From the NCBI RefSeq assembly GCF_900176135.1, contig NZ_FWWW01000077.1, forward strand, positions 1 to 64,000: a stretch of 64,000 bases of DNA, read 5' to 3'. Position numbers and translations under genes: made by a program. The DNA comes from Hymenobacter roseosalivarius DSM 11622 (GTDB lineage Bacteria; Bacteroidota; Bacteroidia; Cytophagales; Hymenobacteraceae). The first letter of the stretch is position 1. Every line of letters starts with the position of its first letter. Below, piece after piece: positions 1 through 64,000 of the stretch. The notes under the pieces are model-generated. The model searched no databases. It had not been told where the DNA came from and saw only the letters and a program-made list of their open reading frames with translations.

Positions 1-166
1 GTTTATGCCTTAGCAAGACAATAAATGATGTTATGCGACCTTTGTATCCATTTTCTGGAAATGGTGTTTATATCAACTACAAAAGCCTGTTTCCAGTAAG
101 CTGTCATAAGGACTGCTTAACATCAGATTATAAGTAACGATTTTCTTTGAAGCAGTATTATTAGCA

Positions 167-2212
167 ATGGCACTTCTATTTCCGTGGTTTTTATTGGGAT
201 TACTTGGGATAGCTATACCTATCGCTATTCATTTCTTCGAGTTGCGTAAGCCTCAACTTGTTCATTTTACTAATGTTAGTTTCATTAAGGAAGTGAAGCT
301 GGTAACTGCTCGCCAAAGGAAGCTAAAGCATTTACTTATTCTATTAGCCCGGATAGGATTCGTTTTATTTTTGGTGCTAATGTTCTGTCAGCCATTTATA
401 CCTGCTATTAAGCAGGATGCAAGACAGGGGCAGTCTGTGTCTATGCTTATAGATACTTCACCAAGCATGCAAGCTCAGGGTAACGACCAGTCTTTATTGG
501 ATATGGCAGTCCAAGAAGCTAATGGCCTTTCGAATGTGTATCCAGCAACAACACGGTTTCAGCTTCCCAACGTAGCTAATACATTAAATAAATTTGCTTT
601 TCAAGCTGCTACGGGACAGCTCACCGTATCAGGGCAAGCTGAGAGTTTAGGTGCTTTGCTAGCTAAGGGTAAAGGTTTTAGTGGAAAAGGGCAGACTTTT
701 ATTTTTTCAGATTTTCAGAAGAATAGTTTCTCTTCTGATTTCCTGTCCCAGCTTGATTCAACGGACAAGATATTTCTGGTACCCTTAGCGCAGAATGAAG
801 TTTCTCAGAATGTATATGTAGATAGTGTAGGGCTAGATGATGCTTTTGTGCGGCGCGGAACTGATATTATATTGCGGATTCGACTTCGTAATGGAGGACA
901 GGTTCCCGTTGCTAATTGTCAGGTGAGATTGTTTATAGGAGATAAACAGGCAGCGGTTTATCGTGCAGCTATTAATATAGAGAGTCCGACTATCACATCA
1001 GTACGAGTGCGCATTGACAGTAATGAGTTACAACGCTGTCGGGTAGAAATAGAGGATTTTCCTGTAACCTTTGATAATACATACTATTTTACTTTGCAAC
1101 CTTCGCCTCAGATCCGCATAGTGGATTTGGCTACTGGAGAACCAGCTACGCAGCGTTTGTATGCAAATGAGTCTTTGTTTTCCTACAGCAGAAGTAGCCC
1201 GCAAGCAGTAAATTACCGCTTGTTGGAAGGCGCAAATCTGGCTTTAATACAGCAACCACTCGTGGATGCGAGCCTACGCGAAAACATAAAAAGGTTGGTA
1301 GAAAAAGGTGGCTCAGTAGTTATTGTGCCACCATCTCTCGCGGCGGGTCGCGCGTCCTATACTCAATTGTTCCGTGATTTAGGAATAGGATCAGTACAGT
1401 GGGAGCCAGTGCCAACAGGTGCCCCAATCCTACGAGATGTGGCTGCTCCTAGCCTACAGAATCCTTTCTTTAAGGAGGTATTCGCCACGCAAAACCGGCA
1501 GCCCGTGATGCCGAAGGTATCACCTGTGCTACGCTGGTCGAGGTCGGGAACGGATATTTTGCGACTACAAGATGGAGATGGCTACTTAGCTAGTTTCAGT
1601 AGCGGACGTGGCATCGTGTATTTGTTTTCAGCTCCGTTTGAGAGCAGCTATTCAGATTTTACTAATCATGCGCTTTTTGTGCCAGTGATGTACCGATTGG
1701 CTATGCAAAGCTTTCGCAATGACCAGAACCCAGCTTATCGCTTGAATCAACGGACGGTAGCAGTGGCTATGTCAGAGGAGACAGATAAGGCTGAACAGGT
1801 ATTTAAGCTAACAAAAGATAGCTCGACGTTCATTCCTGTTCAGCGATTTCAGGCAGGAGAGCTTCGCTTTGATGTTCCGCCTGGAATGCAAACCCCCGGA
1901 TTTTATCAGCTCACGCGTAACGAGCAGATAATTAAAACACTGGCCTTCAACTTTGACAAGCGCGAATCTAATCTGGCCCGCTACTCAGCGGATAAGTTAC
2001 GCACCTTGCTTGGGCAAAATCATCCGAATATTCAGATCTATGACGCCGCTGGGGGGCAAACTTTGGCGGCGCAATATCGTGCCGAGCGGATAGGCACACC
2101 GCTTTGGCAGTACTGCTTATGGGCTGCGCTAGCCTGTCTGCTTGCTGAGGGATTGCTGCTTCGTTTTATGACGAGGCGTAGCACGGTGGAGCCAGTGGCT
2201 ATGGCGGCCTGA
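167..2212 (+). CDS. BatA N-terminal domain / VWA-like membrane protein
   Basis: A 681-residue membrane protein. The N-terminus (residues 1-80) is the two-helix BatA_N arrangement: one hydrophobic helix at about 5-25, a short basic stretch with the motif HFFELRKPQLVHFTNVSF, and a second helix at about 55-78. A von Willebrand factor A-like domain follows, with a MIDAS-like DTSPS at residues 96-100. A long periplasmic part follows, and a last helix lies near 650-670. In Bacteroidota such proteins are related to the Bat (aerotolerance) family. The family resemblance is clear but the exact role is unknown. The ATG follows an AT-rich leader with no clear ribosome site. The gene is visibly AT-richer than most of the window. 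The two DUF4199 genes follow on the same strand after a short gap. Confidence 0.8.
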   Translation: MALLFPWFLLGLLGIAIPIAIHFFELRKPQLVHFTNVSFIKEVKLVTARQRKLKHLLILLARIGFVLFLVLMFCQPFIPAIKQDARQGQSVSMLIDTSPSMQAQGNDQSLLDMAVQEANGLSNVYPATTRFQLPNVANTLNKFAFQAATGQLTVSGQAESLGALLAKGKGFSGKGQTFIFSDFQKNSFSSDFLSQLDSTDKIFLVPLAQNEVSQNVYVDSVGLDDAFVRRGTDIILRIRLRNGGQVPVANCQVRLFIGDKQAAVYRAAINIESPTITSVRVRIDSNELQRCRVEIEDFPVTFDNTYYFTLQPSPQIRIVDLATGEPATQRLYANESLFSYSRSSPQAVNYRLLEGANLALIQQPLVDASLRENIKRLVEKGGSVVIVPPSLAAGRASYTQLFRDLGIGSVQWEPVPTGAPILRDVAAPSLQNPFFKEVFATQNRQPVMPKVSPVLRWSRSGTDILRLQDGDGYLASFSSGRGIVYLFSAPFESSYSDFTNHALFVPVMYRLAMQSFRNDQNPAYRLNQRTVAVAMSEETDKAEQVFKLTKDSSTFIPVQRFQAGELRFDVPPGMQTPGFYQLTRNEQIIKTLAFNFDKRESNLARYSADKLRTLLGQNHPNIQIYDAAGGQTLAAQYRAERIGTPLWQYCLWAALACLLAEGLLLRFMTRRSTVEPVAMAA

Positions 2213-2249
2213 AAAGCCCCCAGCAGCATTTCGGCCGGCATCCACTATC

Positions 2250-2801
2250 TTGCCGCATCACCTCGCAAATCAAGTGAACTCGGCCACTTCATCTAATCGA
2301 TTTACGGTACGGCAGGCTCTTCGCTACGGGGTAGGTGCAGGGATTATATGTGTTATTTGGGTAGTGATTCTTTACCTGACTGATACTAATCCTTATGGCC
2401 CTAAGCGGCTGCTGAGTGTATTCGTGCCACCATTGGCTGCTTTATTCAGCCAGTGGGCAGTTCGGCGTTCTTTTTTGCCTGCCGGACCAGGCTTACGACG
2501 TGTATTGCTGGCTGGCATTCTGACGACAGTTCTGGCGGCCGTTACGTCGGCGGCGGGCGTATATGGGTTTGCCCGCGTTACCGGACGGGCACCAATTGAT
2601 CGGCACTTAACGGAGATGAAGACGCTTTTGGAGGCTAGTAGGGCCGAATTCATCAAGCAGCCAGGCGGCCAAGCACAATATGAGCGCGCCCGCCAAAGCC
2701 TCGCTCATACGCCCCAGGCATTAGCATCTGATGATTTTGAGAAGAAATTACTGTTTGGATTGCTTTTGAGCTTTCCGGGAGCCGTTTTTTTTAGAAAATA
2801 A
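2250..2801 (+). CDS. DUF4199 family membrane protein
   Basis: A 183-residue protein with a hydrophobic helix near residues 28-45, a second around 55-70, a third near 85-105 and a final one at the C-terminus. The layout (an N-terminal RYGVGAGI-like helix, a soluble middle and a C-terminal helix) matches DUF4199 proteins, small membrane proteins of unknown function that are common in Bacteroidota and often sit next to a GT2 glycosyltransferase, as here. The start is uncertain: the frame opens with TTG at 2250, GTG at 2274 is also possible, and no ATG is available. The last residues (FFRK) are shorter than in the next gene. The following gene is a second DUF4199 member, so this may be an old tandem duplication. 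Confidence 0.65.
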   Translation: MPHHLANQVNSATSSNRFTVRQALRYGVGAGIICVIWVVILYLTDTNPYGPKRLLSVFVPPLAALFSQWAVRRSFLPAGPGLRRVLLAGILTTVLAAVTSAAGVYGFARVTGRAPIDRHLTEMKTLLEASRAEFIKQPGGQAQYERARQSLAHTPQALASDDFEKKLLFGLLLSFPGAVFFRK

Positions 2802-2849
2802 CTGCTTTCTTGCTGTTATTACTCATCTAATTCTCATTCTACTAACGCC

Positions 2850-3377
2850 ATGGAAAACACGTCTACTCCAGTTTCTACAACATCATTTGGCTTGCGCTAC
2901 GGGCTTCTGACGGGTATTGTATCCGTTATTTATTCATTTATTCTGCTAGCAGCCAATATGGAGCAGAATACCGCGCTAAGCCTTTTAAGTTTGGTTATTC
3001 TGGTGGGTGGTATTTTCCTAGCGCATAAAAAATACAAGGAAAATAATAGTGGCTTTATGTCATATGGCCAAGGACTTGGAATCGGAACGCTCGTTAGCTT
3101 GATTTCTGGTCTGCTGGGGGGCATTTTTCGCTACGTTTACATGGAGTTTATCGATCCATCCGCAGCCCAGCGTACAATTGAGCAAACTCGCGCTAAGATG
3201 GAGGAAGCCGGCAATATGAGCGACGCTCAGATAGATCAGGCTATTCAGATGTCGCAGCGTTTCGCGAGTGGTCCACTTGGTATTGCGGTGGCCATCATCG
3301 GATCAGCTTTTATTGGCTTTTTGATTACTCTTATCATAGCTGCTATCACCAAGCATAATCGTCCCGAATTTGAGTAA
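2850..3377 (+). CDS. DUF4199 family membrane protein (second copy)
   Basis: A 175-residue membrane protein with helices near residues 15-35, 43-60, 75-95 and 145-168. The region between helices 3 and 4 is polar and partly charged (residues 105-140). It keeps the usual DUF4199 features, including a YGQGLGIG stretch before the third helix. Function unknown. It overlaps the next gene (GT2) by 8 bases, which indicates translational coupling, and the DUF4199-GT2 pairing is often seen in Bacteroidota. This suggests a job connected with lipid-linked sugar transfer at the inner membrane, but that is inference from context. ATG start at 2850. Confidence 0.8.
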   Translation: MENTSTPVSTTSFGLRYGLLTGIVSVIYSFILLAANMEQNTALSLLSLVILVGGIFLAHKKYKENNSGFMSYGQGLGIGTLVSLISGLLGGIFRYVYMEFIDPSAAQRTIEQTRAKMEEAGNMSDAQIDQAIQMSQRFASGPLGIAVAIIGSAFIGFLITLIIAAITKHNRPEFE

Positions 3378-4356
3378 GCGTTTGCCGCAGCATTTCCCCG
3401 TCGAAATATCGGTCGTAATCCCACTGCTCAATGAAGCAGAGTCGTTGCCGGAATTAACGCGTTGGATTCATCGGGTGCTGGCTCAGCACGGACTCACGTA
3501 CGAAGTCATTTTGATAGATGACGGCAGCACGGATAATTCGTGGGAGGTAATCGAGGAATTGGCGCAGGCTGATACTCACCTGCGCGGCATTCGCTTCAAT
3601 CGTAATTATGGTAAGTCAGCGGCTCTCAACGTAGCCTTTCGGGCGGCGGTTGGCCGCGTGGTGTGCACCATGGATGCCGATTTGCAGGACTCACCGGAAG
3701 AACTGCCCGAGCTCTACCGCATGATTACGGAAGAGCACTATGACTTAGTGAGTGGCTGGAAGAAGAAGCGTTTCGACCCACTGAGCAAAACTATTCCAAC
3801 CAAGCTTTTTAATGGGGTTACGCGCTGGATATCAGGTATTAAGCTGCATGATTTCAACTGCGGCCTCAAAGCCTATGATCAACGCGTAGTGAAAGGCATT
3901 GAAGTGTACGGTGAGATGCACCGCTATATTCCGGTTATCGCAAAGTGGAACGGCTTTGCTCGAATCGGGGAAAAGTCGGTACAACATCAGGAGCGTAAGT
4001 ATGGGGTCACAAAATTCGGCTTAGAACGCTTTGTATACGGTTTTCTGGACTTACTGAGCATCACCTTCGTAAGTCGATTCCGGCGGCGGCCTATGCACTT
4101 TTTTGGTACGATGGGCACGTTGTCGTTTCTACTCGGAATGATCATCACCCTGTGGTTGGGGGGGCAAAAAGTGTATCTGGCGCTGAATAATTTAAAAGCG
4201 CGCGACGTAACCGCACAGCCCTTGTTCTTTCTGGCTTTGGTGGCGGTGGTAGTAGGGGTTCAGCTGTTTTTAGCAGGCTTTCTGGCCGAGATGATTTCCC
4301 TGAGCGGGGCTCGTCGAAACGACTACTTGGTACGCGAGAAACTGAATATTAAATAG
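3370..4356 (+). CDS. Family 2 glycosyltransferase (polyprenyl-phosphate sugar transferase type)
   Basis: A 328-residue membrane-anchored GT2. It has the nucleotide-sugar-binding start (VVIPLLNEAESLPEL, residues 15-29), DDGSTD at 50-55 and the DxD motif (MDADLQD, DAD at 102-104). Two hydrophobic segments near residues 242-262 and 280-310 complete the ArnC/GtrB-like layout, which transfers a sugar from a nucleotide donor to polyprenyl phosphate on the cytoplasmic face. The donor sugar cannot be read from the sequence. The best start is TTG at 3370, inside the end of the DUF4199 gene; no nearby ATG exists. It is part of the same transcription unit as the DUF4199 genes. Confidence 0.88.
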   Translation: MSKRLPQHFPVEISVVIPLLNEAESLPELTRWIHRVLAQHGLTYEVILIDDGSTDNSWEVIEELAQADTHLRGIRFNRNYGKSAALNVAFRAAVGRVVCTMDADLQDSPEELPELYRMITEEHYDLVSGWKKKRFDPLSKTIPTKLFNGVTRWISGIKLHDFNCGLKAYDQRVVKGIEVYGEMHRYIPVIAKWNGFARIGEKSVQHQERKYGVTKFGLERFVYGFLDLLSITFVSRFRRRPMHFFGTMGTLSFLLGMIITLWLGGQKVYLALNNLKARDVTAQPLFFLALVAVVVGVQLFLAGFLAEMISLSGARRNDYLVREKLNIK

Positions 4357-4437
4357 CGTAGTAGCTCGTAATCAAGCATTGGTTAACACTTGCTGGCTAT
4401 GAACTACTTGTTTATTCATTCATGCTAAGCTGAAACT

Positions 4438-5562
4438 ATGCGCGTCGTCATTATTGGGCCAGCGTACCCGTTACGGGGTGGCTTAGCTACCTACAACGAG
4501 CGGTTGGCGCGGGCTTTCCACGACGTCGGCGACGAGGTACGGCTGGTTACGTTCAGCTTACAATATCCAAGCTTCCTGTTTCCAGGGCAAACGCAGTTTA
4601 GTACGGAAAAAGCCCCCCAGGATTTACAGATTGAGGTTAGTATCAATTCGGTGAGCCTGGTATCGTGGTGGCGCGTGGGCAATCGGCTGCGCCGCGAAAA
4701 GCCGGATTTGGTTGTCTTTCGCTTCTGGCTGCCATTTATGGGCCCGTCGCTGGGCACCATTGCGCGCCTTATTACCCGCAACCGCCACACGCGCGTAGTA
4801 GCCATCACCGATAATGTAATTCCGCACGAAAGACGCCCCGGCGACCGCCCCCTGACGCGCTATTTCCTGGCGGCTTGCCACGGCTTCGTTACCATGTCGC
4901 GCTCCGTGCTGGCCGACCTGCGCCGGTTGCATTTCAACCAGCCCGCCCGCTACCAGCCACATCCGCTCTACGATAACTTCGGCCCTTTAAAGTCAAAGTC
5001 TGCGGCCTTGCAGGCGTTAAACCTCAGCCCAGATTTTCAGTACATTCTGTTTTTTGGCTTCATTCGGGCCTATAAAGGACTGGATCTGTTGCTTGAGGCC
5101 TTCGCGGATGAGCGGCTCAGCGTCTTACCCGTTAAGCTTATTATTGCCGGCGAATTTTACGAGCCTGCTGCACCCTACGACACCCTTATTCAGCAATATA
5201 AAGTAGAGGAACGCTTGGTGCGTGCCACCGACTTTATTCCTAATGAGCGCGTAGCCGACTACTTTTGCGCCGCCGATCTGGTAGTTCAGCCTTATAAAAA
5301 CGCGACTCAGAGCGGCGTGTCGCAGATTGCCTATCACTTTGAGCGACCCATGCTGGTTACTAATGTAGGCGGCCTATCGGAACTGATACCCGATGGCGAA
5401 GTGGGGTATGTAACCAAAGCTCAGCCTAAAGCTATTGCTGACGCCTTGGTTGATTTTTACCAAAACCAGCGCGAAGAACAGTTTACGGCTGGTGTGCGGG
5501 AATATAAAAAGCAGTTCTCCTGGAGTGAGATGGTAACAGCGCTGAAAGCAGTGGCAAGCTAG
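4438..5562 (+). CDS. Family 4 glycosyltransferase
   Basis: A 374-residue GT-B fold enzyme. The N-terminal domain opens with VVIIGPAYPLRGGLATYNER, a typical acceptor-side glycine-rich loop. The C-terminal domain holds FFGFIRAYKGLDLLLEA (about 205-221) and a donor-site region around residues 285-320 with QSGVSQIAYHFERPMLVTNV followed by GLSELIPDGEVGYV. These match GT4 enzymes that use nucleotide sugars with retention of configuration. The substrate is not predictable; the neighbours (GT2 upstream, GT9 downstream on the other strand) suggest lipopolysaccharide or other surface glycan synthesis. Its stop overlaps the stop of the converging GT9 gene by 4 bases. Confidence 0.88.
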   Translation: MRVVIIGPAYPLRGGLATYNERLARAFHDVGDEVRLVTFSLQYPSFLFPGQTQFSTEKAPQDLQIEVSINSVSLVSWWRVGNRLRREKPDLVVFRFWLPFMGPSLGTIARLITRNRHTRVVAITDNVIPHERRPGDRPLTRYFLAACHGFVTMSRSVLADLRRLHFNQPARYQPHPLYDNFGPLKSKSAALQALNLSPDFQYILFFGFIRAYKGLDLLLEAFADERLSVLPVKLIIAGEFYEPAAPYDTLIQQYKVEERLVRATDFIPNERVADYFCAADLVVQPYKNATQSGVSQIAYHFERPMLVTNVGGLSELIPDGEVGYVTKAQPKAIADALVDFYQNQREEQFTAGVREYKKQFSWSEMVTALKAVAS

Positions 5563-6674
5563 ACTGCCTTCTGCATGGCCGAAGCCGGCAGCGAAGCCCG
5601 CACGGCCGCAAAGACCTTACTGGGGGCCAAATCTTCCATGCAACTCGTGCCCAGCTTACAAGTACCACGATAGAAGCAGACGCACTGTCGGTCGGGCTGC
5701 ACGATCTGGCCGCGGCCGTACAGGTCGAATTCGTGGGGATTGAAAATGTTGTTCATCAGCACCGTTGGCTTGCCCAAGGCAATGCTGATGTGCATGGCCA
5801 TGGTAACTTGGGTCACTACCAGCTCCATTTGCTGCATCAAATTGATAAACTGCTCCAGCGGAAACGTGCCCAGATAAGCGGCTCCGGTAGCCAGATGCAA
5901 GCGTTGATTGCGCTCATCTTCAGCCACGCCACCGAGCAGCACGGGAATATAGCCGGCTTGCTGAAGCTGGGAGATTAGATCTATCCAATGCGTATCAGAC
6001 CATAAGCGCGTGGTCCACCGGTCGCCGCATCCGGTATTGAGGCCGATGCGCGGACGGCTCGTCGGTAAGGAATCCCAGCGGTATCCTTTGTCATCATGAG
6101 TATCAAACACGTATTCTTCGCCCCGAAACTCATAGCCACAGAGCTCAAAAATCTCCTGCGCATAAGGCTTCTGATTTTGTAAGCTCAGCTCATCAAACAC
6201 GCCAGTCAGGAACTTATGATTGGCCAACGTATTACCGGGCCAGGGTACACCATTCGGGAGCAGCGTATAGCCAAACTTTTGAACCGCCCGAATGGTGTCA
6301 TGCAGGGCGCAGGCTTCTTTATCCTTGTCCAGATTGAATAGAAGCTCAAACTGGCGGGCTTGCAGGTGCAGCACGCTAGTCAAATCCAGCTTCAGGATCT
6401 CATCGACGGCGCTGGGGGGCAAAATGGCGGGCGTGTGCGTGAGCCAGGTGATTTTCGCAGCCGGGTATTCCTGCCGCAGCCGGCGCAAAAGCGGTGTCGT
6501 CCGAATCACGTCGCCGATGGCACCGAGCTTGATGATGAGAATGCGTTCCTGCGTAGGCGCGTACACCGGGCAGCCGGCGCACTGATAGCCGTGTTCTTTA
6601 TTAGGCCGACAAGGCACATCACCGCGAAAATGGCGGCAGTCAGGCTGAACGAGGATGCCGTTGAGTTCGGGCAT
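5559..6674 (-). CDS. Family 9 glycosyltransferase (heptosyltransferase-like) with two Cys clusters
   Basis: A 371-residue GT-B fold enzyme of the ADP-heptose:LPS heptosyltransferase family (GT9). The motif ILIIKLGAIGDVIRTTPLL (about 45-63) is the family start, and GLNTGCGDRWTTRLW plus PVLLGG mark the donor domain. It is unusual in carrying cysteine clusters at both ends: C13, C22, C32, C35 (with CAGC) before the GT domain, and C331, C333, C339, C345 near the C-terminus. These could bind a metal or a cluster, or form disulfides. This is inference from spacing only. It faces the GT4 gene tail to tail. Confidence 0.85.
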   Translation of the reverse strand: MPELNGILVQPDCRHFRGDVPCRPNKEHGYQCAGCPVYAPTQERILIIKLGAIGDVIRTTPLLRRLRQEYPAAKITWLTHTPAILPPSAVDEILKLDLTSVLHLQARQFELLFNLDKDKEACALHDTIRAVQKFGYTLLPNGVPWPGNTLANHKFLTGVFDELSLQNQKPYAQEIFELCGYEFRGEEYVFDTHDDKGYRWDSLPTSRPRIGLNTGCGDRWTTRLWSDTHWIDLISQLQQAGYIPVLLGGVAEDERNQRLHLATGAAYLGTFPLEQFINLMQQMELVVTQVTMAMHISIALGKPTVLMNNIFNPHEFDLYGRGQIVQPDRQCVCFYRGTCKLGTSCMEDLAPSKVFAAVRASLPASAMQKAV

Positions 6675-6770
6675 TGAAGGAATAGAAAGCTGAAGTTATC
6701 GTTTGGTTTGTTCTACAATCTGGCGAATGGCGCTGTTACTCCAAGCACATTCATTGTTAATCAACGACTG

Positions 6771-8129
6771 TTAGATACCCACATAATTCATTGGCGAGAT
6801 GCTTCGCAGTTCGGCTTTCACCTCCTCGCTCACCGTTAATGTCTCAATGAACTCCCGGATTGTTTGCTCGGTGATGGGGCCGTGGGTTCGGGTGAGTGCT
6901 TTGAGCGCGTTGTAAGGATCAGGATAGTTTTCGCGGCGCAGAATGGTTTGGATAGCCTCGGCAACTACTGGCCAGTTGGCGTCAAGGTCGCGGCGCAGAG
7001 CGTCTTCATCAAGAGCCAGTTTGCTTAAGCCGCGTTGGAGAGAATTGAGGGCCAGCAAGGTATGGCCAAGTGGCACCCCCAGGTTTCGGAGTACGGTGGA
7101 GTCGGTGAGGTCGCGCTGAAGGCGGGAAATAGGCAGCTTAGCAGCTAAATGCTCCAGCAAAGCATTGGCCACCCCCAGGTTACCCTCCGCATTCTCGAAA
7201 TCAATAGGATTCACCTTGTGCGGCATAGCCGAAGAACCTACCTCGCCGGCCTTAATGGTCTGACGAAAGTAGCCCAGCGAAATGTACTGCCACACGTCGC
7301 GGGCAAAGTCGATCAGAATGGTGTTCAGTCGTTTTAAGCCGTCGCAGGTAGCGGCCAGGTGGTCGTAATGCTCAATCTGGGTAGTCGGGTGGCTGCGATG
7401 CAAGCCTAAAGTCGTGTTCACGAACTGGTCCGCAAATGCCTTCCAGTCTACCATTGGATAGGCTACGTGATGGGCGTTGAAGTTGCCGGTGGCTCCGCCA
7501 AACTTAGCTCCGAATGGGACCTGGGTCAGGAGCGCCAACTGCGCCGTCAGCCGCGCGGCAAATACTTCTATTTCTTTGCCTAGGCGGGTTGGGGAAGCCG
7601 GCTGACCATGAGTGCGCGCAAGCATCGGAATTGCCCCCCAGGTTTGGGAAAGCTGCTGCAAATGCTGTTGCAGGCCAGTGTATTGCGGCAGCAGTACTTC
7701 CGTCAGAGCCTCGCGCAGGCTAAGGGGAATAGCCGTATTGTTGATGTCCTGGGATGTGAGACCAAAGTGAATAAACTCCAGGTATTCGCTTAGGCCCAGG
7801 GAAGAGAACTGATCACGCAGGAAATATTCAACCGCTTTCACATCGTGGTTGGTCACGCGCTCGTGCGCTTTCACGGCCTCAGCTTCACTGACGGAGAAAG
7901 TCTCGTAAATGGCTCGCAGTGAATTAAATGTGCCAGAATCAATGCCGGATAACTGAGGTAGCGGCAGCTCACAAAGCGCGATAAAGTACTCCACTTCTAC
8001 CCGCACCCGATAACGAATCAGCGCCAGCTCAGAAAAATAAGGCGCCAACGGGGCCGTCTGGCGGTGGTAGCGGCCATCAAGGGGGGAGAGAGCAGTGAGC
8101 GGCGAAAGCGTATTGTCAGGTGCAGACAT
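6771..8129 (-). CDS. purB: Adenylosuccinate lyase
   Basis: A 452-residue enzyme of the fumarase/aspartase superfamily. It splits fumarate from SAICAR and from adenylosuccinate in purine synthesis (cytoplasm, homotetramer). The N-terminus LSPLDGRY is typical of PurB. TSQDINNT lies near residue 125, ARTHGQPASPT near 171-181, and the superfamily signature GSSAMPHKVNP at 298-308. Length is normal. A Bacteroidota -7 box (TACCTTTG on the minus strand, 8155-8162) lies 26 bases upstream of the ATG, and an oppositely facing box for the next gene lies about 50 bases further on, so the two genes diverge. Confidence 0.97.
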   Translation of the reverse strand: MSAPDNTLSPLTALSPLDGRYHRQTAPLAPYFSELALIRYRVRVEVEYFIALCELPLPQLSGIDSGTFNSLRAIYETFSVSEAEAVKAHERVTNHDVKAVEYFLRDQFSSLGLSEYLEFIHFGLTSQDINNTAIPLSLREALTEVLLPQYTGLQQHLQQLSQTWGAIPMLARTHGQPASPTRLGKEIEVFAARLTAQLALLTQVPFGAKFGGATGNFNAHHVAYPMVDWKAFADQFVNTTLGLHRSHPTTQIEHYDHLAATCDGLKRLNTILIDFARDVWQYISLGYFRQTIKAGEVGSSAMPHKVNPIDFENAEGNLGVANALLEHLAAKLPISRLQRDLTDSTVLRNLGVPLGHTLLALNSLQRGLSKLALDEDALRRDLDANWPVVAEAIQTILRRENYPDPYNALKALTRTHGPITEQTIREFIETLTVSEEVKAELRSISPMNYVGI

Positions 8130-8154
8130 GGGGAGCAGAAAACGTCAGAAGGAC

Positions 8155-8162
8155 CAAAGGTA
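8155..8162 (-). promoter_or_regulatory. Putative -7 promoter box of purB
   Basis: The minus strand reads TACCTTTG, matching the Bacteroidota consensus TAnnTTTG, about 26 bases before the purB start codon. No clear -33 TTG is seen at the usual spacing. Confidence 0.55.
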
Positions 8163-8207
8163 GCGAATGCACCCGCGCTACCATAAACGCCACGTTCGGC
8201 TTTTCGC

Positions 8208-8215
8208 TACCTTTG
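8208..8215 (+). promoter_or_regulatory. Putative -7 promoter box of the AsmA/GT51 gene
   Basis: TACCTTTG on the plus strand, matching TAnnTTTG, 73 bases before the GTG start at 8289. It lies back to back with the purB box. Confidence 0.5.
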
Positions 8216-8288
8216 TGGCTCATGCGGTCGTGGGTTCGGCGCGAAATTCGCAGAGCCTGGTCGCGATATCCTCTCCCTGATTATTCGC

Positions 8289-10439
8289 GTGACTCCTGCT
8301 ACTAAGAAAAAAATAGCCATTGGCTCAGGCATCCTCGTGCTGTTGCTGGCCGGTGCCGTTGGCGTATTCTTCCTGAAGCGCCAGCAACTTCTGGACTACG
8401 CTCTCGCACAGGTTAAACTGCGGGTAGAGCGGAAGTATCCCGCGCAGCTTACCCTTGGGCCGGCCAGGTTCACTGACTTCAATACCGTACGCATTGATGG
8501 TGTTTCCTTCGTGCCTACCGGGCACGATACGTTGCTACGGGCCCGGAGCATTAACGCTTCACTCAGTGCCCGCTCATTGTTCGCCGGGCGGCCGGTATTT
8601 AGCAATCTGCAAATCGACAATGCCCGACTGACGGCACGCAAAACGGCTGCCACCGATAATTTCTCCTTCCTCTACAAAACCAAAAACCGCCCAGCAACGG
8701 TGGTGCGCGATACCACGCAGGGCACCAATTATGGCCTGCTGCTGAATCAGTTCATCGAGGCCGGATTTGATAATATTCCTGCGGAGGCTGATTTTAAGAA
8801 CTTCCTTGTTAGCTACCGTAGCCCAGGACACGAGGCAACCATTGCTATGCCCAGCCTCACCATTGAGGATGGCAATATCGCGGGCCAGTTGACGGCTACC
8901 TTTGATTCCGTAGAGAATAGAGTAGGCATTCGGGGACATGTAGAGCCTCGCGACTACGCGGTGCAGGCCAAAGTATATGGGCTGAATAAGCGGCCAGTAG
9001 TGTTCCCCTATTTACAGCAGCGCTACAAGGCACGCGTACAGTTTGATACGTTGCGCTTTAGCCTGACCGACAAAGACCTAGATGATGACGAGCTGACACT
9101 GCGTGGGACGGCCGCAGCCAGCAACTTTGCCGTGTATCAGGCCAAACTGTCTGATCGGGATATTGTGGTGCGCAGTGGGGGCATGGACTTCGTGGCCACG
9201 CTGGGCCAGGGGGCTTTTTCGCTGGCTAAGGGCACGAAGGTTACGCTGAATAAGATGGTGTTTTACCCTGCCATCAGTGTGCGCAAGCTGCCGGTTCAGC
9301 AGCGCCGCATTGGTAAAAAACTTAACGGGCTGACCTCTCGCAAAGATTTGCTGGCTGGCTTGCAGTTCAATGCCGATATCAAGTCAATGGAAACGACGGC
9401 CAACGATTTTTTTGCTTCGTTGCCGGAAGGCATGTTTGAAACGCTGGAGGGCACGCAGGGAGAAGGTACGCTCACGTATAGCCTTCAGGCGGCGCTGGAC
9501 ATGAATAAGCTCGACAGCCTGAAGTTCAACTCAACGCTGCGGAGTAAGAACTTTCGGATTACCCGCTGGGGCAATGAGGATATGAGTAAGCTCAACCAGG
9601 CTTTTGCCTATACCGCTTATAACGATAGAGGCGACTCTATTCGCACGTTTAAGGTAGGTGCTCCCAATCGGGATTTTACCCCGTTTAGCCGCATTTCCAA
9701 TCACCTGAAGAACGCTATTCTAACGGCCGAAGACCCGCGTTTTTTCACGCATAAAGGCTTTATGGAAAGAGCCTTTGTGAAGTCGGCTATTCAGAATATT
9801 AAGGAGAAGCGCTTCGCGCGGGGCGGCAGTACTATTTCGATGCAGCTGGTCAAAAATGTGTTTTTGACGCGCAAGAAAACGCTGGCTCGCAAAGCGGAGG
9901 AGACCCTGATTGTATGGATTATTGAAAACACGCGTCTGGCGTCGAAGGAACGCATGTTTGAAGTGTACCTCAACATTATTGAGTGGGGACCCAAAGTGTA
10001 CGGGGTGATGGACGCGGCGCGTTTCTACTTCGCCAAGTCGCCCGACGAGCTGAACCTGTCCGAGAGCTTGTACCTGGCCAGCATTGTGCCCAAGCCTAAG
10101 TTCTACCGCTATTCCTTCGATAGCTACGGCAACCTACGTGGCAGTGCGCGCTACTTCTACCGTCTCATCGCGGGTATTATGGCCCAACGTGGTATGATTT
10201 CACAAAACGCTTATAATGACCTGTCGCTGGGCGTGGCGCTTAACGGTCCGGCGCGCAAGTATATCGTGACAGCCGTGGATACGGTACGGGCCTTCGCGCC
10301 TGCCGATTCCGCGCAGTTTGAGCCGTTGAATCTGATTGATTTGCTCGGTGGTAATCCAACCCCCGATGAGGGCGTAAACACCAACGTGCCTAATCAAGAA
10401 GGAAATAACACGCCTACGCCAACCCCGCAAAAGCCATAA
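8289..10439 (+). CDS. AsmA-like protein with GT51 peptidoglycan glycosyltransferase domain
   Basis: A 716-residue protein with one N-terminal membrane helix (about 9-28). A long periplasmic region follows (about 35-440), rich in beta-strand-like sequence of the AsmA/TamB type (for example LTLGPARFTDFNTVRIDGVSF). A GT51 transglycosylase module follows at about 465-640. The GT51 motifs are present: TAEDPRFFTH with catalytic Glu at residue 481, GGSTISMQLVKNVFL, and VYLNIIEWGPKVYGV. There is no transpeptidase domain, so it would polymerise lipid II glycan but not crosslink it. The tail is Pro/Thr/Asn-rich. GTG start. The AsmA-like front end is unusual for a monofunctional transglycosylase. Confidence 0.85.
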   Translation: MTPATKKKIAIGSGILVLLLAGAVGVFFLKRQQLLDYALAQVKLRVERKYPAQLTLGPARFTDFNTVRIDGVSFVPTGHDTLLRARSINASLSARSLFAGRPVFSNLQIDNARLTARKTAATDNFSFLYKTKNRPATVVRDTTQGTNYGLLLNQFIEAGFDNIPAEADFKNFLVSYRSPGHEATIAMPSLTIEDGNIAGQLTATFDSVENRVGIRGHVEPRDYAVQAKVYGLNKRPVVFPYLQQRYKARVQFDTLRFSLTDKDLDDDELTLRGTAAASNFAVYQAKLSDRDIVVRSGGMDFVATLGQGAFSLAKGTKVTLNKMVFYPAISVRKLPVQQRRIGKKLNGLTSRKDLLAGLQFNADIKSMETTANDFFASLPEGMFETLEGTQGEGTLTYSLQAALDMNKLDSLKFNSTLRSKNFRITRWGNEDMSKLNQAFAYTAYNDRGDSIRTFKVGAPNRDFTPFSRISNHLKNAILTAEDPRFFTHKGFMERAFVKSAIQNIKEKRFARGGSTISMQLVKNVFLTRKKTLARKAEETLIVWIIENTRLASKERMFEVYLNIIEWGPKVYGVMDAARFYFAKSPDELNLSESLYLASIVPKPKFYRYSFDSYGNLRGSARYFYRLIAGIMAQRGMISQNAYNDLSLGVALNGPARKYIVTAVDTVRAFAPADSAQFEPLNLIDLLGGNPTPDEGVNTNVPNQEGNNTPTPTPQKP

Positions 10440-10551
10440 TTCAGGCGTACTTTCTGGTTTAGCGAAGAGTTGTACGTCTGTCTGGGTTTCTTTTAACTGA
10501 GAAGGTGAAAGGATGTAAGCTGTGTCTCATTCCAAAGAAATTTACTGTCAC

Positions 10552-10588
10552 AAAAAAGCCCCCCAAAAGTTCTCCGGGGGGCTTTTTT
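10552..10588. terminator. Bidirectional rho-independent terminator
   Basis: A6-GCCCCCC stem, short loop, then GGGGGGC-T6. The A tract and T tract make it work in both directions, between the AsmA/GT51 gene (+) and the TerC gene (-). Confidence 0.85.
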
Positions 10589-10600
10589 GTGGTAGCCAGG

Positions 10601-11545
10601 TTATTTTGGTAATGGTAAAGTGTCCTCTTCCTCCTTCTTGGGGAAGAGCAAGGATACAACAACCGATACAGCCAGGATGAAGCCTACCACTCCCAAAGAA
10701 AGTGCCATGGGAATATGGAGATAATCGGTTACCAGGAGCTTGAAACCGATAAAGATCAGGATGAGTGATAAACCATAGTGCAGGTAATGGAAAAGCCGCA
10801 TGAGGCCTTCCAAAGCGAAGTACAACGCCCGCAAACCCAGTAAGGCAAACACATTGGAAGTATACACGATGAATGTGTCGCGGGAGACGGCCAGAATCGC
10901 GGGAATAGAATCGGCGGCAAATACCACATCTGTCGTTTCCACCATTACCAGCACTACGAACAGAGGAGTGGCGAAGAGCAGATTTTCCTTGCGTACGAAG
11001 AAGCGACCATCCTCTATCTTGCTGGTAATGGGTATGTAACGGCTCAGAAACTTGACCACGGGATTGTTATCGGGGTCAATTTCGGGCTCACTGCCGCTGG
11101 TGGCCATTTTTATGCCCGTATAAATCAGGAAGGCGCCCAAGGCATAGAGCAGGATGTGGAATTTGGCCAGCAAAGCTGCTCCCACCAGAATAAAGATTGC
11201 GCGTAGCAGCAGGGCGCCAATAATGCCCCAGAAAAGGATCTTGTGCTGGTATTGTTGCGGAACCTTGAAGTAGCTGAAAATGAGCAGAAATACGAATAGG
11301 TTGTCTACGCTCAAGGACTTCTCAATCAGGTAGCCGGTAAGGAATTCTAGTCCGGCCTGCTGCCCCATTGTGCGATACACGAGGTAATTGAAGGTAAGAG
11401 AAAGGGCAATCCAGAACGCGCTCCAGCCCAGGGCTTCGCGCATTTTTACCACATGAGCCTTGCGGTTGAATACCAGCAAATCCAGCATTAGCATCGCTAA
11501 TACAAAGACGTTGAAGCCGACCCAAAAGGCGGGGGTATTTTCCAT
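10601..11545 (-). CDS. TerC/Alx-family membrane protein (likely manganese exporter)
   Basis: A 314-residue integral membrane protein with about nine hydrophobic helices. The TerC family landmarks are SLSVDNLFVFLLIFSYF near residues 84-100 and VETTDVVFAADSIPAILAV near 203-221; the acidic residues in these helices form the metal site in the Alx/TerC/MeeF family. Known members export Mn2+ or supply metal to exported proteins, so Mn2+ export is the best guess. A manganese riboswitch was looked for in the short leader and not seen. The charged C-terminal tail (KKEEEDTLPLPK) is cytoplasmic. It ends 13 bases beyond a shared terminator. Confidence 0.87.
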   Translation of the reverse strand: MENTPAFWVGFNVFVLAMLMLDLLVFNRKAHVVKMREALGWSAFWIALSLTFNYLVYRTMGQQAGLEFLTGYLIEKSLSVDNLFVFLLIFSYFKVPQQYQHKILFWGIIGALLLRAIFILVGAALLAKFHILLYALGAFLIYTGIKMATSGSEPEIDPDNNPVVKFLSRYIPITSKIEDGRFFVRKENLLFATPLFVVLVMVETTDVVFAADSIPAILAVSRDTFIVYTSNVFALLGLRALYFALEGLMRLFHYLHYGLSLILIFIGFKLLVTDYLHIPMALSLGVVGFILAVSVVVSLLFPKKEEEDTLPLPK

Positions 11546-11612
11546 TCGTTGGTGGTAGGTAGATACTGGACCGCTGCCCGGCTGCGACTTTGCCGTAGGT
11601 GCCTTACCTGGT

Positions 11613-12398
11613 TTAGCGGGCCGGGGTTGCGGTCGAAGCTGAAATAGCGTCGGCGCTGGCCACTGGGGCCCGGTCGAAGCGGCGAAACCAGCTGGCCACT
11701 TTCATCTGCACGACGCCGAAAAACGCTTCTTTAAAAATACCCTTCGACATCTTGGAAGTGCCGCGGGTACGGTCGGTGAAAATGATCGGGACTTCTTTTA
11801 TGCGGAAGCCGTATTTGTAAGCCAGCCACTTCATCTCAATCTGGAAGGCATAGCCCACGAAGCGAATGCGGTCAAGCTCGATAGTGCGCAGCACCTCAGC
11901 CGAATAGCATTTGAAACCCGCCGTAGCATCGGCGATGGGCATACCCGTAATGAAGCGAACGTAGGCGGAGGCAAACCACGACATTAACACCCGATCCATC
12001 GGCCAGTTAACTACGTTCACGCCCTGGCAGTAGCGACTGCCAATGGCCATGTCGTAGCCTTCTACGGTGCAGGCTTCATACAGGCGCTGGAGGTCGTCGG
12101 GATTATGCGAGAAGTCCGCGTCCATCTCAAATATGTAGCTGTAACTGCGCTTCAGGGCCCACCGAAAGCCAAAAATGTAGGCCGTCCCCAAACCTAATTT
12201 ACCGCGTCGCTCCTCTAGGAAAAGGCGGTCGGGAAACTCGTTTTGCAGCTCCCGCACGACCTGAGCGGTACCGTCAGGCGAGCCATCGTCGATAACGAGC
12301 ACGTCGAAGGCTTTGGGCAACGAGAATACCTTGCGAATGATCAGCTCCGCATTTTCGTGCTCGTTATATGTCGGAATCAGAACCAGCCCATCGTTCAT
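11613..12398 (-). CDS. Polyprenol-phosphate mannosyltransferase-like GT2
   Basis: About 261 residues. It matches the soluble dolichol/polyprenol monophosphomannose synthase type of GT2: VLIPTYNEHENAELII at the N-terminus, VIDDGSPDGTA, the DxD motif in EMDADFSHNPDDL and the DATAGFKCYS region. There is no C-terminal membrane domain, so it is probably a peripheral cytoplasmic enzyme that loads mannose (or a similar sugar) onto polyprenyl phosphate. The frame is open to a TTG at 12428 that overlaps the hemG stop. I prefer ATG at 12398, because a -7 box (TATCTTTG, minus strand, 12404-12411) lies between the two, so the longer start would be upstream of that promoter. Confidence 0.88.
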   Translation of the reverse strand: MNDGLVLIPTYNEHENAELIIRKVFSLPKAFDVLVIDDGSPDGTAQVVRELQNEFPDRLFLEERRGKLGLGTAYIFGFRWALKRSYSYIFEMDADFSHNPDDLQRLYEACTVEGYDMAIGSRYCQGVNVVNWPMDRVLMSWFASAYVRFITGMPIADATAGFKCYSAEVLRTIELDRIRFVGYAFQIEMKWLAYKYGFRIKEVPIIFTDRTRGTSKMSKGIFKEAFFGVVQMKVASWFRRFDRAPVASADAISASTATPAR

Positions 12399-12403
12399 TG
12401 GAC

Positions 12404-12411
12404 CAAAGATA
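12404..12411 (-). promoter_or_regulatory. Putative -7 box just upstream of the DPM-like GT2
   Basis: The minus strand reads TATCTTTG, only about 5 bases before the preferred ATG at 12398, so the transcript would have almost no leader. The gene may also be read through from hemG. Confidence 0.45.
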
Positions 12412-12424
12412 GAAATATAGGCAC

Positions 12425-13756
12425 TCAAGCTGCACTATCAGTGATTTTTTCTGCCACTTGTCGAGCGTAGCGCACGCAGTCGGGTACGCCGACGCCGGCT
12501 CGCCAATTGGCCACAGCCTCTATTCCCTGAGCCGTCAGGGAATCGGCGGCGACATGAGCCGCTACGATGTTCGCGTCAAATTGCGGAATGGCCCTGGGCC
12601 AATAGTACTGGTGCTGCCATAGTGGGTCGCTCTTAATTCCGTAGAAGCGGCTTAACTCGGTGTGCACGGCCGCCTTTTGCTCATCGGCCAGCTGCCCGGC
12701 CTGCGCCGCGTATTGGCTGCCACCCACGAAGGTGGTAAACAATACCTGATCAGCAGGAGCCCGGTCGGGAAAGATAGAGCTGGTCCAGATGCTGCCGGCC
12801 GCGTAGGGCTGCTCTACCTTCGGGTGCAGAGCCCCAAAGCCATCGAGCGGGTGCGTCACATCGGCACGGCGATAGGCCGTGAATACAGCCGCCATTGGCG
12901 GATAATTCACGGCGGCTAAAGCAGCAGCCGCCTCCGGGAAAAGCGGTTTTAGCAACGGTACGGCAGCGTAGGCTGGCAGAGCCAGGGCCACTATATCGTA
13001 TGAAGTATCCGAAAAAGGCCCCCGAACCGTCTGAACCTGGTATTTACCCGCTGCATCACGCGTCAGGCCCGTTACGGGCTGGCTTGGGTGGCGGTGAGTA
13101 AGGTGGTTGGTGAGGGCTACGACTAGCGTTTGGAGACCGCCGCGCAGAGAGAAAATTTTGCGCCGGCCACCCGCGCCGCCTGATTTGGCCAAGCCGCGCA
13201 GCACTGATCCGTGCGTTTGCTCCAAGGCAGCGAGCTTGGGGAAAGTCTTGTGCAGAAGCAGCTTTTCCGGGTCGCCGGCATAGATGCCTGAGATAAACGG
13301 ATTGAGCGCGTAATCGACGATTTCGGAGCCAAAGCGCCGCCGAAAAAAGCCCCCCAGCGTCTCCTGCGCATTGGGTGGGGCGGCAGGACGAGTTAATTCG
13401 CGCAACAGATTCAGCTTGGCTTTTAAGCTAAAAAAACCACTGGTAAGCAATGCCGGTGGCGAGGCCGGCAATCGATGATAGCGCCCATCGCGCAGTATGT
13501 AGCGGTTGGCGCTGACGGCGGCCGTATCCTGAATTTCGCTGGTGAGGTGCAGGTCGGTGAGCAAGTCGCGTAGCTCGTCGCTGAGCTGCAAGGAGTTGGG
13601 ACCGGTTTCGAGCAGGTAGCCATCACGGCGCTCGGTGCGCAAATTGCCCCCCAGTGCCTCGCTGGCCTCGAATAAATCGTAAGCAATACCGGCTTTTTGA
13701 AGATAAAAAGCGAGTGTAAGCCCCGAAATTCCTCCTCCCAGAATAGCGACTTTCAT
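12425..13756 (-). CDS. hemG: Protoporphyrinogen oxidase (HemG/HemY type)
   Basis: A 443-residue FAD enzyme that oxidises protoporphyrinogen IX to protoporphyrin IX in haem synthesis. The FAD-binding Rossmann motif is at the N-terminus (VAILGGGISGLTLAFYLQ), followed by GGNLRTERRDGYLLETGPNS, a family landmark. The C-terminal end IEAVANWRAGVGVPDCVRYA completes the FAD site. It belongs to the HemY-like oxygen-dependent family of amine-oxidase-fold proteins. ATG at 13756 is chosen over an in-frame start 9 bases upstream, because the Rossmann fold begins immediately after it. The DPM-like GT2 follows 26 bases downstream on the same strand. Confidence 0.92.
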   Translation of the reverse strand: MKVAILGGGISGLTLAFYLQKAGIAYDLFEASEALGGNLRTERRDGYLLETGPNSLQLSDELRDLLTDLHLTSEIQDTAAVSANRYILRDGRYHRLPASPPALLTSGFFSLKAKLNLLRELTRPAAPPNAQETLGGFFRRRFGSEIVDYALNPFISGIYAGDPEKLLLHKTFPKLAALEQTHGSVLRGLAKSGGAGGRRKIFSLRGGLQTLVVALTNHLTHRHPSQPVTGLTRDAAGKYQVQTVRGPFSDTSYDIVALALPAYAAVPLLKPLFPEAAAALAAVNYPPMAAVFTAYRRADVTHPLDGFGALHPKVEQPYAAGSIWTSSIFPDRAPADQVLFTTFVGGSQYAAQAGQLADEQKAAVHTELSRFYGIKSDPLWQHQYYWPRAIPQFDANIVAAHVAADSLTAQGIEAVANWRAGVGVPDCVRYARQVAEKITDSAA

Positions 13757-13920
13757 AGTCAGCAAAAAATAAGTGCCCCTAAGGTATGCGAGCTGAATAG
13801 TGGCCCACGAACGACACTTTCACCAACACACACAGCAGCTAATAAATGCCCTTTATTAGCAGTGCCCCAAAGGTAGGGCCGCTAATTTGCCCCCCAGCCA
13901 GAATCAGTAGCTTTATGCCA

Positions 13921-14460
13921 ATGAATAACCCGCAAACTGCTGCTTCCTCTCGCGCCAAAGCCATTTTTCTGGACCGCGATGGAGTTTTGAATAAAGAAAT
14001 CGGCGAATACGTGTGGCGCCTAGAGGACTTCGAGATACTAGAAGGCGTGCCAGCGAGCCTGGCTCGCCTCAAGGTGGCTGGCTATCATCTGATTGTAGTG
14101 ACCAACCAAGCCGGCATTGCCAAAGGCTTATACACGGCTGCCGAGGTAAAGGCCTGCTACGCCAAGCTGCAAGCGGCCTGCGATAATGCGCTGGATGCGC
14201 TTTACTTCGCGCCGGGTCATCCTACAGTGAGTGAGTCGTTGCTGCGCAAACCAGATTCGTTGATGGTGGAAAAAGGCCTGGCGCGCTTTCAACTCGATCC
14301 GGCTCAGTGCTGGATAATCGGCGACCGACTCCGCGACCTGGAGGCCGGCGCTCGGGCCGGCGTGCGCGGCATTTTGGTTGGCGATGCTGTCATTCATCCC
14401 AACATTGTGCAGGCCAGTGATTTAGTGGGCGCTACCGGCTTTATACTTGGTAGTAGTTAA
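13921..14460 (+). CDS. gmhB: D-glycero-D-manno-heptose-1,7-bisphosphate 7-phosphatase
   Basis: A 179-residue HAD-superfamily phosphatase. It has the nucleophile motif FLDRDGVLNKEIGEYV (D18 and D20), VVTNQAGIAKG as motif II and WIIGDRLRDLEAGARAGVRG as motif IV, as in GmhB/HisB-N enzymes. The role is to remove the 7-phosphate from heptose bisphosphate on the way to ADP-heptose for lipopolysaccharide cores. This fits the heptosyltransferase-like GT9 at 5.6 kb. The usual zinc-loop cysteines (CxH...CxC) are not seen: the corresponding region reads APGHPTVSESLLRKP, so the substrate could differ. ATG at 13915 is an alternative start. Confidence 0.78.
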   Translation: MNNPQTAASSRAKAIFLDRDGVLNKEIGEYVWRLEDFEILEGVPASLARLKVAGYHLIVVTNQAGIAKGLYTAAEVKACYAKLQAACDNALDALYFAPGHPTVSESLLRKPDSLMVEKGLARFQLDPAQCWIIGDRLRDLEAGARAGVRGILVGDAVIHPNIVQASDLVGATGFILGSS

Positions 14461-14476
14461 ACTGCTGCTTACTTCT

Positions 14477-14532
14477 CTACACGCACCAAAGCCGGCCTCC
14501 CACTGAAGGAAGGCCGGCTTTGGTGCGTGTAG
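14477..14532. terminator. Long perfect hairpin between convergent genes
   Basis: 22-base perfectly matched arms (CTACACGCACCAAAGCCGGCCT and its complement, given here as positions 14477-14498 and 14511-14532) with a 12-base loop. It lies between gmhB (+) and the small lipoprotein gene (-). There is no long T tract, only a few A/T bases after the stem, so termination strength is uncertain. Confidence 0.6.
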
Positions 14533-14548
14533 CAAAACCCTTGGCAAC

Positions 14549-14701
14549 TTACTGCCGCGCGGCCGAAGTTTGTTCTGCGCTAGCCGTAATAGAAGACGAA
14601 ACCTGGGTAGCGGGTTTGGTAGTGGCATAAGCCGGGCACTTGGTGCGGCACGAGCCCAGGCCGGCCAGTCCGACAACGGCTACTATAAGCAGTTTTTTCA
14701 T
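14549..14701 (-). CDS. Small lipoprotein, 50 residues
   Basis: A 50-residue lipoprotein precursor. The start MKKLLIVAVVGLAGLGSC has a positive N-end, a hydrophobic core and a lipobox (LGSC, Cys18). The mature part is only about 32 residues, rich in Thr, Ser and Ala, with one more cysteine (RTKCPAY). Function unknown. The frame is open further upstream, but the lipoprotein signal fixes the ATG at 14701. A -7 box (TACTTTTG, minus strand, 14823-14830) lies about 120 bases upstream, supporting a real transcript. Confidence 0.7.
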   Translation of the reverse strand: MKKLLIVAVVGLAGLGSCRTKCPAYATTKPATQVSSSITASAEQTSAARQ

Positions 14702-14822
14702 GATAAAATACAAGTTGAGAGGAAATTCGGACGCTGATAGTGCATTCCTCAAATGTTATGCCCGATAACGCTTAGGCGCTATTTAAATTATCTGTGAGGC
14801 TACGAATTATAACGAGCTTACA

Positions 14823-14830
14823 CAAAAGTA
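14823..14830 (-). promoter_or_regulatory. Putative -7 box of the small lipoprotein gene
   Basis: The minus strand reads TACTTTTG. The leader to the ATG at 14701 would be about 115 bases. The rest of the 14702-14963 gap is AT-rich, with one small hairpin (GCACACC/GGTGTGC near 14916-14940) and nothing else I recognise. Confidence 0.45.
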
Positions 14831-14963
14831 ATACGATGGATTGTGTTTTAGTGGCTAGTATACCTGGGCCTTATCTACTGTTCAGTTATTAAATAGGGTC
14901 AGTAAAGCTCCTGTGGGCACACCACCTTCTACGGTGTGCTCCTGCAAACCCTGGGTATTTGAT

Positions 14964-15013
14964 AATACCTAAAAAAGCCCCCACGGCGAAAGTAGGGGGC
15001 TTTTTTAGGTATT
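14964..15013. terminator. Rho-independent terminator after speA
   Basis: Long stem AATACCTAAAAAAGCCCCC with its complement, loop of 12 bases, A6/T6 on either side. It terminates the minus-strand arginine decarboxylase gene and can act in both directions. Confidence 0.85.
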
Positions 15014-15058
15014 GCTATTTGCGTTCTGCCACTTCAGCTTTGGCCATAATCTGTGGTT

Positions 15059-16459
15059 CTACTGCTGATAGCCCAAAATGCGCATCATGCTGTCGCTGTC
15101 CTGCTCGTCGGCAAATACCCAATTGTGCAGCGTGCCGTCGGCGTCGCGGTCGAGGATGACGTGCTTGGGTGCCGGGATAAGACAGTGCTTGAGGCCGCCG
15201 TAGCCGGAAAGGCTTTCCTGGTAGGCGCCGGTATGGAAAAATCCAACGTAGAGCGGCTTGGCGTCGGTGGGCTTGCGCTCGGGTAGGAACACCTGATAAA
15301 TGTGCTTTTCGGCGTTATAGTAGTCCTGCGAGTCGCAGGTGAGGCCGCCAAGCTGAATCTTCTTATAGGACTTCTCCCAGCCATTCAGCGCCAGCATGAT
15401 AAAACGCTGATTCAGGGCCCAGGTATCAGGTAGGTTAGTGATGAAAGAGCCGTCGATCATATACCACAACTCCTTATCGCTCTGAAGTTTCTCATCCAGA
15501 ATAGAGTAGATGGTAGCACCACTTTCGCCCACTGTGAAAATGCCGAACTCGGTGAAAATGTGTGGCTCCGGCACGCCTTCCTCCGCGCAAATACGCTTGA
15601 TGGTGCGCAGAATCTCTTCCACCATGTACTGATAATCGTACTCGGGCTGAATGCTGGTTTGAATAGGCAGGCCGCCACCAATATCAATAGTAGTGAGGGT
15701 AGGGCACACGCGGCGCAGCTCGCAGTATTTGTGCACGAAGCGCGACAGCTCCGACCAATAGTAGCTAGTGTCTTTTATGCCGGTGTTGATGAAATAATGC
15801 AGCATAGTGAGCTGAAAGCGCGGGTCTTCCTTGATCTTCTGCTCATACAGCGGCAGCGCATCGGCGTAGCGGATGCCCAAGCGGGAGGTATAAAACTGGA
15901 AGCGCGGCTCCTCATCGGAGGCCAGGCGCATGCCTATGTTGCACTTCTCGGTTACGTGGTCGAGGTAATACTCTATCTCGGCGAGGTTGTCCAGGATGGG
16001 CATACAGTTCACGAAGCCCTCATTAATCAGCTCTGTGAGGTGCCGCTGATACCGCTCACGCTTGAAGCCGTTGGCAATGATATAGCTCTGCTTATTGAGC
16101 TTGCCCCGCCGATACAGCTCGCGCACGATGTGAATATCGAAGCCCGAGGAGGTTTCGATATGAATATCGTTTTTCAGGGCTTCTTCCAGCACAAAGCTGA
16201 AGTGCGACGACTTGGTGCAATAGCAGTACGTGTAGGTGCCTTGGTAATCGGTTTTCTTGATGGCGTCCGCAAACCAGGTCTTAGCCCGCTGAATCTGGGA
16301 GCTTATTTTAGGTAAATACGTGAGGCGCAACGGCGTACCATGCTCCTTTACAATATCCATGAGCGGAATATCGTGGAAGCGCAGCTCGTTATCCTGAACG
16401 GTAAAGTCGACAGTTGGGAAATCGAAGGTTTGGGAAATCAGGTCGTGGTAGGTATCCAT
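15059..16459 (-). CDS. speA: Arginine decarboxylase, short PLP type
   Basis: A 466-residue fold-III PLP decarboxylase. The PLP lysine lies in YCYCTKSSHFSF (K83), followed by ETSSGFDIHIVRELY. TTIDIGGGLPIQ is the glycine-rich phosphate-binding loop, and GLTCDSQDYY lies near the substrate-binding C-terminus. Enzymes of this family make agmatine from arginine for polyamine synthesis. It is shorter than the E. coli SpeA type (over 630 residues) but of the length commonly annotated as arginine decarboxylase in Bacteroidota. Specificity for arginine rather than a related amino acid is inferred, partly from the divergent arginase gene. ATG at 16459. Confidence 0.82.
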   Translation of the reverse strand: MDTYHDLISQTFDFPTVDFTVQDNELRFHDIPLMDIVKEHGTPLRLTYLPKISSQIQRAKTWFADAIKKTDYQGTYTYCYCTKSSHFSFVLEEALKNDIHIETSSGFDIHIVRELYRRGKLNKQSYIIANGFKRERYQRHLTELINEGFVNCMPILDNLAEIEYYLDHVTEKCNIGMRLASDEEPRFQFYTSRLGIRYADALPLYEQKIKEDPRFQLTMLHYFINTGIKDTSYYWSELSRFVHKYCELRRVCPTLTTIDIGGGLPIQTSIQPEYDYQYMVEEILRTIKRICAEEGVPEPHIFTEFGIFTVGESGATIYSILDEKLQSDKELWYMIDGSFITNLPDTWALNQRFIMLALNGWEKSYKKIQLGGLTCDSQDYYNAEKHIYQVFLPERKPTDAKPLYVGFFHTGAYQESLSGYGGLKHCLIPAPKHVILDRDADGTLHNWVFADEQDSDSMMRILGYQQ

Positions 16460-16494
16460 TAGGGGAAGGGGGGGTGAGTTGCGGGAAATAACAA

Positions 16495-16527
16495 AACGTC
16501 ATGCAGCGCAAAGCGAAGCATGACGTT
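16495..16527. repeat. Short inverted repeat, GTCATGC family
   Basis: AACGTCATGC, 13-base spacer AGCGCAAAGCGAA, then GCATGACGTT. The same words (GTCATGC, AGCGAAGCAT) make up a larger hairpin at 57253-57341, so this looks like a short member of a dispersed family. It lies in the leader region between the divergent speA and arginase genes. Confidence 0.7.
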
Positions 16528-16720
16528 CTTTTTAAACAACCATTTAACAACAAATTGTCTTTTGCGGGCTTTTCCGCACCTTTGTAGGCCGGCAAAGATA
16601 GGCGGTAGGTGGGTACTCCGATGCGGGGCACCCAGGGCGAGAGCGGTGAGACGTGGTCCTGCTCTCTGGTATTCGGCCAAGGCCCTTAGCCGCCCGTTGC
16701 TGTTGGCGCATCGTTCTTTT

Positions 16721-17713
16721 ATGAAACGTATTAAGCTCATCGAAGTCCGCTCCGAGCTGGGAGCCGGGACTCGCGGGGCCAGTCTGGGCGTGGATGCGCT
16801 ACGGATTGCCTGTTTAAACAAAGGTTCTGATTATTTCTGCCGGTTCAATTCCGTGGCTGTGCCAGATCTGAATCATGTGCTGTTCGACAAAAACCACTTC
16901 CCTTACGCCAAGCACATCGACTCCGTTTATACCGTTCAGAAAAACATTGCCAACACGGTAGAGCAGACGTTGCGCCTCGGTGAATTCCCGCTGGTGCTGG
17001 CCGGCGACCACTCCAACGCCGCCGCCACCCTGGCGGGCATTAAAACCGCTTATCCGCACAAAACCCTGGGTGTAGTGTGGATAGATGCCCACGCCGATAT
17101 TCACTCGCCTTACACCACGCCCTCGGGCAATATTCATGGTATGCCCATCGCTATGGCACTGAACGAGGACAATCTGGAGTGTCAGCGCAACGTGCCGGAG
17201 CCCGAAACCGAGTTTTTCTGGCATCGCCTCAAGAATCTGGGCGAACCGGGCCCCAAGCTCAGCCCTGAACACCTGGTGTACGTGGTGGTGCGCGACACCG
17301 AGCATGAGGAAAACGAAGTAATCAAGCGCCACAACATCAAGAACTTCGGTCTGGCTGAGTTCAAAGAAAAAGGCCCGAAGCAGGTAGCCCGCGAAATTTA
17401 TGAGCGCCTCCGCTACTGCGACTTAGTATATGTGTCCTTTGATGTCGATTCCCTGGATTCGCGCTTTAGCAAAGGCACCGGCACGCCAGTGAAGGAAGGC
17501 CTGAATGTGGAAGAGGCCATTGCTTTATGCCAGGCGTTGCTGGATAACGACCGGGTAGTGTGCTTCGAAATGGTAGAGATAAACCCTACGCTCGACTCAG
17601 AAAACACGATGGCCCGCAACGCCTTCGACATCCTGGAAGCGGCCACCGATACCATTCAGAATCATCTGCACCTGGCTGACGCTACCTCGCGCCAAAGCCG
17701 CGCTACTACGTAG
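16721..17713 (+). CDS. rocF: Arginase
   Basis: A 330-residue ureohydrolase that hydrolyses arginine to ornithine and urea with a binuclear Mn2+ centre. Metal-binding motifs: GDHS (residues 95-98), DAHADIH (122-128) and SFDVDSLD near 240. SGNIHGMP (135-142) is the arginase-type substrate loop, which favours arginase over agmatinase. The open frame reaches further upstream, but ATG at 16721 begins at MKRIKLIEV, just before conserved sequence. It diverges from the arginine decarboxylase gene, so two enzymes that use arginine share one regulatory region of about 260 bases. Confidence 0.88.
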   Translation: MKRIKLIEVRSELGAGTRGASLGVDALRIACLNKGSDYFCRFNSVAVPDLNHVLFDKNHFPYAKHIDSVYTVQKNIANTVEQTLRLGEFPLVLAGDHSNAAATLAGIKTAYPHKTLGVVWIDAHADIHSPYTTPSGNIHGMPIAMALNEDNLECQRNVPEPETEFFWHRLKNLGEPGPKLSPEHLVYVVVRDTEHEENEVIKRHNIKNFGLAEFKEKGPKQVAREIYERLRYCDLVYVSFDVDSLDSRFSKGTGTPVKEGLNVEEAIALCQALLDNDRVVCFEMVEINPTLDSENTMARNAFDILEAATDTIQNHLHLADATSRQSRATT

Positions 17714-17884
17714 CCACGGAGCGCTAAGCCCCCGCTTGACGAATCGTTGTCGTCGTTGCATAGCGCTAAAAAAGCCCCCCGGCGTTCATGAACGGGCTTC
17801 ACCGCCACCGCGGCCGGAGTCGCGTTATCAAAGCTGCGTCTGCTTGCTTATATTCATCCAGGTTCAGGCTAAAACCCTAGTACT

Positions 17885-18331
17885 ATGAAACTCAGATACG
17901 TGCGGTTGGGAATAATGGCTTTGACACTAAGTGCCTGCTCCGTAGCACCCCAGCAGCGCGGGCCGGAAGCCGATGTGCCCGGCCAGACCGTAAGTGCCGC
18001 AGTTACGGGCACGGTAAGCTACCGCGAGCGGATAGCCTTGCCGCCCACGGCCGTAGTAAAACTGCAACTCCTGGACGTAAGCTTCGCCGATGTAGCCGCC
18101 ACCGTGCTCGACTCCCTGACCCTGCGCCCCTCAGAAGGCAAGCAGGTGCCCTACGAGTTTTTGCTGCGCTACGATCCGGCCCAAATCAACGCGCGCAACA
18201 CGTATGCCGTGCAGGCGCGCATTCTGGTAGATGGTAAGTTGCTGTTTACTACCACGCAAGCCTACCCCGTTATTACCCACGGCAACCCCCTCGACGTGAA
18301 CATTGTGCTCCAGCAGGTGGGCGCTAAATAA
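17885..18331 (+). CDS. YbaY-family lipoprotein
   Basis: A 148-residue lipoprotein. The signal peptide ends in a lipobox (LSAC, Cys18). The mature part matches the YbaY/META-adjacent small lipoprotein domain: GTVSYRERIALPPTAVVKLQLLDVS, then YDPAQINARNTYAVQARI and TTTQAYPVITHGNP. Known members are outer-membrane lipoproteins of unclear role. It is followed by argS on the same strand after about 80 bases, which contain a likely argS promoter. The preceding gap (17714-17884) holds a weak GC hairpin at about 17769-17795. Confidence 0.8.
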   Translation: MKLRYVRLGIMALTLSACSVAPQQRGPEADVPGQTVSAAVTGTVSYRERIALPPTAVVKLQLLDVSFADVAATVLDSLTLRPSEGKQVPYEFLLRYDPAQINARNTYAVQARILVDGKLLFTTTQAYPVITHGNPLDVNIVLQQVGAK

Positions 18332-18373
18332 GTTGCTGGGGGGCTTTTTCGTGGCGTAAGCCGTAGCTTGCAC

Positions 18374-18381
18374 TACTTTTG
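18374..18381 (+). promoter_or_regulatory. Putative -7 box of argS
   Basis: TACTTTTG on the plus strand, matching TAnnTTTG, 32 bases before the GTG start of argS. Confidence 0.5.
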
Positions 18382-18412
18382 TGCCGCTTAACTTCCTAAT
18401 TCTCCGCACCCC

Positions 18413-20203
18413 GTGCAACAACTCGAACAAGACATCAAAGCGGCGCTGAGCGCGGCCATTCAGCAGGTATTTGGCGCTACGGTCGCGGCTGAGCAGCTGG
18501 TCATGCAGCCCACCCGCAAGGAGTTTGCCGGCACCTTTACGCTCGTGACGTTTTCGCTGACGAAAAGCCTGGGCAAAAGTCCCGAGCAGATAGGACAGGC
18601 CCTCGGTGAGTGGCTGGCCGCTAATGAAAGCCGGGTGAGTGGCTTTAATGTGGTCAAAGGCTTCCTGAACCTGGAAATAGGTGATAGTGAGTGGCTACGC
18701 CAATTTGCCGAGATGCTGGCGCGGCCCGACAATGCCCCTGTGCCTTCAAATGGTCCCCAGCGAGTAGTAGTCGAGTACTCGTCGCCCAATACCAACAAGC
18801 CCCTGCACTTGGGCCACCTGCGCAATATTTTCCTGGGCTACTCCGTGGCCGAGATTGTAAAAGCTACTGGCGCCACCGTTACCAAGGCCAACCTGATCAA
18901 CGACCGGGGCATCCATATCTGCAAGTCGATGCTGGCGTATCAGCGCTTCGGGCAGGGCGAAACGCCGCAAAGCTCCGGTATTAAAGGCGACCATCTGATC
19001 GGGAAATACTACGTGCTGTTTGAACGTCACTACCGCGAGGAAATCCGTCAGCTGGAGGCCGAGGGCGTAGCGCAGGATATAGCCAAGCGCCAGGCCCCGC
19101 TGATGACGCAGGCACAACAGATGCTGCTGCAGTGGGAGCAGGGCGATGAGGAAGTGCTGGCGCTGTGGAAGCAAATGAACGGCTGGGTGTACGAAGGCTT
19201 TGATGAAACTTACCGCACTATCGGGGTTGATTTCGACAAATACTATTACGAGTCCGAAACCTACCTGCTGGGCAAAGAGCGCGTGGAAGAAGGCCTGCAG
19301 AAAGGCGTTTTCTTCCGCAAAGACGACGGCTCGGTTTGGGTTGATCTGAAAGAGGAAGGCCTCGACGAAAAACTCCTGCTCCGCGCCGACGGCACCAGTG
19401 TCTACATCACCCAGGACCTGGGCACGGCCGAGCTGAAATACCAGGACTTCAACTACGATTCTTCGGTTTACGTCATTGCCGACGAGCAGAATTACCACAT
19501 GCAGGTGTTGCAGGGCGTGTTGCATAAGTTAGGCAAGCCCTACGCTGAGGCTATTCACCACCTGAGCTACGGCATGGTCGATTTACCTTCCGGCCGCATG
19601 AAATCCCGCGAGGGAACGGTAGTAGACGCCGACGAGCTGGTGCAGGAAATGGTGGATACGGCCCGCCGCACGACGCAAGAGTTGGGCAAAATAGAAGGCC
19701 TCAGTTCCGAGGAAGCCGAGCAGCTCTATCACACGCTGGCACTGGGCGCGCTCAAGTATTTTCTGCTGAAAGTTGACCCCAAGAAGCGCATGCTCTTCAA
19801 TCCCGAGGAAAGCATCAACTTCCAGGGCAATACTGGGCCTTTTGTACAGTACACGCACGCTCGTATTGCGGCCATTATGCGCAAAGCCACCGAACTAGGC
19901 TTGACTGGGGGGCAAATTGATGGCCTCGAAAGCCTGCACGAAACCGAGCGTGATGCCGTGCAGCTGCTGGCCGGATACCCTGGGGTCGTAGCGGAGGCTG
20001 CTCGTCTCTTGGCGCCATCCATCCTCGTGCAATACGTGTACGAGGTAGCCAAAGCCTACAACCGCTTCTACACCGAAGTACCCGTATTTGGCGAGCCCGA
20101 CGAGCCGAAGCGCCGCTTCCGCGTGGCCCTTTCCGCCCAAACTGGTCGTACCCTCAAAGCCGGTATGCGCCTGTTGGGCATCATGGTGCCTGAGCGTATG
20201 TAG
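18413..20203 (+). CDS. argS: Arginyl-tRNA synthetase
   Basis: A 596-residue class I aminoacyl-tRNA synthetase charging tRNA-Arg. The N-terminal additional domain (about 1-110) is followed by the HIGH signature in SSPNTNKPLHLGHLRNI (HLGH near residue 130). Further on come YVIADEQNYHMQVLQ and a KMSKS-like loop, SGRMKSREGTVV (near 400), then the C-terminal helical anticodon-binding DALR domain ending in MRLLGIMVPERM. The gene is complete and of normal length. GTG start at 18413. Confidence 0.97.
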   Translation: MQQLEQDIKAALSAAIQQVFGATVAAEQLVMQPTRKEFAGTFTLVTFSLTKSLGKSPEQIGQALGEWLAANESRVSGFNVVKGFLNLEIGDSEWLRQFAEMLARPDNAPVPSNGPQRVVVEYSSPNTNKPLHLGHLRNIFLGYSVAEIVKATGATVTKANLINDRGIHICKSMLAYQRFGQGETPQSSGIKGDHLIGKYYVLFERHYREEIRQLEAEGVAQDIAKRQAPLMTQAQQMLLQWEQGDEEVLALWKQMNGWVYEGFDETYRTIGVDFDKYYYESETYLLGKERVEEGLQKGVFFRKDDGSVWVDLKEEGLDEKLLLRADGTSVYITQDLGTAELKYQDFNYDSSVYVIADEQNYHMQVLQGVLHKLGKPYAEAIHHLSYGMVDLPSGRMKSREGTVVDADELVQEMVDTARRTTQELGKIEGLSSEEAEQLYHTLALGALKYFLLKVDPKKRMLFNPEESINFQGNTGPFVQYTHARIAAIMRKATELGLTGGQIDGLESLHETERDAVQLLAGYPGVVAEAARLLAPSILVQYVYEVAKAYNRFYTEVPVFGEPDEPKRRFRVALSAQTGRTLKAGMRLLGIMVPERM

Positions 20204-20300
20204 TATTACAGTGTGCTTCGCTTGCGTGCGTAAGCAAGCCAGTTGGCTAATTCGTTTAAGTGGAAACGCGCAAGAGCGTGTTCTACGAATACCTCTCCGT

Positions 20301-20882
20301 ATGAAAAGTATAGCGGTTTACTGCGGCTCCAGTGCCGGCCTCAATGACATCTACCGCCAGCAGGCGGAGATAATGGGACAAACTCTGGCTGAGCGCAACA
20401 TGACGCTGGTGTACGGTGGCGGTCGGGTGGGCCTCATGGGTGCCGTGGCCGACAGCGCCCTGCGCCACGGCGGCCGGGTCATTGGGGTTATTCCTGATTT
20501 TCTGGTGGAAAAGGAAGTAGAGCACCGGGGTCTGACCGAGCTGCACATCGTGAAGTCTATGCACGAGCGGAAGCTGCTGATGGCTGATTTGGCGGAAGGC
20601 TTCGTGGCCATGCCTGGTGGCTACGGCACGCTGGAAGAGCTATTTGAAGTACTGACCTGGGCCCAGTTAGGGCTGCACCACAAGCCGGTGGCTGTGCTCA
20701 ATGTGGATGGATATTACGACCAGCTCCTTGCTCTGCTCGATACGATGGCGGGGGAGGGACTGCTGCGCCCGGAGAATCGGGCGCAGCTCTTACAGGACGA
20801 ATCGCCTGCGGTGCTGCTGGATAAAATGCTGCGTTTCGAGCCAATAGCAGTGGAAAAATGGCTCACTCCGCCTACTACCTAA
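20301..20882 (+). CDS. LOG-family protein (cytokinin riboside phosphoribohydrolase-like)
   Basis: A 193-residue Rossmann-fold protein of the TIGR00730 LOG family. It has the two family motifs PGGYGTLEE (residues 105-113) and, upstream, the conserved SMHERK (86-91). Plant members release active cytokinin from its ribotide, and bacterial members hydrolyse AMP or related nucleotides. The role here is probably nucleotide-related housekeeping. The frame is open for another 71 codons upstream, but those codons overlap the argS 3' end, and the Rossmann fold starts at MKSIAVYCGSS, so ATG at 20301 is chosen. Confidence 0.9.
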   Translation: MKSIAVYCGSSAGLNDIYRQQAEIMGQTLAERNMTLVYGGGRVGLMGAVADSALRHGGRVIGVIPDFLVEKEVEHRGLTELHIVKSMHERKLLMADLAEGFVAMPGGYGTLEELFEVLTWAQLGLHHKPVAVLNVDGYYDQLLALLDTMAGEGLLRPENRAQLLQDESPAVLLDKMLRFEPIAVEKWLTPPTT

Positions 20883-21029
20883 GGTAGCCTGGCCGTATGA
20901 AGGCGCGGGAGGTTATGCTCCGCCTTGTCGCCGGCCTCCTACTTGCTCTGGTTCGAAACATTGGGTCAGGACTGGTAGTTTGGGCAGTGCCGCATACCTT
21001 TCGCCATTTTTAGCTTCAAAAAGCCCCCC

Positions 21030-21617
21030 ATGCAAGCTCCTATACTGTTTTTGCTACTTGCTTTAACCGCTTGCGGATCTTCTTCCTCCCAACCCCCAAC
21101 CGCTTCCAACCTTATGACTACTGCCCCCGAAACTGCCGCTGCCGGCACCGTGTACGACTACTCCGTAAAAACCATTGATGGCAAAGACGTGCAGCTAAGC
21201 CAGTTTAAGGGCAAAAAGCTGCTTATCGTGAATGTGGCCTCGGAGTGCGGCTATACCCCTCAGTATAAGGAGCTAGAAGAGCTGCACAAAAAGCATGGCG
21301 ACAAAGTAACCGTGCTGGGCTTTCCAGCCAATAATTTCGGCGGCCAGGAGCCGGGTACCAACGAGCAGATTGCCACTTTCTGCGAGAAAAACTTTGGCGT
21401 TACCTTCCCCATGTTCGAGAGGGTTTCGGTGAAAGGCGACGATACCGCGCCGCTCTACCAATTTTTGGCCGACAAAACCAAGAACGGCGCCATCAGCGAC
21501 GCGCCCACCTGGAATTTCTGCAAGTACCTTGTCGATGAGCAGGGCCACGTGGTTGGCTTCTACCCATCCAAGGTAAAGCCCATGAGCGACGAGCTGCTGG
21601 CCGCTATTTTGAAGTAG
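21030..21617 (+). CDS. Glutathione peroxidase-family lipoprotein
   Basis: A 195-residue thioredoxin-fold peroxidase with a lipoprotein signal (LTAC, Cys15). Catalytic residues of the family are visible: Cys73 in NVASECGYTPQY, Gln in GFPANNFGGQEP, and Trp/Asn in PTWNFCKYLVD. The active residue is Cys rather than selenocysteine. Most bacterial enzymes of this family use thioredoxin and reduce lipid or hydrogen peroxides. The lipid anchor would place this one in the periplasm or outer membrane, which is less usual. Confidence 0.9.
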   Translation: MQAPILFLLLALTACGSSSSQPPTASNLMTTAPETAAAGTVYDYSVKTIDGKDVQLSQFKGKKLLIVNVASECGYTPQYKELEELHKKHGDKVTVLGFPANNFGGQEPGTNEQIATFCEKNFGVTFPMFERVSVKGDDTAPLYQFLADKTKNGAISDAPTWNFCKYLVDEQGHVVGFYPSKVKPMSDELLAAILK

Positions 21618-21691
21618 GAGTAGGGGAAATAAATAAACGGTAGCCATTTGCAACCTGCTGATATCCTTCGGTATCCTACTTAAAAACAGAT

Positions 21692-22129
21692 ATGCAGATG
21701 CGCTCCTACCTTCTATTATTTGTGCTAGTAACTACGTTGCTAGCTGGCTGCGTGAAAGACCGCGATGTTGACCTCAATACAGCAGATTTTCGGAAATTTA
21801 CGCTGGTGATGCCAGCTAGCTGGGAGCAATTTTCATCCCAGGGCTTCGATTCTCAGGTTGGTGGTATTACTAATGGCAAGGATACGCTGAGGTATGACTA
21901 CGGCTGGTATGCCTACCGATTTCAACAGGAAACGACAGCCACCCACAAGCGCACCAATCTAGTCATTGCCAGCAGGCCAGCGCTGCTGGTAGTACCCAAA
22001 CAGCCCAATAAAGGTCTGATTGGGATATATGTCCAGGTGGACGAGACGAACAAATTCAATTTGTACGGCGAGAATATAAAGGACGAAGCAATGGCTGTCC
22101 GTATTATGCGGTCGGTTAAATTCAAGTAA
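21692..22129 (+). CDS. Lipoprotein of unknown function
   Basis: A 145-residue lipoprotein precursor with lipobox LAGC (Cys20). The mature part has alternating hydrophobic and charged strands (FTLVMPASWEQFSSQGFDSQ, YDYGWYAYRFQQ, GIYVQVDETNKFNLYG). It ends in AMAVRIMRSVKFK, resembling small periplasmic proteins that bind or shield a membrane partner, but I do not recognise a family. ATG at 21692 or 21698 (MRSYLL) are both possible. It lies between the peroxidase and menA on the same strand. Confidence 0.7.
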   Translation: MQMRSYLLLFVLVTTLLAGCVKDRDVDLNTADFRKFTLVMPASWEQFSSQGFDSQVGGITNGKDTLRYDYGWYAYRFQQETTATHKRTNLVIASRPALLVVPKQPNKGLIGIYVQVDETNKFNLYGENIKDEAMAVRIMRSVKFK

Positions 22130-22161
22130 GCTATGTCTTTCGCCTCTGTAAGACGCAACCA

Positions 22162-23088
22162 GTGAGTTCTTCCATATCTCCAAGCCCAAGCCCCGTCAAA
22201 GCTTGGGTCTCGGCTTTTCGGCCGCGTACGTTGCCTCTGGCACTAGCCAGCATTCTCACGGGGGGCTTTTTAGCCGCCGCCGGGGGGCAATTTAATGGCG
22301 TAGTCGTCGGCTTGGCGGCGCTTACTACCATCCTGCTCCAGATTCTGAGCAACCTGGCCAACGACTACGGCGACTCCCAAAACGGTGCCGACAGCGTACA
22401 TCGCGAAGGGCCGATGAGGGCGGTGCAGGCGGGTTATATAACGCCAGCCCGTATGAAGCAAGCTATGGGCGTCTTTGGCATAGCTGCTTTTCTATCAGGG
22501 CTGGCGTTGCTATGGATAGCGCTGGGCGCAGCTGGCATGTGGATTCTGCTGACGTTTCTGCTGCTGGGCCTGGCCGCCATTTGGGCTGCTATCAACTATA
22601 CGGCGGGCAGCAACCCGTATGGGTACGCCGGACTGGGCGACGTGTCGGTCTTTATCTTTTTTGGGCTGGTTGGCGTGGGCGGCACCTACTTTCTGCAAAC
22701 CCAGACGCTGCCGCTGGTAATTCTGCTGCCTGCCACTACCTTAGGCTGCTTCGCTACGGCCGTGCTCAACGTAAACAACATCCGCGACCTGCGCTCCGAC
22801 GAGCTGGCCGGCAAAATCACGATTCCCGTGCGGCTGGGGGGCAAATCAGCACGCCGATACCACTGGTTGCTGCTGGTGCTGGGCCTGGGCTGCGCCGCCG
22901 TGTACGTGGCGTTTACCTATCATTCGCTCTGGCAGTGGCTGTTTGTGCTATCTGCCCCACTGCTTTGGTTTAATGGCTGGCAAGTGTGGGCCCGGCAGGA
23001 GTCGAAGCAGCTCGATCCGTTGTTAAAGCAAATGGCCATGAGCACGCTGATTTTTGTGCTCTTGTTCGGGATAGGGCAGTTGCTATAG
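22162..23088 (+). CDS. menA: 1,4-dihydroxy-2-naphthoate polyprenyltransferase
   Basis: A 308-residue UbiA-superfamily membrane enzyme that prenylates 1,4-dihydroxy-2-naphthoate in menaquinone synthesis. It has eight to nine hydrophobic helices. The first Asp-rich motif is NDYGDSQNGAD (67-77) and the second is DLRSDELAGKITIPVRLG (about 211-228); both bind Mg2+-polyprenyl diphosphate. Order and length are normal for MenA. GTG start at 22162. Two copies of the G6C word described in the findings fall within its first 50 codons and a third near residue 228. Confidence 0.95.
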   Translation: MSSSISPSPSPVKAWVSAFRPRTLPLALASILTGGFLAAAGGQFNGVVVGLAALTTILLQILSNLANDYGDSQNGADSVHREGPMRAVQAGYITPARMKQAMGVFGIAAFLSGLALLWIALGAAGMWILLTFLLLGLAAIWAAINYTAGSNPYGYAGLGDVSVFIFFGLVGVGGTYFLQTQTLPLVILLPATTLGCFATAVLNVNNIRDLRSDELAGKITIPVRLGGKSARRYHWLLLVLGLGCAAVYVAFTYHSLWQWLFVLSAPLLWFNGWQVWARQESKQLDPLLKQMAMSTLIFVLLFGIGQLL

Positions 23089-23162
23089 CAACGCCTATCG
23101 CACGTTCGGAGAGTACTGTTGCAGCGGTTTCTGGGGGGCAAATGTGTACATTAGCCTGTACT

Positions 23163-25160
23163 ATGCGCGCACTAAACCTGCCCTCGTTCTCATCTGGTCG
23201 ATTTCTGTTACTGTGGAGCTGCTTGCTCAGTCTGTTTGCCGCTGTGCCGGCTCAAGCGGCAGCGGAAGATACGCTGGTAATGCAGCCATCCGGCGCCGAC
23301 TTCTTCATCGATGGCTCCTATTATAGTGTGCTGGAAGATCCTTCGGGTCGGCTAACGATACATGACGTGCGCCGCCCGGACAGGGCCAGCCAATTTGCCC
23401 CCTCCACCGGCGCACCTAACATGAGTAACACGAATTCGGCGTATTGGCTGCGCTTTACCGTGCGCAACGACGATCCTTCGGATACGCACTGGTACCTCGA
23501 CTTATTCGACTCTCACATCAATGACGTCCGGTTTTTTCAGCCTACCGCTACTGGCTACCGGCAGTTTCATACCGGTGCCGATCTGCCTTTCGTTACCCGA
23601 CCCCATCCCTACAAAGACTTTCTGTTTGACCTGCCCTTACCGCTGGGCCAGACCCAAATGTACTACCTGCGCTTAACGTCCAATTCCAAGACGAGCTTCC
23701 GCGCCATGATGCGCAATGAGCCGGTGCTGCTCACTCATTTTCAGGCCCAATACGGCTTGCTGGGGGGCTTTTATGGGGTGCTCTTCATCATGGTAGTGTA
23801 TAATCTGTGCATTTACCTTTTTATTGGCGAGCAAACCTACCTGCGCTACGTGCTGTACGTGCTGAGCTGCAGCCTCCTGTTTTTATCGGAAGATGGGCTG
23901 GGCTTTGAGTATGTATGGTCTGACTTGCCGGGGCTTAATCACCTAATCAATGCCGGCGCCCCCGTGCTGCTGCTCTTCACCTTCATGCACTACGCGCGCG
24001 GGTTCCTCGATACTGCCCTGCGCGTGCCCCGCCTCGACTGGTGGATTCGGCTGGTGGGCGCCCTGAGCGTAGTTCTGCTGCTGGCAGATATAATAGTAGT
24101 GCGCTCGGGCTTCAGCTTTTGGCTGTATCTCTTGCCCTACTGTCTTATTTATTATGCCGCCGTGCTGGTGTATCAGCAGGGACTACGGGCGGCGCGCTAT
24201 CTTTTGCTGGCTCACGCGCTGGTAGCCGTCAGCCTGGTTTTCCTCATTACCCGCAAGCTTGGCATCGAATTTCTGAACAACCACTTCACGGTGTACAGCA
24301 TGAACGCGGCGTTTGTGGTGGAAGTGACCATCTTATCGTATGCACTGGGCGAAAAGATCAAGGGCATTAAAGATGCCCGACTGGCCGTGCAGGCGCGCTT
24401 AGTTAAGCAGCTTCGCAAAAAGCACCTGGCCCAAGACCGCCTTGTCGAGCAGCTCCAGCAAAACCAGCAGCTCAAAGATCAGCTCAATTCAGAGCTGGAA
24501 GCGCAGGTAGCCCGCCGTACCCAGGAGCTAAGCCAGCAAAGCGAAACCATAGCCGCCCAAAACCGCGAGCTGGTACGGGCTAATGGACTCTTGGCCCTGC
24601 AATCGGCTGCCATTGAGAAGCTTAATGCCAACCTGCAGCATGATTTGCAGCAGGCTCAAACCGCCCGGGTCTTGGCCAAGGAAGTAGATTTCGGCGAGTT
24701 CAGCCAGATCTATCCTGACAAAGATGCCTGCCTGAGCTATTTGGCTGACCTGAAGTGGGCAAATGGCTACCAGTGCCGCAAGTGTGGCTACGAGAAGTAT
24801 TGCGCCGGCCGCGAGCCGCACGCGCGGCGCTGCACCCGCTGCCGCTACGTGGAGTCAGCCACCGCCTACACTATGCTGCAGAAGTGTAAGTTCTCTATTG
24901 TCAAGGCTTTGTACGCTGTGTTTCTGATTAATGCCCACCAAGGCAACTACTCTTCCCAGGAAATGTCGCGGCTGTTGGACCTGCGCCAAGCTACTTGCTG
25001 GAGCTTTAGTCAGAAAGTAATGGAAGCCATGCGCCGCCGCCGCCAATCTCTTGACTACGAAATAAACGAAAGCTGGACCCACATCTTACTCGACGCGACC
25101 AGCGAGACGGAGGAAGCCTCCGAATCTGACTTTTCCGCCTCGCTTTCTCAAAAAGTATGA
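23163..25160 (+). CDS. 7TMR-DISM receptor fused to an IS1595-type transposase zinc ribbon
   Basis: A 665-residue membrane receptor. Residues 1-35 are a signal peptide. Residues 36-190 are the extracellular 7TMR-DISMED2 beta-sandwich (YWLRFTVRNDDPSDTHWYLD). Residues 197-396 form the seven-helix 7TMR-DISM core. Residues 400-505 are a long coiled coil. Residues 516-625 resemble the N-terminus of IS1595/ISXO2 transposases: C538-X2-C541 and C557-X2-C560 form a zinc ribbon, followed by a helical part (YSSQEMSRLLDLRQATCWSFSQKVMEAM) like the transposase helix-turn-helix. The DDE catalytic domain is absent and the tail is acidic. In known DISM proteins this end usually carries a kinase, GGDEF or LytTR output, so DNA binding by the ribbon is a likely output (inference). 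ATG at 23163 is chosen because it starts the signal peptide; the frame is open further upstream. It is followed by the GH3-SusCD locus. Confidence 0.85.
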   Translation: MRALNLPSFSSGRFLLLWSCLLSLFAAVPAQAAAEDTLVMQPSGADFFIDGSYYSVLEDPSGRLTIHDVRRPDRASQFAPSTGAPNMSNTNSAYWLRFTVRNDDPSDTHWYLDLFDSHINDVRFFQPTATGYRQFHTGADLPFVTRPHPYKDFLFDLPLPLGQTQMYYLRLTSNSKTSFRAMMRNEPVLLTHFQAQYGLLGGFYGVLFIMVVYNLCIYLFIGEQTYLRYVLYVLSCSLLFLSEDGLGFEYVWSDLPGLNHLINAGAPVLLLFTFMHYARGFLDTALRVPRLDWWIRLVGALSVVLLLADIIVVRSGFSFWLYLLPYCLIYYAAVLVYQQGLRAARYLLLAHALVAVSLVFLITRKLGIEFLNNHFTVYSMNAAFVVEVTILSYALGEKIKGIKDARLAVQARLVKQLRKKHLAQDRLVEQLQQNQQLKDQLNSELEAQVARRTQELSQQSETIAAQNRELVRANGLLALQSAAIEKLNANLQHDLQQAQTARVLAKEVDFGEFSQIYPDKDACLSYLADLKWANGYQCRKCGYEKYCAGREPHARRCTRCRYVESATAYTMLQKCKFSIVKALYAVFLINAHQGNYSSQEMSRLLDLRQATCWSFSQKVMEAMRRRRQSLDYEINESWTHILLDATSETEEASESDFSASLSQKV

Positions 25161-25592
25161 TATTTCATAGAAGCATCGAGCCAGGTTATAAGAGTTAGAG
25201 AGCAACATTCCGTAGTCTTTCTTTGAAAGGGACGAGTTATCTTTCTGCTATTCATTTCTTCTTCCATAAGCACCGGAGTAGCAAGGCTATAAGAAGCAGT
25301 AGTATAAGGCGGTAACTATTTTGCTTTGCCACTAGACTTTATAGTTTTTAGGAGGAAACGGCCTGAAAAGAGGGTAACAAGCAATTTATTCCGAAAAAAT
25401 TCTTTGTACTCCACTTTTTTTCATTGTTTTTTAGCCGTTACCTCTTTTCTCCAACTGAGGTCAACTAAAGCGCGGAAGCCTGCAAATGGCTCTGTCTTAC
25501 GTGTGCTGTAAGTGTATAACTAGAAATAATCTTGCGCTTAAAAACTTCATTCTGAGGCAGTGGGGGGCTTTTTAGCCTTGCGTTTTCAAAAC
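25161..25592. other. AT-rich gap before the GH3 gene
   Basis: No convincing gene. It holds a 15-base word (25294-25308, AAGCAGTAGTATAAG) that recurs at 33617-33631 upstream of the decayed GH16 fragment, and a copy of the G6C word at 25562-25568. A short plus-strand frame at 25326-25511 has no recognisable content. Confidence 0.5.
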
Positions 25593-25627
25593 AAGGACGG
25601 ATATATTTGAGAAAACATCCCGTCCTT
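25593..25627 (+). promoter_or_regulatory. Promoter and possible operator of the GH3-SusCD locus
   Basis: AAGGACGG (25593-25600) and CCGTCCTT (25620-25627) form a perfect 8-base inverted repeat around a -7 box TATATTTG (25602-25609). The ATG of the GH3 gene follows directly at 25628. The leader would be very short. The symmetry around the promoter suggests a binding site for a dimeric regulator (inference). Confidence 0.5.
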
Positions 25628-28111
25628 ATGAGAATACCTGCTTCCTTTTTACGGGTATCTTTTCCTTTCAATATAGGAGCTGCGTCGGCTCGTGGTCTTT
25701 CTCGGATCGGCCTGCAAGGTCTTACGTTCGGGGCGTTGCTTGCTACAAATCAAGGTTGTCAGCGGGCGGGTACAACTGCTATTATAGCCCCAGCGACTAC
25801 CGTTACTGCTACAACTCAGTCTGTAACTTCTTTTAAGCCTGCACCCGTGAGTGAGCGGGTGCGCGCGCTACTTGCGCAAATGACGTTGGAGGAGAAAATT
25901 GGGCAGATGACCCAACTCTCTAATACTACTATTAATAATACCGGGCAGCAAAAGGATATAACCTTAAATTCTGCCAAGCTGATTCCGCTGATCAAGCAGT
26001 TTTATGTCGGCTCATTTCTGAATGGGGAGGCCGTAGACCCAGCGCAATGGGCCGCGTATTCAGCCGCTTTGCAGCGAATTGCCATGCGCGAGTCGCGCCT
26101 GCATATTCCTGTTATCTATGGCATTGACCACATGCACGGGGCCAGCTACGTGTCCAAGGCGGCCATCTTTCCTCATAACTTAAACCTGGGGGCCACTTTT
26201 AACCCTGAGTTTTCCCGCCAGGCTGCTCGCGCCACGGTGCTTGAGTCAGCTGATCTGGGGCATCATTGGGTATTTGCGCCGGTTCTGGACTTGGGCGTGA
26301 ACGCGCAGTGGCCTCGCTTATATGAAACTTACGGCGAAGACCCCCTGGTAGCCTCTGTGCTGGGCGCTGCCTTTGTGCGGGAGCTACAGGAGAACAAGGA
26401 AATTGCCCCTTATAAAGTAGCGGCCTGCGGCAAGCACTTTCTGGGCTATTCTGATCCGCGTACCGGCTGGGACCGCACCGTGGCGGAGATTTCTGATCAG
26501 CGTATTGAAGAGTTTTTCCGTCCTTCTTTTCAGGCCGCAATCGATTCAGGACTGAAGAGCATCATGATTAACAGCGGCCAGATCAATGGGGAGCCGGTGC
26601 ACGCCTCGCGTCGCATTCTCACCGATCTGCTGCGCACCAAAATGGGCTTTCAGGGCGTGGCCGTCACCGATTGGGAAGATATTATACTCTTAGTGCGCAT
26701 CCAGAAAGTGGCTGCCAACGAGAAGGAGGCCACGTTTACGGCCATCGACGCGGGCGTGGACATGGCCATGACGCCCTACACGACAACGTTTTGCACGCTG
26801 GTAAAAGAGCTGGTGCGAGAAGGCCGTCTCACCGAAGAGCGCATCAACCTTTCGGCGGGCCGGGTGCTACAGATGAAGGAGGACATAGGCTTGTTCGACA
26901 ACCCCATGCCGCGCACCGACCGCCTCAGTCGGATTGGCGACCCCGCCCTGAAGCAGCAAACGGTGGAGGCCGCCCGCGAGTCCATCGTACTGCTCAAAAA
27001 CATGAACAACCTACTGCCTATCGCAGCTTCCAAGGTAAAGCGGCTATTGGTTGTCGGTCCGTCCGCCGACTCCCGCGCTAACCTGGCCGGTGGGTGGACA
27101 CTGGCATGGCAGGGACGAAAAGAGGAAGAGTATCCTCAAGAAGTTCTGACTATTTACGCGGCTTTAAAAAAGGAGTACCCGAACGCCCAGGTTGAAACCG
27201 TAGCCTACCGTGATGCGGCTGGTGCGCTGGCTTTGGCCCGCGTAACTGCTGCTGCTCGCCGCGCCGATGCCGTTGTCATGGCTCTCGGCGAGCGGCCCTA
27301 CACGGAAGGATTAGGTAATACCAGCGACCTGACGCTGCCCGATGACCAACTGCAATTGGCTCGGGCAGTGCAGGCCGTGGGTAAACCCTCGGTGCTGGTG
27401 GTAATAGGAGGGAGGCCCAGCATTATTAGGGCCGTGGCCAATGGCTCGGGGGGCATTTTGTGGGGCGGACTGCCAGGCTTTGGCGGTGGGCAGGCCATTG
27501 CTGAAATTATCAGCGGTAAGGTGAATCTCAGTGGTAAACTGCCCTTTACTTATCCGCAGTTTGCCGGTCACTTCTCGCCTTATCACCACGATGACAATGA
27601 GAATAGCCTGGAGCTAAGCGACTTCGGGGCAGGCTTCGAGAACCGGGGGGCAAAATACAAGGCCTCCATGCTTACCGAGTTTGGCCAGGGCCTGAGCTAT
27701 ACTACTTTCCGCTACAGCGACTTAACGCTAGCTAACTCAGTGCTCAGTGGTAATGCCACCCTGCGGGCTACCGTGCGCGTGACCAACGCTGGCACTCGCG
27801 CCGGTAAAGAGGTTGCGCTGTGGTTTCTGACCGATGAGGTAGGCCGTATGACGCGCCCCGTGCGCCTGCTCAAGCATTTTGAGAAGCAGGACTTCCAGCC
27901 CGGCCAAACCCTCGAGCTGGCCTTCGAGATTCAGCCCCAGCGCGACTTGACCTACCCCGACGCCGAGGGCCGCCGCCAGCTCGAGGACGGCTACTTCACC
28001 CTGCGCGTGGGCGACCAGGTCCGGCGTTTCCGCTACGCCGGGGCTACGGCCTCCAGTGCCCGGTCGGGGCGGGCTGCGGGAGCCAGCAAGGGCTCTGCGC
28101 CTTCACCATGA
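25628..28111 (+). CDS. Family 3 glycoside hydrolase (beta-glucosidase type)
   Basis: An 827-residue periplasmic or secreted enzyme with an N-terminal export signal. The GH3 N-domain is at about 80-420 with GKHFLGYSDPRTGWDRT and the nucleophile motif GVAVTDWEDI (Asp348). The alpha/beta C-domain starts near SIVLLKNMNNLLPI, and a fibronectin type III-like domain follows (about 690-810). The family removes terminal glucose or xylose from beta-linked oligosaccharides and fits the SusC/SusD genes downstream. The last 20 residues are Ala/Gly/Ser-rich and lie beyond the domain. ATG at 25628 replaces a TTG 21 bases upstream, since that TTG overlaps the promoter box. Confidence 0.93.
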   Translation: MRIPASFLRVSFPFNIGAASARGLSRIGLQGLTFGALLATNQGCQRAGTTAIIAPATTVTATTQSVTSFKPAPVSERVRALLAQMTLEEKIGQMTQLSNTTINNTGQQKDITLNSAKLIPLIKQFYVGSFLNGEAVDPAQWAAYSAALQRIAMRESRLHIPVIYGIDHMHGASYVSKAAIFPHNLNLGATFNPEFSRQAARATVLESADLGHHWVFAPVLDLGVNAQWPRLYETYGEDPLVASVLGAAFVRELQENKEIAPYKVAACGKHFLGYSDPRTGWDRTVAEISDQRIEEFFRPSFQAAIDSGLKSIMINSGQINGEPVHASRRILTDLLRTKMGFQGVAVTDWEDIILLVRIQKVAANEKEATFTAIDAGVDMAMTPYTTTFCTLVKELVREGRLTEERINLSAGRVLQMKEDIGLFDNPMPRTDRLSRIGDPALKQQTVEAARESIVLLKNMNNLLPIAASKVKRLLVVGPSADSRANLAGGWTLAWQGRKEEEYPQEVLTIYAALKKEYPNAQVETVAYRDAAGALALARVTAAARRADAVVMALGERPYTEGLGNTSDLTLPDDQLQLARAVQAVGKPSVLVVIGGRPSIIRAVANGSGGILWGGLPGFGGGQAIAEIISGKVNLSGKLPFTYPQFAGHFSPYHHDDNENSLELSDFGAGFENRGAKYKASMLTEFGQGLSYTTFRYSDLTLANSVLSGNATLRATVRVTNAGTRAGKEVALWFLTDEVGRMTRPVRLLKHFEKQDFQPGQTLELAFEIQPQRDLTYPDAEGRRQLEDGYFTLRVGDQVRRFRYAGATASSARSGRAAGASKGSAPSP

Positions 28112-28196
28112 CCATAACGTGGCACTGACCCTGGTGGTCGGTGCGGACGAGTTGCTTTTTCCCAGTGAATTCCCAGCTTACTCACCTCTACCCATT

Positions 28197-31100
28197 ATGC
28201 CCTTGAATCCCTACCCATCTTTCTTTCAAAGAGTCATGCTGCTGACGGCCTGCGGGTTGCCAATGGTAGTGGCTCCCGCCCTGGGAGGCCGGAATTTGCC
28301 CCGCCGCCCCGCCGCGACCCTGCAAACGCCGGCCGACGTGCCCGTGTCGGGCCGCGTGACCCAGCCTAATGGCGAAGGCCTGCCGGGAGTGACTGTAATC
28401 GTGAAAGGAACCACGACCGGTACCTCAACGGCCCTCGATGGCAGCTTCAGCCTCGTGGCGCCCGAAAACAGCGTACTGGTTTTCAGCTCAGTGGGGTTTG
28501 TGCGTCAGGAAGTTCCCGTGACGGGAACTATGACCAGCCTGGCCATTCGTCTGGTCGAGGACACGCAGGCCTTAAATGAAGTAGTGGTAGTAGGCTACGG
28601 TACGCAGGAACGCCAAAGCGTAACGGGGGCCGTGTCCTCGGTTTCGGCCCGCGAGGTTGCGGCGCAGCCCGTGGCCAACCCGGCTCAGGCCATCCAAGGC
28701 CGGGCAGCCGGTGTAACTGTTATTTCTAACTCCGGGGCACCGGGCGGCTTGGGCGGAACCTCTATCCGGGTGCGGGGAATTACTTCAGCCGGCAATAACA
28801 ATCCGCTGTTCGTGGTAGACGGGTTTCCGCTGCCATCGGATGGCAACGGCAACGAACTCAGTTCTATTAACCCAAACGATATTGAAAGCATTGACGTGCT
28901 GAAGGACGCCTCGGCCACCGCCATTTATGGCGTGCGGGCCGCCAACGGCGTTGTTATTGTCACCACCAAACGCGGCAAGGCGGGCACCTCCAACGTCAAT
29001 CTTGATGCCTACGTGGGCACCCAAAGCGTTTGGCGGAAGGTGGGGTTGCTCAATGCCCAGCAGTACGCCGAGCTCAACAACGAGGCGCGTACCAATTTCA
29101 ATACACAGTTTCCGAACAATACTCCCCTTGCCCTTAACCCGCGCTTTGACTCGCCAGCCAAAATAGCGGCTCTGCCGTCCACCAACTTCCTGGACGAAAT
29201 TTTTCGCCCAGCCAAAATTCAGAACTATGCTATTTCGGCAACGGGGGGCAGCGAAAAGGCGCGCTACGCCGTGAGCGCGGGCTACTTCCAGCAGGATGGC
29301 ACCATCATTAACTCCAGCTTCCAGCGGTTTACGCTGCGAACGAACGGTGAAGTCCAGCTAAATAAAGTATTGAAGGTGGGCAGCACGCTCGGGCTTAGCC
29401 ACCAAGACGAACGGCCGCTGCCCAACGAGAACGGCGAGGTAGGCGGCCCCATTCAGCTGGCCCTGCAGGCACCGCCGTTCGTACCGGCCTACAACCCCGA
29501 TGGCAGCTTTTACGAGTACACCGCCGCCGATAACTTTGGGGAGGAGAACCCCGTAACCGCCGCGTTGCGGCCCATCCTGAAGAACAACCGCAACCGCCTC
29601 ACTTCCACGTTCTACGCCGAACTGGAGCCCCTGAAGGGCTTGCGCCTGCGAACCAACATCGGGGCTGACCTACAGTTTAATCAGGGTGACCAGTTTTACC
29701 CTTCTATTGACGGATCTACCAGATACCGGCCTGCTAATTCCTCAGCCAACAGCAGCGCCAACTACAACCCTAGCTACCTGATTGAGAATACGGCGGCATA
29801 TGACCGGCTGTTCGGCACCCAGCACCAGGTAAACCTGCTGGTCGGGCAATCGGCCCAGCAGTTTGACTTCTTCTATTTGGGCGGCAGTCGGACTGGCTAC
29901 ACCAACAACACGCTCCAGATTCTGGACAGGGGTCCAATTAACGCGCAGATCAATAACTTCGGTGGCAATGGCCGCAGCCGGTTGAACAGCTACTTTTCCC
30001 GGGTCAACTATGAGTTTGCCGGCAAGTACCTGCTCTCGGCTACGGCTCGTTATGATGGCTCTTCGGCCTTCGCACCGGGCAGAAAATACGGCTTTTTCCC
30101 TGGCGTATCGGTGGGCTGGCGCTTGTCGGAGGAAGGTTTCCTGAAGGACGTCAGCTACCTGAACAACCTGAAGCTGCGGGCCGGCTACGGCCGGGTGGGT
30201 AACCCACTCAATGCCGGCACTTTCGGCTACCTCCCCACCATCAACTCCGGCCCGAGCACGGGCTACGTGTTCGGGACAGGTGCCCAAAATGCGAATATTG
30301 GGGGGGTGCCCACCCGGCTGCCAAACACCGATTTGCGCTGGGAAAACAATGAGCAGTATAACCTGGGTATTGACTTTGGGGTACTGCAAAACCGCGTCAC
30401 CACCTCAGTTGATGTGTATCAGCGCACGTCGCCAAATCTGTTGCTCAATGTCCCGGTGTCGCGGGTGTCGGGCACCAGTGACGCTATTGCTACCAACGCA
30501 GCCTCCGCCCGCAACCGCGGCGTAGATCTATCTGTGACCACCAATAATTTCGTGGCTGACGACCAGGGGTTCAGCTGGTCTACCAGCTTGAACCTCAGTG
30601 CCTACCGCAGCGAGGTGACGTCGCTTGGCGAGGGACGGCCCTTCAACGGACAGGGCATTCGGGGGGGGCAAACCCTGGTGCGCTACGATAAAGGCCAGCC
30701 CTTTGGGTCTTTCTACGGCTTTGTAGCCGACGGCCTCTTCCAGACGGCGGATGAGCTGGCCGCGCTGGATGCCCAGTCGCCCACGGGCCGCTACCAAACT
30801 TCGGGCACGGCCCCGGGAGATATCAAATTCAAGGATTTGAACGGCGATGGCGTAGTCAACGGGAACGACCGGGCCTTTATTGGTAATCCCAACCCTAAGT
30901 TCACCTATGGCCTGAACAACACCCTCAGTTTCAAGGGATTTGACCTGAACGTGTTCCTGCAGGGCTCACAGGGCAACGATGTGTACAACCTGAATCGCTA
31001 CTACCTCGATGGGGGACTGGCCGCGGCTACTAACGCCGGTACTATTGCACTGGAGCGCTGGACCGGTCCTGGTACCAGCAACTACATTCCCCGGGCAGTC

Positions 31101-31388
31101 GCCAATGACCCTAATGAGAACAACCGCGTCTCCAGCCAGTACGTGGAAGACGGTTCCTACATGCGGGTCAAGCTGCTCACGCTGGGCTATACGCTGCCTG
31201 CCTCGCTGCTGAGCACGCTGCATAGCCAGCGTATCCGGCTGTATGTAAGCTCGCAGAACCTGCTCACTATCACCAACTACACTGGGTTCGACCCCGAGCT
31301 GGGCAACCAGGGTGGTAGTTTCGGTGTTGACCGGGGCATCTACCCGCAGTCGCGTGTCTTCCTGGCAGGTATCAACCTGGGCTTTTAG
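28197..31388 (+). CDS. SusC/RagA-family TonB-linked outer-membrane transporter
   Basis: A 1063-residue protein of the SusC class. The N-terminal carboxypeptidase-like domain is at about 50-130 (VSGRVTQPNGEGLPGVTVIVKGT). The TonB box/linker region has LNEVVVVGYGTQERQSVTGAV. The plug contains IRVRGITSAGNNNPLFVVDG and DVLKDASATAIYGVRAANGVV, and a 22-strand barrel ends in SRVFLAGINLGF. It imports oligosaccharides across the outer membrane with energy from TonB. The frame is open upstream into the GH3 3' end; ATG at 28197 is chosen because it starts the export signal. It pairs with the SusD gene 62 bases downstream. Confidence 0.95.
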   Translation: MPLNPYPSFFQRVMLLTACGLPMVVAPALGGRNLPRRPAATLQTPADVPVSGRVTQPNGEGLPGVTVIVKGTTTGTSTALDGSFSLVAPENSVLVFSSVGFVRQEVPVTGTMTSLAIRLVEDTQALNEVVVVGYGTQERQSVTGAVSSVSAREVAAQPVANPAQAIQGRAAGVTVISNSGAPGGLGGTSIRVRGITSAGNNNPLFVVDGFPLPSDGNGNELSSINPNDIESIDVLKDASATAIYGVRAANGVVIVTTKRGKAGTSNVNLDAYVGTQSVWRKVGLLNAQQYAELNNEARTNFNTQFPNNTPLALNPRFDSPAKIAALPSTNFLDEIFRPAKIQNYAISATGGSEKARYAVSAGYFQQDGTIINSSFQRFTLRTNGEVQLNKVLKVGSTLGLSHQDERPLPNENGEVGGPIQLALQAPPFVPAYNPDGSFYEYTAADNFGEENPVTAALRPILKNNRNRLTSTFYAELEPLKGLRLRTNIGADLQFNQGDQFYPSIDGSTRYRPANSSANSSANYNPSYLIENTAAYDRLFGTQHQVNLLVGQSAQQFDFFYLGGSRTGYTNNTLQILDRGPINAQINNFGGNGRSRLNSYFSRVNYEFAGKYLLSATARYDGSSAFAPGRKYGFFPGVSVGWRLSEEGFLKDVSYLNNLKLRAGYGRVGNPLNAGTFGYLPTINSGPSTGYVFGTGAQNANIGGVPTRLPNTDLRWENNEQYNLGIDFGVLQNRVTTSVDVYQRTSPNLLLNVPVSRVSGTSDAIATNAASARNRGVDLSVTTNNFVADDQGFSWSTSLNLSAYRSEVTSLGEGRPFNGQGIRGGQTLVRYDKGQPFGSFYGFVADGLFQTADELAALDAQSPTGRYQTSGTAPGDIKFKDLNGDGVVNGNDRAFIGNPNPKFTYGLNNTLSFKGFDLNVFLQGSQGNDVYNLNRYYLDGGLAAATNAGTIALERWTGPGTSNYIPRAVANDPNENNRVSSQYVEDGSYMRVKLLTLGYTLPASLLSTLHSQRIRLYVSSQNLLTITNYTGFDPELGNQGGSFGVDRGIYPQSRVFLAGINLGF

Positions 31389-31450
31389 CGCTACGGCGCT
31401 GAGCCCCTTACCCCTCAACTTGTAATAGTATGTTACACGCACGATTTACC

Positions 31451-32899
31451 ATGAAGAAGAAAACCCTAGGCACTGCTCTGCTCTCGCTAGGGCTATTGGC
31501 GGGCTGTAGTAAAGACTACCTCGACTTGCAGCCCCGCGACGCCGTTTCGACCGAAGTGTTTTACAAGACGCAGGCCGATGCCATTCAAGCCACTACCGCC
31601 GCGTATGCGCAGCTCCAGAAGCAGGGGCTCTATGGTCACTCCTTATGGGCCATGGATATGATGGCAGATAACTCTTACGTGGGCGGCGGCGGCGCCGCCG
31701 ACGGCATCGAGTTTCAGCAGCTCGATAATTTCGCCATTCCGGCCAGCAACCCGGTCATCACCAATCTGTGGCAGCGCACATACCTGGGTATAGGCGCCGC
31801 CAACCAGGTGCTCACGCGCGTACCGGCCATTACCATGGATGAGGCCATCAAGGCCAGGAGCCTGGGCGAGGCCGAGTTTCTCCGGGCCTTATACTACTTC
31901 TACCTGGTGCGGGCCTACGGGGATGTGCCGCTGGTACTGACTCCCGCACAAAGCCCGGCGGAAGTAGCTAACATCACCCGTACCCCGATGGCGGAGGTGT
32001 ATGCCCAGATTGTAAAAGACCTGACCGCTGCCATTCCCAAGCTACCCGCGTCCTACACCGGCAACGACGTGGGGCGAGCCACGAAGTGGTCGGCCACGGC
32101 CTTGCTAGCGAAAGTATACCTCACCATGGGCGATATGCCCAATGCCGCCACCCAGGCCCGCGCGGTGCTTGCAGGCTCCGGCAAAAGCCTGTGGCCTAAC
32201 TACGGTGACAACTTCAACGTGGACAAGGAAAACGGGCAGGAGTCGCTGTTTGAGGTGCAGTACAAAAGCGGCCTGAACACCTTCAGCCTTGATGGTCCGG
32301 GTTCGGCGATTAACCAATTCTGGGGGGCCCGCTTCTATGGTAGTCCTTTTGTGGTGTCGGGAGGGGGCTACGGCTTCAATATTCCCGAGAAAGAGTTCGT
32401 GGACGGCTACGAAGCCGGCGACCTTCGCAAGCCGGTAACCGTGTTCGTGCCCGGCGACAAATACCCGGACGGCCAGGTGCAGCCCGCCAGACTGCAGGGC
32501 GCACCTAATGGCTTCAACGTCCGGAAGTTCTACGCTGGCCAGCTCTCGACCGTCTGGGATTCGCCGCTCAACGTGCCGGTGCTGCGGCTGGCTGAGGTGT
32601 TCCTGATTCTGGCCGAAGCCGCTCCTGGTTCGGCCGATGGTCTGGCCGCCATCAACCGAGTGCGGAATCGGGCTGGTCTGCCTGCTCTGACTTCCGTTAC
32701 CAAGGAGGCTGTTCTGAAAGAGCGCCGCTACGAGTTAGCCTTCGAGATGGACCGTTGGTACGACCTGAAGCGCACCAATACGCTGCTAACCAACCCACAG
32801 CTGATTGCTAAAGGCATCAAGCCCTTCAACGTCGTGCTGCCCATCCCACAGGCGGAGCGCGACGTCAACCCGAACCTGGCTCAAAATCCAGGTTATTAA
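31451..32899 (+). CDS. SusD/RagB-family outer-membrane lipoprotein
   Basis: A 482-residue surface lipoprotein that lids the SusC channel and captures glycans. The lipoprotein signal MKKKTLGTALLSLGLLAGC fixes Cys19, and YLDLQPRDAVSTEVFYKT is the usual SusD start. TPR-like helices follow, and the C-terminus has RNRAGLPALTSVTKEAVLKE and RRYELAFEMDRWYDLKRT, the family signature. It is complete, in contrast to the fragment at 34.1 kb. ATG at 31451 starts the lipoprotein signal; an upstream ATG at 31430 is also in frame. A terminator follows 72 bases after the stop. Confidence 0.95.
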   Translation: MKKKTLGTALLSLGLLAGCSKDYLDLQPRDAVSTEVFYKTQADAIQATTAAYAQLQKQGLYGHSLWAMDMMADNSYVGGGGAADGIEFQQLDNFAIPASNPVITNLWQRTYLGIGAANQVLTRVPAITMDEAIKARSLGEAEFLRALYYFYLVRAYGDVPLVLTPAQSPAEVANITRTPMAEVYAQIVKDLTAAIPKLPASYTGNDVGRATKWSATALLAKVYLTMGDMPNAATQARAVLAGSGKSLWPNYGDNFNVDKENGQESLFEVQYKSGLNTFSLDGPGSAINQFWGARFYGSPFVVSGGGYGFNIPEKEFVDGYEAGDLRKPVTVFVPGDKYPDGQVQPARLQGAPNGFNVRKFYAGQLSTVWDSPLNVPVLRLAEVFLILAEAAPGSADGLAAINRVRNRAGLPALTSVTKEAVLKERRYELAFEMDRWYDLKRTNTLLTNPQLIAKGIKPFNVVLPIPQAERDVNPNLAQNPGY

Positions 32900-32971
32900 G
32901 CTGGCTGCCGCCCGCGCAGGTTAGAGCGTATAGAATAAGATAAGGTGCTTATCGGCCTGCTACCCTAGTTT

Positions 32972-33007
32972 AAAAAAAGCCCTCTGATTCGTTCAGGGGG
33001 CTTTTTT
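32972..33007. terminator. Terminator of the GH3-SusCD locus
   Basis: A7-GCCCTCTGA stem, loop, TCAGGGGGC-T6. It ends the plus-strand operon. Confidence 0.8.
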
Positions 33008-33178
33008 GGCTTTAGAACAACCCTTTCAACTGACCGACTTCGGCTGTGATTGGGTAGCGCTTCTGGATATGGAAAGCGCACTCAGCTCCGCTATTTTATA
33101 AAAAAGCTTATGGCTGCTTTATGAGGCGGCGGGAGACTTTTTCAGGTGGAATGCGCCGCTAAGGTAGCCTGGCGGGCG

Positions 33179-33590
33179 CTAGGGGGCGGCTGTTGCGGCC
33201 GGCTGCTGGCAGCGCTTGTGCTCCTGCACGTAGAAGGCCATCTCCTGATGATATTGCACCACGTTCCACTTGGGTTGAAGCTGCCGGATGTTGCCCAGAA
33301 ACGTTTGGGCCAGGGCTGCGTTGGGGCACACGTTTAGCTCGTCGGGGTGGGCATCGGCGTCGTGGGCGGCGATCAGGAAGGTTTCCAGGTTAGTGGTGTC
33401 CTCGGCAGCAGGGCCGTGCAACTGGTTGGGAGCCGTCCGTTACTGGGGCGCGAACCGGTTGCCGGCCCGAAAGCGAGCCACCAGAGCAGCCGGTTTGGCG
33501 GCTACTGGTTTGGCTTTGTGGGCCAGCCGGGCAAGGGTGACTCCGCTGCTGGCCATATGCACAAGGGAGCCCGCAGATACCTGCATCCAC
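33179..33590 (-). pseudogene. Decayed reading frame, unknown family
   Basis: On the minus strand a frame of 80 residues (33179-33421) has protein-like composition (NVCPNAALAQTFLGNIRQLQ, FYVQEHKRCQQPA). Upstream in the same frame, past one stop codon near 33440, another protein-like stretch continues (SLVHMASSGVTLARLAHKAK). The end of this sequence (YVQEHK plus QQPA) recurs in degraded form at 35017-35090. This looks like a broken gene and a second partial copy. I do not recognise the family. Confidence 0.35.
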
Positions 33591-33779
33591 GCGCCCAAAG
33601 GAAAATAACTTATAGCAAGCAGTAGTATAAGTTTTTCATGAAAAATGTAAAGGAATAAAAACAGAGATTAATAGCCTGAAAAGGTAATAAAAAGCGCCTG
33701 TCACGCTGCTTCTAATTGGTTTTTTTCTGTGATTGATGCAATATTTATTACATAGTTATGTCCTGATCGCTTTATTTCA

Positions 33780-33945
33780 CCATCTCGCCCTCCAGCGTTT
33801 CGCCTTACCCATTCGACAACAAGTTTTACCTAATCCTGAACGTAAACGTAGCCGTGGGGGCGATATTGACGGCAACCTCGACGCTAACACTACCTTCCCT
33901 AAGCAAATGCTGGTAGACTACGTGCGGTATTATCAGTACAAATAA
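33780..33945 (+). pseudogene. Frameshifted C-terminal fragment of a GH16 glucanase
   Basis: One frame reads SPYPFDNKFYLILNVNVAVG and, after a one-base shift near 33857-33861, the next reads GDIDGNLDANTTFP then KQMLVDYVRYYQYK and a stop. Together these match the last strand region of GH16 beta-glucanases/laminarinases (FYLILNVAVGG...FPQ.M.VDYVRVYQ). Only about 55 residues remain and the catalytic part is missing. The shift lies in a run of five Gs where six would restore the frame (GTG GGG GGC GAT). It is part of a decayed polysaccharide locus with the SusD fragment downstream. Confidence 0.75.
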
Positions 33946-34130
33946 GCAAAGACAAATGTAGCTTATATACCCTCTGGGCGATTTTTTCGGAATGGCTCGC
34001 CGGGTTTACAATCATGAGTTCTACTTGCTCCAGACTGCTCAATTCAAGTTGGCAGTAAGTGTCAGAGCCGGTTCCGTTGCGTTTGTGGTGCGGGCCGGGC
34101 TTTTGATTGTAGCACGGCTCCTGCCAAGGT

Positions 34131-34439
34131 GACCTGAACCTGGCGGAGGCTCGCGCCCGTGTAAATGGCCCAACTTACCCTCAGGCCTTAGCTCTCCTCA
34201 ACGCCGTTCGCACCCGCTCGGCCGGCACGCCTTATACGCAGGCTACTGTAAATAATATCCTGCTGGAGCGCCGTATTGAGTTCTTGGGCGAGGGTACTCA
34301 TAACATGGACATCATGCGATTGAACGCGCCTATTCTCGCCATGAGCTCCGTGGGGGCCGTAGCACCATCCGATCCGCTTTACGTGTGGCCAATTCCCTCC
34401 GGCGAGCTGCAGGCAAATGCGCTGATGACCCGCAACTAG
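34131..34439 (+). pseudogene. C-terminal fragment of a second SusD/RagB protein
   Basis: An open frame of 102 codons without a start. DLNLAEARARVNGPTYPQAL and ALLNAVRTRSAG are followed by the family signature ILLERRIEFLGEGTHNMDIM and, at the end, VWPIPSGELQANALMTRN. This is the last fifth of a SusD protein; the N-terminal four fifths and the lipoprotein signal are gone. It differs in sequence from the intact SusD at 31.5 kb. A strong terminator follows at 34458. Confidence 0.85.
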
Positions 34440-34457
34440 GAAGGTCGAAGTTATTTC

Positions 34458-34494
34458 AAAAAAGCCCCCCAGTATTGGACTGGGGGGCTTTTTT
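34458..34494. terminator. Strong bidirectional terminator
   Basis: A6-GCCCCCCAGT, loop, ACTGGGGGGC-T6. It follows the SusD fragment, so it was probably the terminator of the lost locus. Confidence 0.85.
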
Positions 34495-34540
34495 CTGGGT
34501 ATGCTCACCAACAGCCCTCAAAGGTCTTTAGCTTTGGGGT

Positions 34541-34585
34541 AATAAAAAGCCCCGGCTACTCAGTAAGTGGCCGGGGCTTTTTATT
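34541..34585. terminator. Terminator of the small basic protein gene
   Basis: Perfect 16-base arms, AATAAAAAGCCCCGGC and its complement, with a 13-base loop. It serves the minus-strand gene at 34603-34755. Confidence 0.85.
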
Positions 34586-34602
34586 GAAACTGCGCGACTC
34601 GC

Positions 34603-34755
34603 TTAGTGGGCGTGAATGCGCTTGCGTTTTTGGATGCGACGCTGTTGTGCCTGCTTAACCCGGCGATACAGCGCCTCTAGAGGCGTTTCTGCTTGTCGCG
34701 TGGTGGTGGCTGCATCATTCAGCTCTTCGACCTTTTTTGATTTGGTAGGCTTCAT
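34603..34755 (-). CDS. Small basic protein, 50 residues
   Basis: A 50-residue protein rich in Lys, Arg and Gln. It starts MKPTKSKKVEELNDAATTTR and ends with YRRVKQAQQRRIQKRKRIHAH. The second half should form one strongly basic helix, which suggests nucleic acid or ribosome binding (inference). It looks real because it has its own -7 box (TACATTTG, minus strand, 34824-34831), a 68-base leader and a perfect terminator right after the stop. I do not recognise a family. Confidence 0.65.
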   Translation of the reverse strand: MKPTKSKKVEELNDAATTTRQAETPLEALYRRVKQAQQRRIQKRKRIHAH

Positions 34756-34823
34756 AAGGGAGGTATTTAAGTACTTATCAACGGTAGAGCCCCCAAGAAG
34801 GATACACTTCCCCGTTGAGTTAA

Positions 34824-34831
34824 CAAATGTA
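34824..34831 (-). promoter_or_regulatory. Putative -7 box of the small basic protein gene
   Basis: The minus strand reads TACATTTG (TAnnTTTG), with a 68-base leader to the ATG at 34755. Confidence 0.5.
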
Positions 34832-35016
34832 AGGCGTTTTTATTCAGGCTTCTACTTGGTGATTTTTAATCATCATTACGCCTGTGTCTTTTCATAGAGG
34901 AAGAAATAAGGCTGGCTTAATCAGTGAGGTTGAAAGCGAGCAATAATATGTTAGGGCTTTTACGCCCCCTGTGTAAGTACGCTTGCTAGATAGCTGTAAG
35001 CTAGAATTAGGAAGGA

Positions 35017-35090
35017 TGTGGCACTACGGCTGGCTGCTGCCGACACTTGTGCTCCTGTACATACACTGGCCTCACGAACTCATGCGCCAA
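35017..35090 (-). repeat. Degraded partial copy of the 33.2 kb frame
   Basis: On the minus strand the codons FVRPVYVQEHKCRQQPA can be read, matching the end of the decayed frame at 33179 (FYVQEHKRCQQPA). At the DNA level the two stretches share CTTGTGCTCCTG and GCTGGCTGCTG-like words. The rest of the gap from 34832 to 35125 is AT-rich and holds nothing I recognise. Confidence 0.45.
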
Positions 35091-35125
35091 TAGGTTAACA
35101 TATAGATTTTTAGGCTGTTATGCCA

Positions 35126-35164
35126 CACAAAAAGCCCCCAGCAATGTGCCGGGGGCTTTTTGTG
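35126..35164. terminator. Terminator of the DEAD-box helicase gene
   Basis: CACAAAAAGCCCCC, loop, GGGGGCTTTTTGTG. It lies 16 bases after the helicase stop on the minus strand. Confidence 0.85.
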
Positions 35165-35179
35165 AATGAGCTTTTGGGT

Positions 35180-36826
<1,647 letters not shown>

Positions 36827-36894
36827 GGTACAGCTAAGTGAAGTGAAAAAATAGCTGACCTTGGTTTCTGGTCAGCGAACCGCTTGATTTAGTG

Positions 36895-36902
36895 CAAAGA
36901 TA
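36895..36902 (-). promoter_or_regulatory. Putative -7 box of the DEAD-box helicase gene
   Basis: The minus strand reads TATCTTTG, about 68 bases before the ATG at 36826. Confidence 0.55.
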
Positions 36903-36952
36903 CGCCATTTTGAAGCGCTGCCATTGCTGAGGCCAAACTGCTATTAGTAGTA

Positions 36953-37030
36953 TTTCTCACCGAGTTACGCGGAGGTTCGCAGAGTGCTGATGATTGAACA
37001 CTTCGAACCTCCGCGTAACTCGGTGGGAAA
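36953..37030. repeat. Inverted repeat with 27-base arms
   Basis: Left arm 36953-36979 and right arm 37004-37030 match with one mismatch (TTTCTCACCGAGTTACGCGG against TTTCCCACCGAGTTACGCGG, continuing AGGTTCG). The loop is 24 bases. It sits between the helicase gene (-) and the CoA-transferase gene (+), 38 bases before the latter's start. Only one copy is in this window; it looks like a dispersed element of the same general kind as the others here. Confidence 0.75.
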
Positions 37031-37068
37031 TATTGTTTGCGTTTATTTTTTACAACTCTGCCCAAATA

Positions 37069-38235
37069 ATGTCCCTTCCCCCAGAAAAAGCCCCCCAGCC
37101 CTTCGCTGGCCTGTTCGTTCTCGAGCTTGCTTCGGTTCTGGCAGGCCCGCAGGTGGGCCAGTTCTTCGCCGAGCTGGGCGCAACCGTGTTGAAAATAGAA
37201 GCCCCGGCTGGCGACGTGACCCGTACCTGGAAGACGCCTGCCGAAACTTCGGACACGGATATCTCAGCCTATTTCGCCGCGTCCAATTGGGGCAAACAAT
37301 CCGTGGTGCTAGATCTGACTACGCCGCCCGGCCGGGCCAGCATTCGCCGCCTGGCCGCCCGCGCTGATATCGTGCTGGCCAGCTACAAGCCCGGCGATGC
37401 CGAGAAGCTGGGGGCCGACTTCGCCACGCTGTCGGCCGACAATCCGCGTCTTATTTACGGTCATCTTACTGGCTACGGCCCTGACACCAACCGGGCTGGC
37501 TACGACGCCGTGCTCCAGGCCGAAACCGGCTTTATGCACCTCAACGGTCCGCCCGGCACTGAGCCGCTGAAAATGCCCGTAGCCTTGATGGACTTACTGG
37601 CTGCCCACCAGCTGAAGGAAGGATTGCTCACGGCCCTCTATCAACGGGCGCATACCGGCCGCGGCGTACTAGTGCAGGTGTCTTTGCTCGATAGTGCCTT
37701 GGCATCCCTGGCCAATCAAGCCGCGACCTGGCTCGTAACCGGCCACGACCCGCGGCCGTTAGGCTCGGGCCACCCCAGCATCGTGCCCTATGGTACCGTG
37801 TACCGGGCCGCCGACGGCCGCCATCTGGTGTTAGCCGTCGGTAGTGACCGACAGTTTGAGTTGTTGTGCGCGGCACTAGCCCGGCCGGAGTGGGCTTCCG
37901 ATCCGCGCTTTCACACGAACGCCATGCGCGTAACCCACCGAGCCGGGCTGGAGGCGCTATTGACCCATCGCATAGGCGAGGTGAATGGCGAAAAACTGCT
38001 CCAGACCCTGGAGAGTCGGGCCGTGCCCGCCGGGGCCGTGCGCACCGTAAGCGAAGCCCTGACAAGTGAGTCGGCGGAGCGAATGATTTTGCCCCCCACA
38101 CCCGATTTTCCGCATGCCGGCCTGCGCACGGTCGCTTTTCAAAGCAACACCTGGAAGCCAGTGCCTGCGCTGACGGGGCCGTCGCATCTGGCTCAGCATC
38201 AGGCAGAAAATGGGCTTCCTGCTCTGATTGGCTAG
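37069..38235 (+). CDS. CaiB/BaiF-family (class III) CoA-transferase
   Basis: A 388-residue protein of the interlocked-ring CoA-transferase family. It moves CoA between carboxylic acids through an aspartyl-CoA intermediate. Landmarks: LELASVLAGPQVGQFFAELGATVLKIEAP (19-47), SNWGKQSVVLDL, and the catalytic Asp in GYDAVLQAETGFM (Asp146). The C-terminal part (HPSIVPYGTVYRAADG) is typical. The substrates cannot be predicted. ATG at 37069 starts just before conserved sequence; the open frame before it runs through the inverted repeat and is not coding. Confidence 0.92.
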   Translation: MSLPPEKAPQPFAGLFVLELASVLAGPQVGQFFAELGATVLKIEAPAGDVTRTWKTPAETSDTDISAYFAASNWGKQSVVLDLTTPPGRASIRRLAARADIVLASYKPGDAEKLGADFATLSADNPRLIYGHLTGYGPDTNRAGYDAVLQAETGFMHLNGPPGTEPLKMPVALMDLLAAHQLKEGLLTALYQRAHTGRGVLVQVSLLDSALASLANQAATWLVTGHDPRPLGSGHPSIVPYGTVYRAADGRHLVLAVGSDRQFELLCAALARPEWASDPRFHTNAMRVTHRAGLEALLTHRIGEVNGEKLLQTLESRAVPAGAVRTVSEALTSESAERMILPPTPDFPHAGLRTVAFQSNTWKPVPALTGPSHLAQHQAENGLPALIG

Positions 38236-38364
38236 GATGATGGCACTAGGGCAGCAATACACTGTGCAGCTTCCGCGGGTTAACTTACCGGCCTGAGGCG
38301 CGTAATTTTCTATGTGTGACTCTTTTTACTGGTCCTGTGGACCGGCATTTGCTCTCCTGTTATT

Positions 38365-39156
38365 ATGGCGAAAAGAACCTCGAAAAAACCAGTTTCTGAT
38401 CCTAAAGCGGCGGCTGAAGCGGTTCAGGTGCATAAAAAGGCAATGGCCGCCGCCGAAGTCGTTACGGCTGAAGAAGCGACTGAGCGCCTGGCGCTTATTT
38501 CGGACGGCCTGAAGCAGAAAGCCACGGCAAAGCAGGCCATCTTTCGCAATACCAGTGCCGCCTTCGATTTGCTGCGCCAGGTATCCTTGGAGTTGACGCT
38601 GGAGCTGAGCAAACGCATTACCGCCGTCGATTCCACGGTCATTATTGAGTACCGGCCGATCAACGAAATGGAGTTTCACATCCGGTTCTCCGGCGATTTG
38701 CTCATGTTCGTGATGCACTCCAATATCATCACCTTTCCCGACGATTACGGTCCTATGCCAACCAAATATGTGGAGGAGGATTTTCGTCGCCGTTTTTTCG
38801 GCCATATTATGGCCTATAATTTTATGGCTGACAGCATCAAATATCAGCGCCTCAACGACCCCGGTTATTTGGTAGGCCGGCTCCTCATTAATATTGATAA
38901 TCACTACTTTATTGAGGGCGTGAAGGAGCTTGAGCTACCGGACATAAATATGGCTGATAATCTGCTCACCTCCGACGCACTGAAGATGTTCGTGGAAAGC
39001 GCAATGATTGCCGCTGTGAATAACGATTTGATAGCTCCGCCCCTGCAAGAAATTCAGAAAATTACGGTGAAGCAGAAAGTTGAAAATCAGCAGGTAAGCC
39101 GCGGTAGCAAATTGGGTTTCAGCTTCTACAACGGACAGCATCATCAGCCCGAATAA
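38365..39156 (+). CDS. Conserved-looking protein of unknown function
   Basis: A 263-residue cytoplasmic protein that I do not recognise. It begins with a Lys/Ala-rich flexible region (1-45, KRTSKKPVSDPKAAAEAVQVHKK) and a probable helix (AEEATERLALISDGLKQKAT). A folded domain follows with alternating strands and aromatic residues (STVIIEYRPINEMEFHIRF, LLMFVMHSNIITFPDDYGP, FFGHIMAYNFMADSIKYQR). It closes with GSKLGFSFYNGQHHQPE. No membrane segment or signal is present. A terminator follows at 39194. Confidence 0.75.
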   Translation: MAKRTSKKPVSDPKAAAEAVQVHKKAMAAAEVVTAEEATERLALISDGLKQKATAKQAIFRNTSAAFDLLRQVSLELTLELSKRITAVDSTVIIEYRPINEMEFHIRFSGDLLMFVMHSNIITFPDDYGPMPTKYVEEDFRRRFFGHIMAYNFMADSIKYQRLNDPGYLVGRLLINIDNHYFIEGVKELELPDINMADNLLTSDALKMFVESAMIAAVNNDLIAPPLQEIQKITVKQKVENQQVSRGSKLGFSFYNGQHHQPE

Positions 39157-39193
39157 GCTAAACGAGGCGGTTTATGGCCTTAGGTATTGTAGT

Positions 39194-39229
39194 AAAAACC
39201 CCCCCGGCACTAGTGACGGGGGGCTTTTT
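39194..39229. terminator. Bidirectional terminator
   Basis: A5-CCCCCCCGGCACTAG loop TGACGGGGGGC-T5. It lies between the unknown gene (+) and trpS (-). Confidence 0.75.
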
Positions 39230-39285
39230 AGTTGAGCGAATTGACTATTAAATCTTCTGATTCCGTGGAACCCGAAAATCATGTA

Positions 39286-40260
39286 TTAAACAGAATACCC
39301 TATTTTTTCGCGTACCCGATTCAATACTTCACGGCCGTAGGCCTGCGCTTTGCGGGCACCTTCGGCCAAACGAGCATCAAGCTCGGGTAGGTTTTGCATA
39401 TAGAAAATAAACTGCTCGCGCTCCGTCGCAAAATGCTGCATGATTAGCTCGAATAATGCCTGTTTGGCATGGCCATAACCGTAGCCGCCAGCCACGTATT
39501 TCGCGCGCATTTGTTCGGTGTCAGTGGGCGTAGCAAGCAGCGAAAAAAGCTTAAAAATAGTGTCGTTTTCCGGGTCTTTCGGATCGTCGAGGCCACGGCT
39601 ATCCGTCACGATAGTTTTGATGGTTTTGAGCAGGTCTTTTTCGGGAGCAAATATGTCGATGATGTTGCCATAGCTCTTGCTCATCTTCTGGCCATCGGTG
39701 CCCGGAATGGTCATCAATTGCTGATCGACGCGAGCCTGGGGTAGCACCAGCGTTTCGCCGTAGCGGCTGTTGAAGGCGGCGGCAATATCGCGCGCTATTT
39801 CCAGGTGCTGAATCTGGTCTTTTCCAACGGGCACGACGTCGGCGTCATACAGCAAAATATCTGCCGCCATGAGCACGGGGTACGTAAACAAGCCCGCGTT
39901 TACGTCCGCGAGCCTATCCGATTTATCCTTGAACGAGTGCGCGTTAGTCAGCATCGGGTAAGGCGTAAAGCAGCTCAGATACCACGTCAATTCCGTCACT
40001 TGGGGCACGTCGGACTGGCGGTAAAACAGGTTTTTTTCGGTGTCGAAGCCACACGCCAGCCAGGCCGCCGCTACGGCATACGTATTTTGCCGCAGTACCT
40101 GCGCGTCGCGCACTGTAGTAAGCGAGTGTAGATCAGCAATAAAATACAGCGAGTCGTTCTGAGCGCTTTTCGACAGCTCGATGGCGGGCAAAATGGCCCC
40201 CAGTAAGTTGCCGAGGTGCGGGCGGCCGGTGCTTTGGATGCCGGTGAGGATGCGGGACAT
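39286..40260 (-). CDS. trpS: Tryptophanyl-tRNA synthetase
   Basis: A 324-residue class I synthetase that charges tRNA-Trp. HIGH-type motif in GRPHLGNLLGAI (about 12-23), the KMSKS motif in DGQKMSKSYGNIIDIF (near 190) and the tryptophan-binding region SDVPQVTELTWYLSCFTPY. Length and order are normal for the bacterial enzyme. A low-GC gene of unknown function is upstream on the same strand. Confidence 0.97.
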   Translation of the reverse strand: MSRILTGIQSTGRPHLGNLLGAILPAIELSKSAQNDSLYFIADLHSLTTVRDAQVLRQNTYAVAAAWLACGFDTEKNLFYRQSDVPQVTELTWYLSCFTPYPMLTNAHSFKDKSDRLADVNAGLFTYPVLMAADILLYDADVVPVGKDQIQHLEIARDIAAAFNSRYGETLVLPQARVDQQLMTIPGTDGQKMSKSYGNIIDIFAPEKDLLKTIKTIVTDSRGLDDPKDPENDTIFKLFSLLATPTDTEQMRAKYVAGGYGYGHAKQALFELIMQHFATEREQFIFYMQNLPELDARLAEGARKAQAYGREVLNRVREKIGYSV

Positions 40261-40277
40261 GAAGAGAGACTTGTTAG

Positions 40278-40904
40278 TTATTGTTTCCGCTCCGGTGCGT
40301 CCGAAGGAAGAAATGGTGAATTATTATTAAGCGCGTGTATAGCCGATGGTAAATTATAAAAGGTAATCTTTCCTTTATCTAACATCTGAATTAAGTCAGG
40401 ACTCATTGTTAAAAAAGGTCGTACTTGTTCACGAAACAGTGATTTATTAAAATAATTATACACAAGGTTAAAAGCGGAACTAGAAGGATCGCTTAATAAA
40501 TAAACAGCAATAGGATATCGATAAAGGAAAAGCCAATTCGCACCAGTATTTATAAAGTGATCATAGCGCATTAATACAATCTGACCACTGTCAAGACGCT
40601 CTACGAAAGCTGCTTTCACATCAATAGAATGCGAATTTTCTGAGAGATGGAAATCTTTGGCTACTATATAATGACGGCTACCAATACGAAAGTTGTGAAC
40701 CTGATTAGGCTTTAGCCTAAACGCATTGCCTTCCGGTGATTTAACGCGAAGCTTCTTCTCGCTTCGCAACTTAAGTTGGCCATACTGGCGCTCATTCCGA
40801 TTCTCTATCAAAACGTAAGAGCCAACTTCAAATTTCTTTGAAAACTGCGCCAACGCTATTTTCGATAACAGCAGATTGGCAAGTAGGAGAAGAAATAAGC
40901 GCAT
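40278..40904 (-). CDS. Exported protein of unknown function, low GC
   Basis: A 208-residue protein with a signal peptide (MRLFLLLLANLLLSKIALA, cut near residue 19). The mature part looks like a small beta-rich domain (FEVGSYVLIENRNERQYGQLKL, IDVKAAFVERLDSGQIVLMRY) followed by helices (FNLVYNYFNKSLFREQVRPF). I do not recognise a family. The DNA is clearly AT-richer than trpS and the transporter on either side, which suggests later acquisition. The frame is open from a GTG at 40925 that overlaps the upstream gene; ATG at 40904 starts the signal peptide and is preferred. Confidence 0.72.
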   Translation of the reverse strand: MRLFLLLLANLLLSKIALAQFSKKFEVGSYVLIENRNERQYGQLKLRSEKKLRVKSPEGNAFRLKPNQVHNFRIGSRHYIVAKDFHLSENSHSIDVKAAFVERLDSGQIVLMRYDHFINTGANWLFLYRYPIAVYLLSDPSSSAFNLVYNYFNKSLFREQVRPFLTMSPDLIQMLDKGKITFYNLPSAIHALNNNSPFLPSDAPERKQ

Positions 40905-40917
40905 CGGTGAATAATCA

Positions 40918-41664
40918 TTACACACTCACATCGGCCGCCGCTTCCTGTTGTAACTCCACGGTTTCTTCGCGGCCGAGGTAGCGGTCAATGAGAAAATGGG
41001 CTAAATAAATAATCGGCGTAAGCAGAATAGCCGCCGCGAATTTATACCAGTAGTTCGTGTTGGCTACGCTGAGTACTTGATCAAAAGACCAGTTGCCAAA
41101 TAAATAGAAGGCCACGTACAATACCACGAAGCTGTCCACGAGCTGCGACACAAGCGTGGAGCCGGTGGCGCGCAGCCACACGTAGCGCCCGCCCGTGAGC
41201 CGCCGAATCATCTGAAACACCGTCGCGTCGAGCACCTGCCCAATCAAAAAGGCGGTGATGGAGCCGGCGATAATGCCCAGGCCCTGGCGGAAGATGCTGC
41301 GGTAGGCAAAGTCAACGTTGAAGGGCCGGCCCTCCGCGTCAAGCTTGTTCACGTCGAGCCAGAAGGCGGCGGGGGGCAAATGCGTGGTGGCGAGAATGAC
41401 GACGAACGAGTACAGGATCAGGCCTACGGTGAGGTAGCTAATGCGCAAAACGCCGGCCTTGCCGAAGTACTCGTTGATAATATCCGTCGTGACGAATACC
41501 ACGGGCCAGATCAGCACCCCAGCCGTTAGGTTGCCCGGCAGCCCCAGCAGAGCATCGACCGAAAAAATCTTGACTCCGATAATTTCCGCCAGCAACGCAT
41601 TCACCACGAAAATGCCACTGAGCACAAGGTAGAGTTGCTGTTTTTTGCGTGCGAAAGGTGTCAT
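40918..41664 (-). CDS. Queuosine precursor transporter (YhhQ/VUT family)
   Basis: A 248-residue integral membrane protein with six to seven helices. Landmarks of the family: LVLSGIFVVNALLAEIIGVKIF, the conserved FVTTDIINEYFGK, and a later VSQLVDSFVVLYVAFYLFG. Characterised members import queuine or preQ0/preQ1 for tRNA modification. The frame is open upstream, but that part runs through a repeat element (41670-41772). ATG at 41664 is therefore the start. The unknown low-GC gene follows within 14 bases. Confidence 0.9.
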   Translation of the reverse strand: MTPFARKKQQLYLVLSGIFVVNALLAEIIGVKIFSVDALLGLPGNLTAGVLIWPVVFVTTDIINEYFGKAGVLRISYLTVGLILYSFVVILATTHLPPAAFWLDVNKLDAEGRPFNVDFAYRSIFRQGLGIIAGSITAFLIGQVLDATVFQMIRRLTGGRYVWLRATGSTLVSQLVDSFVVLYVAFYLFGNWSFDQVLSVANTNYWYKFAAAILLTPIIYLAHFLIDRYLGREETVELQQEAAADVSV

Positions 41665-41669
41665 AAGTC

Positions 41670-41772
41670 GTAGGAACGCGCCACGGCGCGTTAATCGTTG
41701 TGTGGTTGAAAAATGACTCCGAAGCAAAGCTATTAGGACGCGACGGCCGAACGCGCCGTAGCGCGTTCCTAC
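41670..41772. repeat. Modular hairpin element, copy A (GTAGGAACGC type)
   Basis: 103 bases with inverted ends GTAGGAACGCGC-C/T-ACGGCGCGTT. The left arm is followed by AATCGTTG, a word shared with the copies at 51428 and 60966. It sits between rnz and the queuosine-precursor transporter. The minus-strand TAG that ends rnz (41769-41771) is part of the element's terminal GTAGGAACGC. Confidence 0.8.
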
Positions 41773-42680
41773 AAACTCACGATTTTGCCTTCAGTCGCCA
41801 GCTCTACCCACTCGAAGACAGCTTTTGCCTCATCCAATAAAGGCTCCAGCTCGCGGTAGCGGGAGGAGAAGTGACCAATGAGCAGGCGGTGAGCGTTGGC
41901 CCGGCGCGCCAGATGCGCCGCTTGCCGCGCCGTAGAATGATGCGTAAGCGTAGCCCGCTCGCGCATATCATCCAGAAAAGTCGCCTCGTGATACAGCAGA
42001 TCAACATCGCGCACCAAATCGGCCAGGGCAGGGGTGTAAAGCGTATCGGCGCAGTAAGCGTAGCTGCGCGACGGCGAGGGGTCAGTCGTTACATCAGCGT
42101 TGGCAACCAGTACGTTATCGGCATCATCAAGAATGTCTTCGCCCTGTGCCAAGCGGCTGAGCTGGGCCGGCGTGAGGTCGCTTGGAAGGCGGGTTTTATC
42201 GAGGTGGCGGCGCTTGGGGTGCTCCCGAAACAAGTAGCCACAGCACGGAATCCGGTGCCGCATGGGCAGGCTATGCACGGTTAGGTACTTATCCTCATAC
42301 ACCAGGGCATGCTGCGTGGTGTCGACGGGAGTAAAGGTCAACTCAAACGAAAGCTGGGTGTGCGAGTAGCGAAACTGCGTGGTAAGAATATCGTCGAGGC
42401 CGGCAGGACCAAAGAGCAGCAGCGGCTCGGTGCGACCGTGCAGATGCATGGTGGAGAGCAGCCCAAACAGCCCGAAGAAGTGGTCGCCGTGAAGGTGGGA
42501 AATAAAGATGGCCCCCAGTCGCTGGTGGCGCACCTTGTACTCCATCAGGCGCCGCTGTGTGCCTTCGCCGCAATCAATTAGGTAGGAGTTCGCGTCGACG
42601 GAGAGTACCTGGGCCGTGTGGTGCCGGTTGAGAAAAGGCGTGGCCGAGGCGCTACCCAGGATTTTTAGCTCAAACTCCAT
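41769..42680 (-). CDS. rnz: Ribonuclease Z
   Basis: A 303-residue metallo-beta-lactamase fold endonuclease that trims the 3' end of tRNA precursors. The zinc motif is ISHLHGDHFFGLFGL (HxHxDH, 62-67). GEGTQRRL is the usual RNase Z landmark before it, and HEATF and HSTARQAA (near 260-275) give the later metal ligands. Length fits the short bacterial form. The frame is open past the start into a tetranucleotide repeat; ATG at 42680 (MEFELKILGSASATP) is right by family. The stop codon is contributed by the end of a repeat element. Confidence 0.95.
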   Translation of the reverse strand: MEFELKILGSASATPFLNRHHTAQVLSVDANSYLIDCGEGTQRRLMEYKVRHQRLGAIFISHLHGDHFFGLFGLLSTMHLHGRTEPLLLFGPAGLDDILTTQFRYSHTQLSFELTFTPVDTTQHALVYEDKYLTVHSLPMRHRIPCCGYLFREHPKRRHLDKTRLPSDLTPAQLSRLAQGEDILDDADNVLVANADVTTDPSPSRSYAYCADTLYTPALADLVRDVDLLYHEATFLDDMRERATLTHHSTARQAAHLARRANAHRLLIGHFSSRYRELEPLLDEAKAVFEWVELATEGKIVSL

Positions 42681-42693
42681 GTAGAGAGGGAAA

Positions 42694-42802
42694 TGGATGA
42701 ATGAGTAAATGAGCGAATGAGTGAATGGATGGTCGTTCTGTAATTGTGTAAGAATACTCACTCACTCACTCGTTCATTTGCTCATTCGCTCATTCACCCA
42801 TC
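42694..42802. repeat. Mirrored GAAT/GAGT tetranucleotide repeat
   Basis: Left part 42694-42732 is an irregular run of GGATGAATGAGTAAATGAGC-like tetramers. Right part 42757-42802 is the complementary ACTCACTCACTCGTTC run ending CATTCACCCAT. Together they can fold into a long imperfect hairpin around a 24-base spacer. It starts 14 bases before the rnz start codon, so it lies in the rnz leader. Confidence 0.75.
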
Positions 42803-42883
42803 GGGCCATAAAAAAAAGTTGGTCGCCCACTATCAGCTTTAGCAAACTGACAACAGACAACCAACAGCCGATAACTAAAGAAC

Positions 42884-43258
42884 CTATTCTTTGCTGGTCA
42901 GGTCGCGCTCGATAGCGTGCAGAAATACGCGGTCAATCCCTTCTTCAACGGTAGGCAGAATATGCAGCACTGACTCAAGCTTGCTAATGGTGATGAGCTT
43001 CATTACGTGGTCTTGCAGGCCAGTAAGCACCAGCAAGCCGCCGGTAGAATTGCACAAACGGTTGGCAATCAGGATAGAGCTAAGACCGGAAGAATCAGTA
43101 TACTTCACATTGCCCAAATCCAGAATTAGGTTATTGATACCTTCCGCGTTCAGCTTGACAAACTCCGATTTTAGGTCCGGGGCCACCGTGGTGTCCAGCT
43201 TCTTCTCATCAATGGTGATGATGGTGTAAGTTTCCTTTTTATCGATGGAGTACTTCAT
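42884..43258 (-). CDS. STAS-domain anti-sigma factor antagonist-like protein
   Basis: A 124-residue single STAS domain. The phosphorylatable serine region is YTDSSGLSSIL (Ser56/Ser57), the usual SpoIIAA-type site, followed by GGLLVLTGLQDHVMKLITIS. Such proteins regulate partner-switching by binding an anti-sigma factor or serine kinase. No partner kinase or PP2C phosphatase gene is near, so it probably works with a distant partner. The small size and no extra domain argue against a transporter tail. Confidence 0.9.
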   Translation of the reverse strand: MKYSIDKKETYTIITIDEKKLDTTVAPDLKSEFVKLNAEGINNLILDLGNVKYTDSSGLSSILIANRLCNSTGGLLVLTGLQDHVMKLITISKLESVLHILPTVEEGIDRVFLHAIERDLTSKE

Positions 43259-43493
43259 ACGGACGTTAGGGACGGGTTAATGGGAATTGCGAAGGTAACA
43301 AAAATTCAGTTCGCGTGAAACCGACGAGTCCCGGATAAGGAACACTCGCACAGCGACAAAAATAAGACAAGAGAATGAATTAATTGGGCCTGGTTAAGCG
43401 GAATAAGTACCCAATTTTAACATTTTCACTATTGAAAACGGATCCTAAACTAGGAAAAATACTGATTAAATTTAAGTACTAATCCCAGTATTT

Positions 43494-44354
43494 TTAAAAG
43501 CCTCTCTGGGGGGCAAATCCAAAGGTGAATGTAGCCCAGGTGCTTTGCCAATCAGCCGTCTTGCGGTCGGTTGCGGGCACCATGCACACAGTGCTTACCA
43601 TATAGCTGCCTGGTGCTGACAATTGAAACAGCACCCGACCACTTTGGTTGGTGTATAATTTGGTTCGGCGGGTAATTGTTTGGCCGGGGGCTCCGCGCTG
43701 CCATACCTGCACCAGGGCTCGGGGCAGCGGCTTGCCCTCGTACAGTACGCGCACAGTGAGGGCCGCACCAGCTTTTAGCGCGTAGGGATTTTGTTCTGGA
43801 ATTAACTCCAGCGGCTGTCTGGTAGGGCGGGCAAACGTACTGTCGCGGGTGGTGACTGACCCGGCCAGCAGCAGCGTTTTGGCACAACGCCGGTAGGCTT
43901 CACGGCCGGGCTTGTTGGTTTCGCCCCGCTGGCGGCGCAAGGCTAAAACGTTCTCAAGGCCGTCTTCCTGTAGGTAAGCAGTGAATTTTTCGCCCGTCAA
44001 TTCAATGAACGCATTCGTAGTAGTAAGCGCTACTAATTGCAGGCCCGGCTTTGGAAAAGCAATAGTAGTTTGCAGCGTATCGGTGCGGGTAGCAGCGGCG
44101 GTAAGGTCGGTCGAATCGGTGGCGGTATACTGCACCAGGCGCGTGAGGCGGGCACTTTTGCCGGCCCATCGCTCTCCTTTAAAATCCTCCCCCACAAAAA
44201 CGTGGAGATTCTGGCTGCTGCCCGCCGCTACGAAAAAGCGCGGGGGCAACAGCCAGAACTCATGGGCCAGCGCCGTGCCGGCAACTATGAGCAGCAGGAG
44301 CAGCGGACGTAGAAGGTTACTTCCGTTCCAACGCCAACGAATAGGCCCGATCAT
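43494..44354 (-). CDS. DUF4198-family exported protein
   Basis: A 286-residue periplasmic protein with a signal peptide (LLRPLLLLLIVAGTALAHEF). HEFWLLPPRFFVAAGSSQNL at the mature start is typical of the DUF4198 family, often found with cobalt/nickel or other metal transport genes. A beta-sandwich-like end follows (LTVRVLYEGKPLPRALVQVW, GRVLFQLSAPGSYMVSTVCM). ATG at 44354 overlaps the glycogen synthase 3' end by 38 bases. No metal transporter is adjacent, so the role is open. Confidence 0.75.
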   Translation of the reverse strand: MIGPIRWRWNGSNLLRPLLLLLIVAGTALAHEFWLLPPRFFVAAGSSQNLHVFVGEDFKGERWAGKSARLTRLVQYTATDSTDLTAAATRTDTLQTTIAFPKPGLQLVALTTTNAFIELTGEKFTAYLQEDGLENVLALRRQRGETNKPGREAYRRCAKTLLLAGSVTTRDSTFARPTRQPLELIPEQNPYALKAGAALTVRVLYEGKPLPRALVQVWQRGAPGQTITRRTKLYTNQSGRVLFQLSAPGSYMVSTVCMVPATDRKTADWQSTWATFTFGFAPQRGF

Positions 44355-46155
44355 AATATTGACGCAGGTTTTTCCAGTCAAATAACTCAGAAGAGCTTTC
44401 CACTTTATTGCGCTGCATAATTCGCTCGCGCCGATTGAGAAGCACGAAATTCCAGAGCATGTTGGTGAGCTCTTCGGCGGCTTCGTCGAAGCTCTTTTCC
44501 TGGCGCTGCACCACATAAATGCCTTTGTCTTCGTGATTGGGTACGTTCTGCATCACGTAGTCGCCAAAGCCGGATAAGTCGCTGGTAATAGCTGGTACGC
44601 CGCGGGCCACGCACTCCAGCGGCGTATAGCCCCAGGGCTCATAATAGGAAGGGAAAATGCCCAGGTGGCAGCCGCGTACAAATTGGCCGTATTCCATGCC
44701 AAACAAAGGCGACGTAGGCGAAACAAAATCGGGATGATACACGATTTTTACGCGGTCGTGCTGGTTATTAATCAGGTTGGAGCGCCGCAGAAAATTCAGA
44801 ATATCATCCTTCGCGTCATCGATTAAGTTGTGGGTGATGACTGAAGGTAGTTGCGTCGTTTTCCAGCTTTGCAGGGTGCGGCGGTAGCGCAGACGCCAAT
44901 AGTCATCCACCATATCCGAGAGGTTGGGTAGGCGATGATCAGTGCTGGCGGCGGCAGCGTATACGAGTCGCTCACCTACCTGCCGCTCAATGGCCGCGCA
45001 GGTTTCGCGCACCTCATCCAGCACCGCCCGGCTTTGGAGCACCAATGGGTTGATGCTGGTAAAGGGGCGCTTCGTGATGAAGAACATGACTACCTGCCCT
45101 TCCATACCGCTTTGCTGCAAGCGGTAATTCAGGCGGGCTAAGGCCTCCAGCGTTATATCAAAGCCCTTGTTATGATACTCATAGCGCCCCGAGGTAAACA
45201 TGTACAGCGTGTTATCCAGATCGAAAGCGTAGCTCTGGAAAAAGTGCGCCATCACAAAGTCATGAATTTTGGCCTTGTACTGCTGGTGCAGATTCTGGAA
45301 CTCGTGCAGGGCCACGAAGCGCTCAATATTGAGGCCGTTGGGCAGCACCGCGTCCGGAATTCTATCCAGTAAATAAATGCACTCGCGCACCGTCAGCTCG
45401 CTCACGGTGGTGAACACATGAGAGCCGTGGGCGGCAGCGCGCTCCACTCGTACGGCCGTTTCGATGTTGAAATTGCGCGATTCTGCCTCCCAATCGACCT
45501 GCATGAGGTGATCGTAGAAGTTGGGGTCGTTCATGGCCAAGTAGCGGCCCAGCAACGTAGCGTGCGTGGTAAACACAATGTGAACCGGCACCTGCTCGCG
45601 GCGTAACACCGGAATAGCCACGCCCGTCATCCACTCGTGGAAATGCGCTACTATACGTTGAGGCGGCACCACTTCGGCGGTCAGAATTTGCAGAAAAATA
45701 GTAGCCAGATGCCCAAAGGCTTCTACCTGATGCAAGAGGTCATCGTGGTCGGGCGTGGGGATGCCGTGGTGCTGCCAGAGGTCGGCTTTAATACTGCCCA
45801 GGCGGTCGTAGACCTGAAAGGGATTGATTAGTACCACCCGCGGCCGGCCGGTTATGAGCCAGGTGCCGTACTGTATGTCGTAGCCCAGCAGGCGCATTTG
45901 GCGCACGGCCCCGGCGAAAGGATCGGTCAGAAGCGTTAGCTCATGATCCTCCATGGGCTCAAACTCGCCCTGAGCCTGCTGGGGAAAATAAGGTCCTAAT
46001 AGGCAATACCGGTCGCCCCAACCCTGCACCGTGGCCGGTACTTTGGAGCGGATAACGGTATAAATGCCCCCCACCTGATTACAGACTTCCCAGGCGACTT
46101 CAACGAGCAGAGCATCGGGGGCAATGATTTCGGGGGCAGAGGCGGGTGGCTGCAT
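44317..46155 (-). CDS. Glycogen synthase, GT3 (eukaryote-like) family
   Basis: A 612-residue glycosyltransferase of the GT3 family, the type otherwise best known in animals and fungi. The start EVAWEVCNQVGGIYTVIRSK is the GT3 signature, where bacterial GlgA (GT5) reads quite differently. Further marks: HFHEWMTGVAIPVLR, FTTHATLLGRYLA, FTSGRYEYHNKGFDITLEAL and SYYEPWGYTPLECVARGVPAITSDLSGF. It should extend alpha-1,4-glucan from UDP-glucose. The regulatory N-terminal phosphorylation tail of animal enzymes is missing. The branching-type GH13 enzyme is encoded upstream on the same strand. Confidence 0.93.
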   Translation of the reverse strand: MQPPASAPEIIAPDALLVEVAWEVCNQVGGIYTVIRSKVPATVQGWGDRYCLLGPYFPQQAQGEFEPMEDHELTLLTDPFAGAVRQMRLLGYDIQYGTWLITGRPRVVLINPFQVYDRLGSIKADLWQHHGIPTPDHDDLLHQVEAFGHLATIFLQILTAEVVPPQRIVAHFHEWMTGVAIPVLRREQVPVHIVFTTHATLLGRYLAMNDPNFYDHLMQVDWEAESRNFNIETAVRVERAAAHGSHVFTTVSELTVRECIYLLDRIPDAVLPNGLNIERFVALHEFQNLHQQYKAKIHDFVMAHFFQSYAFDLDNTLYMFTSGRYEYHNKGFDITLEALARLNYRLQQSGMEGQVVMFFITKRPFTSINPLVLQSRAVLDEVRETCAAIERQVGERLVYAAAASTDHRLPNLSDMVDDYWRLRYRRTLQSWKTTQLPSVITHNLIDDAKDDILNFLRRSNLINNQHDRVKIVYHPDFVSPTSPLFGMEYGQFVRGCHLGIFPSYYEPWGYTPLECVARGVPAITSDLSGFGDYVMQNVPNHEDKGIYVVQRQEKSFDEAAEELTNMLWNFVLLNRRERIMQRNKVESSSELFDWKNLRQYYDRAYSLALERK

Positions 46156-46298
46156 ATACGCAAGGTTTTAGGAGGTCGTAGCTCTGGCAAGATAAACGTG
46201 CTCACGGATTTTCCGCAGGCTGGCACGTAGCAAAACGCGGAAGAGCGCAGAACTCGCTACTTGCTCTGCGCTCTTCTCTAAGATTCGATTTACGACTT

Positions 46299-48107
46299 TT
46301 ACTGCGAGATAATCAAGACCGAGTATGGTGCCAGCCCAAAACAGGCGTGAAATGGTAACTCATCATACTCGCCTTCCTCCGCTTCGGCTCCGAAACTTTC
46401 GAAGTTGCCAAACTCTTGATCGTAGCCAGCCCAGTCGCTATTAAACCGCACCTGCCACTGGCCAGCCGTAGGCAGCCCGATGCAATACCCGTCTTGCGTG
46501 GTATCGGCGAAGTTGGCCAGGATGATGGTTTCATCGCCGGGGCCACCTTGGTCCCAGCGGCGGAAGGCGATAGTCTTGGCCTCGTTATTAATATGAAAAA
46601 CCTCCGTGTGCTGGCCGGAAAGGCCGCGTGTGGTGCCCGAAAAGTTGCGGCGCAGGGCAATCAGGTCGCGGTAAAGGTGAATCAGACCGCTGTGTTTTTC
46701 GGCGTGGCTCCAGTCCAGGGGTTGGTCGTCGGAGAAAAAGCCATCGGCCAGCATAGCCTGGCCCTGAAACAGCATCGGAACGCCAGGGGACGTGAGCACC
46801 AGCGCCGCACCCAGGGTAGCACGCTTTTTCGGGTACCAGTTATTCGCCGCGCTGGGCATAATTTCCTCCGGCACCCGCGATTTTCCGTTGGCTACCTCGT
46901 CGTGCGACTCGGTGTAAATAACCCGCTGGAAGGCGTCGCCATTGTAGGTCTGAGCGATGGCGCCGGCGACGGCCTGCATGTCGCGGTCGGCGTCGTGTTG
47001 GGTCGTCAGGGCTTCGCGAATGGGATACACGAAGGCCGCATCCCACTGCGTAGAAAATCCCTGTCCGTCCTGATCGGTGGGGCGCGTGATGTACTCGTTG
47101 CCCAATAAATCCTCGGCAATCGTGATTTTCCAGGGCATACGCGCCTGAATCTCCTCGTTGATCCAGCACATCAGGTCCCAGCCTTCGGGCAAATTGGTGG
47201 AGGGGTCGGTGCTGCCGTGCACGTTGCGAATGTGGGAAATGGAGTCGGCCCGCAGGCCATCGACCCGAAACTCTTCTAGCCACATCAGGGCATTGTCGCG
47301 GATGTACTGGCGCACCTGGGGGCGGCCGTAGTCGGGGCGGTTGTGGCCCCAGGGCGTTTCGGCCCGCCAGTCGTTGTAGAAATAAATGCCGCCGCCATCG
47401 TTTTCCTGCCAGCCATCAAACTGCCACAGGTCAAGGTCGCCGGGACCAAAGTGGTTGTAGACTACGTCCAGAATAATAGCTATGCCGTGTTTGTGAGCCT
47501 CTTTTACCAGCTGCTTAAAAGCGTGGGCCCCACCGTAATCGGTTTCGATAGCAAAAGGGTGGGAGGGATTATAACCCCAGCTGCGGCTGCCCGGAAATTC
47601 CGTGGGGGGCATTATTTCGAGGGCATTGATGCCTAATTGCCGCAAATAATCCAGCTTCTCGATAACGTCGTGAAAAGTGCCCGGCTTGTCAGGATCGGGA
47701 GCGTTGAAGGTGCCCACATGTATCTCATAAATGACGAGCGTGTTCCAAGGGGGCATTTCAAAATGGTCGTCCTCCCACTCAAAATCGTGGTTTGGTACCA
47801 CGGAATTGCCGGCCGAGTGCGTGACTTCGCGGGCGTACGGGTCATTTTTACTTAGTTCCTGGCCGTTGTAGCAGATTAAGAACCGGTACTCGTCGCCGGG
47901 TTTGGCACCAGCTATATCAGCGGCCCAATAGCCGTCGGCCTCGGGTTGGAGCGGGTTGCTTTTACCGGCCCAGTCGTTGAAAGTGCCTATTACGTTGACT
48001 TCTTCGGCGTGGGGCGCCCATACGCGAAAAATAGTGCCGGCAAGGTGCGGAATAGCGCCCATACCCGGCTGGAGGGTAGAAGCGGAAGGGGTGGGGTGAG
48101 AAGGCAT
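46299..48107 (-). CDS. GH13 enzyme, branching-enzyme type, with CBM48
   Basis: A 602-residue alpha-amylase-superfamily enzyme. Residues about 20-105 are a CBM48 module (GTIFRVWAPHAEEVNVIGTFNDW). The catalytic barrel shows DVVYNHFGPGD, the nucleophile region FRVDGLRADSI, the acid/base in ITIAEDLLG and the HD pair in YTESHDEVANG. The C-terminal beta domain ends with CFGLAPYSVLIISQ. The layout suits a glycogen branching enzyme or a related alpha-glucanotransferase; the nearby GT3 synthase favours branching. The start at 48107 gives a 20-residue flexible N-end. Confidence 0.85.
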   Translation of the reverse strand: MPSHPTPSASTLQPGMGAIPHLAGTIFRVWAPHAEEVNVIGTFNDWAGKSNPLQPEADGYWAADIAGAKPGDEYRFLICYNGQELSKNDPYAREVTHSAGNSVVPNHDFEWEDDHFEMPPWNTLVIYEIHVGTFNAPDPDKPGTFHDVIEKLDYLRQLGINALEIMPPTEFPGSRSWGYNPSHPFAIETDYGGAHAFKQLVKEAHKHGIAIILDVVYNHFGPGDLDLWQFDGWQENDGGGIYFYNDWRAETPWGHNRPDYGRPQVRQYIRDNALMWLEEFRVDGLRADSISHIRNVHGSTDPSTNLPEGWDLMCWINEEIQARMPWKITIAEDLLGNEYITRPTDQDGQGFSTQWDAAFVYPIREALTTQHDADRDMQAVAGAIAQTYNGDAFQRVIYTESHDEVANGKSRVPEEIMPSAANNWYPKKRATLGAALVLTSPGVPMLFQGQAMLADGFFSDDQPLDWSHAEKHSGLIHLYRDLIALRRNFSGTTRGLSGQHTEVFHINNEAKTIAFRRWDQGGPGDETIILANFADTTQDGYCIGLPTAGQWQVRFNSDWAGYDQEFGNFESFGAEAEEGEYDELPFHACFGLAPYSVLIISQ

Positions 48108-48335
48108 TTAGGTGGGTAGTAAAACACGGAGCCGTCGCTACAAGAACTGGACGGTAGACGGTGTTTAACTGCCGAGGTCGTTGTTTGGTTGTCGGGTGGT
48201 GGCTGGGAAAAGTGCGAACACGAGACGTTGGCCGGTAATAAATTGCGGGCGCTTCGTGTTTAAATTTGCCCCCCAGCCTCGCCCAACCTATCAGGCGGCG
48301 GCTGGTTGTTGAATTCTCATATCTATCTCGCTTTC

Positions 48336-48737
48336 ATGGCTCGACCCAAACCTGTTCGTTACGGCCTATACCCCTGGACTCCCGATTATGGCCTTCGCTA
48401 CATCCATCCGGCCAACCGCCGCACCTTTGAGTGGCTAGAGCCGATTGGTAAATTATTTGAGAAAATTGATGAAACCGAGGATTGGATTCTGATTCGTTAC
48501 GACGAGCAGCAGTTTAAAGTGAGTAGTGAACTATTCACGGAGTTGAGCGAGAAACCCGTGTTTAGCTTCGGCGATTTAGTGGAAGAAATAAACCCCGAGC
48601 CGGGTCGGGCACCGCACCGCGGCCTCATCTCTGACGTATACTGGGACGAAAGCCGCGACCGGCCCCGATTCCAAATCGTGGAGAAAAAGCGCAAAATAAA
48701 GCGGGTGTTTGAGCCCGAAGAGTTGCGCAGCGTGTAA
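48336..48737 (+). CDS. Small protein of unknown function
   Basis: A 133-residue cytoplasmic protein beginning MARPKPVRYGLYPWTPDYGL with many aromatic residues. The middle (DWILIRYDEQQFKVSSELFT) and the basic end (QIVEKKRKIKRVFEPEELRSV) suggest a compact alpha/beta fold. I do not recognise it. ATG at 48336 is preferred over an upstream in-frame codon at 48306. A perfect terminator follows. A copy of the G6C word lies 70 bases upstream. Confidence 0.72.
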   Translation: MARPKPVRYGLYPWTPDYGLRYIHPANRRTFEWLEPIGKLFEKIDETEDWILIRYDEQQFKVSSELFTELSEKPVFSFGDLVEEINPEPGRAPHRGLISDVYWDESRDRPRFQIVEKKRKIKRVFEPEELRSV

Positions 48738-48768
48738 CGGTCATTTCCTTCTGCGTTAGAAATTCTAA

Positions 48769-48810
48769 CGGAAAAAGCCCCCCGGATAGCTATCCGGGGG
48801 GCTTTTTCCG
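48769..48810. terminator. Perfect palindromic bidirectional terminator
   Basis: A 42-base perfect palindrome, CGGAAAAAGCCCCCCGGATA and its complement, with A5 and T5 tracts. It separates the convergent genes at 48336 (+) and 48819 (-). Confidence 0.9.
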
Positions 48811-48818
48811 TGAATAAC

Positions 48819-50165
48819 CTATTGCAAACCGACTGCAATACCGATGACCACAGCCAGTGCGCCCAATACCAGCAGCCCCAGATATAAAGGCAGCGCAAAT
48901 TTCCACCACGCATCAAACCGTACCCCGCAGGCCGCCACAATGGCCATCAGCGCGCCGTTGGTGGGCGTAATCAGCTCGCAGAGGCCAGCGCCGTATTGGT
49001 AGGCCAGCACCGTGACCTGCCGCGACAAGCCCAGCAAATCGGAGAGGGGCGTGAGTATGGGCATGGTGAGCACCGCCTGCCCGCTTACGCTGGGCACGGG
49101 CAAATGCAACGTCGTATGAACTGCCATCATACCCAGGGCCGACAGCGTAACTGGCAGCCCCGCCAGCGGCGCAGACAGGCCCTGCACGATAGTGTCCACG
49201 ATCTGGCCCTGCTCCAGCACCACAAAAATGGCGCGGGCAAAGCCGATAAGCAGCGCCGAAAATGCTAAGTCGCGGAAGCCGGCAATGAAGCTTTCCGCTG
49301 TGCCCGTAAGGCCGAGCCCGCCTACTAAGCCGGCGGCCACGCCCAGTACGAAAAACAGCGCGCCCATCTGCTCAAATTCCCAACCCAGATTGAGCACACC
49401 GTAGGTAAACGCGGCAAACGTGAGCAGCAGCAACAGCAGCACCAGCCCGTGACGGCCCGCGCCGCCCGCCGCTTCGGTTTCCGCTTCTGCTGTTTCGGGG
49501 GCTATGCGGTGGCGGGCAGCGTAGCGCATGGTGCCGCCAATCCAGAGGGCCAGGGCGGCGGCAAGGAAAATCAGCCGAAATCCGGCACCGGAAAGCAGCG
49601 GTAATTGGGCAAGCTTTTGGGCAATACCTACTTGGAAAGGGTTAATCGGGCTGAATGCTGCCCCTACGGCGGCGGCCCCCAGACTCACCGCCGCGGCCGT
49701 AAGAACCGGGTAGCCCAGGCGGCGCATAAGAACCAGCAATACGGGCACCAGCGGAATGATTTCTTCCTGCATATTCTCCAGCGCGCCCATCGTGGCGAAG
49801 AGTAGAGAAATAAGTGGAATAACAAGTGCCTCCCGCCCCCGAAAGCGGGCCAACAGCCAATCGACACCTCGCCGCAGGGCTCCGGTATAGTCTACTACCG
49901 TAAAAGCCCCACCCGTCAGAAAGACGAAGAAGATGACGCTGGCCGCTTCCTGCAAACCCCGTGGGATGCTGACAACAGCCTCCAGGGGACTTACCGGCGA
50001 AGGCGCTACCCGATGATAGGAGCCTGGAACAACGACTTCGCGGCCGGTGGCCGCATCGGTGCGGCGCTCAAATATGCCGGCGGGCAGCACGTAGCTTAGC
50101 AGCGTGGCCAGCACGATAAACCCAACCAGCAGAACCAGCGGGTGCGGAAAGCGAAAGGTATTCAT
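48819..50165 (-). CDS. YfcC/DcuC-type carboxylate or amino-acid carrier
   Basis: A 448-residue membrane protein with about 12 helices. It belongs to the YfcC-like family (DcuC superfamily): RFPHPLVLLVGFIVLATLLSYVLPAG at the start with an extracytoplasmic insert near residues 33-60. Later come FFVFLTGGAFTVVDYTGAL, the hairpin loop FATMGALENMQEEIIPLVP and AAVGAAFSPINPFQVGIA. The substrate of the family is not settled (C4-dicarboxylates, amino acids or peptides). The frame is open to 50198; ATG at 50165 starts the first helix and is preferred. Confidence 0.85.
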   Translation of the reverse strand: MNTFRFPHPLVLLVGFIVLATLLSYVLPAGIFERRTDAATGREVVVPGSYHRVAPSPVSPLEAVVSIPRGLQEAASVIFFVFLTGGAFTVVDYTGALRRGVDWLLARFRGREALVIPLISLLFATMGALENMQEEIIPLVPVLLVLMRRLGYPVLTAAAVSLGAAAVGAAFSPINPFQVGIAQKLAQLPLLSGAGFRLIFLAAALALWIGGTMRYAARHRIAPETAEAETEAAGGAGRHGLVLLLLLLTFAAFTYGVLNLGWEFEQMGALFFVLGVAAGLVGGLGLTGTAESFIAGFRDLAFSALLIGFARAIFVVLEQGQIVDTIVQGLSAPLAGLPVTLSALGMMAVHTTLHLPVPSVSGQAVLTMPILTPLSDLLGLSRQVTVLAYQYGAGLCELITPTNGALMAIVAACGVRFDAWWKFALPLYLGLLVLGALAVVIGIAVGLQ

Positions 50166-50269
50166 GACGTGGAATAAGGAATGCTGAACTGTAAGCAAAC
50201 ATCCACGAAAAATCCGATTCCCTGCTAGGGTATCCTAAATCTACGTCGGCCTGAGATGAATTATGCCGA

Positions 50270-51256
50270 CTAAAGTTCGGTAGTGGAAGGCTGACCGCTT
50301 TCCCAGCAGGTGAGCGAATTGATGGTCGCGTCGGCGATATTAGTCAGGGCTTCGCGGGTCAGAAATGCCTGGTGGCCAGTGATGAGCACGTTGGGCTGAG
50401 CCAATAGCTGAGCAAAGGTTTCGTCGTGGGGGGCGTCGCGGGTACGGTCGTTGAAAAACAAGCCTTTTTCGTGCTCATACACGTCGAGGCCAAGGTAGCC
50501 GAGCTGCCCGCTTTGCATGGCCGCCAGCGCATCCTGGGTGTTCAGTACGCCGCCCCGACCAGTGTTAATCAACATCACCCCAGGCTTCATCTGGGCCAGT
50601 AGTTCCTGGTTAATTAAGTAATGCGTGTGCCCATTGAGCGGGGTATGGAGGGTGATGACATCGGCGCGGGCACACAGGTCCTCCAGCGTCGTGTAAGTCA
50701 GGCCCAACTCGGTGCTTAGCATAACATCGGGGGCCACATCATACCCTAGCAGCTGGCAGCCGAAACCGTGCATAATGCGAGCCACTACCCCGCCGATACG
50801 TCCGCAACCGATGATGCCCACGGTTTTGCCGTGCAGATCAAACCCAATCAGATTGTCCAGCCGGAAGTCATTGGCCCGCAGCTGCTGATCAGCCAGATGC
50901 AGGCGACGGTTCAAAGCTAAAATAAGCGCTACGGTGTGCTCACCAATAGCGTAGGGCGAATAGATGGGCACGTTGGCCACGCGTATACCTAAGCGGTGGG
51001 CGGCGGCCAGGTCCACATTATCGTAGCCCGCAGCCCGGGCGGCCACGTAGCGTACACCGGCCGCGTGTAGCTGCTCCAGTACCGGGGCCGACGCGTCGTC
51101 GTTGGTGAAAACGGCTACGGCCTGGCTGCCCTGGGCTTGTTTTGCTGTTTCAAGGCTCAGCGGCGCATCAAGGAAGCGTAGCTCGTGCTGCCCCTGTGCG
51201 GACTGGGTCAGATAGTCTTGCTCGAAAGCGTGGGCGCTGAATACGGTAACGTGCAT
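50270..51256 (-). CDS. ldhA: D-lactate dehydrogenase / D-2-hydroxyacid dehydrogenase
   Basis: A 328-residue NAD-dependent dehydrogenase of the LdhA type. NAD motif GKTVGIIGCGRIGGVVA (about 142-159), substrate-binding ARAAGYDNVDL, the catalytic Arg in NTGRGGVLNTQDAL, Glu in LGLDVYEHEKGLFF and the His in ITGHQAFLT. The YEHE and FFNDRT stretches match fermentative D-lactate dehydrogenases, so pyruvate reduction is likely. ATG at 51256. Confidence 0.92.
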   Translation of the reverse strand: MHVTVFSAHAFEQDYLTQSAQGQHELRFLDAPLSLETAKQAQGSQAVAVFTNDDASAPVLEQLHAAGVRYVAARAAGYDNVDLAAAHRLGIRVANVPIYSPYAIGEHTVALILALNRRLHLADQQLRANDFRLDNLIGFDLHGKTVGIIGCGRIGGVVARIMHGFGCQLLGYDVAPDVMLSTELGLTYTTLEDLCARADVITLHTPLNGHTHYLINQELLAQMKPGVMLINTGRGGVLNTQDALAAMQSGQLGYLGLDVYEHEKGLFFNDRTRDAPHDETFAQLLAQPNVLITGHQAFLTREALTNIADATINSLTCWESGQPSTTEL

Positions 51257-51427
51257 ACAAGAAGGAAAGGGGGAATGCTGGTAAAGGGCTGATTACCTGC
51301 TGAACTATTGCGCCGCAGTCAGCAAGGACAAAGCTAGGCTGACGCTTAGGGCAATACTCTGAGATGAACCAAGTGAAGAGCTGACTTTACGCAGCAAACC
51401 TGAGTTGTTTTCAGGCCGCCAAAAGGC

Positions 51428-51552
51428 TGTAGAGACGCGTATTCGCGTCTAATCGTTGAACCGAAGGTCAGCACAGCTAACGACTGGAACCGTACCATTC
51501 CGTTCACCTAAACACCGACCGCGACGATTAGACGCGAATACGCGTCTCTACA
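51428..51552. repeat. Modular hairpin element, copy B (GTAGAGACGC type)
   Basis: 125 bases. The 29-base arms match perfectly (left from 51428: TGTAGAGACGCGTATTCGCG, continuing TCTAATCGT). Each arm contains its own small hairpin, AGACGCG-TATT-CGCGTCT. On the right, 51553-51571 carries CTAACTCCAACAGCTTC, which resembles the outer end of the element in the EamA gene. The rest of the gap 51257-51585 holds nothing else I recognise. Confidence 0.85.
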
Positions 51553-51585
51553 CACTAACTCCAACAGCTTCTAAGAGAAGATTGC

Positions 51586-51861
51586 CTAGGCCGCCGCGAT
51601 GTCGTGGTGTTCATCTATGGCCTTATCCATAGCTTCCCGGAAAGTATATAAGAGCTTATTGCGCTCAGCATCAGGCATACTTTCAAGTGCCTGTTCAAAA
51701 GTAGTTCGGTACACATGCACCATAAACTCCGGGCCATGGCTGGCCAAAAATCCGTCGTGGATGCTTTTAAACACTACCTTCTCAGCTGAAGAGATAGAAA
51801 GCGAAAGCGCCAACCATTGCTTGGCATTATTGGCTAAGCTGAGGCGTAAATCTTCATTCAT
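51586..51861 (-). CDS. Small helical protein of unknown function
   Basis: A 91-residue, probably all-helical protein: LSLANNAKQWLALSLSISSAEKV, FMVHVYRTTFEQALESMPDAERNKLL and MDKAIDEHHDIAAA. Acidic, no signal, no cysteine. Family not recognised. It is 30 bases downstream of another small gene on the same strand and may be cotranscribed with it. Confidence 0.6.
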   Translation of the reverse strand: MNEDLRLSLANNAKQWLALSLSISSAEKVVFKSIHDGFLASHGPEFMVHVYRTTFEQALESMPDAERNKLLYTFREAMDKAIDEHHDIAAA

Positions 51862-51891
51862 AAGTGAACTGGAAAAAAGGAGAACAGAAAG

Positions 51892-52161
51892 TTAGAGAGA
51901 AGGAGGAAGCTCTGCGGGCCAGTTTACCTGCCGCAGCAGGACGCGGAACTCCGCTTCGGAAGCTAACCGACCCTGGAAGCTGTACAGCATCTGCCCGTCG
52001 ACGACTTCCAGTAGTGTTATCTCATCGTCTTCGTAAAGCACAATCGTTTCCTGGCCGCAGGCGCTGGGGCGGCTATAGCGCATTTGGCGGGGCGGCGAAC
52101 GAAATTCTGTGAAGCCAAAGGCTTGCAGCAGCTCCGCGGACGGTTGATAAAAAGCAGACAT
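51892..52161 (-). CDS. Small protein of unknown function
   Basis: An 89-residue protein with an N-terminal helix and a beta-rich middle (ETIVLYEDDEITLLEVVDGQ, MLYSFQGRLASEAEFRVLL). It is compact and cytoplasmic, with one cysteine. I do not recognise it. It is followed by the 91-residue gene on the same strand. Confidence 0.55.
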   Translation of the reverse strand: MSAFYQPSAELLQAFGFTEFRSPPRQMRYSRPSACGQETIVLYEDDEITLLEVVDGQMLYSFQGRLASEAEFRVLLRQVNWPAELPPSL

Positions 52162-52615
52162 ATAAAATGGCCCCTGATGAGAGCGCTAAGCAACTACGCC
52201 GAGCGGTAAGCTAAAAGACAGGTCAGTAAGCTGTTATCTGTAAGTAAAGTAGGAAGCGGACTACAACTACAGCATGTGCCGTATTGGCAGACCACGGCTT
52301 CTTCATCTGCTCTGATAAGCCAAAAGTCGGAGTGCGCCATGTAGTCAATCAATCCGGTTGCTTAAAACATAATAACACAAAGAGCGGTCCAGCTTAACCC
52401 AACTTCCGTCAACATAAGTAGCTATTCCAGTCTTTGTGGAAGCTATCATGCAAATATCTGTATAGCAATTGGTTATTTGTAAAAATAAACGAGTTGATAA
52501 AATATATAGCGTGTTGTCAGTAGGTCAACGAGTTTTCGCCGGCTATTACTTTGCCTAGCTTTTTGATGTTCGGTTCACTTCTGGATTTGCCCCCCAGCGC
52601 GGTAGTAGTGGGTAA
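52162..52615. other. Gap of about 450 bases without a recognised gene
   Basis: AT-rich in its second half (52430-52560). No reading frame with protein-like content, no tRNA and no clear TAnnTTTG box was found. A copy of the G6C word lies at 52587-52594 near the antiporter stop. Confidence 0.4.
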
Positions 52616-53914
52616 TTATGGCCGCCCCCCTACAGTTGATGAAGACTCCGCGGGCTGCATGGCGGCGGCGGTAGCAGCATCGAGGGGGCGTTGGGTACCG
52701 AAAAAAAGTCGGTAGAAGCCCAGCAGCTTACGTTTTTCCAGTACAAAGAAGAGCAGCGTACAGAAAACGGTTGTGAAAATAATGACCGCGAAGGTGATGG
52801 TTTGAATGGCTGGTCCGCTGGGCAGACCCCTCTGGGCAGGCAACGTAGCCAGTACGGCCGCGCCTAAGCCTTTGGGAATCATGATGCTCATGAAGGCCGT
52901 ATCAAAGAGCGGGGTTTTGGTATCGGCGGAGGCGAGAACTACCGGAATGCGTACCAGAAAGAGCAGAACGGTGATGGCGGCACCCAGCCCGATCAGGTAG
53001 GCGTTGTCGAGCACGATGGACATGCCCACGTACACGAAGAAAAACGTGCGCAGCAAAAACACCATTTCCGAGAAAAAGCCTTTTTCGGCCGCGGTCAGCT
53101 CGATGTGGCGCGTGGGCAGATAGCGGTAGAGCAGGCGCGGGCGCAGCAGAGTAACGTTGCCGAGGGTGATGCTGAAAAACAGCACCGCAATCGGGCCGCT
53201 GAAGTTCAGCAGCTCTACCAGTCCATACACGATAAAGACGAAGGCCGGCGTGGAAAAGCGGGTTTTGAGAAGCGTAGGTACTTTAGTCAGCAGTATCGAC
53301 CACAGGTAGCCGGTAGCGACGCCCGCTACTACAGCCAGCACCAGCGAGGTGAAAATCTGCCCGAACATGGAGCCCAGACTAAACGAAGCGCCCGTGTAAA
53401 GGCTGATCAGGGAGATGGGAATGGCCAGCGTGTACACGTCGCTAAACGCCGATTCCATAACCAATGTGGTGGAGGTTTGCTCCTGAATATCCACCTTCCG
53501 GGCCAGAGTGGTAACCACCGCGGAGGAAGTGCCCCCCAAAATGCTGCCCAGAATAACGGAGCTGAGAAAATCGAGGCCCGCGAACAGCTGGGCCATAGCT
53601 GCCACCAGCATGGTGGTCACGATGAAGTTGAGCGTAGTGAGCGTAACGGTACCCCGCAGCGCCGATTTCAACTGCTCAAAACGTACCTCTAGGCCACTCT
53701 CAAACAGAATAAATACCAGCACGATATTGGTAAACACTCTGCCCGCCTGCCCAAACGAAGCCGGATCGATAAGGTGAAATACCGGGCCTATCAGAATGCC
53801 AACCAGCAGTAAGCCCACCACGTCGGGAATGCGAGTTCGGTCAAACATCTCGGCCAGATAATGGCCGAAGAAAATCAGGAAACCAATAAAAATAATGAGA
53901 ACGGGAGTTATCAT
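52616..53914 (-). CDS. Cation/proton antiporter (CPA family)
   Basis: A 432-residue membrane protein with 12 to 13 helices of the Na+/H+ exchanger (KefB/NhaP-like) family. Landmarks: IPDVVGLLLVGILIGPVF, FESGLEVRFEQLKSAL, SVILGSILGGTSSAVVTTLA and SAFSDVYTLAIPISLIS, the unwound-helix/acidic-residue core. No KTN/TrkA-N nucleotide domain follows, so it is a bare exchanger. Ion specificity cannot be told. ATG at 53914 (MITPVLIIFIG) is preferred over a TTG at 53935. Confidence 0.9.
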   Translation of the reverse strand: MITPVLIIFIGFLIFFGHYLAEMFDRTRIPDVVGLLLVGILIGPVFHLIDPASFGQAGRVFTNIVLVFILFESGLEVRFEQLKSALRGTVTLTTLNFIVTTMLVAAMAQLFAGLDFLSSVILGSILGGTSSAVVTTLARKVDIQEQTSTTLVMESAFSDVYTLAIPISLISLYTGASFSLGSMFGQIFTSLVLAVVAGVATGYLWSILLTKVPTLLKTRFSTPAFVFIVYGLVELLNFSGPIAVLFFSITLGNVTLLRPRLLYRYLPTRHIELTAAEKGFFSEMVFLLRTFFFVYVGMSIVLDNAYLIGLGAAITVLLFLVRIPVVLASADTKTPLFDTAFMSIMIPKGLGAAVLATLPAQRGLPSGPAIQTITFAVIIFTTVFCTLLFFVLEKRKLLGFYRLFFGTQRPLDAATAAAMQPAESSSTVGGRP

Positions 53915-54141
53915 GCTGAAGTTAGTTACCCCCAAATCAGGGTCAGATGCCCTTGGGGGCGGCCCGAGCCAAGCACCTGGTTTGGGCAGTACGTGCGAAG
54001 TAGGACGCGTAGTTGTCTACGGCGGTGTACTAATTTTGGGGTCTGGGGGGCAAAATCGGCGATGATACGCTGGAAACAGCCCGCCAGCATATACCCGCGG
54101 AACCCCGGTGACGGTGCCAGCCGTTGAGAGACTGTATCTCT

Positions 54142-54384
54142 ATGCAACTCACCGCCTTCAAACAGCTGCCCATGGGCCGCCAGGCCATCCTGCTGCGGCA
54201 AGGGGGGCATTTCCTGGCTGATCGCCAGCAAGATAGCTTTAGTCTGCGGCTCTATGCCTTCGGCGACTTCTACGCCGAGGTATGGCGCGTGCAGGATGAG
54301 GAGCGCATTCTGTTCATTCATCTGTTTCAGCACTCGGCGGGGCTTGCCTCTTATCTAGAGAAAATTCGACTGCCCGAGGTGTAA
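54142..54384 (+). CDS. Small protein of unknown function
   Basis: An 80-residue protein: MQLTAFKQLPMGRQAILLRQ followed by a beta-rich stretch (DSFSLRLYAFGDFYAEVWRV, RILFIHLFQHSAGLASYL). No signal or cysteine. It resembles small conserved proteins of the Cytophagales but I cannot name a family. ATG at 54142 is preferred over the upstream 54124. The stop is followed directly by the word A6GCCCCCC, without a matching second arm. Confidence 0.6.
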   Translation: MQLTAFKQLPMGRQAILLRQGGHFLADRQQDSFSLRLYAFGDFYAEVWRVQDEERILFIHLFQHSAGLASYLEKIRLPEV

Positions 54385-54583
54385 AAAAGCCCCCCACACG
54401 CTCTCAGCTACCGTAATAGGAGGCCATGCCGCGGAAAGGTGCATGGGCCAAAGCCATGGTCGCGGGGCCTGTGGCTCAATAACTTTGCCCCCCACCCGCC
54501 GTATTGTGGAGTGCCCGGTAAGGCAGTCGCGGCTAGATAGCTGGAGAGGTGTGAGTGCCGGGTAATTGACGTAGCCGAAGTGT

Positions 54584-55168
54584 ATGTGGATTGTCTTTTC
54601 GTTGTTAGCGGCCGTGTCGGCGGCTGTGGTTGTTACTCTTTCCAAGGCCGGCATCAAGCACGTTGATTCCAGCTTGGCTTTTGCTATACAGTCGGTGCTG
54701 ATACTGCTGGTGGCCTGGAGTGTAGTCGCTTATCAGGGCAATCTGCCCGATGTATCGCGTATCGACCGGCGCAGCATGACCTTTCTGGTAATAGCCGGCA
54801 TCGTGACATGCGTATCGTCGCTGCTGTCCTTTCAGGCCCTCAAGCTCGGCGAAGCATCGCGCGCGTCGCCCCTCGATAAAGTGTCCCTAGTATTCTCTAT
54901 TATTCTGGCAGTCGTATTTCTTAGAAGCTGTTTGAGTTAGCTTTTCGGACTGGTAGAATGAGGTAGAGACGCAATATTTTGCGTCTCCTCGCGCGTGAAT
55001 CGTGCAACGGCGAGACGTAAAATATTGCGTCTCTACCTCGTTTAGCCACTTGGCAGCTAACTCAAACAGCTTCTTAAGGAAAAGATAAACTGGCAGGTAA
55101 TTGTGGGCGCGCTGCTGATGGCTGCCGGCGCGCTGTTTATCGCGCTTGCCAAGCCCTCATCCACCTAA
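54584..55168 (+). pseudogene. EamA-family transporter split by a repeat element
   Basis: A single EamA (drug/metabolite transporter, DMT) domain. The 5' part (54584-54923) encodes MWIVFSLLAAVSAAVVVTLS through the helices to SPLDKVSLVFSIILAVVF and L. An inverted-repeat element (54924-55073) then inserts and adds a stop codon. The 3' part (55077-55168) continues KEKINWQVIVGALLMAAGAL, FIALAKPSST and a stop. If the element and one TTA copy are removed, the frame is restored to 143 codons plus the stop, the usual length of small EamA proteins. The gene should be inactive as transported protein, or truncated after helix 4. It converges with the elaA-like gene by 4 bases. Confidence 0.9.
54921..55076. 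mobile_element. MITE-like hairpin element, copy D, inserted in EamA gene
   Basis: A 150-base element (54924-55073) with outer inverted ends GAAGCTGTTTGAGTTAGC and inner inverted arms of the GTAGAGACGCAATATTTTGC type. It is flanked by a TTA direct repeat (54921-54923 and 55074-55076), as expected of a 3-base target duplication. It has no coding capacity, so it would move with a transposase from elsewhere. Confidence 0.85.
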
Positions 55169-55641
55169 ATCAAGGGGTGAATTTGGTCTGACGAAGACCG
55201 ACGCATGGGAAGGTGCGGAATACCGTCTTCCAGGTACATTTCGCCGCACTGCACAAAGCCAAAACTGCCGTAAAATTTCTCTAAATATTGCTGCGCGCCA
55301 ATCTTGATGGGCTGGGGGGTAAAATGACGCTCGCAGTGCGTAATTGCTTGCCGCATCAGCTCCTGTCCCAGGCCAAAGCGCCGAAATTCGGGCGCCACGA
55401 TTACCCGCCCGATACTGACTTCCTCGTAGCAGATGCCCGCGTCGAAAAGGCGGGCATAAGCGGCCAATTTTCCGTCCAACGTGTTCCCCAATAGGTGCTG
55501 CGCCGCCATATCCTGGCCATCAATATCCTGAAACGCACAAGCCTGCTCCACCACAAATACCTCGCTGCGAAGCTGCAATAGTTCGTATAATTCGGTTAAA
55601 GATAAATCGTTGAATTTCTTGCTGGTCCAGGATAATATCAT
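55165..55641 (-). CDS. elaA: GNAT acetyltransferase, ElaA type
   Basis: A 158-residue N-acetyltransferase of the ElaA family. FNDLSLTELYELLQLRSEVFVVEQAC is the ElaA start. The acetyl-CoA loop is VSIGRVIVAPEFRRFGLGQELM with R-x-x-G-x-G-like residues. KIGAQQYLEKFYGSFGF and VQCGEMYLEDGIPHLPM complete the fold. The substrate is unknown. It overlaps the end of the EamA gene by 4 bases, tail to tail. Confidence 0.9.
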   Translation of the reverse strand: MILSWTSKKFNDLSLTELYELLQLRSEVFVVEQACAFQDIDGQDMAAQHLLGNTLDGKLAAYARLFDAGICYEEVSIGRVIVAPEFRRFGLGQELMRQAITHCERHFTPQPIKIGAQQYLEKFYGSFGFVQCGEMYLEDGIPHLPMRRSSSDQIHPLI

Positions 55642-55700
55642 GTTTGGAAGTGCTACTTTATAAGCAAGCTAAGGATTGATTTCTCTGCTGAAAACGCAGC

Positions 55701-57134
55701 TTATTTGTGCTTTATTTTCTTCAATGATTCAGCCAGGTCGTTGGCCGAATACACCTTGCCGCGGGAGATTACCGCGTCAATCTTTTTGATGTTGTTAATG
55801 TCAGCCAACGGGTTCTGATTCAGCAACACCAGGTCAGCATATTTACCAGTTTCGATGCTGCCCGATTGATCGGCCACACCCATAAACGTAGCGCCGTTGA
55901 TGGTGGCCGCGCGCAAGGCTTGCGCGGGAGTGAGTCCGGCCTGCACCAGCAGCGCCAGCTCGCCCTGCAACGACGAACCCGGATACACAAACGAATTGAA
56001 AGGCCCGCTGTCGGAGCCGGCCAGAAGGGTCACGCCGGCGGCCTGCATTTCCGGTATCATCGACATAAACTTGGCGGAGAGTTTCTTGCCGAATTCAACG
56101 TTCTCTCTGGACTGCCGCTTCGCGCTGTTGTAGCGGCCCAAATAGGTAGCCTGAATTTTGGGGTCGATGTAGGCAAGCATGGAATCGCGGGCGTGGTCCT
56201 GCTCCGTTATTTCAGCCAGCGTTTTCTGAATGAATAAGGTAGGCACCACCGCCGTTTTCCGGTCAGCGAGGGTTTTAAACAGGGCGGCCGCTACCGTTGG
56301 ATCGTACGTTTTGAAGATGGTAGGCAGCACCGCGAACAGGCCCAGCGGCTTAGACGTGAGCAGGCTTTGCTTGATGGCGGCCGTCAGACTGTCTTCGCGC
56401 GAAGAGCACCCCTTAAATACGTAATACAGGTGCTCACTGGCATCGAGGCCCCGCTCGGAAGCCTCGCGCAGCGTGACGGTGTAGGGCATGTGGCCCGTCG
56501 TTTTGAGCCCGCGTTTTTCGGCCTCCGAAATGACATTCAGGAAAGCATCACCCGAAATCTTGCTGTCATAAATCTTGACGTAATCAACCCGCAGCTTCTG
56601 CAAGGAGTCCAGCGCGGCGGTTACCTGAGCGGGTGTTTCTACTTCCAGAGAGCCTGGCCAAGTGCCGCCCGGACCATCAATCTTAGGGCCGGAAGTAAAG
56701 ATTCGGGGACCCGCTAATTTCCCGGAATTGATCTGCTCGCGCCAGGCGTACACGGCTGGCGTCAGGTCGCCGCCCGCGTCGCGAACGGTGGTAATGCCGT
56801 GCGCCATATACAGCGGCAGCAGATTCTTATTTGCCGCTGTCAGCGTGTCGCCGCCCCGAAAGTGAACGTGCATATCCCACAAGCCGGGCAGCAGATATTT
56901 GCCCGTGCCGTCCAGACGTTGGGTAGCACGCTGGGGGGCTTTTTCGGCGCTTTCTATTCGTTGAATCAGGCCGTTTGAAATGACCACATTCTGATCGGGC
57001 TGCACGGTTCCGGTTATCACGTCAATCACATTGACGTGGGTGATGACCAGCTCGGCTTTGTCTGATTTTACCGCAACACATTGGCTTAAAAAGAAGGCGA
57101 GCGAGAAGGCAGCAGGGAGGATACGTATTTTCAT
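55701..57134 (-). CDS. Amidohydrolase lipoprotein (imidazolonepropionase-like)
   Basis: A 477-residue metal-dependent hydrolase. It has a probable lipoprotein signal ending LSQC (Cys19). The HxH motif is DMHVHFRGG (His89, His91). YVKIYDSK may hold the carboxylated lysine, with GHMPYT and ASEHLYY as further metal ligands, and GSDSGP as the catalytic Asp. The family removes acyl groups from amides or cyclic amides, often peptides. The substrate is unknown. ATG at 57134 is preferred over 57182 because the signal peptide starts there. Confidence 0.9.
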   Translation of the reverse strand: MKIRILPAAFSLAFFLSQCVAVKSDKAELVITHVNVIDVITGTVQPDQNVVISNGLIQRIESAEKAPQRATQRLDGTGKYLLPGLWDMHVHFRGGDTLTAANKNLLPLYMAHGITTVRDAGGDLTPAVYAWREQINSGKLAGPRIFTSGPKIDGPGGTWPGSLEVETPAQVTAALDSLQKLRVDYVKIYDSKISGDAFLNVISEAEKRGLKTTGHMPYTVTLREASERGLDASEHLYYVFKGCSSREDSLTAAIKQSLLTSKPLGLFAVLPTIFKTYDPTVAAALFKTLADRKTAVVPTLFIQKTLAEITEQDHARDSMLAYIDPKIQATYLGRYNSAKRQSRENVEFGKKLSAKFMSMIPEMQAAGVTLLAGSDSGPFNSFVYPGSSLQGELALLVQAGLTPAQALRAATINGATFMGVADQSGSIETGKYADLVLLNQNPLADINNIKKIDAVISRGKVYSANDLAESLKKIKHK

Positions 57135-57252
57135 AAAAGCAGAGATGCAGCGGGAAACAGAGAGCGGAGTGACTTCAGCCATACTTGGCTCGGCTAAAGT
57201 AGCGGAATTTGCCCCCAGCGTTTATATAGTTCCAATCTGCCGCTTCCCGGCC

Positions 57253-57341
57253 GTCATGCAGAGCGGAGCGAAGCATCTCGCGTGTTTAGTTAAGATTACT
57301 AATCTGACTACCGCTGGCGAGATGCTTCGCTCTACATGACG
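57253..57341. repeat. Inverted repeat, GTCATGC family
   Basis: Left arm GTCATGCAGAGCGGAGCGAA, then GCATCTCGC; right arm is GCGAGATGCTTCGCTCTACA, then TGAC. A gap of 4 bases in one arm is the main difference. Words are shared with the short hairpin at 16495. It lies between the amidohydrolase and the Gfo/Idh/MocA gene. Confidence 0.75.
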
Positions 57342-57388
57342 TTCTTAATGGATAAAAATGGATAAAAGATCTAGACGGGCTTATTGCT

Positions 57389-58606
57389 CTACCGGCTATT
57401 CGTACGGTCAATAATATTCTGCACATCCTTGGTCGATACTTTCTGGCCAGTTTCGGCGGCGCGGTAAATAGCGGCCATCAGCTGCACGTCGCGCAGGCCC
57501 ATTTCGCCGGGTACGCGGGTGGCTTTGTTATTTAGAATACAGTCGGCAAAGTTGTCCATCTGCCGGGCCTGCTGATTTACATTCTGAATGTTCATCGGGC
57601 CTTGGCTGGTAGTTCCTTTTATGCCACCATAGCCAAAGGAGGGAGTGAGCTCAAACTTGCCTTTGGCCGCTTCAGCCTGGAGGCGGTTGGGCAAACTTTC
57701 CGCGTAGCTAGTGCGACAATCGGCCACCGAGCCGTCGGCAAACTGGAACTGCCAGTTCACGCCGGCTTCCACTTCCTTGAACAGGCCATTATTAGGCTTA
57801 GGTGTAAACTTCGCCGTGACGGAGGCCGGAATCTGCCCTTTGGTGTACACCACGCCCTGCACGCAGTAAATGCCCAGATCCACGAGCGGCCCGCCGCCGG
57901 CCAGCTCCTTGTCTACGCGCCAGGGCGTGTCGTTCTTGAAGACATAGCCATTGTCAGCTACCAGGCACTTGATTGGGCCGTAGATTTCCTTCTGGCCCAG
58001 GCGCATCACTTCCTGGTGGTGAGGCTCGAAGTGCAGCCGGTAGCCTATGCTGAACTTTTTGTCGGCTTTTTTGGCCGCGTCTATCATCTGCCGGCACTCG
58101 GTGGGCGTCATGGCCATCGGCTTCTCGCAGATAACGTGCTTGCCTGCCTGCAAAGCCCGGATCGTGTATTCGGCGTGCATAGCAATGGGCAGTACCGCGT
58201 ACACGATATCAATATCGGGGTTGTCAACGATGCGGTCGAACGACTTGTAGTCGTAGACGTTTTCCTTGGGGATATTGTACTTCGATTTCCACTGCGGCAC
58301 TTTCTCCGGCGAGCCCGTCACGATGCCGGCCAGGCGGCAAAGCTTGGTTTCCCGCAAGGCCGGGGCAAGCTGCCCGGTGCTGTATTTGCCCAGCCCCACC
58401 AACGCCACGCCGAACTGTTTGTTCGCCTGCCATGCCTCCAGACTAGCCGGCCCGAAATGGGATTCGGGGAGGCCAGTCAGCGAGCCTGCCAGCCCCGAAG
58501 TGCCCAGCAAAATGCCCCCCAGGCCTAGTGAGGCGTGGCGCATAAAATCGCGGCGCGAGGTGGAAGCGTTGACAGAAGAAAAGGAGATGTCGTCGAAGGT
58601 TTTCAT
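57389..58606 (-). CDS. Gfo/Idh/MocA-family oxidoreductase with Tat signal
   Basis: A 405-residue NAD(P)-dependent sugar or inositol oxidoreductase. The N-terminus carries a twin-arginine signal (SRRDFMRHASLGLGG), so it is exported folded. The Rossmann motif is VALVGLGKYSTGQLAPAL, EKP in HVICEKPMAMTP is the usual catalytic Lys region, and the C-domain has DLGIYCVQGVVY. Its substrate is unknown. The family in Bacteroidota includes many periplasmic enzymes of sugar catabolism. Confidence 0.93.
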   Translation of the reverse strand: MKTFDDISFSSVNASTSRRDFMRHASLGLGGILLGTSGLAGSLTGLPESHFGPASLEAWQANKQFGVALVGLGKYSTGQLAPALRETKLCRLAGIVTGSPEKVPQWKSKYNIPKENVYDYKSFDRIVDNPDIDIVYAVLPIAMHAEYTIRALQAGKHVICEKPMAMTPTECRQMIDAAKKADKKFSIGYRLHFEPHHQEVMRLGQKEIYGPIKCLVADNGYVFKNDTPWRVDKELAGGGPLVDLGIYCVQGVVYTKGQIPASVTAKFTPKPNNGLFKEVEAGVNWQFQFADGSVADCRTSYAESLPNRLQAEAAKGKFELTPSFGYGGIKGTTSQGPMNIQNVNQQARQMDNFADCILNNKATRVPGEMGLRDVQLMAAIYRAAETGQKVSTKDVQNIIDRTNSR

Positions 58607-58728
58607 AGCAAAAAGTTGGGGTATGATAGCAGTACCGCGCCAGGCAGCTCGGGGTTGCGTTAAAAGGCTGGTGATAAGCGTGATACTACAACCAGAAAGC
58701 TAGGCTTTTGGGTGAGAAGGGAGGTAGC

Positions 58729-58761
58729 AAAAAGGGGCAACTGATCGTGCAGCTGCCCCTT
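58729..58761 (-). terminator. Terminator of the 58.8 kb gene
   Basis: On the minus strand AAGGGGCAGCT, loop, AGTTGCCCCTTTTT. It lies 24 bases after the stop of the gene at 58785. Confidence 0.85.
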
Positions 58762-58784
58762 ATAAAGTGGATGATGAATGCCTG

Positions 58785-59285
58785 TTAGCGCAGACGCTCG
58801 TCGTCGTCAAGTGGCCGGTCGATGATGCGGCTGCGCAATGCGGTAGTGGTCGCGTCGGGCTGGGCCGCTACAACCGTAGAATCTGGGTGAGGGCCCGGCG
58901 CGGGGCCATGGGCCGACAGCGGTACACTGCCGTGCTGCGCCACGTAGCGCCGGGCGTATTCGGAGGCATTTACCGCCCCGTGCTGATCGAGGAGCTGCTG
59001 CACCTGCTGGGCATCCTGAAGTGTGCGCACATGCGCGGTAAGCGTGGTGCCGCGGCGGGCAGCTTCCAGGTGGTCTTTCACATCGTGCTCGTGGCCGGTA
59101 AATACAGCCCGGAAGAAGTTGTGGAAGGAGTCATTTTCAGGAAACTCGCCCGTGGGATTATCCTGGTTGATATCGGCGGTGGTCACGTCGATGTGCTCGC
59201 GGCCAATACCATGACTGACAAGCGCGTGGAGGGCTTTGTTCGCAACGTCGGCGTTTTCAAACACGCCAATTACAGTGTATGCCAT
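58785..59285 (-). CDS. General-stress-protein-17M-like protein
   Basis: A 166-residue cytoplasmic protein. The start MAYTVIGVFENADVANKALH and the two beta-alpha repeats (VSHGIGREHIDVTTADI, TTLTAHVRTLQDAQQVQQLL) match the small GSP17M-like ferredoxin-fold domain. The tail (about 115-166) is Pro/His/Ala-rich and charged, probably disordered. Such genes are usually stress-induced. Own terminator; possible promoter not identified. Confidence 0.75.
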   Translation of the reverse strand: MAYTVIGVFENADVANKALHALVSHGIGREHIDVTTADINQDNPTGEFPENDSFHNFFRAVFTGHEHDVKDHLEAARRGTTLTAHVRTLQDAQQVQQLLDQHGAVNASEYARRYVAQHGSVPLSAHGPAPGPHPDSTVVAAQPDATTTALRSRIIDRPLDDDERLR

Positions 59286-59518
59286 GGCAGATCGGGGTTA
59301 GGAATTGAGAATGGAGTAGAAAGATCGGAAATAGTTGCTCCCGCGGAAAGGAGTTTTTTCAACGACAAATCCCCGCGATAGGTTGGGGGTGCGGCTGGGT
59401 TACCGGGGCCGCCGTGTTGTACGTTACATAGATTCTGGCCTGCTTCTTTCTCCGTGTTGGTAGAGTGGCCGCACGCTTCATCCGGCTTATCCGACACTTC
59501 AGTAATCTTTCTTTTCAT
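59270..59518 (-). CDS. Possible small protein, doubtful
   Basis: An 82-residue frame starting MKRKITEVSDKPDEACGHST that overlaps the start of the next gene by 16 bases. It is polar, with two cysteines and a Pro-rich middle. No family recognised. It could be real and coupled to the stress gene, or just leader sequence. Confidence 0.3.
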   Translation of the reverse strand: MKRKITEVSDKPDEACGHSTNTEKEAGQNLCNVQHGGPGNPAAPPTYRGDLSLKKLLSAGATISDLSTPFSIPNPDLPWHTL

Positions 59519-59566
59519 CGGGCTTAGCAGCCGACCACTTTTGGTCATCACTTCGCTGCTACCCCA

Positions 59567-59821
59567 GTGAAACGAATCCTACTCCTGCGGCTAGTGTTGC
59601 TGGCTACCGCTAGCCGTGTAGCCGCCCAAACGGCTGCAACCATGCTCAGCAGTATCGTCCGCGAACAAAGCAGGCACTGCCCGGCAGCGGCCCGGCCCTT
59701 GTATGAAGCAGCTAAGGCCCGGTTCGCAGATTTACGCCCTAGCAGCCCACTGGCTCCGACCTGGGGCGAGAAGCAGATGGTAACTCAACTGAAGACGTAC
59801 GAGCCGACTGCCGCGAATTAG
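59567..59821 (+). CDS. Small exported protein of unknown function
   Basis: An 84-residue protein with a signal peptide (KRILLLRLVLLATASRVAAQ) and a GTG start. The mature part is a short helical stretch (TMLSSIVREQSRHCPAAARP) with one cysteine. Family not recognised. It is followed by the LytS-type kinase on the same strand after about 70 bases. Confidence 0.5.
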   Translation: MKRILLLRLVLLATASRVAAQTAATMLSSIVREQSRHCPAAARPLYEAAKARFADLRPSSPLAPTWGEKQMVTQLKTYEPTAAN

Positions 59822-59893
59822 TTGGTCAACTCAAAATCAGCAGCACGCTCAGCTTATTATTACCTTTCAGCCGCCTGTTTTTTCTTGCTATCC

Positions 59894-60958
59894 ATGGCTA
59901 CTGCTCTTCCCGCTTTTACTCGTTTTGGCAAGGCGAAGTGGCTGCGTCCGCTGCTCGTGCTCGTGCTGGTATCAACTGCTATTACCTTGCTAACCTGCGT
60001 CAGCTGTTGGGCCAATGCCGAACAAATGGCGACCAACTTCACGGTCACGTTAGCTTTTACCACTGCTTTGTCGCTGGCCAATGGGTATGCGGTAAACTGG
60101 CTGGAGCGCTACGTGTCGTGGCGTGCGGAGCCGGTGAAGCGGCTGATACTCACCCTGCTGCTTTCTCTGCTGGTGTCGCTGGTGGTGATTCTGGGCATTA
60201 ACCTCTGCTACGTGGTTCTATACCGCGGCTATGCAGTAGCTGTGCTGTGGGAGCCGCCAGCAGCACGCAACATCGTGTTTCCGTTGGGCGTCACGGTGTT
60301 GTTTTCTTTGGTGATGCATAGCCGGTCTTTTCTGTTGAAGTGGCGCGAAGCTTTGGTGCAGACGGAGCGTTTGCAAAAGGAAATGGCTCAGGCCGCGGCC
60401 GAAACCCTACGGCAGCAGCTCGATCCGCACTTCATGTTTAATGCCCTGAATGCTCTCACCTCGCTGGTAGAGGAGGAGCCGCAGCTGGCAGTGCGCTTCA
60501 TTCGGCAGCTTTCGCAGGTGTACCGCTACGTGCTCGATGCCCGTGGCCGCGAAGTTGTGCTGCTCGCCGACGAGCTGGAATTTGCCAAAGCTTACCTGTT
60601 TTTGCAGCGCATCCGCTACGGCGAAGCCTTGCAGGCCGACCTGCCCGCCCCCGGCAGCGTGCCGGCTCGCCTCATAGTGCCGCCGCTGAGCTTACAGCTG
60701 CTGCTGGAAAATGCCCTTAAGCACAATGTAGCGCTCCAACAGCAGCCCCTGCATATCGGCTTCGAGCTGAACCTAGCGGCCCGGCAGCTCACCGTGCGCA
60801 ATACGTTGCGGCCGCGTCGCCTTGGTTCCGAAGAAACGAGTGGCCTGGGTTTGCGCAACCTGCAAGCCCGCTATGCTTTTCTAACCAAACAGCCCATGCT
60901 CATTCAGCCCACCGCCACCGAGTTCGTCGTGACGCTGCCGTTGTTAGAGTTAGGGTAG
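59894..60958 (+). CDS. LytS-type histidine kinase (pair 1)
   Basis: A 354-residue membrane kinase with four helices at about 17-38, 48-64, 82-110 and 128-145. A linker follows, then the His_kinase domain with phosphorylated His179 in QQLDPHFMFNALNAL. The ATPase part holds PPLSLQLLLENALKHNV (N box) and SGLGLRNLQARY (G box). No sensory domain besides the helices. It should phosphorylate the LytTR regulator encoded 195 bases downstream. ATG at 59894 is chosen; a TTG at 59822 would overlap the previous stop. Confidence 0.92.
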   Translation: MATALPAFTRFGKAKWLRPLLVLVLVSTAITLLTCVSCWANAEQMATNFTVTLAFTTALSLANGYAVNWLERYVSWRAEPVKRLILTLLLSLLVSLVVILGINLCYVVLYRGYAVAVLWEPPAARNIVFPLGVTVLFSLVMHSRSFLLKWREALVQTERLQKEMAQAAAETLRQQLDPHFMFNALNALTSLVEEEPQLAVRFIRQLSQVYRYVLDARGREVVLLADELEFAKAYLFLQRIRYGEALQADLPAPGSVPARLIVPPLSLQLLLENALKHNVALQQQPLHIGFELNLAARQLTVRNTLRPRRLGSEETSGLGLRNLQARYAFLTKQPMLIQPTATEFVVTLPLLELG

Positions 60959-60965
60959 TCAGGAT

Positions 60966-61104
60966 GTAGAGACGCGTATTGGCTGCGCCGACCTTCGGTT
61001 CGCGTCTAATCGTTGAAGGACCGGTATCGCGCCATTCAGTCGAAATAACAACCGCGACCATTAGACGCGAACCGAAGGCTGGCGCAGTCAATACGCGTCT
61101 CTAC
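60966..61104. repeat. Modular hairpin element, copy C (GTAGAGACGC type)
   Basis: 139 bases. The arms match copy B (GTAGAGACGCGTATT and CGCGTCTAATCG) but carry an extra 20-base block between the two words, GGCTGCGCCGACCTTCGGTT, mirrored (with small changes) in the right arm. The loop also shares short words with copy B. It lies between the kinase and regulator of pair 1. Confidence 0.85.
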
Positions 61105-61153
61105 TTAATTTAGAAAAAGCCCCCCAGGCCAAAACAAAACTACCTACTAACCA

Positions 61154-61954
61154 ATGTCAACCTTGCCTGCGCTTCGTGCCCTACTCGTGGAAGATGAACC
61201 CCTGGCAGCACGGCGCCTGACTGAGCTGTTGCGCCGTCAGGAGCCGGCGGTAGAGGTGGTTGCTACTGCCGAATCGGTGGCGGCGGCCAAGGTGCTGCTC
61301 GATACGCTGCAACCCGCGCCCGACGTGCTGTTTCTGGATATTCACCTGGCCGATGGACTGAGCTTTGAGCTGTTTGAGCAGACCACGGTGCCCTGTCCGG
61401 TTATCTTCACCACGGCCTACGACCAGTATGCTATTCGGGCTTTCAAGGTAAACAGCGTGGATTATCTGCTCAAACCTATTGATGCCGGTGAGCTGGAAGC
61501 CGCCGTGCAGAAGCTGCGCGCGCGGCGCGGCTCCGCCCAGATGGCCACGCCCGCTACGGCTTTCGATCCGGCCTTGCTGGCGCAGGTATTACAGCAGATG
61601 CAAGCCCGCCCCGCCTACAAAGAGCAATTCGTGGTGCGGGTGGGTGAGCATCTCAAAACCGTTGCCACGGAGCAGATAGCCTACTTTTTCAGCCTCGAAA
61701 AAGCCACCCTGCTCCAAACCCGGGAGAACCGCCGGTTCGTAGTGGACTACACGCTGGAGCAGCTGGAAACCTTGCTCGACCCGCGCCAGTTCTTCCGCCT
61801 CAACCGCACGTATCTCGCCCAGGCCAGCGCTATTCAGGATATAATTCACTACACTAACTCCCGCCTGCAAACCGTGCTTCAACATTGCCCCGAAGGCCCC
61901 GTACTGGTGAGTCGGGAGCGGGTGCCGGCTTTCAAAGCGTGGCTGGATAGGTAG
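61154..61954 (+). CDS. LytTR response regulator (pair 1)
   Basis: A 266-residue regulator. The receiver domain is at 7-125 with phosphoacceptor Asp62 (LFLDIHLADG), Thr in VIFTTAYDQYAI and Lys in YLLKPID. The LytTR DNA-binding domain is at about 155-266 (FVVRVGEHLKTVATEQIAYF, LDPRQFFRLNRTYLAQ). It should act with the kinase at 59.9 kb. Nearly identical motifs occur in the facing pair 2 regulator. Confidence 0.93.
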   Translation: MSTLPALRALLVEDEPLAARRLTELLRRQEPAVEVVATAESVAAAKVLLDTLQPAPDVLFLDIHLADGLSFELFEQTTVPCPVIFTTAYDQYAIRAFKVNSVDYLLKPIDAGELEAAVQKLRARRGSAQMATPATAFDPALLAQVLQQMQARPAYKEQFVVRVGEHLKTVATEQIAYFFSLEKATLLQTRENRRFVVDYTLEQLETLLDPRQFFRLNRTYLAQASAIQDIIHYTNSRLQTVLQHCPEGPVLVSRERVPAFKAWLDR

Positions 61955-61992
61955 AAAACTGGCACTCAATTCCCCTCTTTGAACTGGCCCAA

Positions 61993-62766
61993 TCAGCCCT
62001 CCAACCATTGCTTGAATACGCTGGCTTTCTCCCGGCTCACCACTACTTCATCGATGGGGCTGGGGGCCAAATCCAGCTTCAGCTTGCCATTGAAATAAGG
62101 GTGCAGGCGCTGCACGGCCTGCAAATGCGCCACAAACTGCCGATTCAAACGAAAAAACTGGCGTGGGTCGAGCAGGCTTTCCAATTGCTCCAGCGTATAG
62201 TCTACCACGAAGCGGCGGCCATCAAGCGCCGCCAGCGTCGTAACCTCGTTGCGACTCTGAAACCAGGCAATCTGCCCGGCCGGCAGGGGTAATAGTTGCT
62301 CCCCGCTGCGCACCAAGAAGCGCGATTTGTAAGGCTGATCGGGGCGAGGCAGGCTGTCGAGCAGGCGCTCCAGGCGCTGGGCCGTATCGGGTAGGGGCGG
62401 CGCAGTGGGTGCCCGCCACTGTTCCAGCTTGGTAAGGGCTGCCGCCAGCTCGGCCAATTTGATGGGCTTCAGCAAATAGTCGATGCTGTTCGTTTTGAAA
62501 GCCCGAATGGCATAGGCATCATACGCCGTGGTAAAGATGACCGGGCTCCGCACCACCGTGCGCTCAAACAGCTCAAAGCTCAGCCCATCGGCCAGGTGAA
62601 TATCAGCCAGAATCAGGTCGGGGGGCAAATTTGACTTAAGCCACGCCACCCCCGCCGTTACGCTATCCAGCACGGCCAAGACTTGGGCTTTGGGTGCCGC
62701 CTGATGCAGCAGGCGCTGGAGGCGCTCCGCGGCTGGGTACTCATCTTCAAGCACTAAAACAGTCAT
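61993..62766 (-). CDS. LytTR response regulator (pair 2)
   Basis: A 257-residue regulator. The receiver domain is at 2-115 with Asp55 in ILADIHLADG, VIFTTAYDAYAIRAFKTN and DYLLKPIK. The LytTR domain is at about 145-257 (FLVRSGEQLLPLPAGQIAWF, LDPRQFFRLNRQFVAH). It is a close paralogue of pair 1 and converges on it tail to tail, 38 bases apart. Confidence 0.93.
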   Translation of the reverse strand: MTVLVLEDEYPAAERLQRLLHQAAPKAQVLAVLDSVTAGVAWLKSNLPPDLILADIHLADGLSFELFERTVVRSPVIFTTAYDAYAIRAFKTNSIDYLLKPIKLAELAAALTKLEQWRAPTAPPLPDTAQRLERLLDSLPRPDQPYKSRFLVRSGEQLLPLPAGQIAWFQSRNEVTTLAALDGRRFVVDYTLEQLESLLDPRQFFRLNRQFVAHLQAVQRLHPYFNGKLKLDLAPSPIDEVVVSREKASVFKQWLEG

Positions 62767-62794
62767 GGGAGAAGTTGAAGGCTGGAATTAAACA

Positions 62795-62874
62795 GAAGCT
62801 GTTTAGGAATCCCATTTCGCGTCATGCTGGATCTGGCGGCTGAAATGGTTTTTAGGATTTCCTAAAACAGCTTC
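62795..62874. repeat. Inverted repeat with GAAGCTGTTT ends
   Basis: Eighty bases with ends GAAGCTGTTTAGGAA and TTCCTAAAACAGCTTC (one base indel). The same GAAGCTGTTT end bounds the element in the EamA gene at 54924. No direct repeat flanks it. It lies between the two genes of pair 2. Confidence 0.75.
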
Positions 62875-62947
62875 ACGGTAAGCGAAGGATAGTAGATCGG
62901 GGTTGCTAAGCAAAGCTGCACCCCCGTTGAGAAGAAAAATTGCTGCC

Positions 62948-63976
62948 TCAACGAGGCTCCAGCAGCGGCAGCCGCACCCGAAACCACTGATTCGCGGTAC
63001 TGATTTCGACCGGCTGGGGGGCGTGAAGCAACTCGTAGCGGTGCTGCACGTTGCGCAGGCCCGTGCCGGTGCCGGAGGCCAGCCCCGCCAGCCGCGGTCG
63101 CAGGACATTTTCCACCGTGAAGTAGCCCGTGGCGGGGTCGGCGGTAAGGCAGAGCTCCAGCGGATTTTCGCGCGAGGCGACGTTGTGCTTAAGCGCATTT
63201 TCCACCAGCAGCTGCACGCTCAGCGGGGCTACGTGCCACTCAAGCGCTTCAGAAGGGACATGCTGCTCCACTCGCAGATTATCGCGAAAACGGACTTTTT
63301 GCAAAGCCACATACGTATCCACAAACGCCAGCTCCTCGGCCAGCGGTACCGTCACTTTGTCGCGGCTGAGCAGCACGTAGCGGTACACATCGGCTAGCTG
63401 CTCCACAAACTCTTGGGCCGCCACGTTGCCGGGCTCAATCAGGGCCGAGAGCGTGTTGAGTGAATTGAACAGGAAATGCGGATCGAGTTGGTTTTGCAGG
63501 GCTTCGAGCTGACTTTGTACACTAGCTTGGGTAAGCTGCTCGGCCCGGCGCACGTTCTGTTCCCACTTCTGAAAAAAATGCTGGCTCTCGTACACGAGCA
63601 GCACCACCGAGGTAGGCACCAGATTGATTAGTACCTGCACGAAAGTTCGCTCGGCGCTTAGTACTCCAAATATCTCGGTGGGTAGCACCAGCGTGAGCCC
63701 GACGGTGATGGCAACGGTGGCCAGGCTGGCGTAGAGCAGGCAAGCGGCGGCCAGCCACCACAGGCGCACGGATGTTTGACCCACAGCGGGAAAACGGCGA
63801 ATCAGCCATTGCCAGATGGCGCGGGTGCCCAGCCAAATAGTAAGCGTGTAAACGAGCGAAATCGGCCAGCTAACCAGGAATGCGGTAACAGACTGGAGGG
63901 CATAATCGGCCTCCGGCAGTAGCATGAGCACGCTCACAGTCGGAATTCCAAACAGCAGCAACTGACGGTCTTGCAT
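62948..63976 (-). CDS. LytS-type histidine kinase (pair 2)
   Basis: A 342-residue membrane kinase with four helices (about 5-20, 28-50, 72-100 and 112-130). The phosphoacceptor is His167 in NQLDPHFLFNSLNTL. The N box is APLSVQLLVENALKHNV and the G box TGTGLRNVQHRYEL. It is a paralogue of the 59.9 kb kinase. Its gene is separated from its regulator by about 180 bases with the GAAGCTGTTT inverted repeat. Confidence 0.92.
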   Translation of the reverse strand: MQDRQLLLFGIPTVSVLMLLPEADYALQSVTAFLVSWPISLVYTLTIWLGTRAIWQWLIRRFPAVGQTSVRLWWLAAACLLYASLATVAITVGLTLVLPTEIFGVLSAERTFVQVLINLVPTSVVLLVYESQHFFQKWEQNVRRAEQLTQASVQSQLEALQNQLDPHFLFNSLNTLSALIEPGNVAAQEFVEQLADVYRYVLLSRDKVTVPLAEELAFVDTYVALQKVRFRDNLRVEQHVPSEALEWHVAPLSVQLLVENALKHNVASRENPLELCLTADPATGYFTVENVLRPRLAGLASGTGTGLRNVQHRYELLHAPQPVEISTANQWFRVRLPLLEPR

Positions 63977-64000
63977 GGTAGGTGGCGTGGGTTTCAGGCT

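Follow-up and report, generated by a model that had tools for sequence, protein, structure and literature searches.

The question raised by this locus is how a membrane receptor that ends in a transposase-like zinc ribbon might act on the glycan genes lying directly behind it. The window analyzed here is the whole 64,000-nucleotide stretch of Hymenobacter roseosalivarius DNA; all of its features described below lie on the + strand, and coordinates given with no locus handle refer to it. The receptor gene (23163 to 25160) is an uninterrupted frame that runs from the ATG at 23163 to the stop codon at 25158-25160 and encodes 665 residues. Pfam placed a 7TMR-DISMED2 periplasmic sensor at residues 52-179 (23316 to 23699; E 9.8e-34, 116.7 bits against a cut-off of 22), the best fold match of which was the periplasmic domain of RetS (3jyb, E 1.8e-6), and a 7TMR-DISM_7TM membrane region at residues 197-397 (23751 to 24353; E 1.6e-35, 123.3 bits against a curated cut-off of 29), where the AlphaFold2 model has helices. 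The same model, built with 58 homologues, has a mean pLDDT of 85 (85.4), and residues 511-630 are mostly above 90; it predicts a long cytoplasmic helix or coiled coil at residues about 400-510 (24360 to 24692), with helices at 374-463 and 488-502 and a low-confidence stretch at 466-498. A periplasmic N-terminus and a cytoplasmic C-terminus are consistent with the model and with a signal-like helix at residues 11-26. Human Wntless was also returned as a fold match of the DISMED2 and 7TM part (23316 to 24353; E 1.8e-5 to 4.6e-4), with low TM-scores.

The C-terminus carries a Zn_ribbon_IS1595 domain at residues 519-562 (24717 to 24848), with C538-X2-C541 and C557-X2-C560, that was detected in the whole protein with E 4.2e-6 and 27.1 bits against the Pfam cut-off of 25.4, reached 30.2 bits when the C-terminus was scanned by itself, and is modelled with pLDDT >93. 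It is followed by a three-helix, helix-turn-helix-like segment at residues 575-631 (24885 to 25055; AlphaFold2 helices 579-591, 598-605 and 609-627), which matches positions 2-61 of the 215 positions of the NCBIfam IS1595 transposase profile NF033547. The score lies under the whole-protein cut-off, as is to be expected because the receptor has no nuclease: the chain stops at residue 665, just past the NF033547 match, and the ISXO2-like DDE domain is absent. Scans with Pfam and NCBIfam detected no histidine kinase, receiver or AraC-type HTH, and the other known DISM outputs are also missing. Modelled separately, the C-terminal domain gave a pLDDT of 90.6 and a pTM of 0.83; a fold search of the domain against the PDB returned no significant match. 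The initial annotation had proposed, from the letters of the window, a DISMED2 sensor, DISM seven-helix region, coiled coil and IS1595 zinc ribbon with a helical stretch and no DDE nuclease, and Pfam, NCBIfam and AlphaFold2 bear out this architecture, with the cysteines at the positions it had given (538, 541, 557 and 560).

The relationship to transposases is broader than the zinc ribbon. A profile made from 58 C-terminal domains aligned with DDE-bearing IS1595 transposases over 125 columns (hhalign, 100% probability, E 2.8e-46), and the same profile recovered DDE-bearing IS1595 transposases from whole genomes. The comparison with transposase zinc ribbons that had been suggested as a check was thus significant both by Pfam, above the cut-off, and by hhalign. 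Judged from the profile alignments, the homologue of residues 575-631 in IS1595 transposases is the stretch just ahead of their DDE nuclease. A tree with few columns and an arbitrary root was built from 58 C-terminal domains of regulators and 23 further proteins, most of them transposases; in it the regulator domains formed one group (support 99/99) with the transposases outside and one stand-alone 137-aa protein within. The simplest reading of these alignments would be a single recruitment from an IS1595 transposase, followed by loss of the nuclease and then by expansion. The receptor has no nuclease and its locus is fixed, the gene staying beside SusCD in 23 of 24 Hymenobacteraceae loci, and therefore it is not a transposase; the mobility expected of an IS1595 transposase, with terminal inverted repeats and a variable location, was not found. 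The stand-alone protein (locus L213 1197-1607 = L046), which has a zinc ribbon and comes from a different class of the phylum, may represent a split-off or ancestral-like form.

Several other IS1595-like sequences were seen in the course of these searches. The source genome holds a complete 309-aa IS1595 copy (G000:C97) and a second element (G000:C90 12240-12584; L008) whose 177-aa frame ends within the nuclease. Genome G360 encodes about ten IS1595-like proteins of 310-340 aa (at L042, L054, L056, L057, L059, L060 and L061) in which the DDE motifs look eroded, with TTGW or TNGW in place of the transposase TDxW; these are possibly another domesticated family.

Of 120 Hymenobacter genomes, about 103 encode receptors of this architecture, as do many other Bacteroidota, and several copies per genome are common. 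Searching with the C-terminal part gave high-scoring full-length relatives in nearly all sampled Hymenobacter genomes; many other members of the order had relatives too, often with several to 12 matches per genome, and in the class and phylum a smaller share of genomes did, Pedobacter caeni among them. At the level of order and class, a smaller part of the matches were transposases of about 300 aa. All 58 full-length relatives that were scanned contain both DISM domains, and 55 of them the zinc ribbon at E<=0.01. The four zinc-ribbon cysteines are invariant in 86/86 aligned sequences, R608, T611, W613 and K618 are near-invariant in the helical part, and mean column identity is highest in the zinc ribbon (0.60), followed by the segment behind it (0.56) and the sensor (0.39). 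Public records call the family only "7TM diverse intracellular signaling domain-containing protein," and we found no report of a fusion between a DISM receptor and an IS1595 zinc ribbon in open-licence papers.

One could envisage that signalling by the DISM protein runs through its sensor and coiled coil while the tail, which does come from a transposase, is an inert passenger of a past insertion. We consider this scarcely credible, given that the tail forms a single ancient clade over several families, has its four zinc-ribbon cysteines in all 86 sequences, is better conserved than the sensor, and is found in a protein with no other known DISM output. Two related explanations were rejected as well: a recent transposase insertion into a DISM gene, by the age of the clade and the invariant cysteines, and a chance match or one-off fusion, by the broad distribution, the cysteines, the single clade and the transposase homology.

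We then turn to the genes beside the receptor. Behind it lie a GH3 glycoside hydrolase (25628 to 28111; Pfam Glyco_hydro_3, E 1e-63), for which the ATG at 25628 was chosen as the start, the longest ORF beginning at 25607; a SusC-like TonB-dependent transporter (28158 to 31388, exact start uncertain; Pfam Plug, TonB_dep_Rec and CarbopepD_reg_2); and a SusD-like glycan-binding lipoprotein (31448 to 32899; Pfam SusD-like_3 E 5.1e-32 and SusD_RagB E 7e-28), so that the downstream GH3, SusC and SusD named by the initial annotation are confirmed by Pfam. The polysaccharide locus of the window ends after SusD; the stretch behind it (32900 to 35180) lacks the PKD surface protein and GH16 of the close relative L084.

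About 90 receptor loci, picked by similarity of the C-terminus with neighbours playing no part, were mapped. SusC was one of the three genes that follow the receptor on its strand in 23/24 loci of Hymenobacteraceae and in 23/67 others, compared with 4/239 for control genes drawn from other parts of those genomes; for the non-Hymenobacteraceae set against the controls, p was 2e-13, an upper bound on surprise, since the Fisher values take related genomes as independent and overstate significance. The SusC-positive loci belong to at least six families, Pedobacter included. The concern that the fusion might be a one-off is answered by these data, which describe one old clade across several families and orders of Bacteroidota that recurs beside SusC-SusD far above control.

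The neighbouring enzymes vary with lineage and are mostly glycan-active. Hymenobacter loci have GH5-CBM6, GH3, GH16 and the PKD surface protein, and other lineages GH30 (one family), PF10091 (glycoamylase-named), GH67 with GH10, and GH2 with GH5; receptor copies away from SusCD have neighbours that include GH81, GH20 and a PfkB sugar kinase. At one locus (L162 9657-13482) two tandem receptor genes, the stop of the first overlapping the start of the second, precede a GH81 gene. Outside the Hymenobacteraceae, two thirds of the copies lack a SusC within three genes, and some paralogues adjoin genes for RND pumps, for a PEP carboxylase or for housekeeping functions, so that SusCD control does not describe the family as a whole. 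The paralogues at L121, L126 and L135 are divergent from an RND efflux operon (OEP and an AcrB-type pump, Pfam-checked in L121), which suggests that RND-linked receptors have other targets.

If the receptor controls the adjacent genes, sites for it might be found between them. Three conserved boxes are common to 55 Hymenobacter loci, in the stretch that runs from the receptor stop codon to the start of GH3 or SusC. Box A (25416 to 25438, consensus TTTttTcaTTGTTTTTTAgccgn) and box B (25499 to 25519, consensus gCGTGTGcnGTAAGtGTAtAa), both candidate operators, exceeded the shuffled maximum in 54/55 and 55/55 loci, respectively, and box C (25578 to 25611), the putative promoter of the GH3-SusC-SusD unit, did so in 53/55. 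Box C reads TTGC...TAnnTTTG (-33 / -7), which we take to be a Bacteroidetes-type promoter. A scan for the sigma-70 consensus gave matches at chance level only, as expected because Bacteroidetes promoters are involved. Boxes A and B resemble each other only loosely, and the sequence separating the boxes has diverged, yet their start-to-start spacing is held at 81-84 bp from A to B in nearly all 55 loci (the exceptions are one of 69 and one of 80) and at 78-80 bp from B to the promoter. The binding region put forward by the initial annotation, 25593 to 25627, did not hold up: it overlaps the -7 element of the promoter, and its inverted repeat occurs in only 4/55 relatives. This repeat is not conserved; the conserved candidate sites are those at 25416 to 25438 and 25499 to 25519.

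We used a strict pattern of box B plus promoter to survey the 120 Hymenobacter genomes. It had 92 matches, and a reversed-pattern control had 0. Seventy matches lie just downstream of a receptor gene and 20 upstream of one, within 12 kb and on the same strand; of the remaining two, one is on another contig of a receptor-bearing genome and one is elsewhere. The source genome has the pattern once, at the receptor locus. The pattern is present in 75 of about 103 genomes that have the receptor gene and in 0/17 that do not, an association that could reflect co-inheritance of the whole locus, as genomes without the gene may be without the locus too. In 20 Hymenobacter genomes box B and promoter recur as a second copy 4-9 kb ahead of the receptor gene (L088 1638-1747; L091 14408-14517); in L088 it is 90 bp before a GH16-CBM6 gene, and in L091 some 650 bp before a GH5 gene, after which the receptor gene comes next.

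The box B core may extend beyond Hymenobacter. The top 8-mers found de novo upstream of SusC in other families include GCGTATCA, AAGCGTAT and TTTAAGTG, the first two of which correspond to the box B core AAG[TC]GTATAA, and the density of the core in non-coding DNA was 0.32 per kb near the receptor gene against 0.06 in control stretches, both from small counts. Another pair, AATCGATT / CAATCGATT, which is LacI-type or catabolite operator-like, was also strongly enriched upstream of SusC in non-Hymenobacter loci. Insertion-sequence ends were considered as a source of the boxes and rejected, as the terminal repeats of a few related elements are unlike A and B; this comparison is weak, most elements having no clear repeats.

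The conserved blocks could also belong to a structured RNA or leader element rather than being DNA sites for the receptor. Their position is in the receptor gene's 3' region, and the sequence separating boxes B and C includes a stretch that resembles a hairpin and has A and T tails. However, no Rfam match came near the gathering score, RNAalifold gave no consensus structure, covariation lends no support, the hairpin region is barely more stable than shuffled sequence (-7.6 vs -5.4, sd 2.7), and the blocks are upstream of the promoter; we regard an RNA element as highly improbable. As the conserved promoter-upstream boxes occur only beside the receptor gene, the case for a regulatory role is stronger.

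What binds the boxes is a separate matter. Zinc ribbons are often mediators of protein contacts, and boxes A and B might be occupied by another, unlinked regulator while the receptor controls the locus through protein contacts, for instance with RNA polymerase or with that regulator; in keeping with this, the distance of the boxes from the -33 element, about 80 and 160 bp on its upstream side, is large for a simple activator. Against such a binder, the receptor neighbours examined include no further regulator gene, the strict box module is confined to genomes with the receptor gene, and the entire transposase unit of zinc ribbon and helix-turn-helix is kept, together with R608, T611, W613 and K618. 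On balance this arrangement appears rather unlikely, and we favor direct binding, in which the receptor C-terminus would contact DNA with boxes A and B as its probable sites.

The reading that we consider quite likely, on the strength of homology and conservation, is that the receptor, anchored in the membrane, regulates the linked glycan locus as a one-component system by means of a domesticated transposase DNA-binding module. The DISMED2 periplasmic domain would sense a piece of glycan that the SusCD system has released or imported; in NicD, DISMED2 has been linked to carbohydrate binding (PMC8544897). The signal would then pass through the seven helices and the coiled coil to the cytoplasmic zinc ribbon and helix-turn-helix domain, derived from an IS1595-family transposase, which would bind the candidate boxes A and B and so change the firing of the GH3-SusC-SusD promoter. 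The receptor would most likely be an activator rather than a repressor, and the neighbouring enzymes suggest a ligand of the beta-glucan type in Hymenobacter. It also seems reasonably probable, from sequence comparison, that a large family of seven-helix sugar receptors are solo transcription regulators with a module taken once from an IS1595 transposase and a readable operator core, AAG[CT]GTAT[AC]A and variants.

A variation on this scheme is that regulated proteolysis in the coiled coil releases the C-terminal domain as a soluble DNA-binding protein. The predicted break in the long helix at 466-498 and the 137-aa relative of the C-terminal domain are compatible with such a step, but neither a protease gene nor a cleavage motif was identified, and similarly placed coiled coils in other DISM and signalling-helix proteins transmit signals without cleavage (PMC1592074). 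Release by cleavage strikes us as distinctly improbable.

If the one-component reading is true, many Bacteroidota glycan loci would be under a type of regulator that annotation has missed, a further class of polysaccharide-locus regulator would stand beside hybrid two-component systems and ECF-sigma/anti-sigma pairs, and the family would clearly exemplify, in bacteria, the DNA-binding domain of a transposase being recruited a single time and then expanding into a set of receptors. The receptor class is already known; apparently, as far as sequence can tell, the output is new and the large family has been left unnamed by annotation.

The receptor resembles 7TMR-DISM receptors such as RetS, LadS, NicD and RgsP in its DISMED2 and DISM 7TM regions, by Pfam and fold, and in the coiled coil that leads to a cytoplasmic output. 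Whereas the known outputs are kinase, GGDEF/EAL, PAS and other enzyme or signalling modules (PMC6107284), that of the receptor is a transposase-type zinc ribbon and helix-turn-helix. With IS1595-family transposases it shares the N-terminal zinc ribbon and the next helical segment, homologous over the 125 aligned columns, but it has neither the DDE nuclease nor any sign of mobility, sits behind a 7TM region, and has been vertically kept at one Hymenobacter locus. Control of glycan loci is known to involve hybrid two-component systems, ECF-sigma/anti-sigma pairs and catabolite repression (PMC10766802). Like the regulators of Bacteroidetes polysaccharide loci, the receptor gene lies beside SusCD and glycoside hydrolases, and its product is presumably a membrane glycan sensor tied to transcription; unlike the hybrid two-component and ECF-sigma/anti-sigma systems, it is one polypeptide with no phosphorelay and no sigma factor, and both its sensor and its predicted DNA-binding module are different. 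CadC and ToxR are membrane-bound one-component regulators that are single-pass and carry a winged helix on the N-terminal side. The receptor is like them in combining a sensor, a membrane anchor and a DNA-binding domain, the last by homology, in a single chain, but it differs from them in having seven transmembrane helices and a C-terminal domain derived from a transposase.
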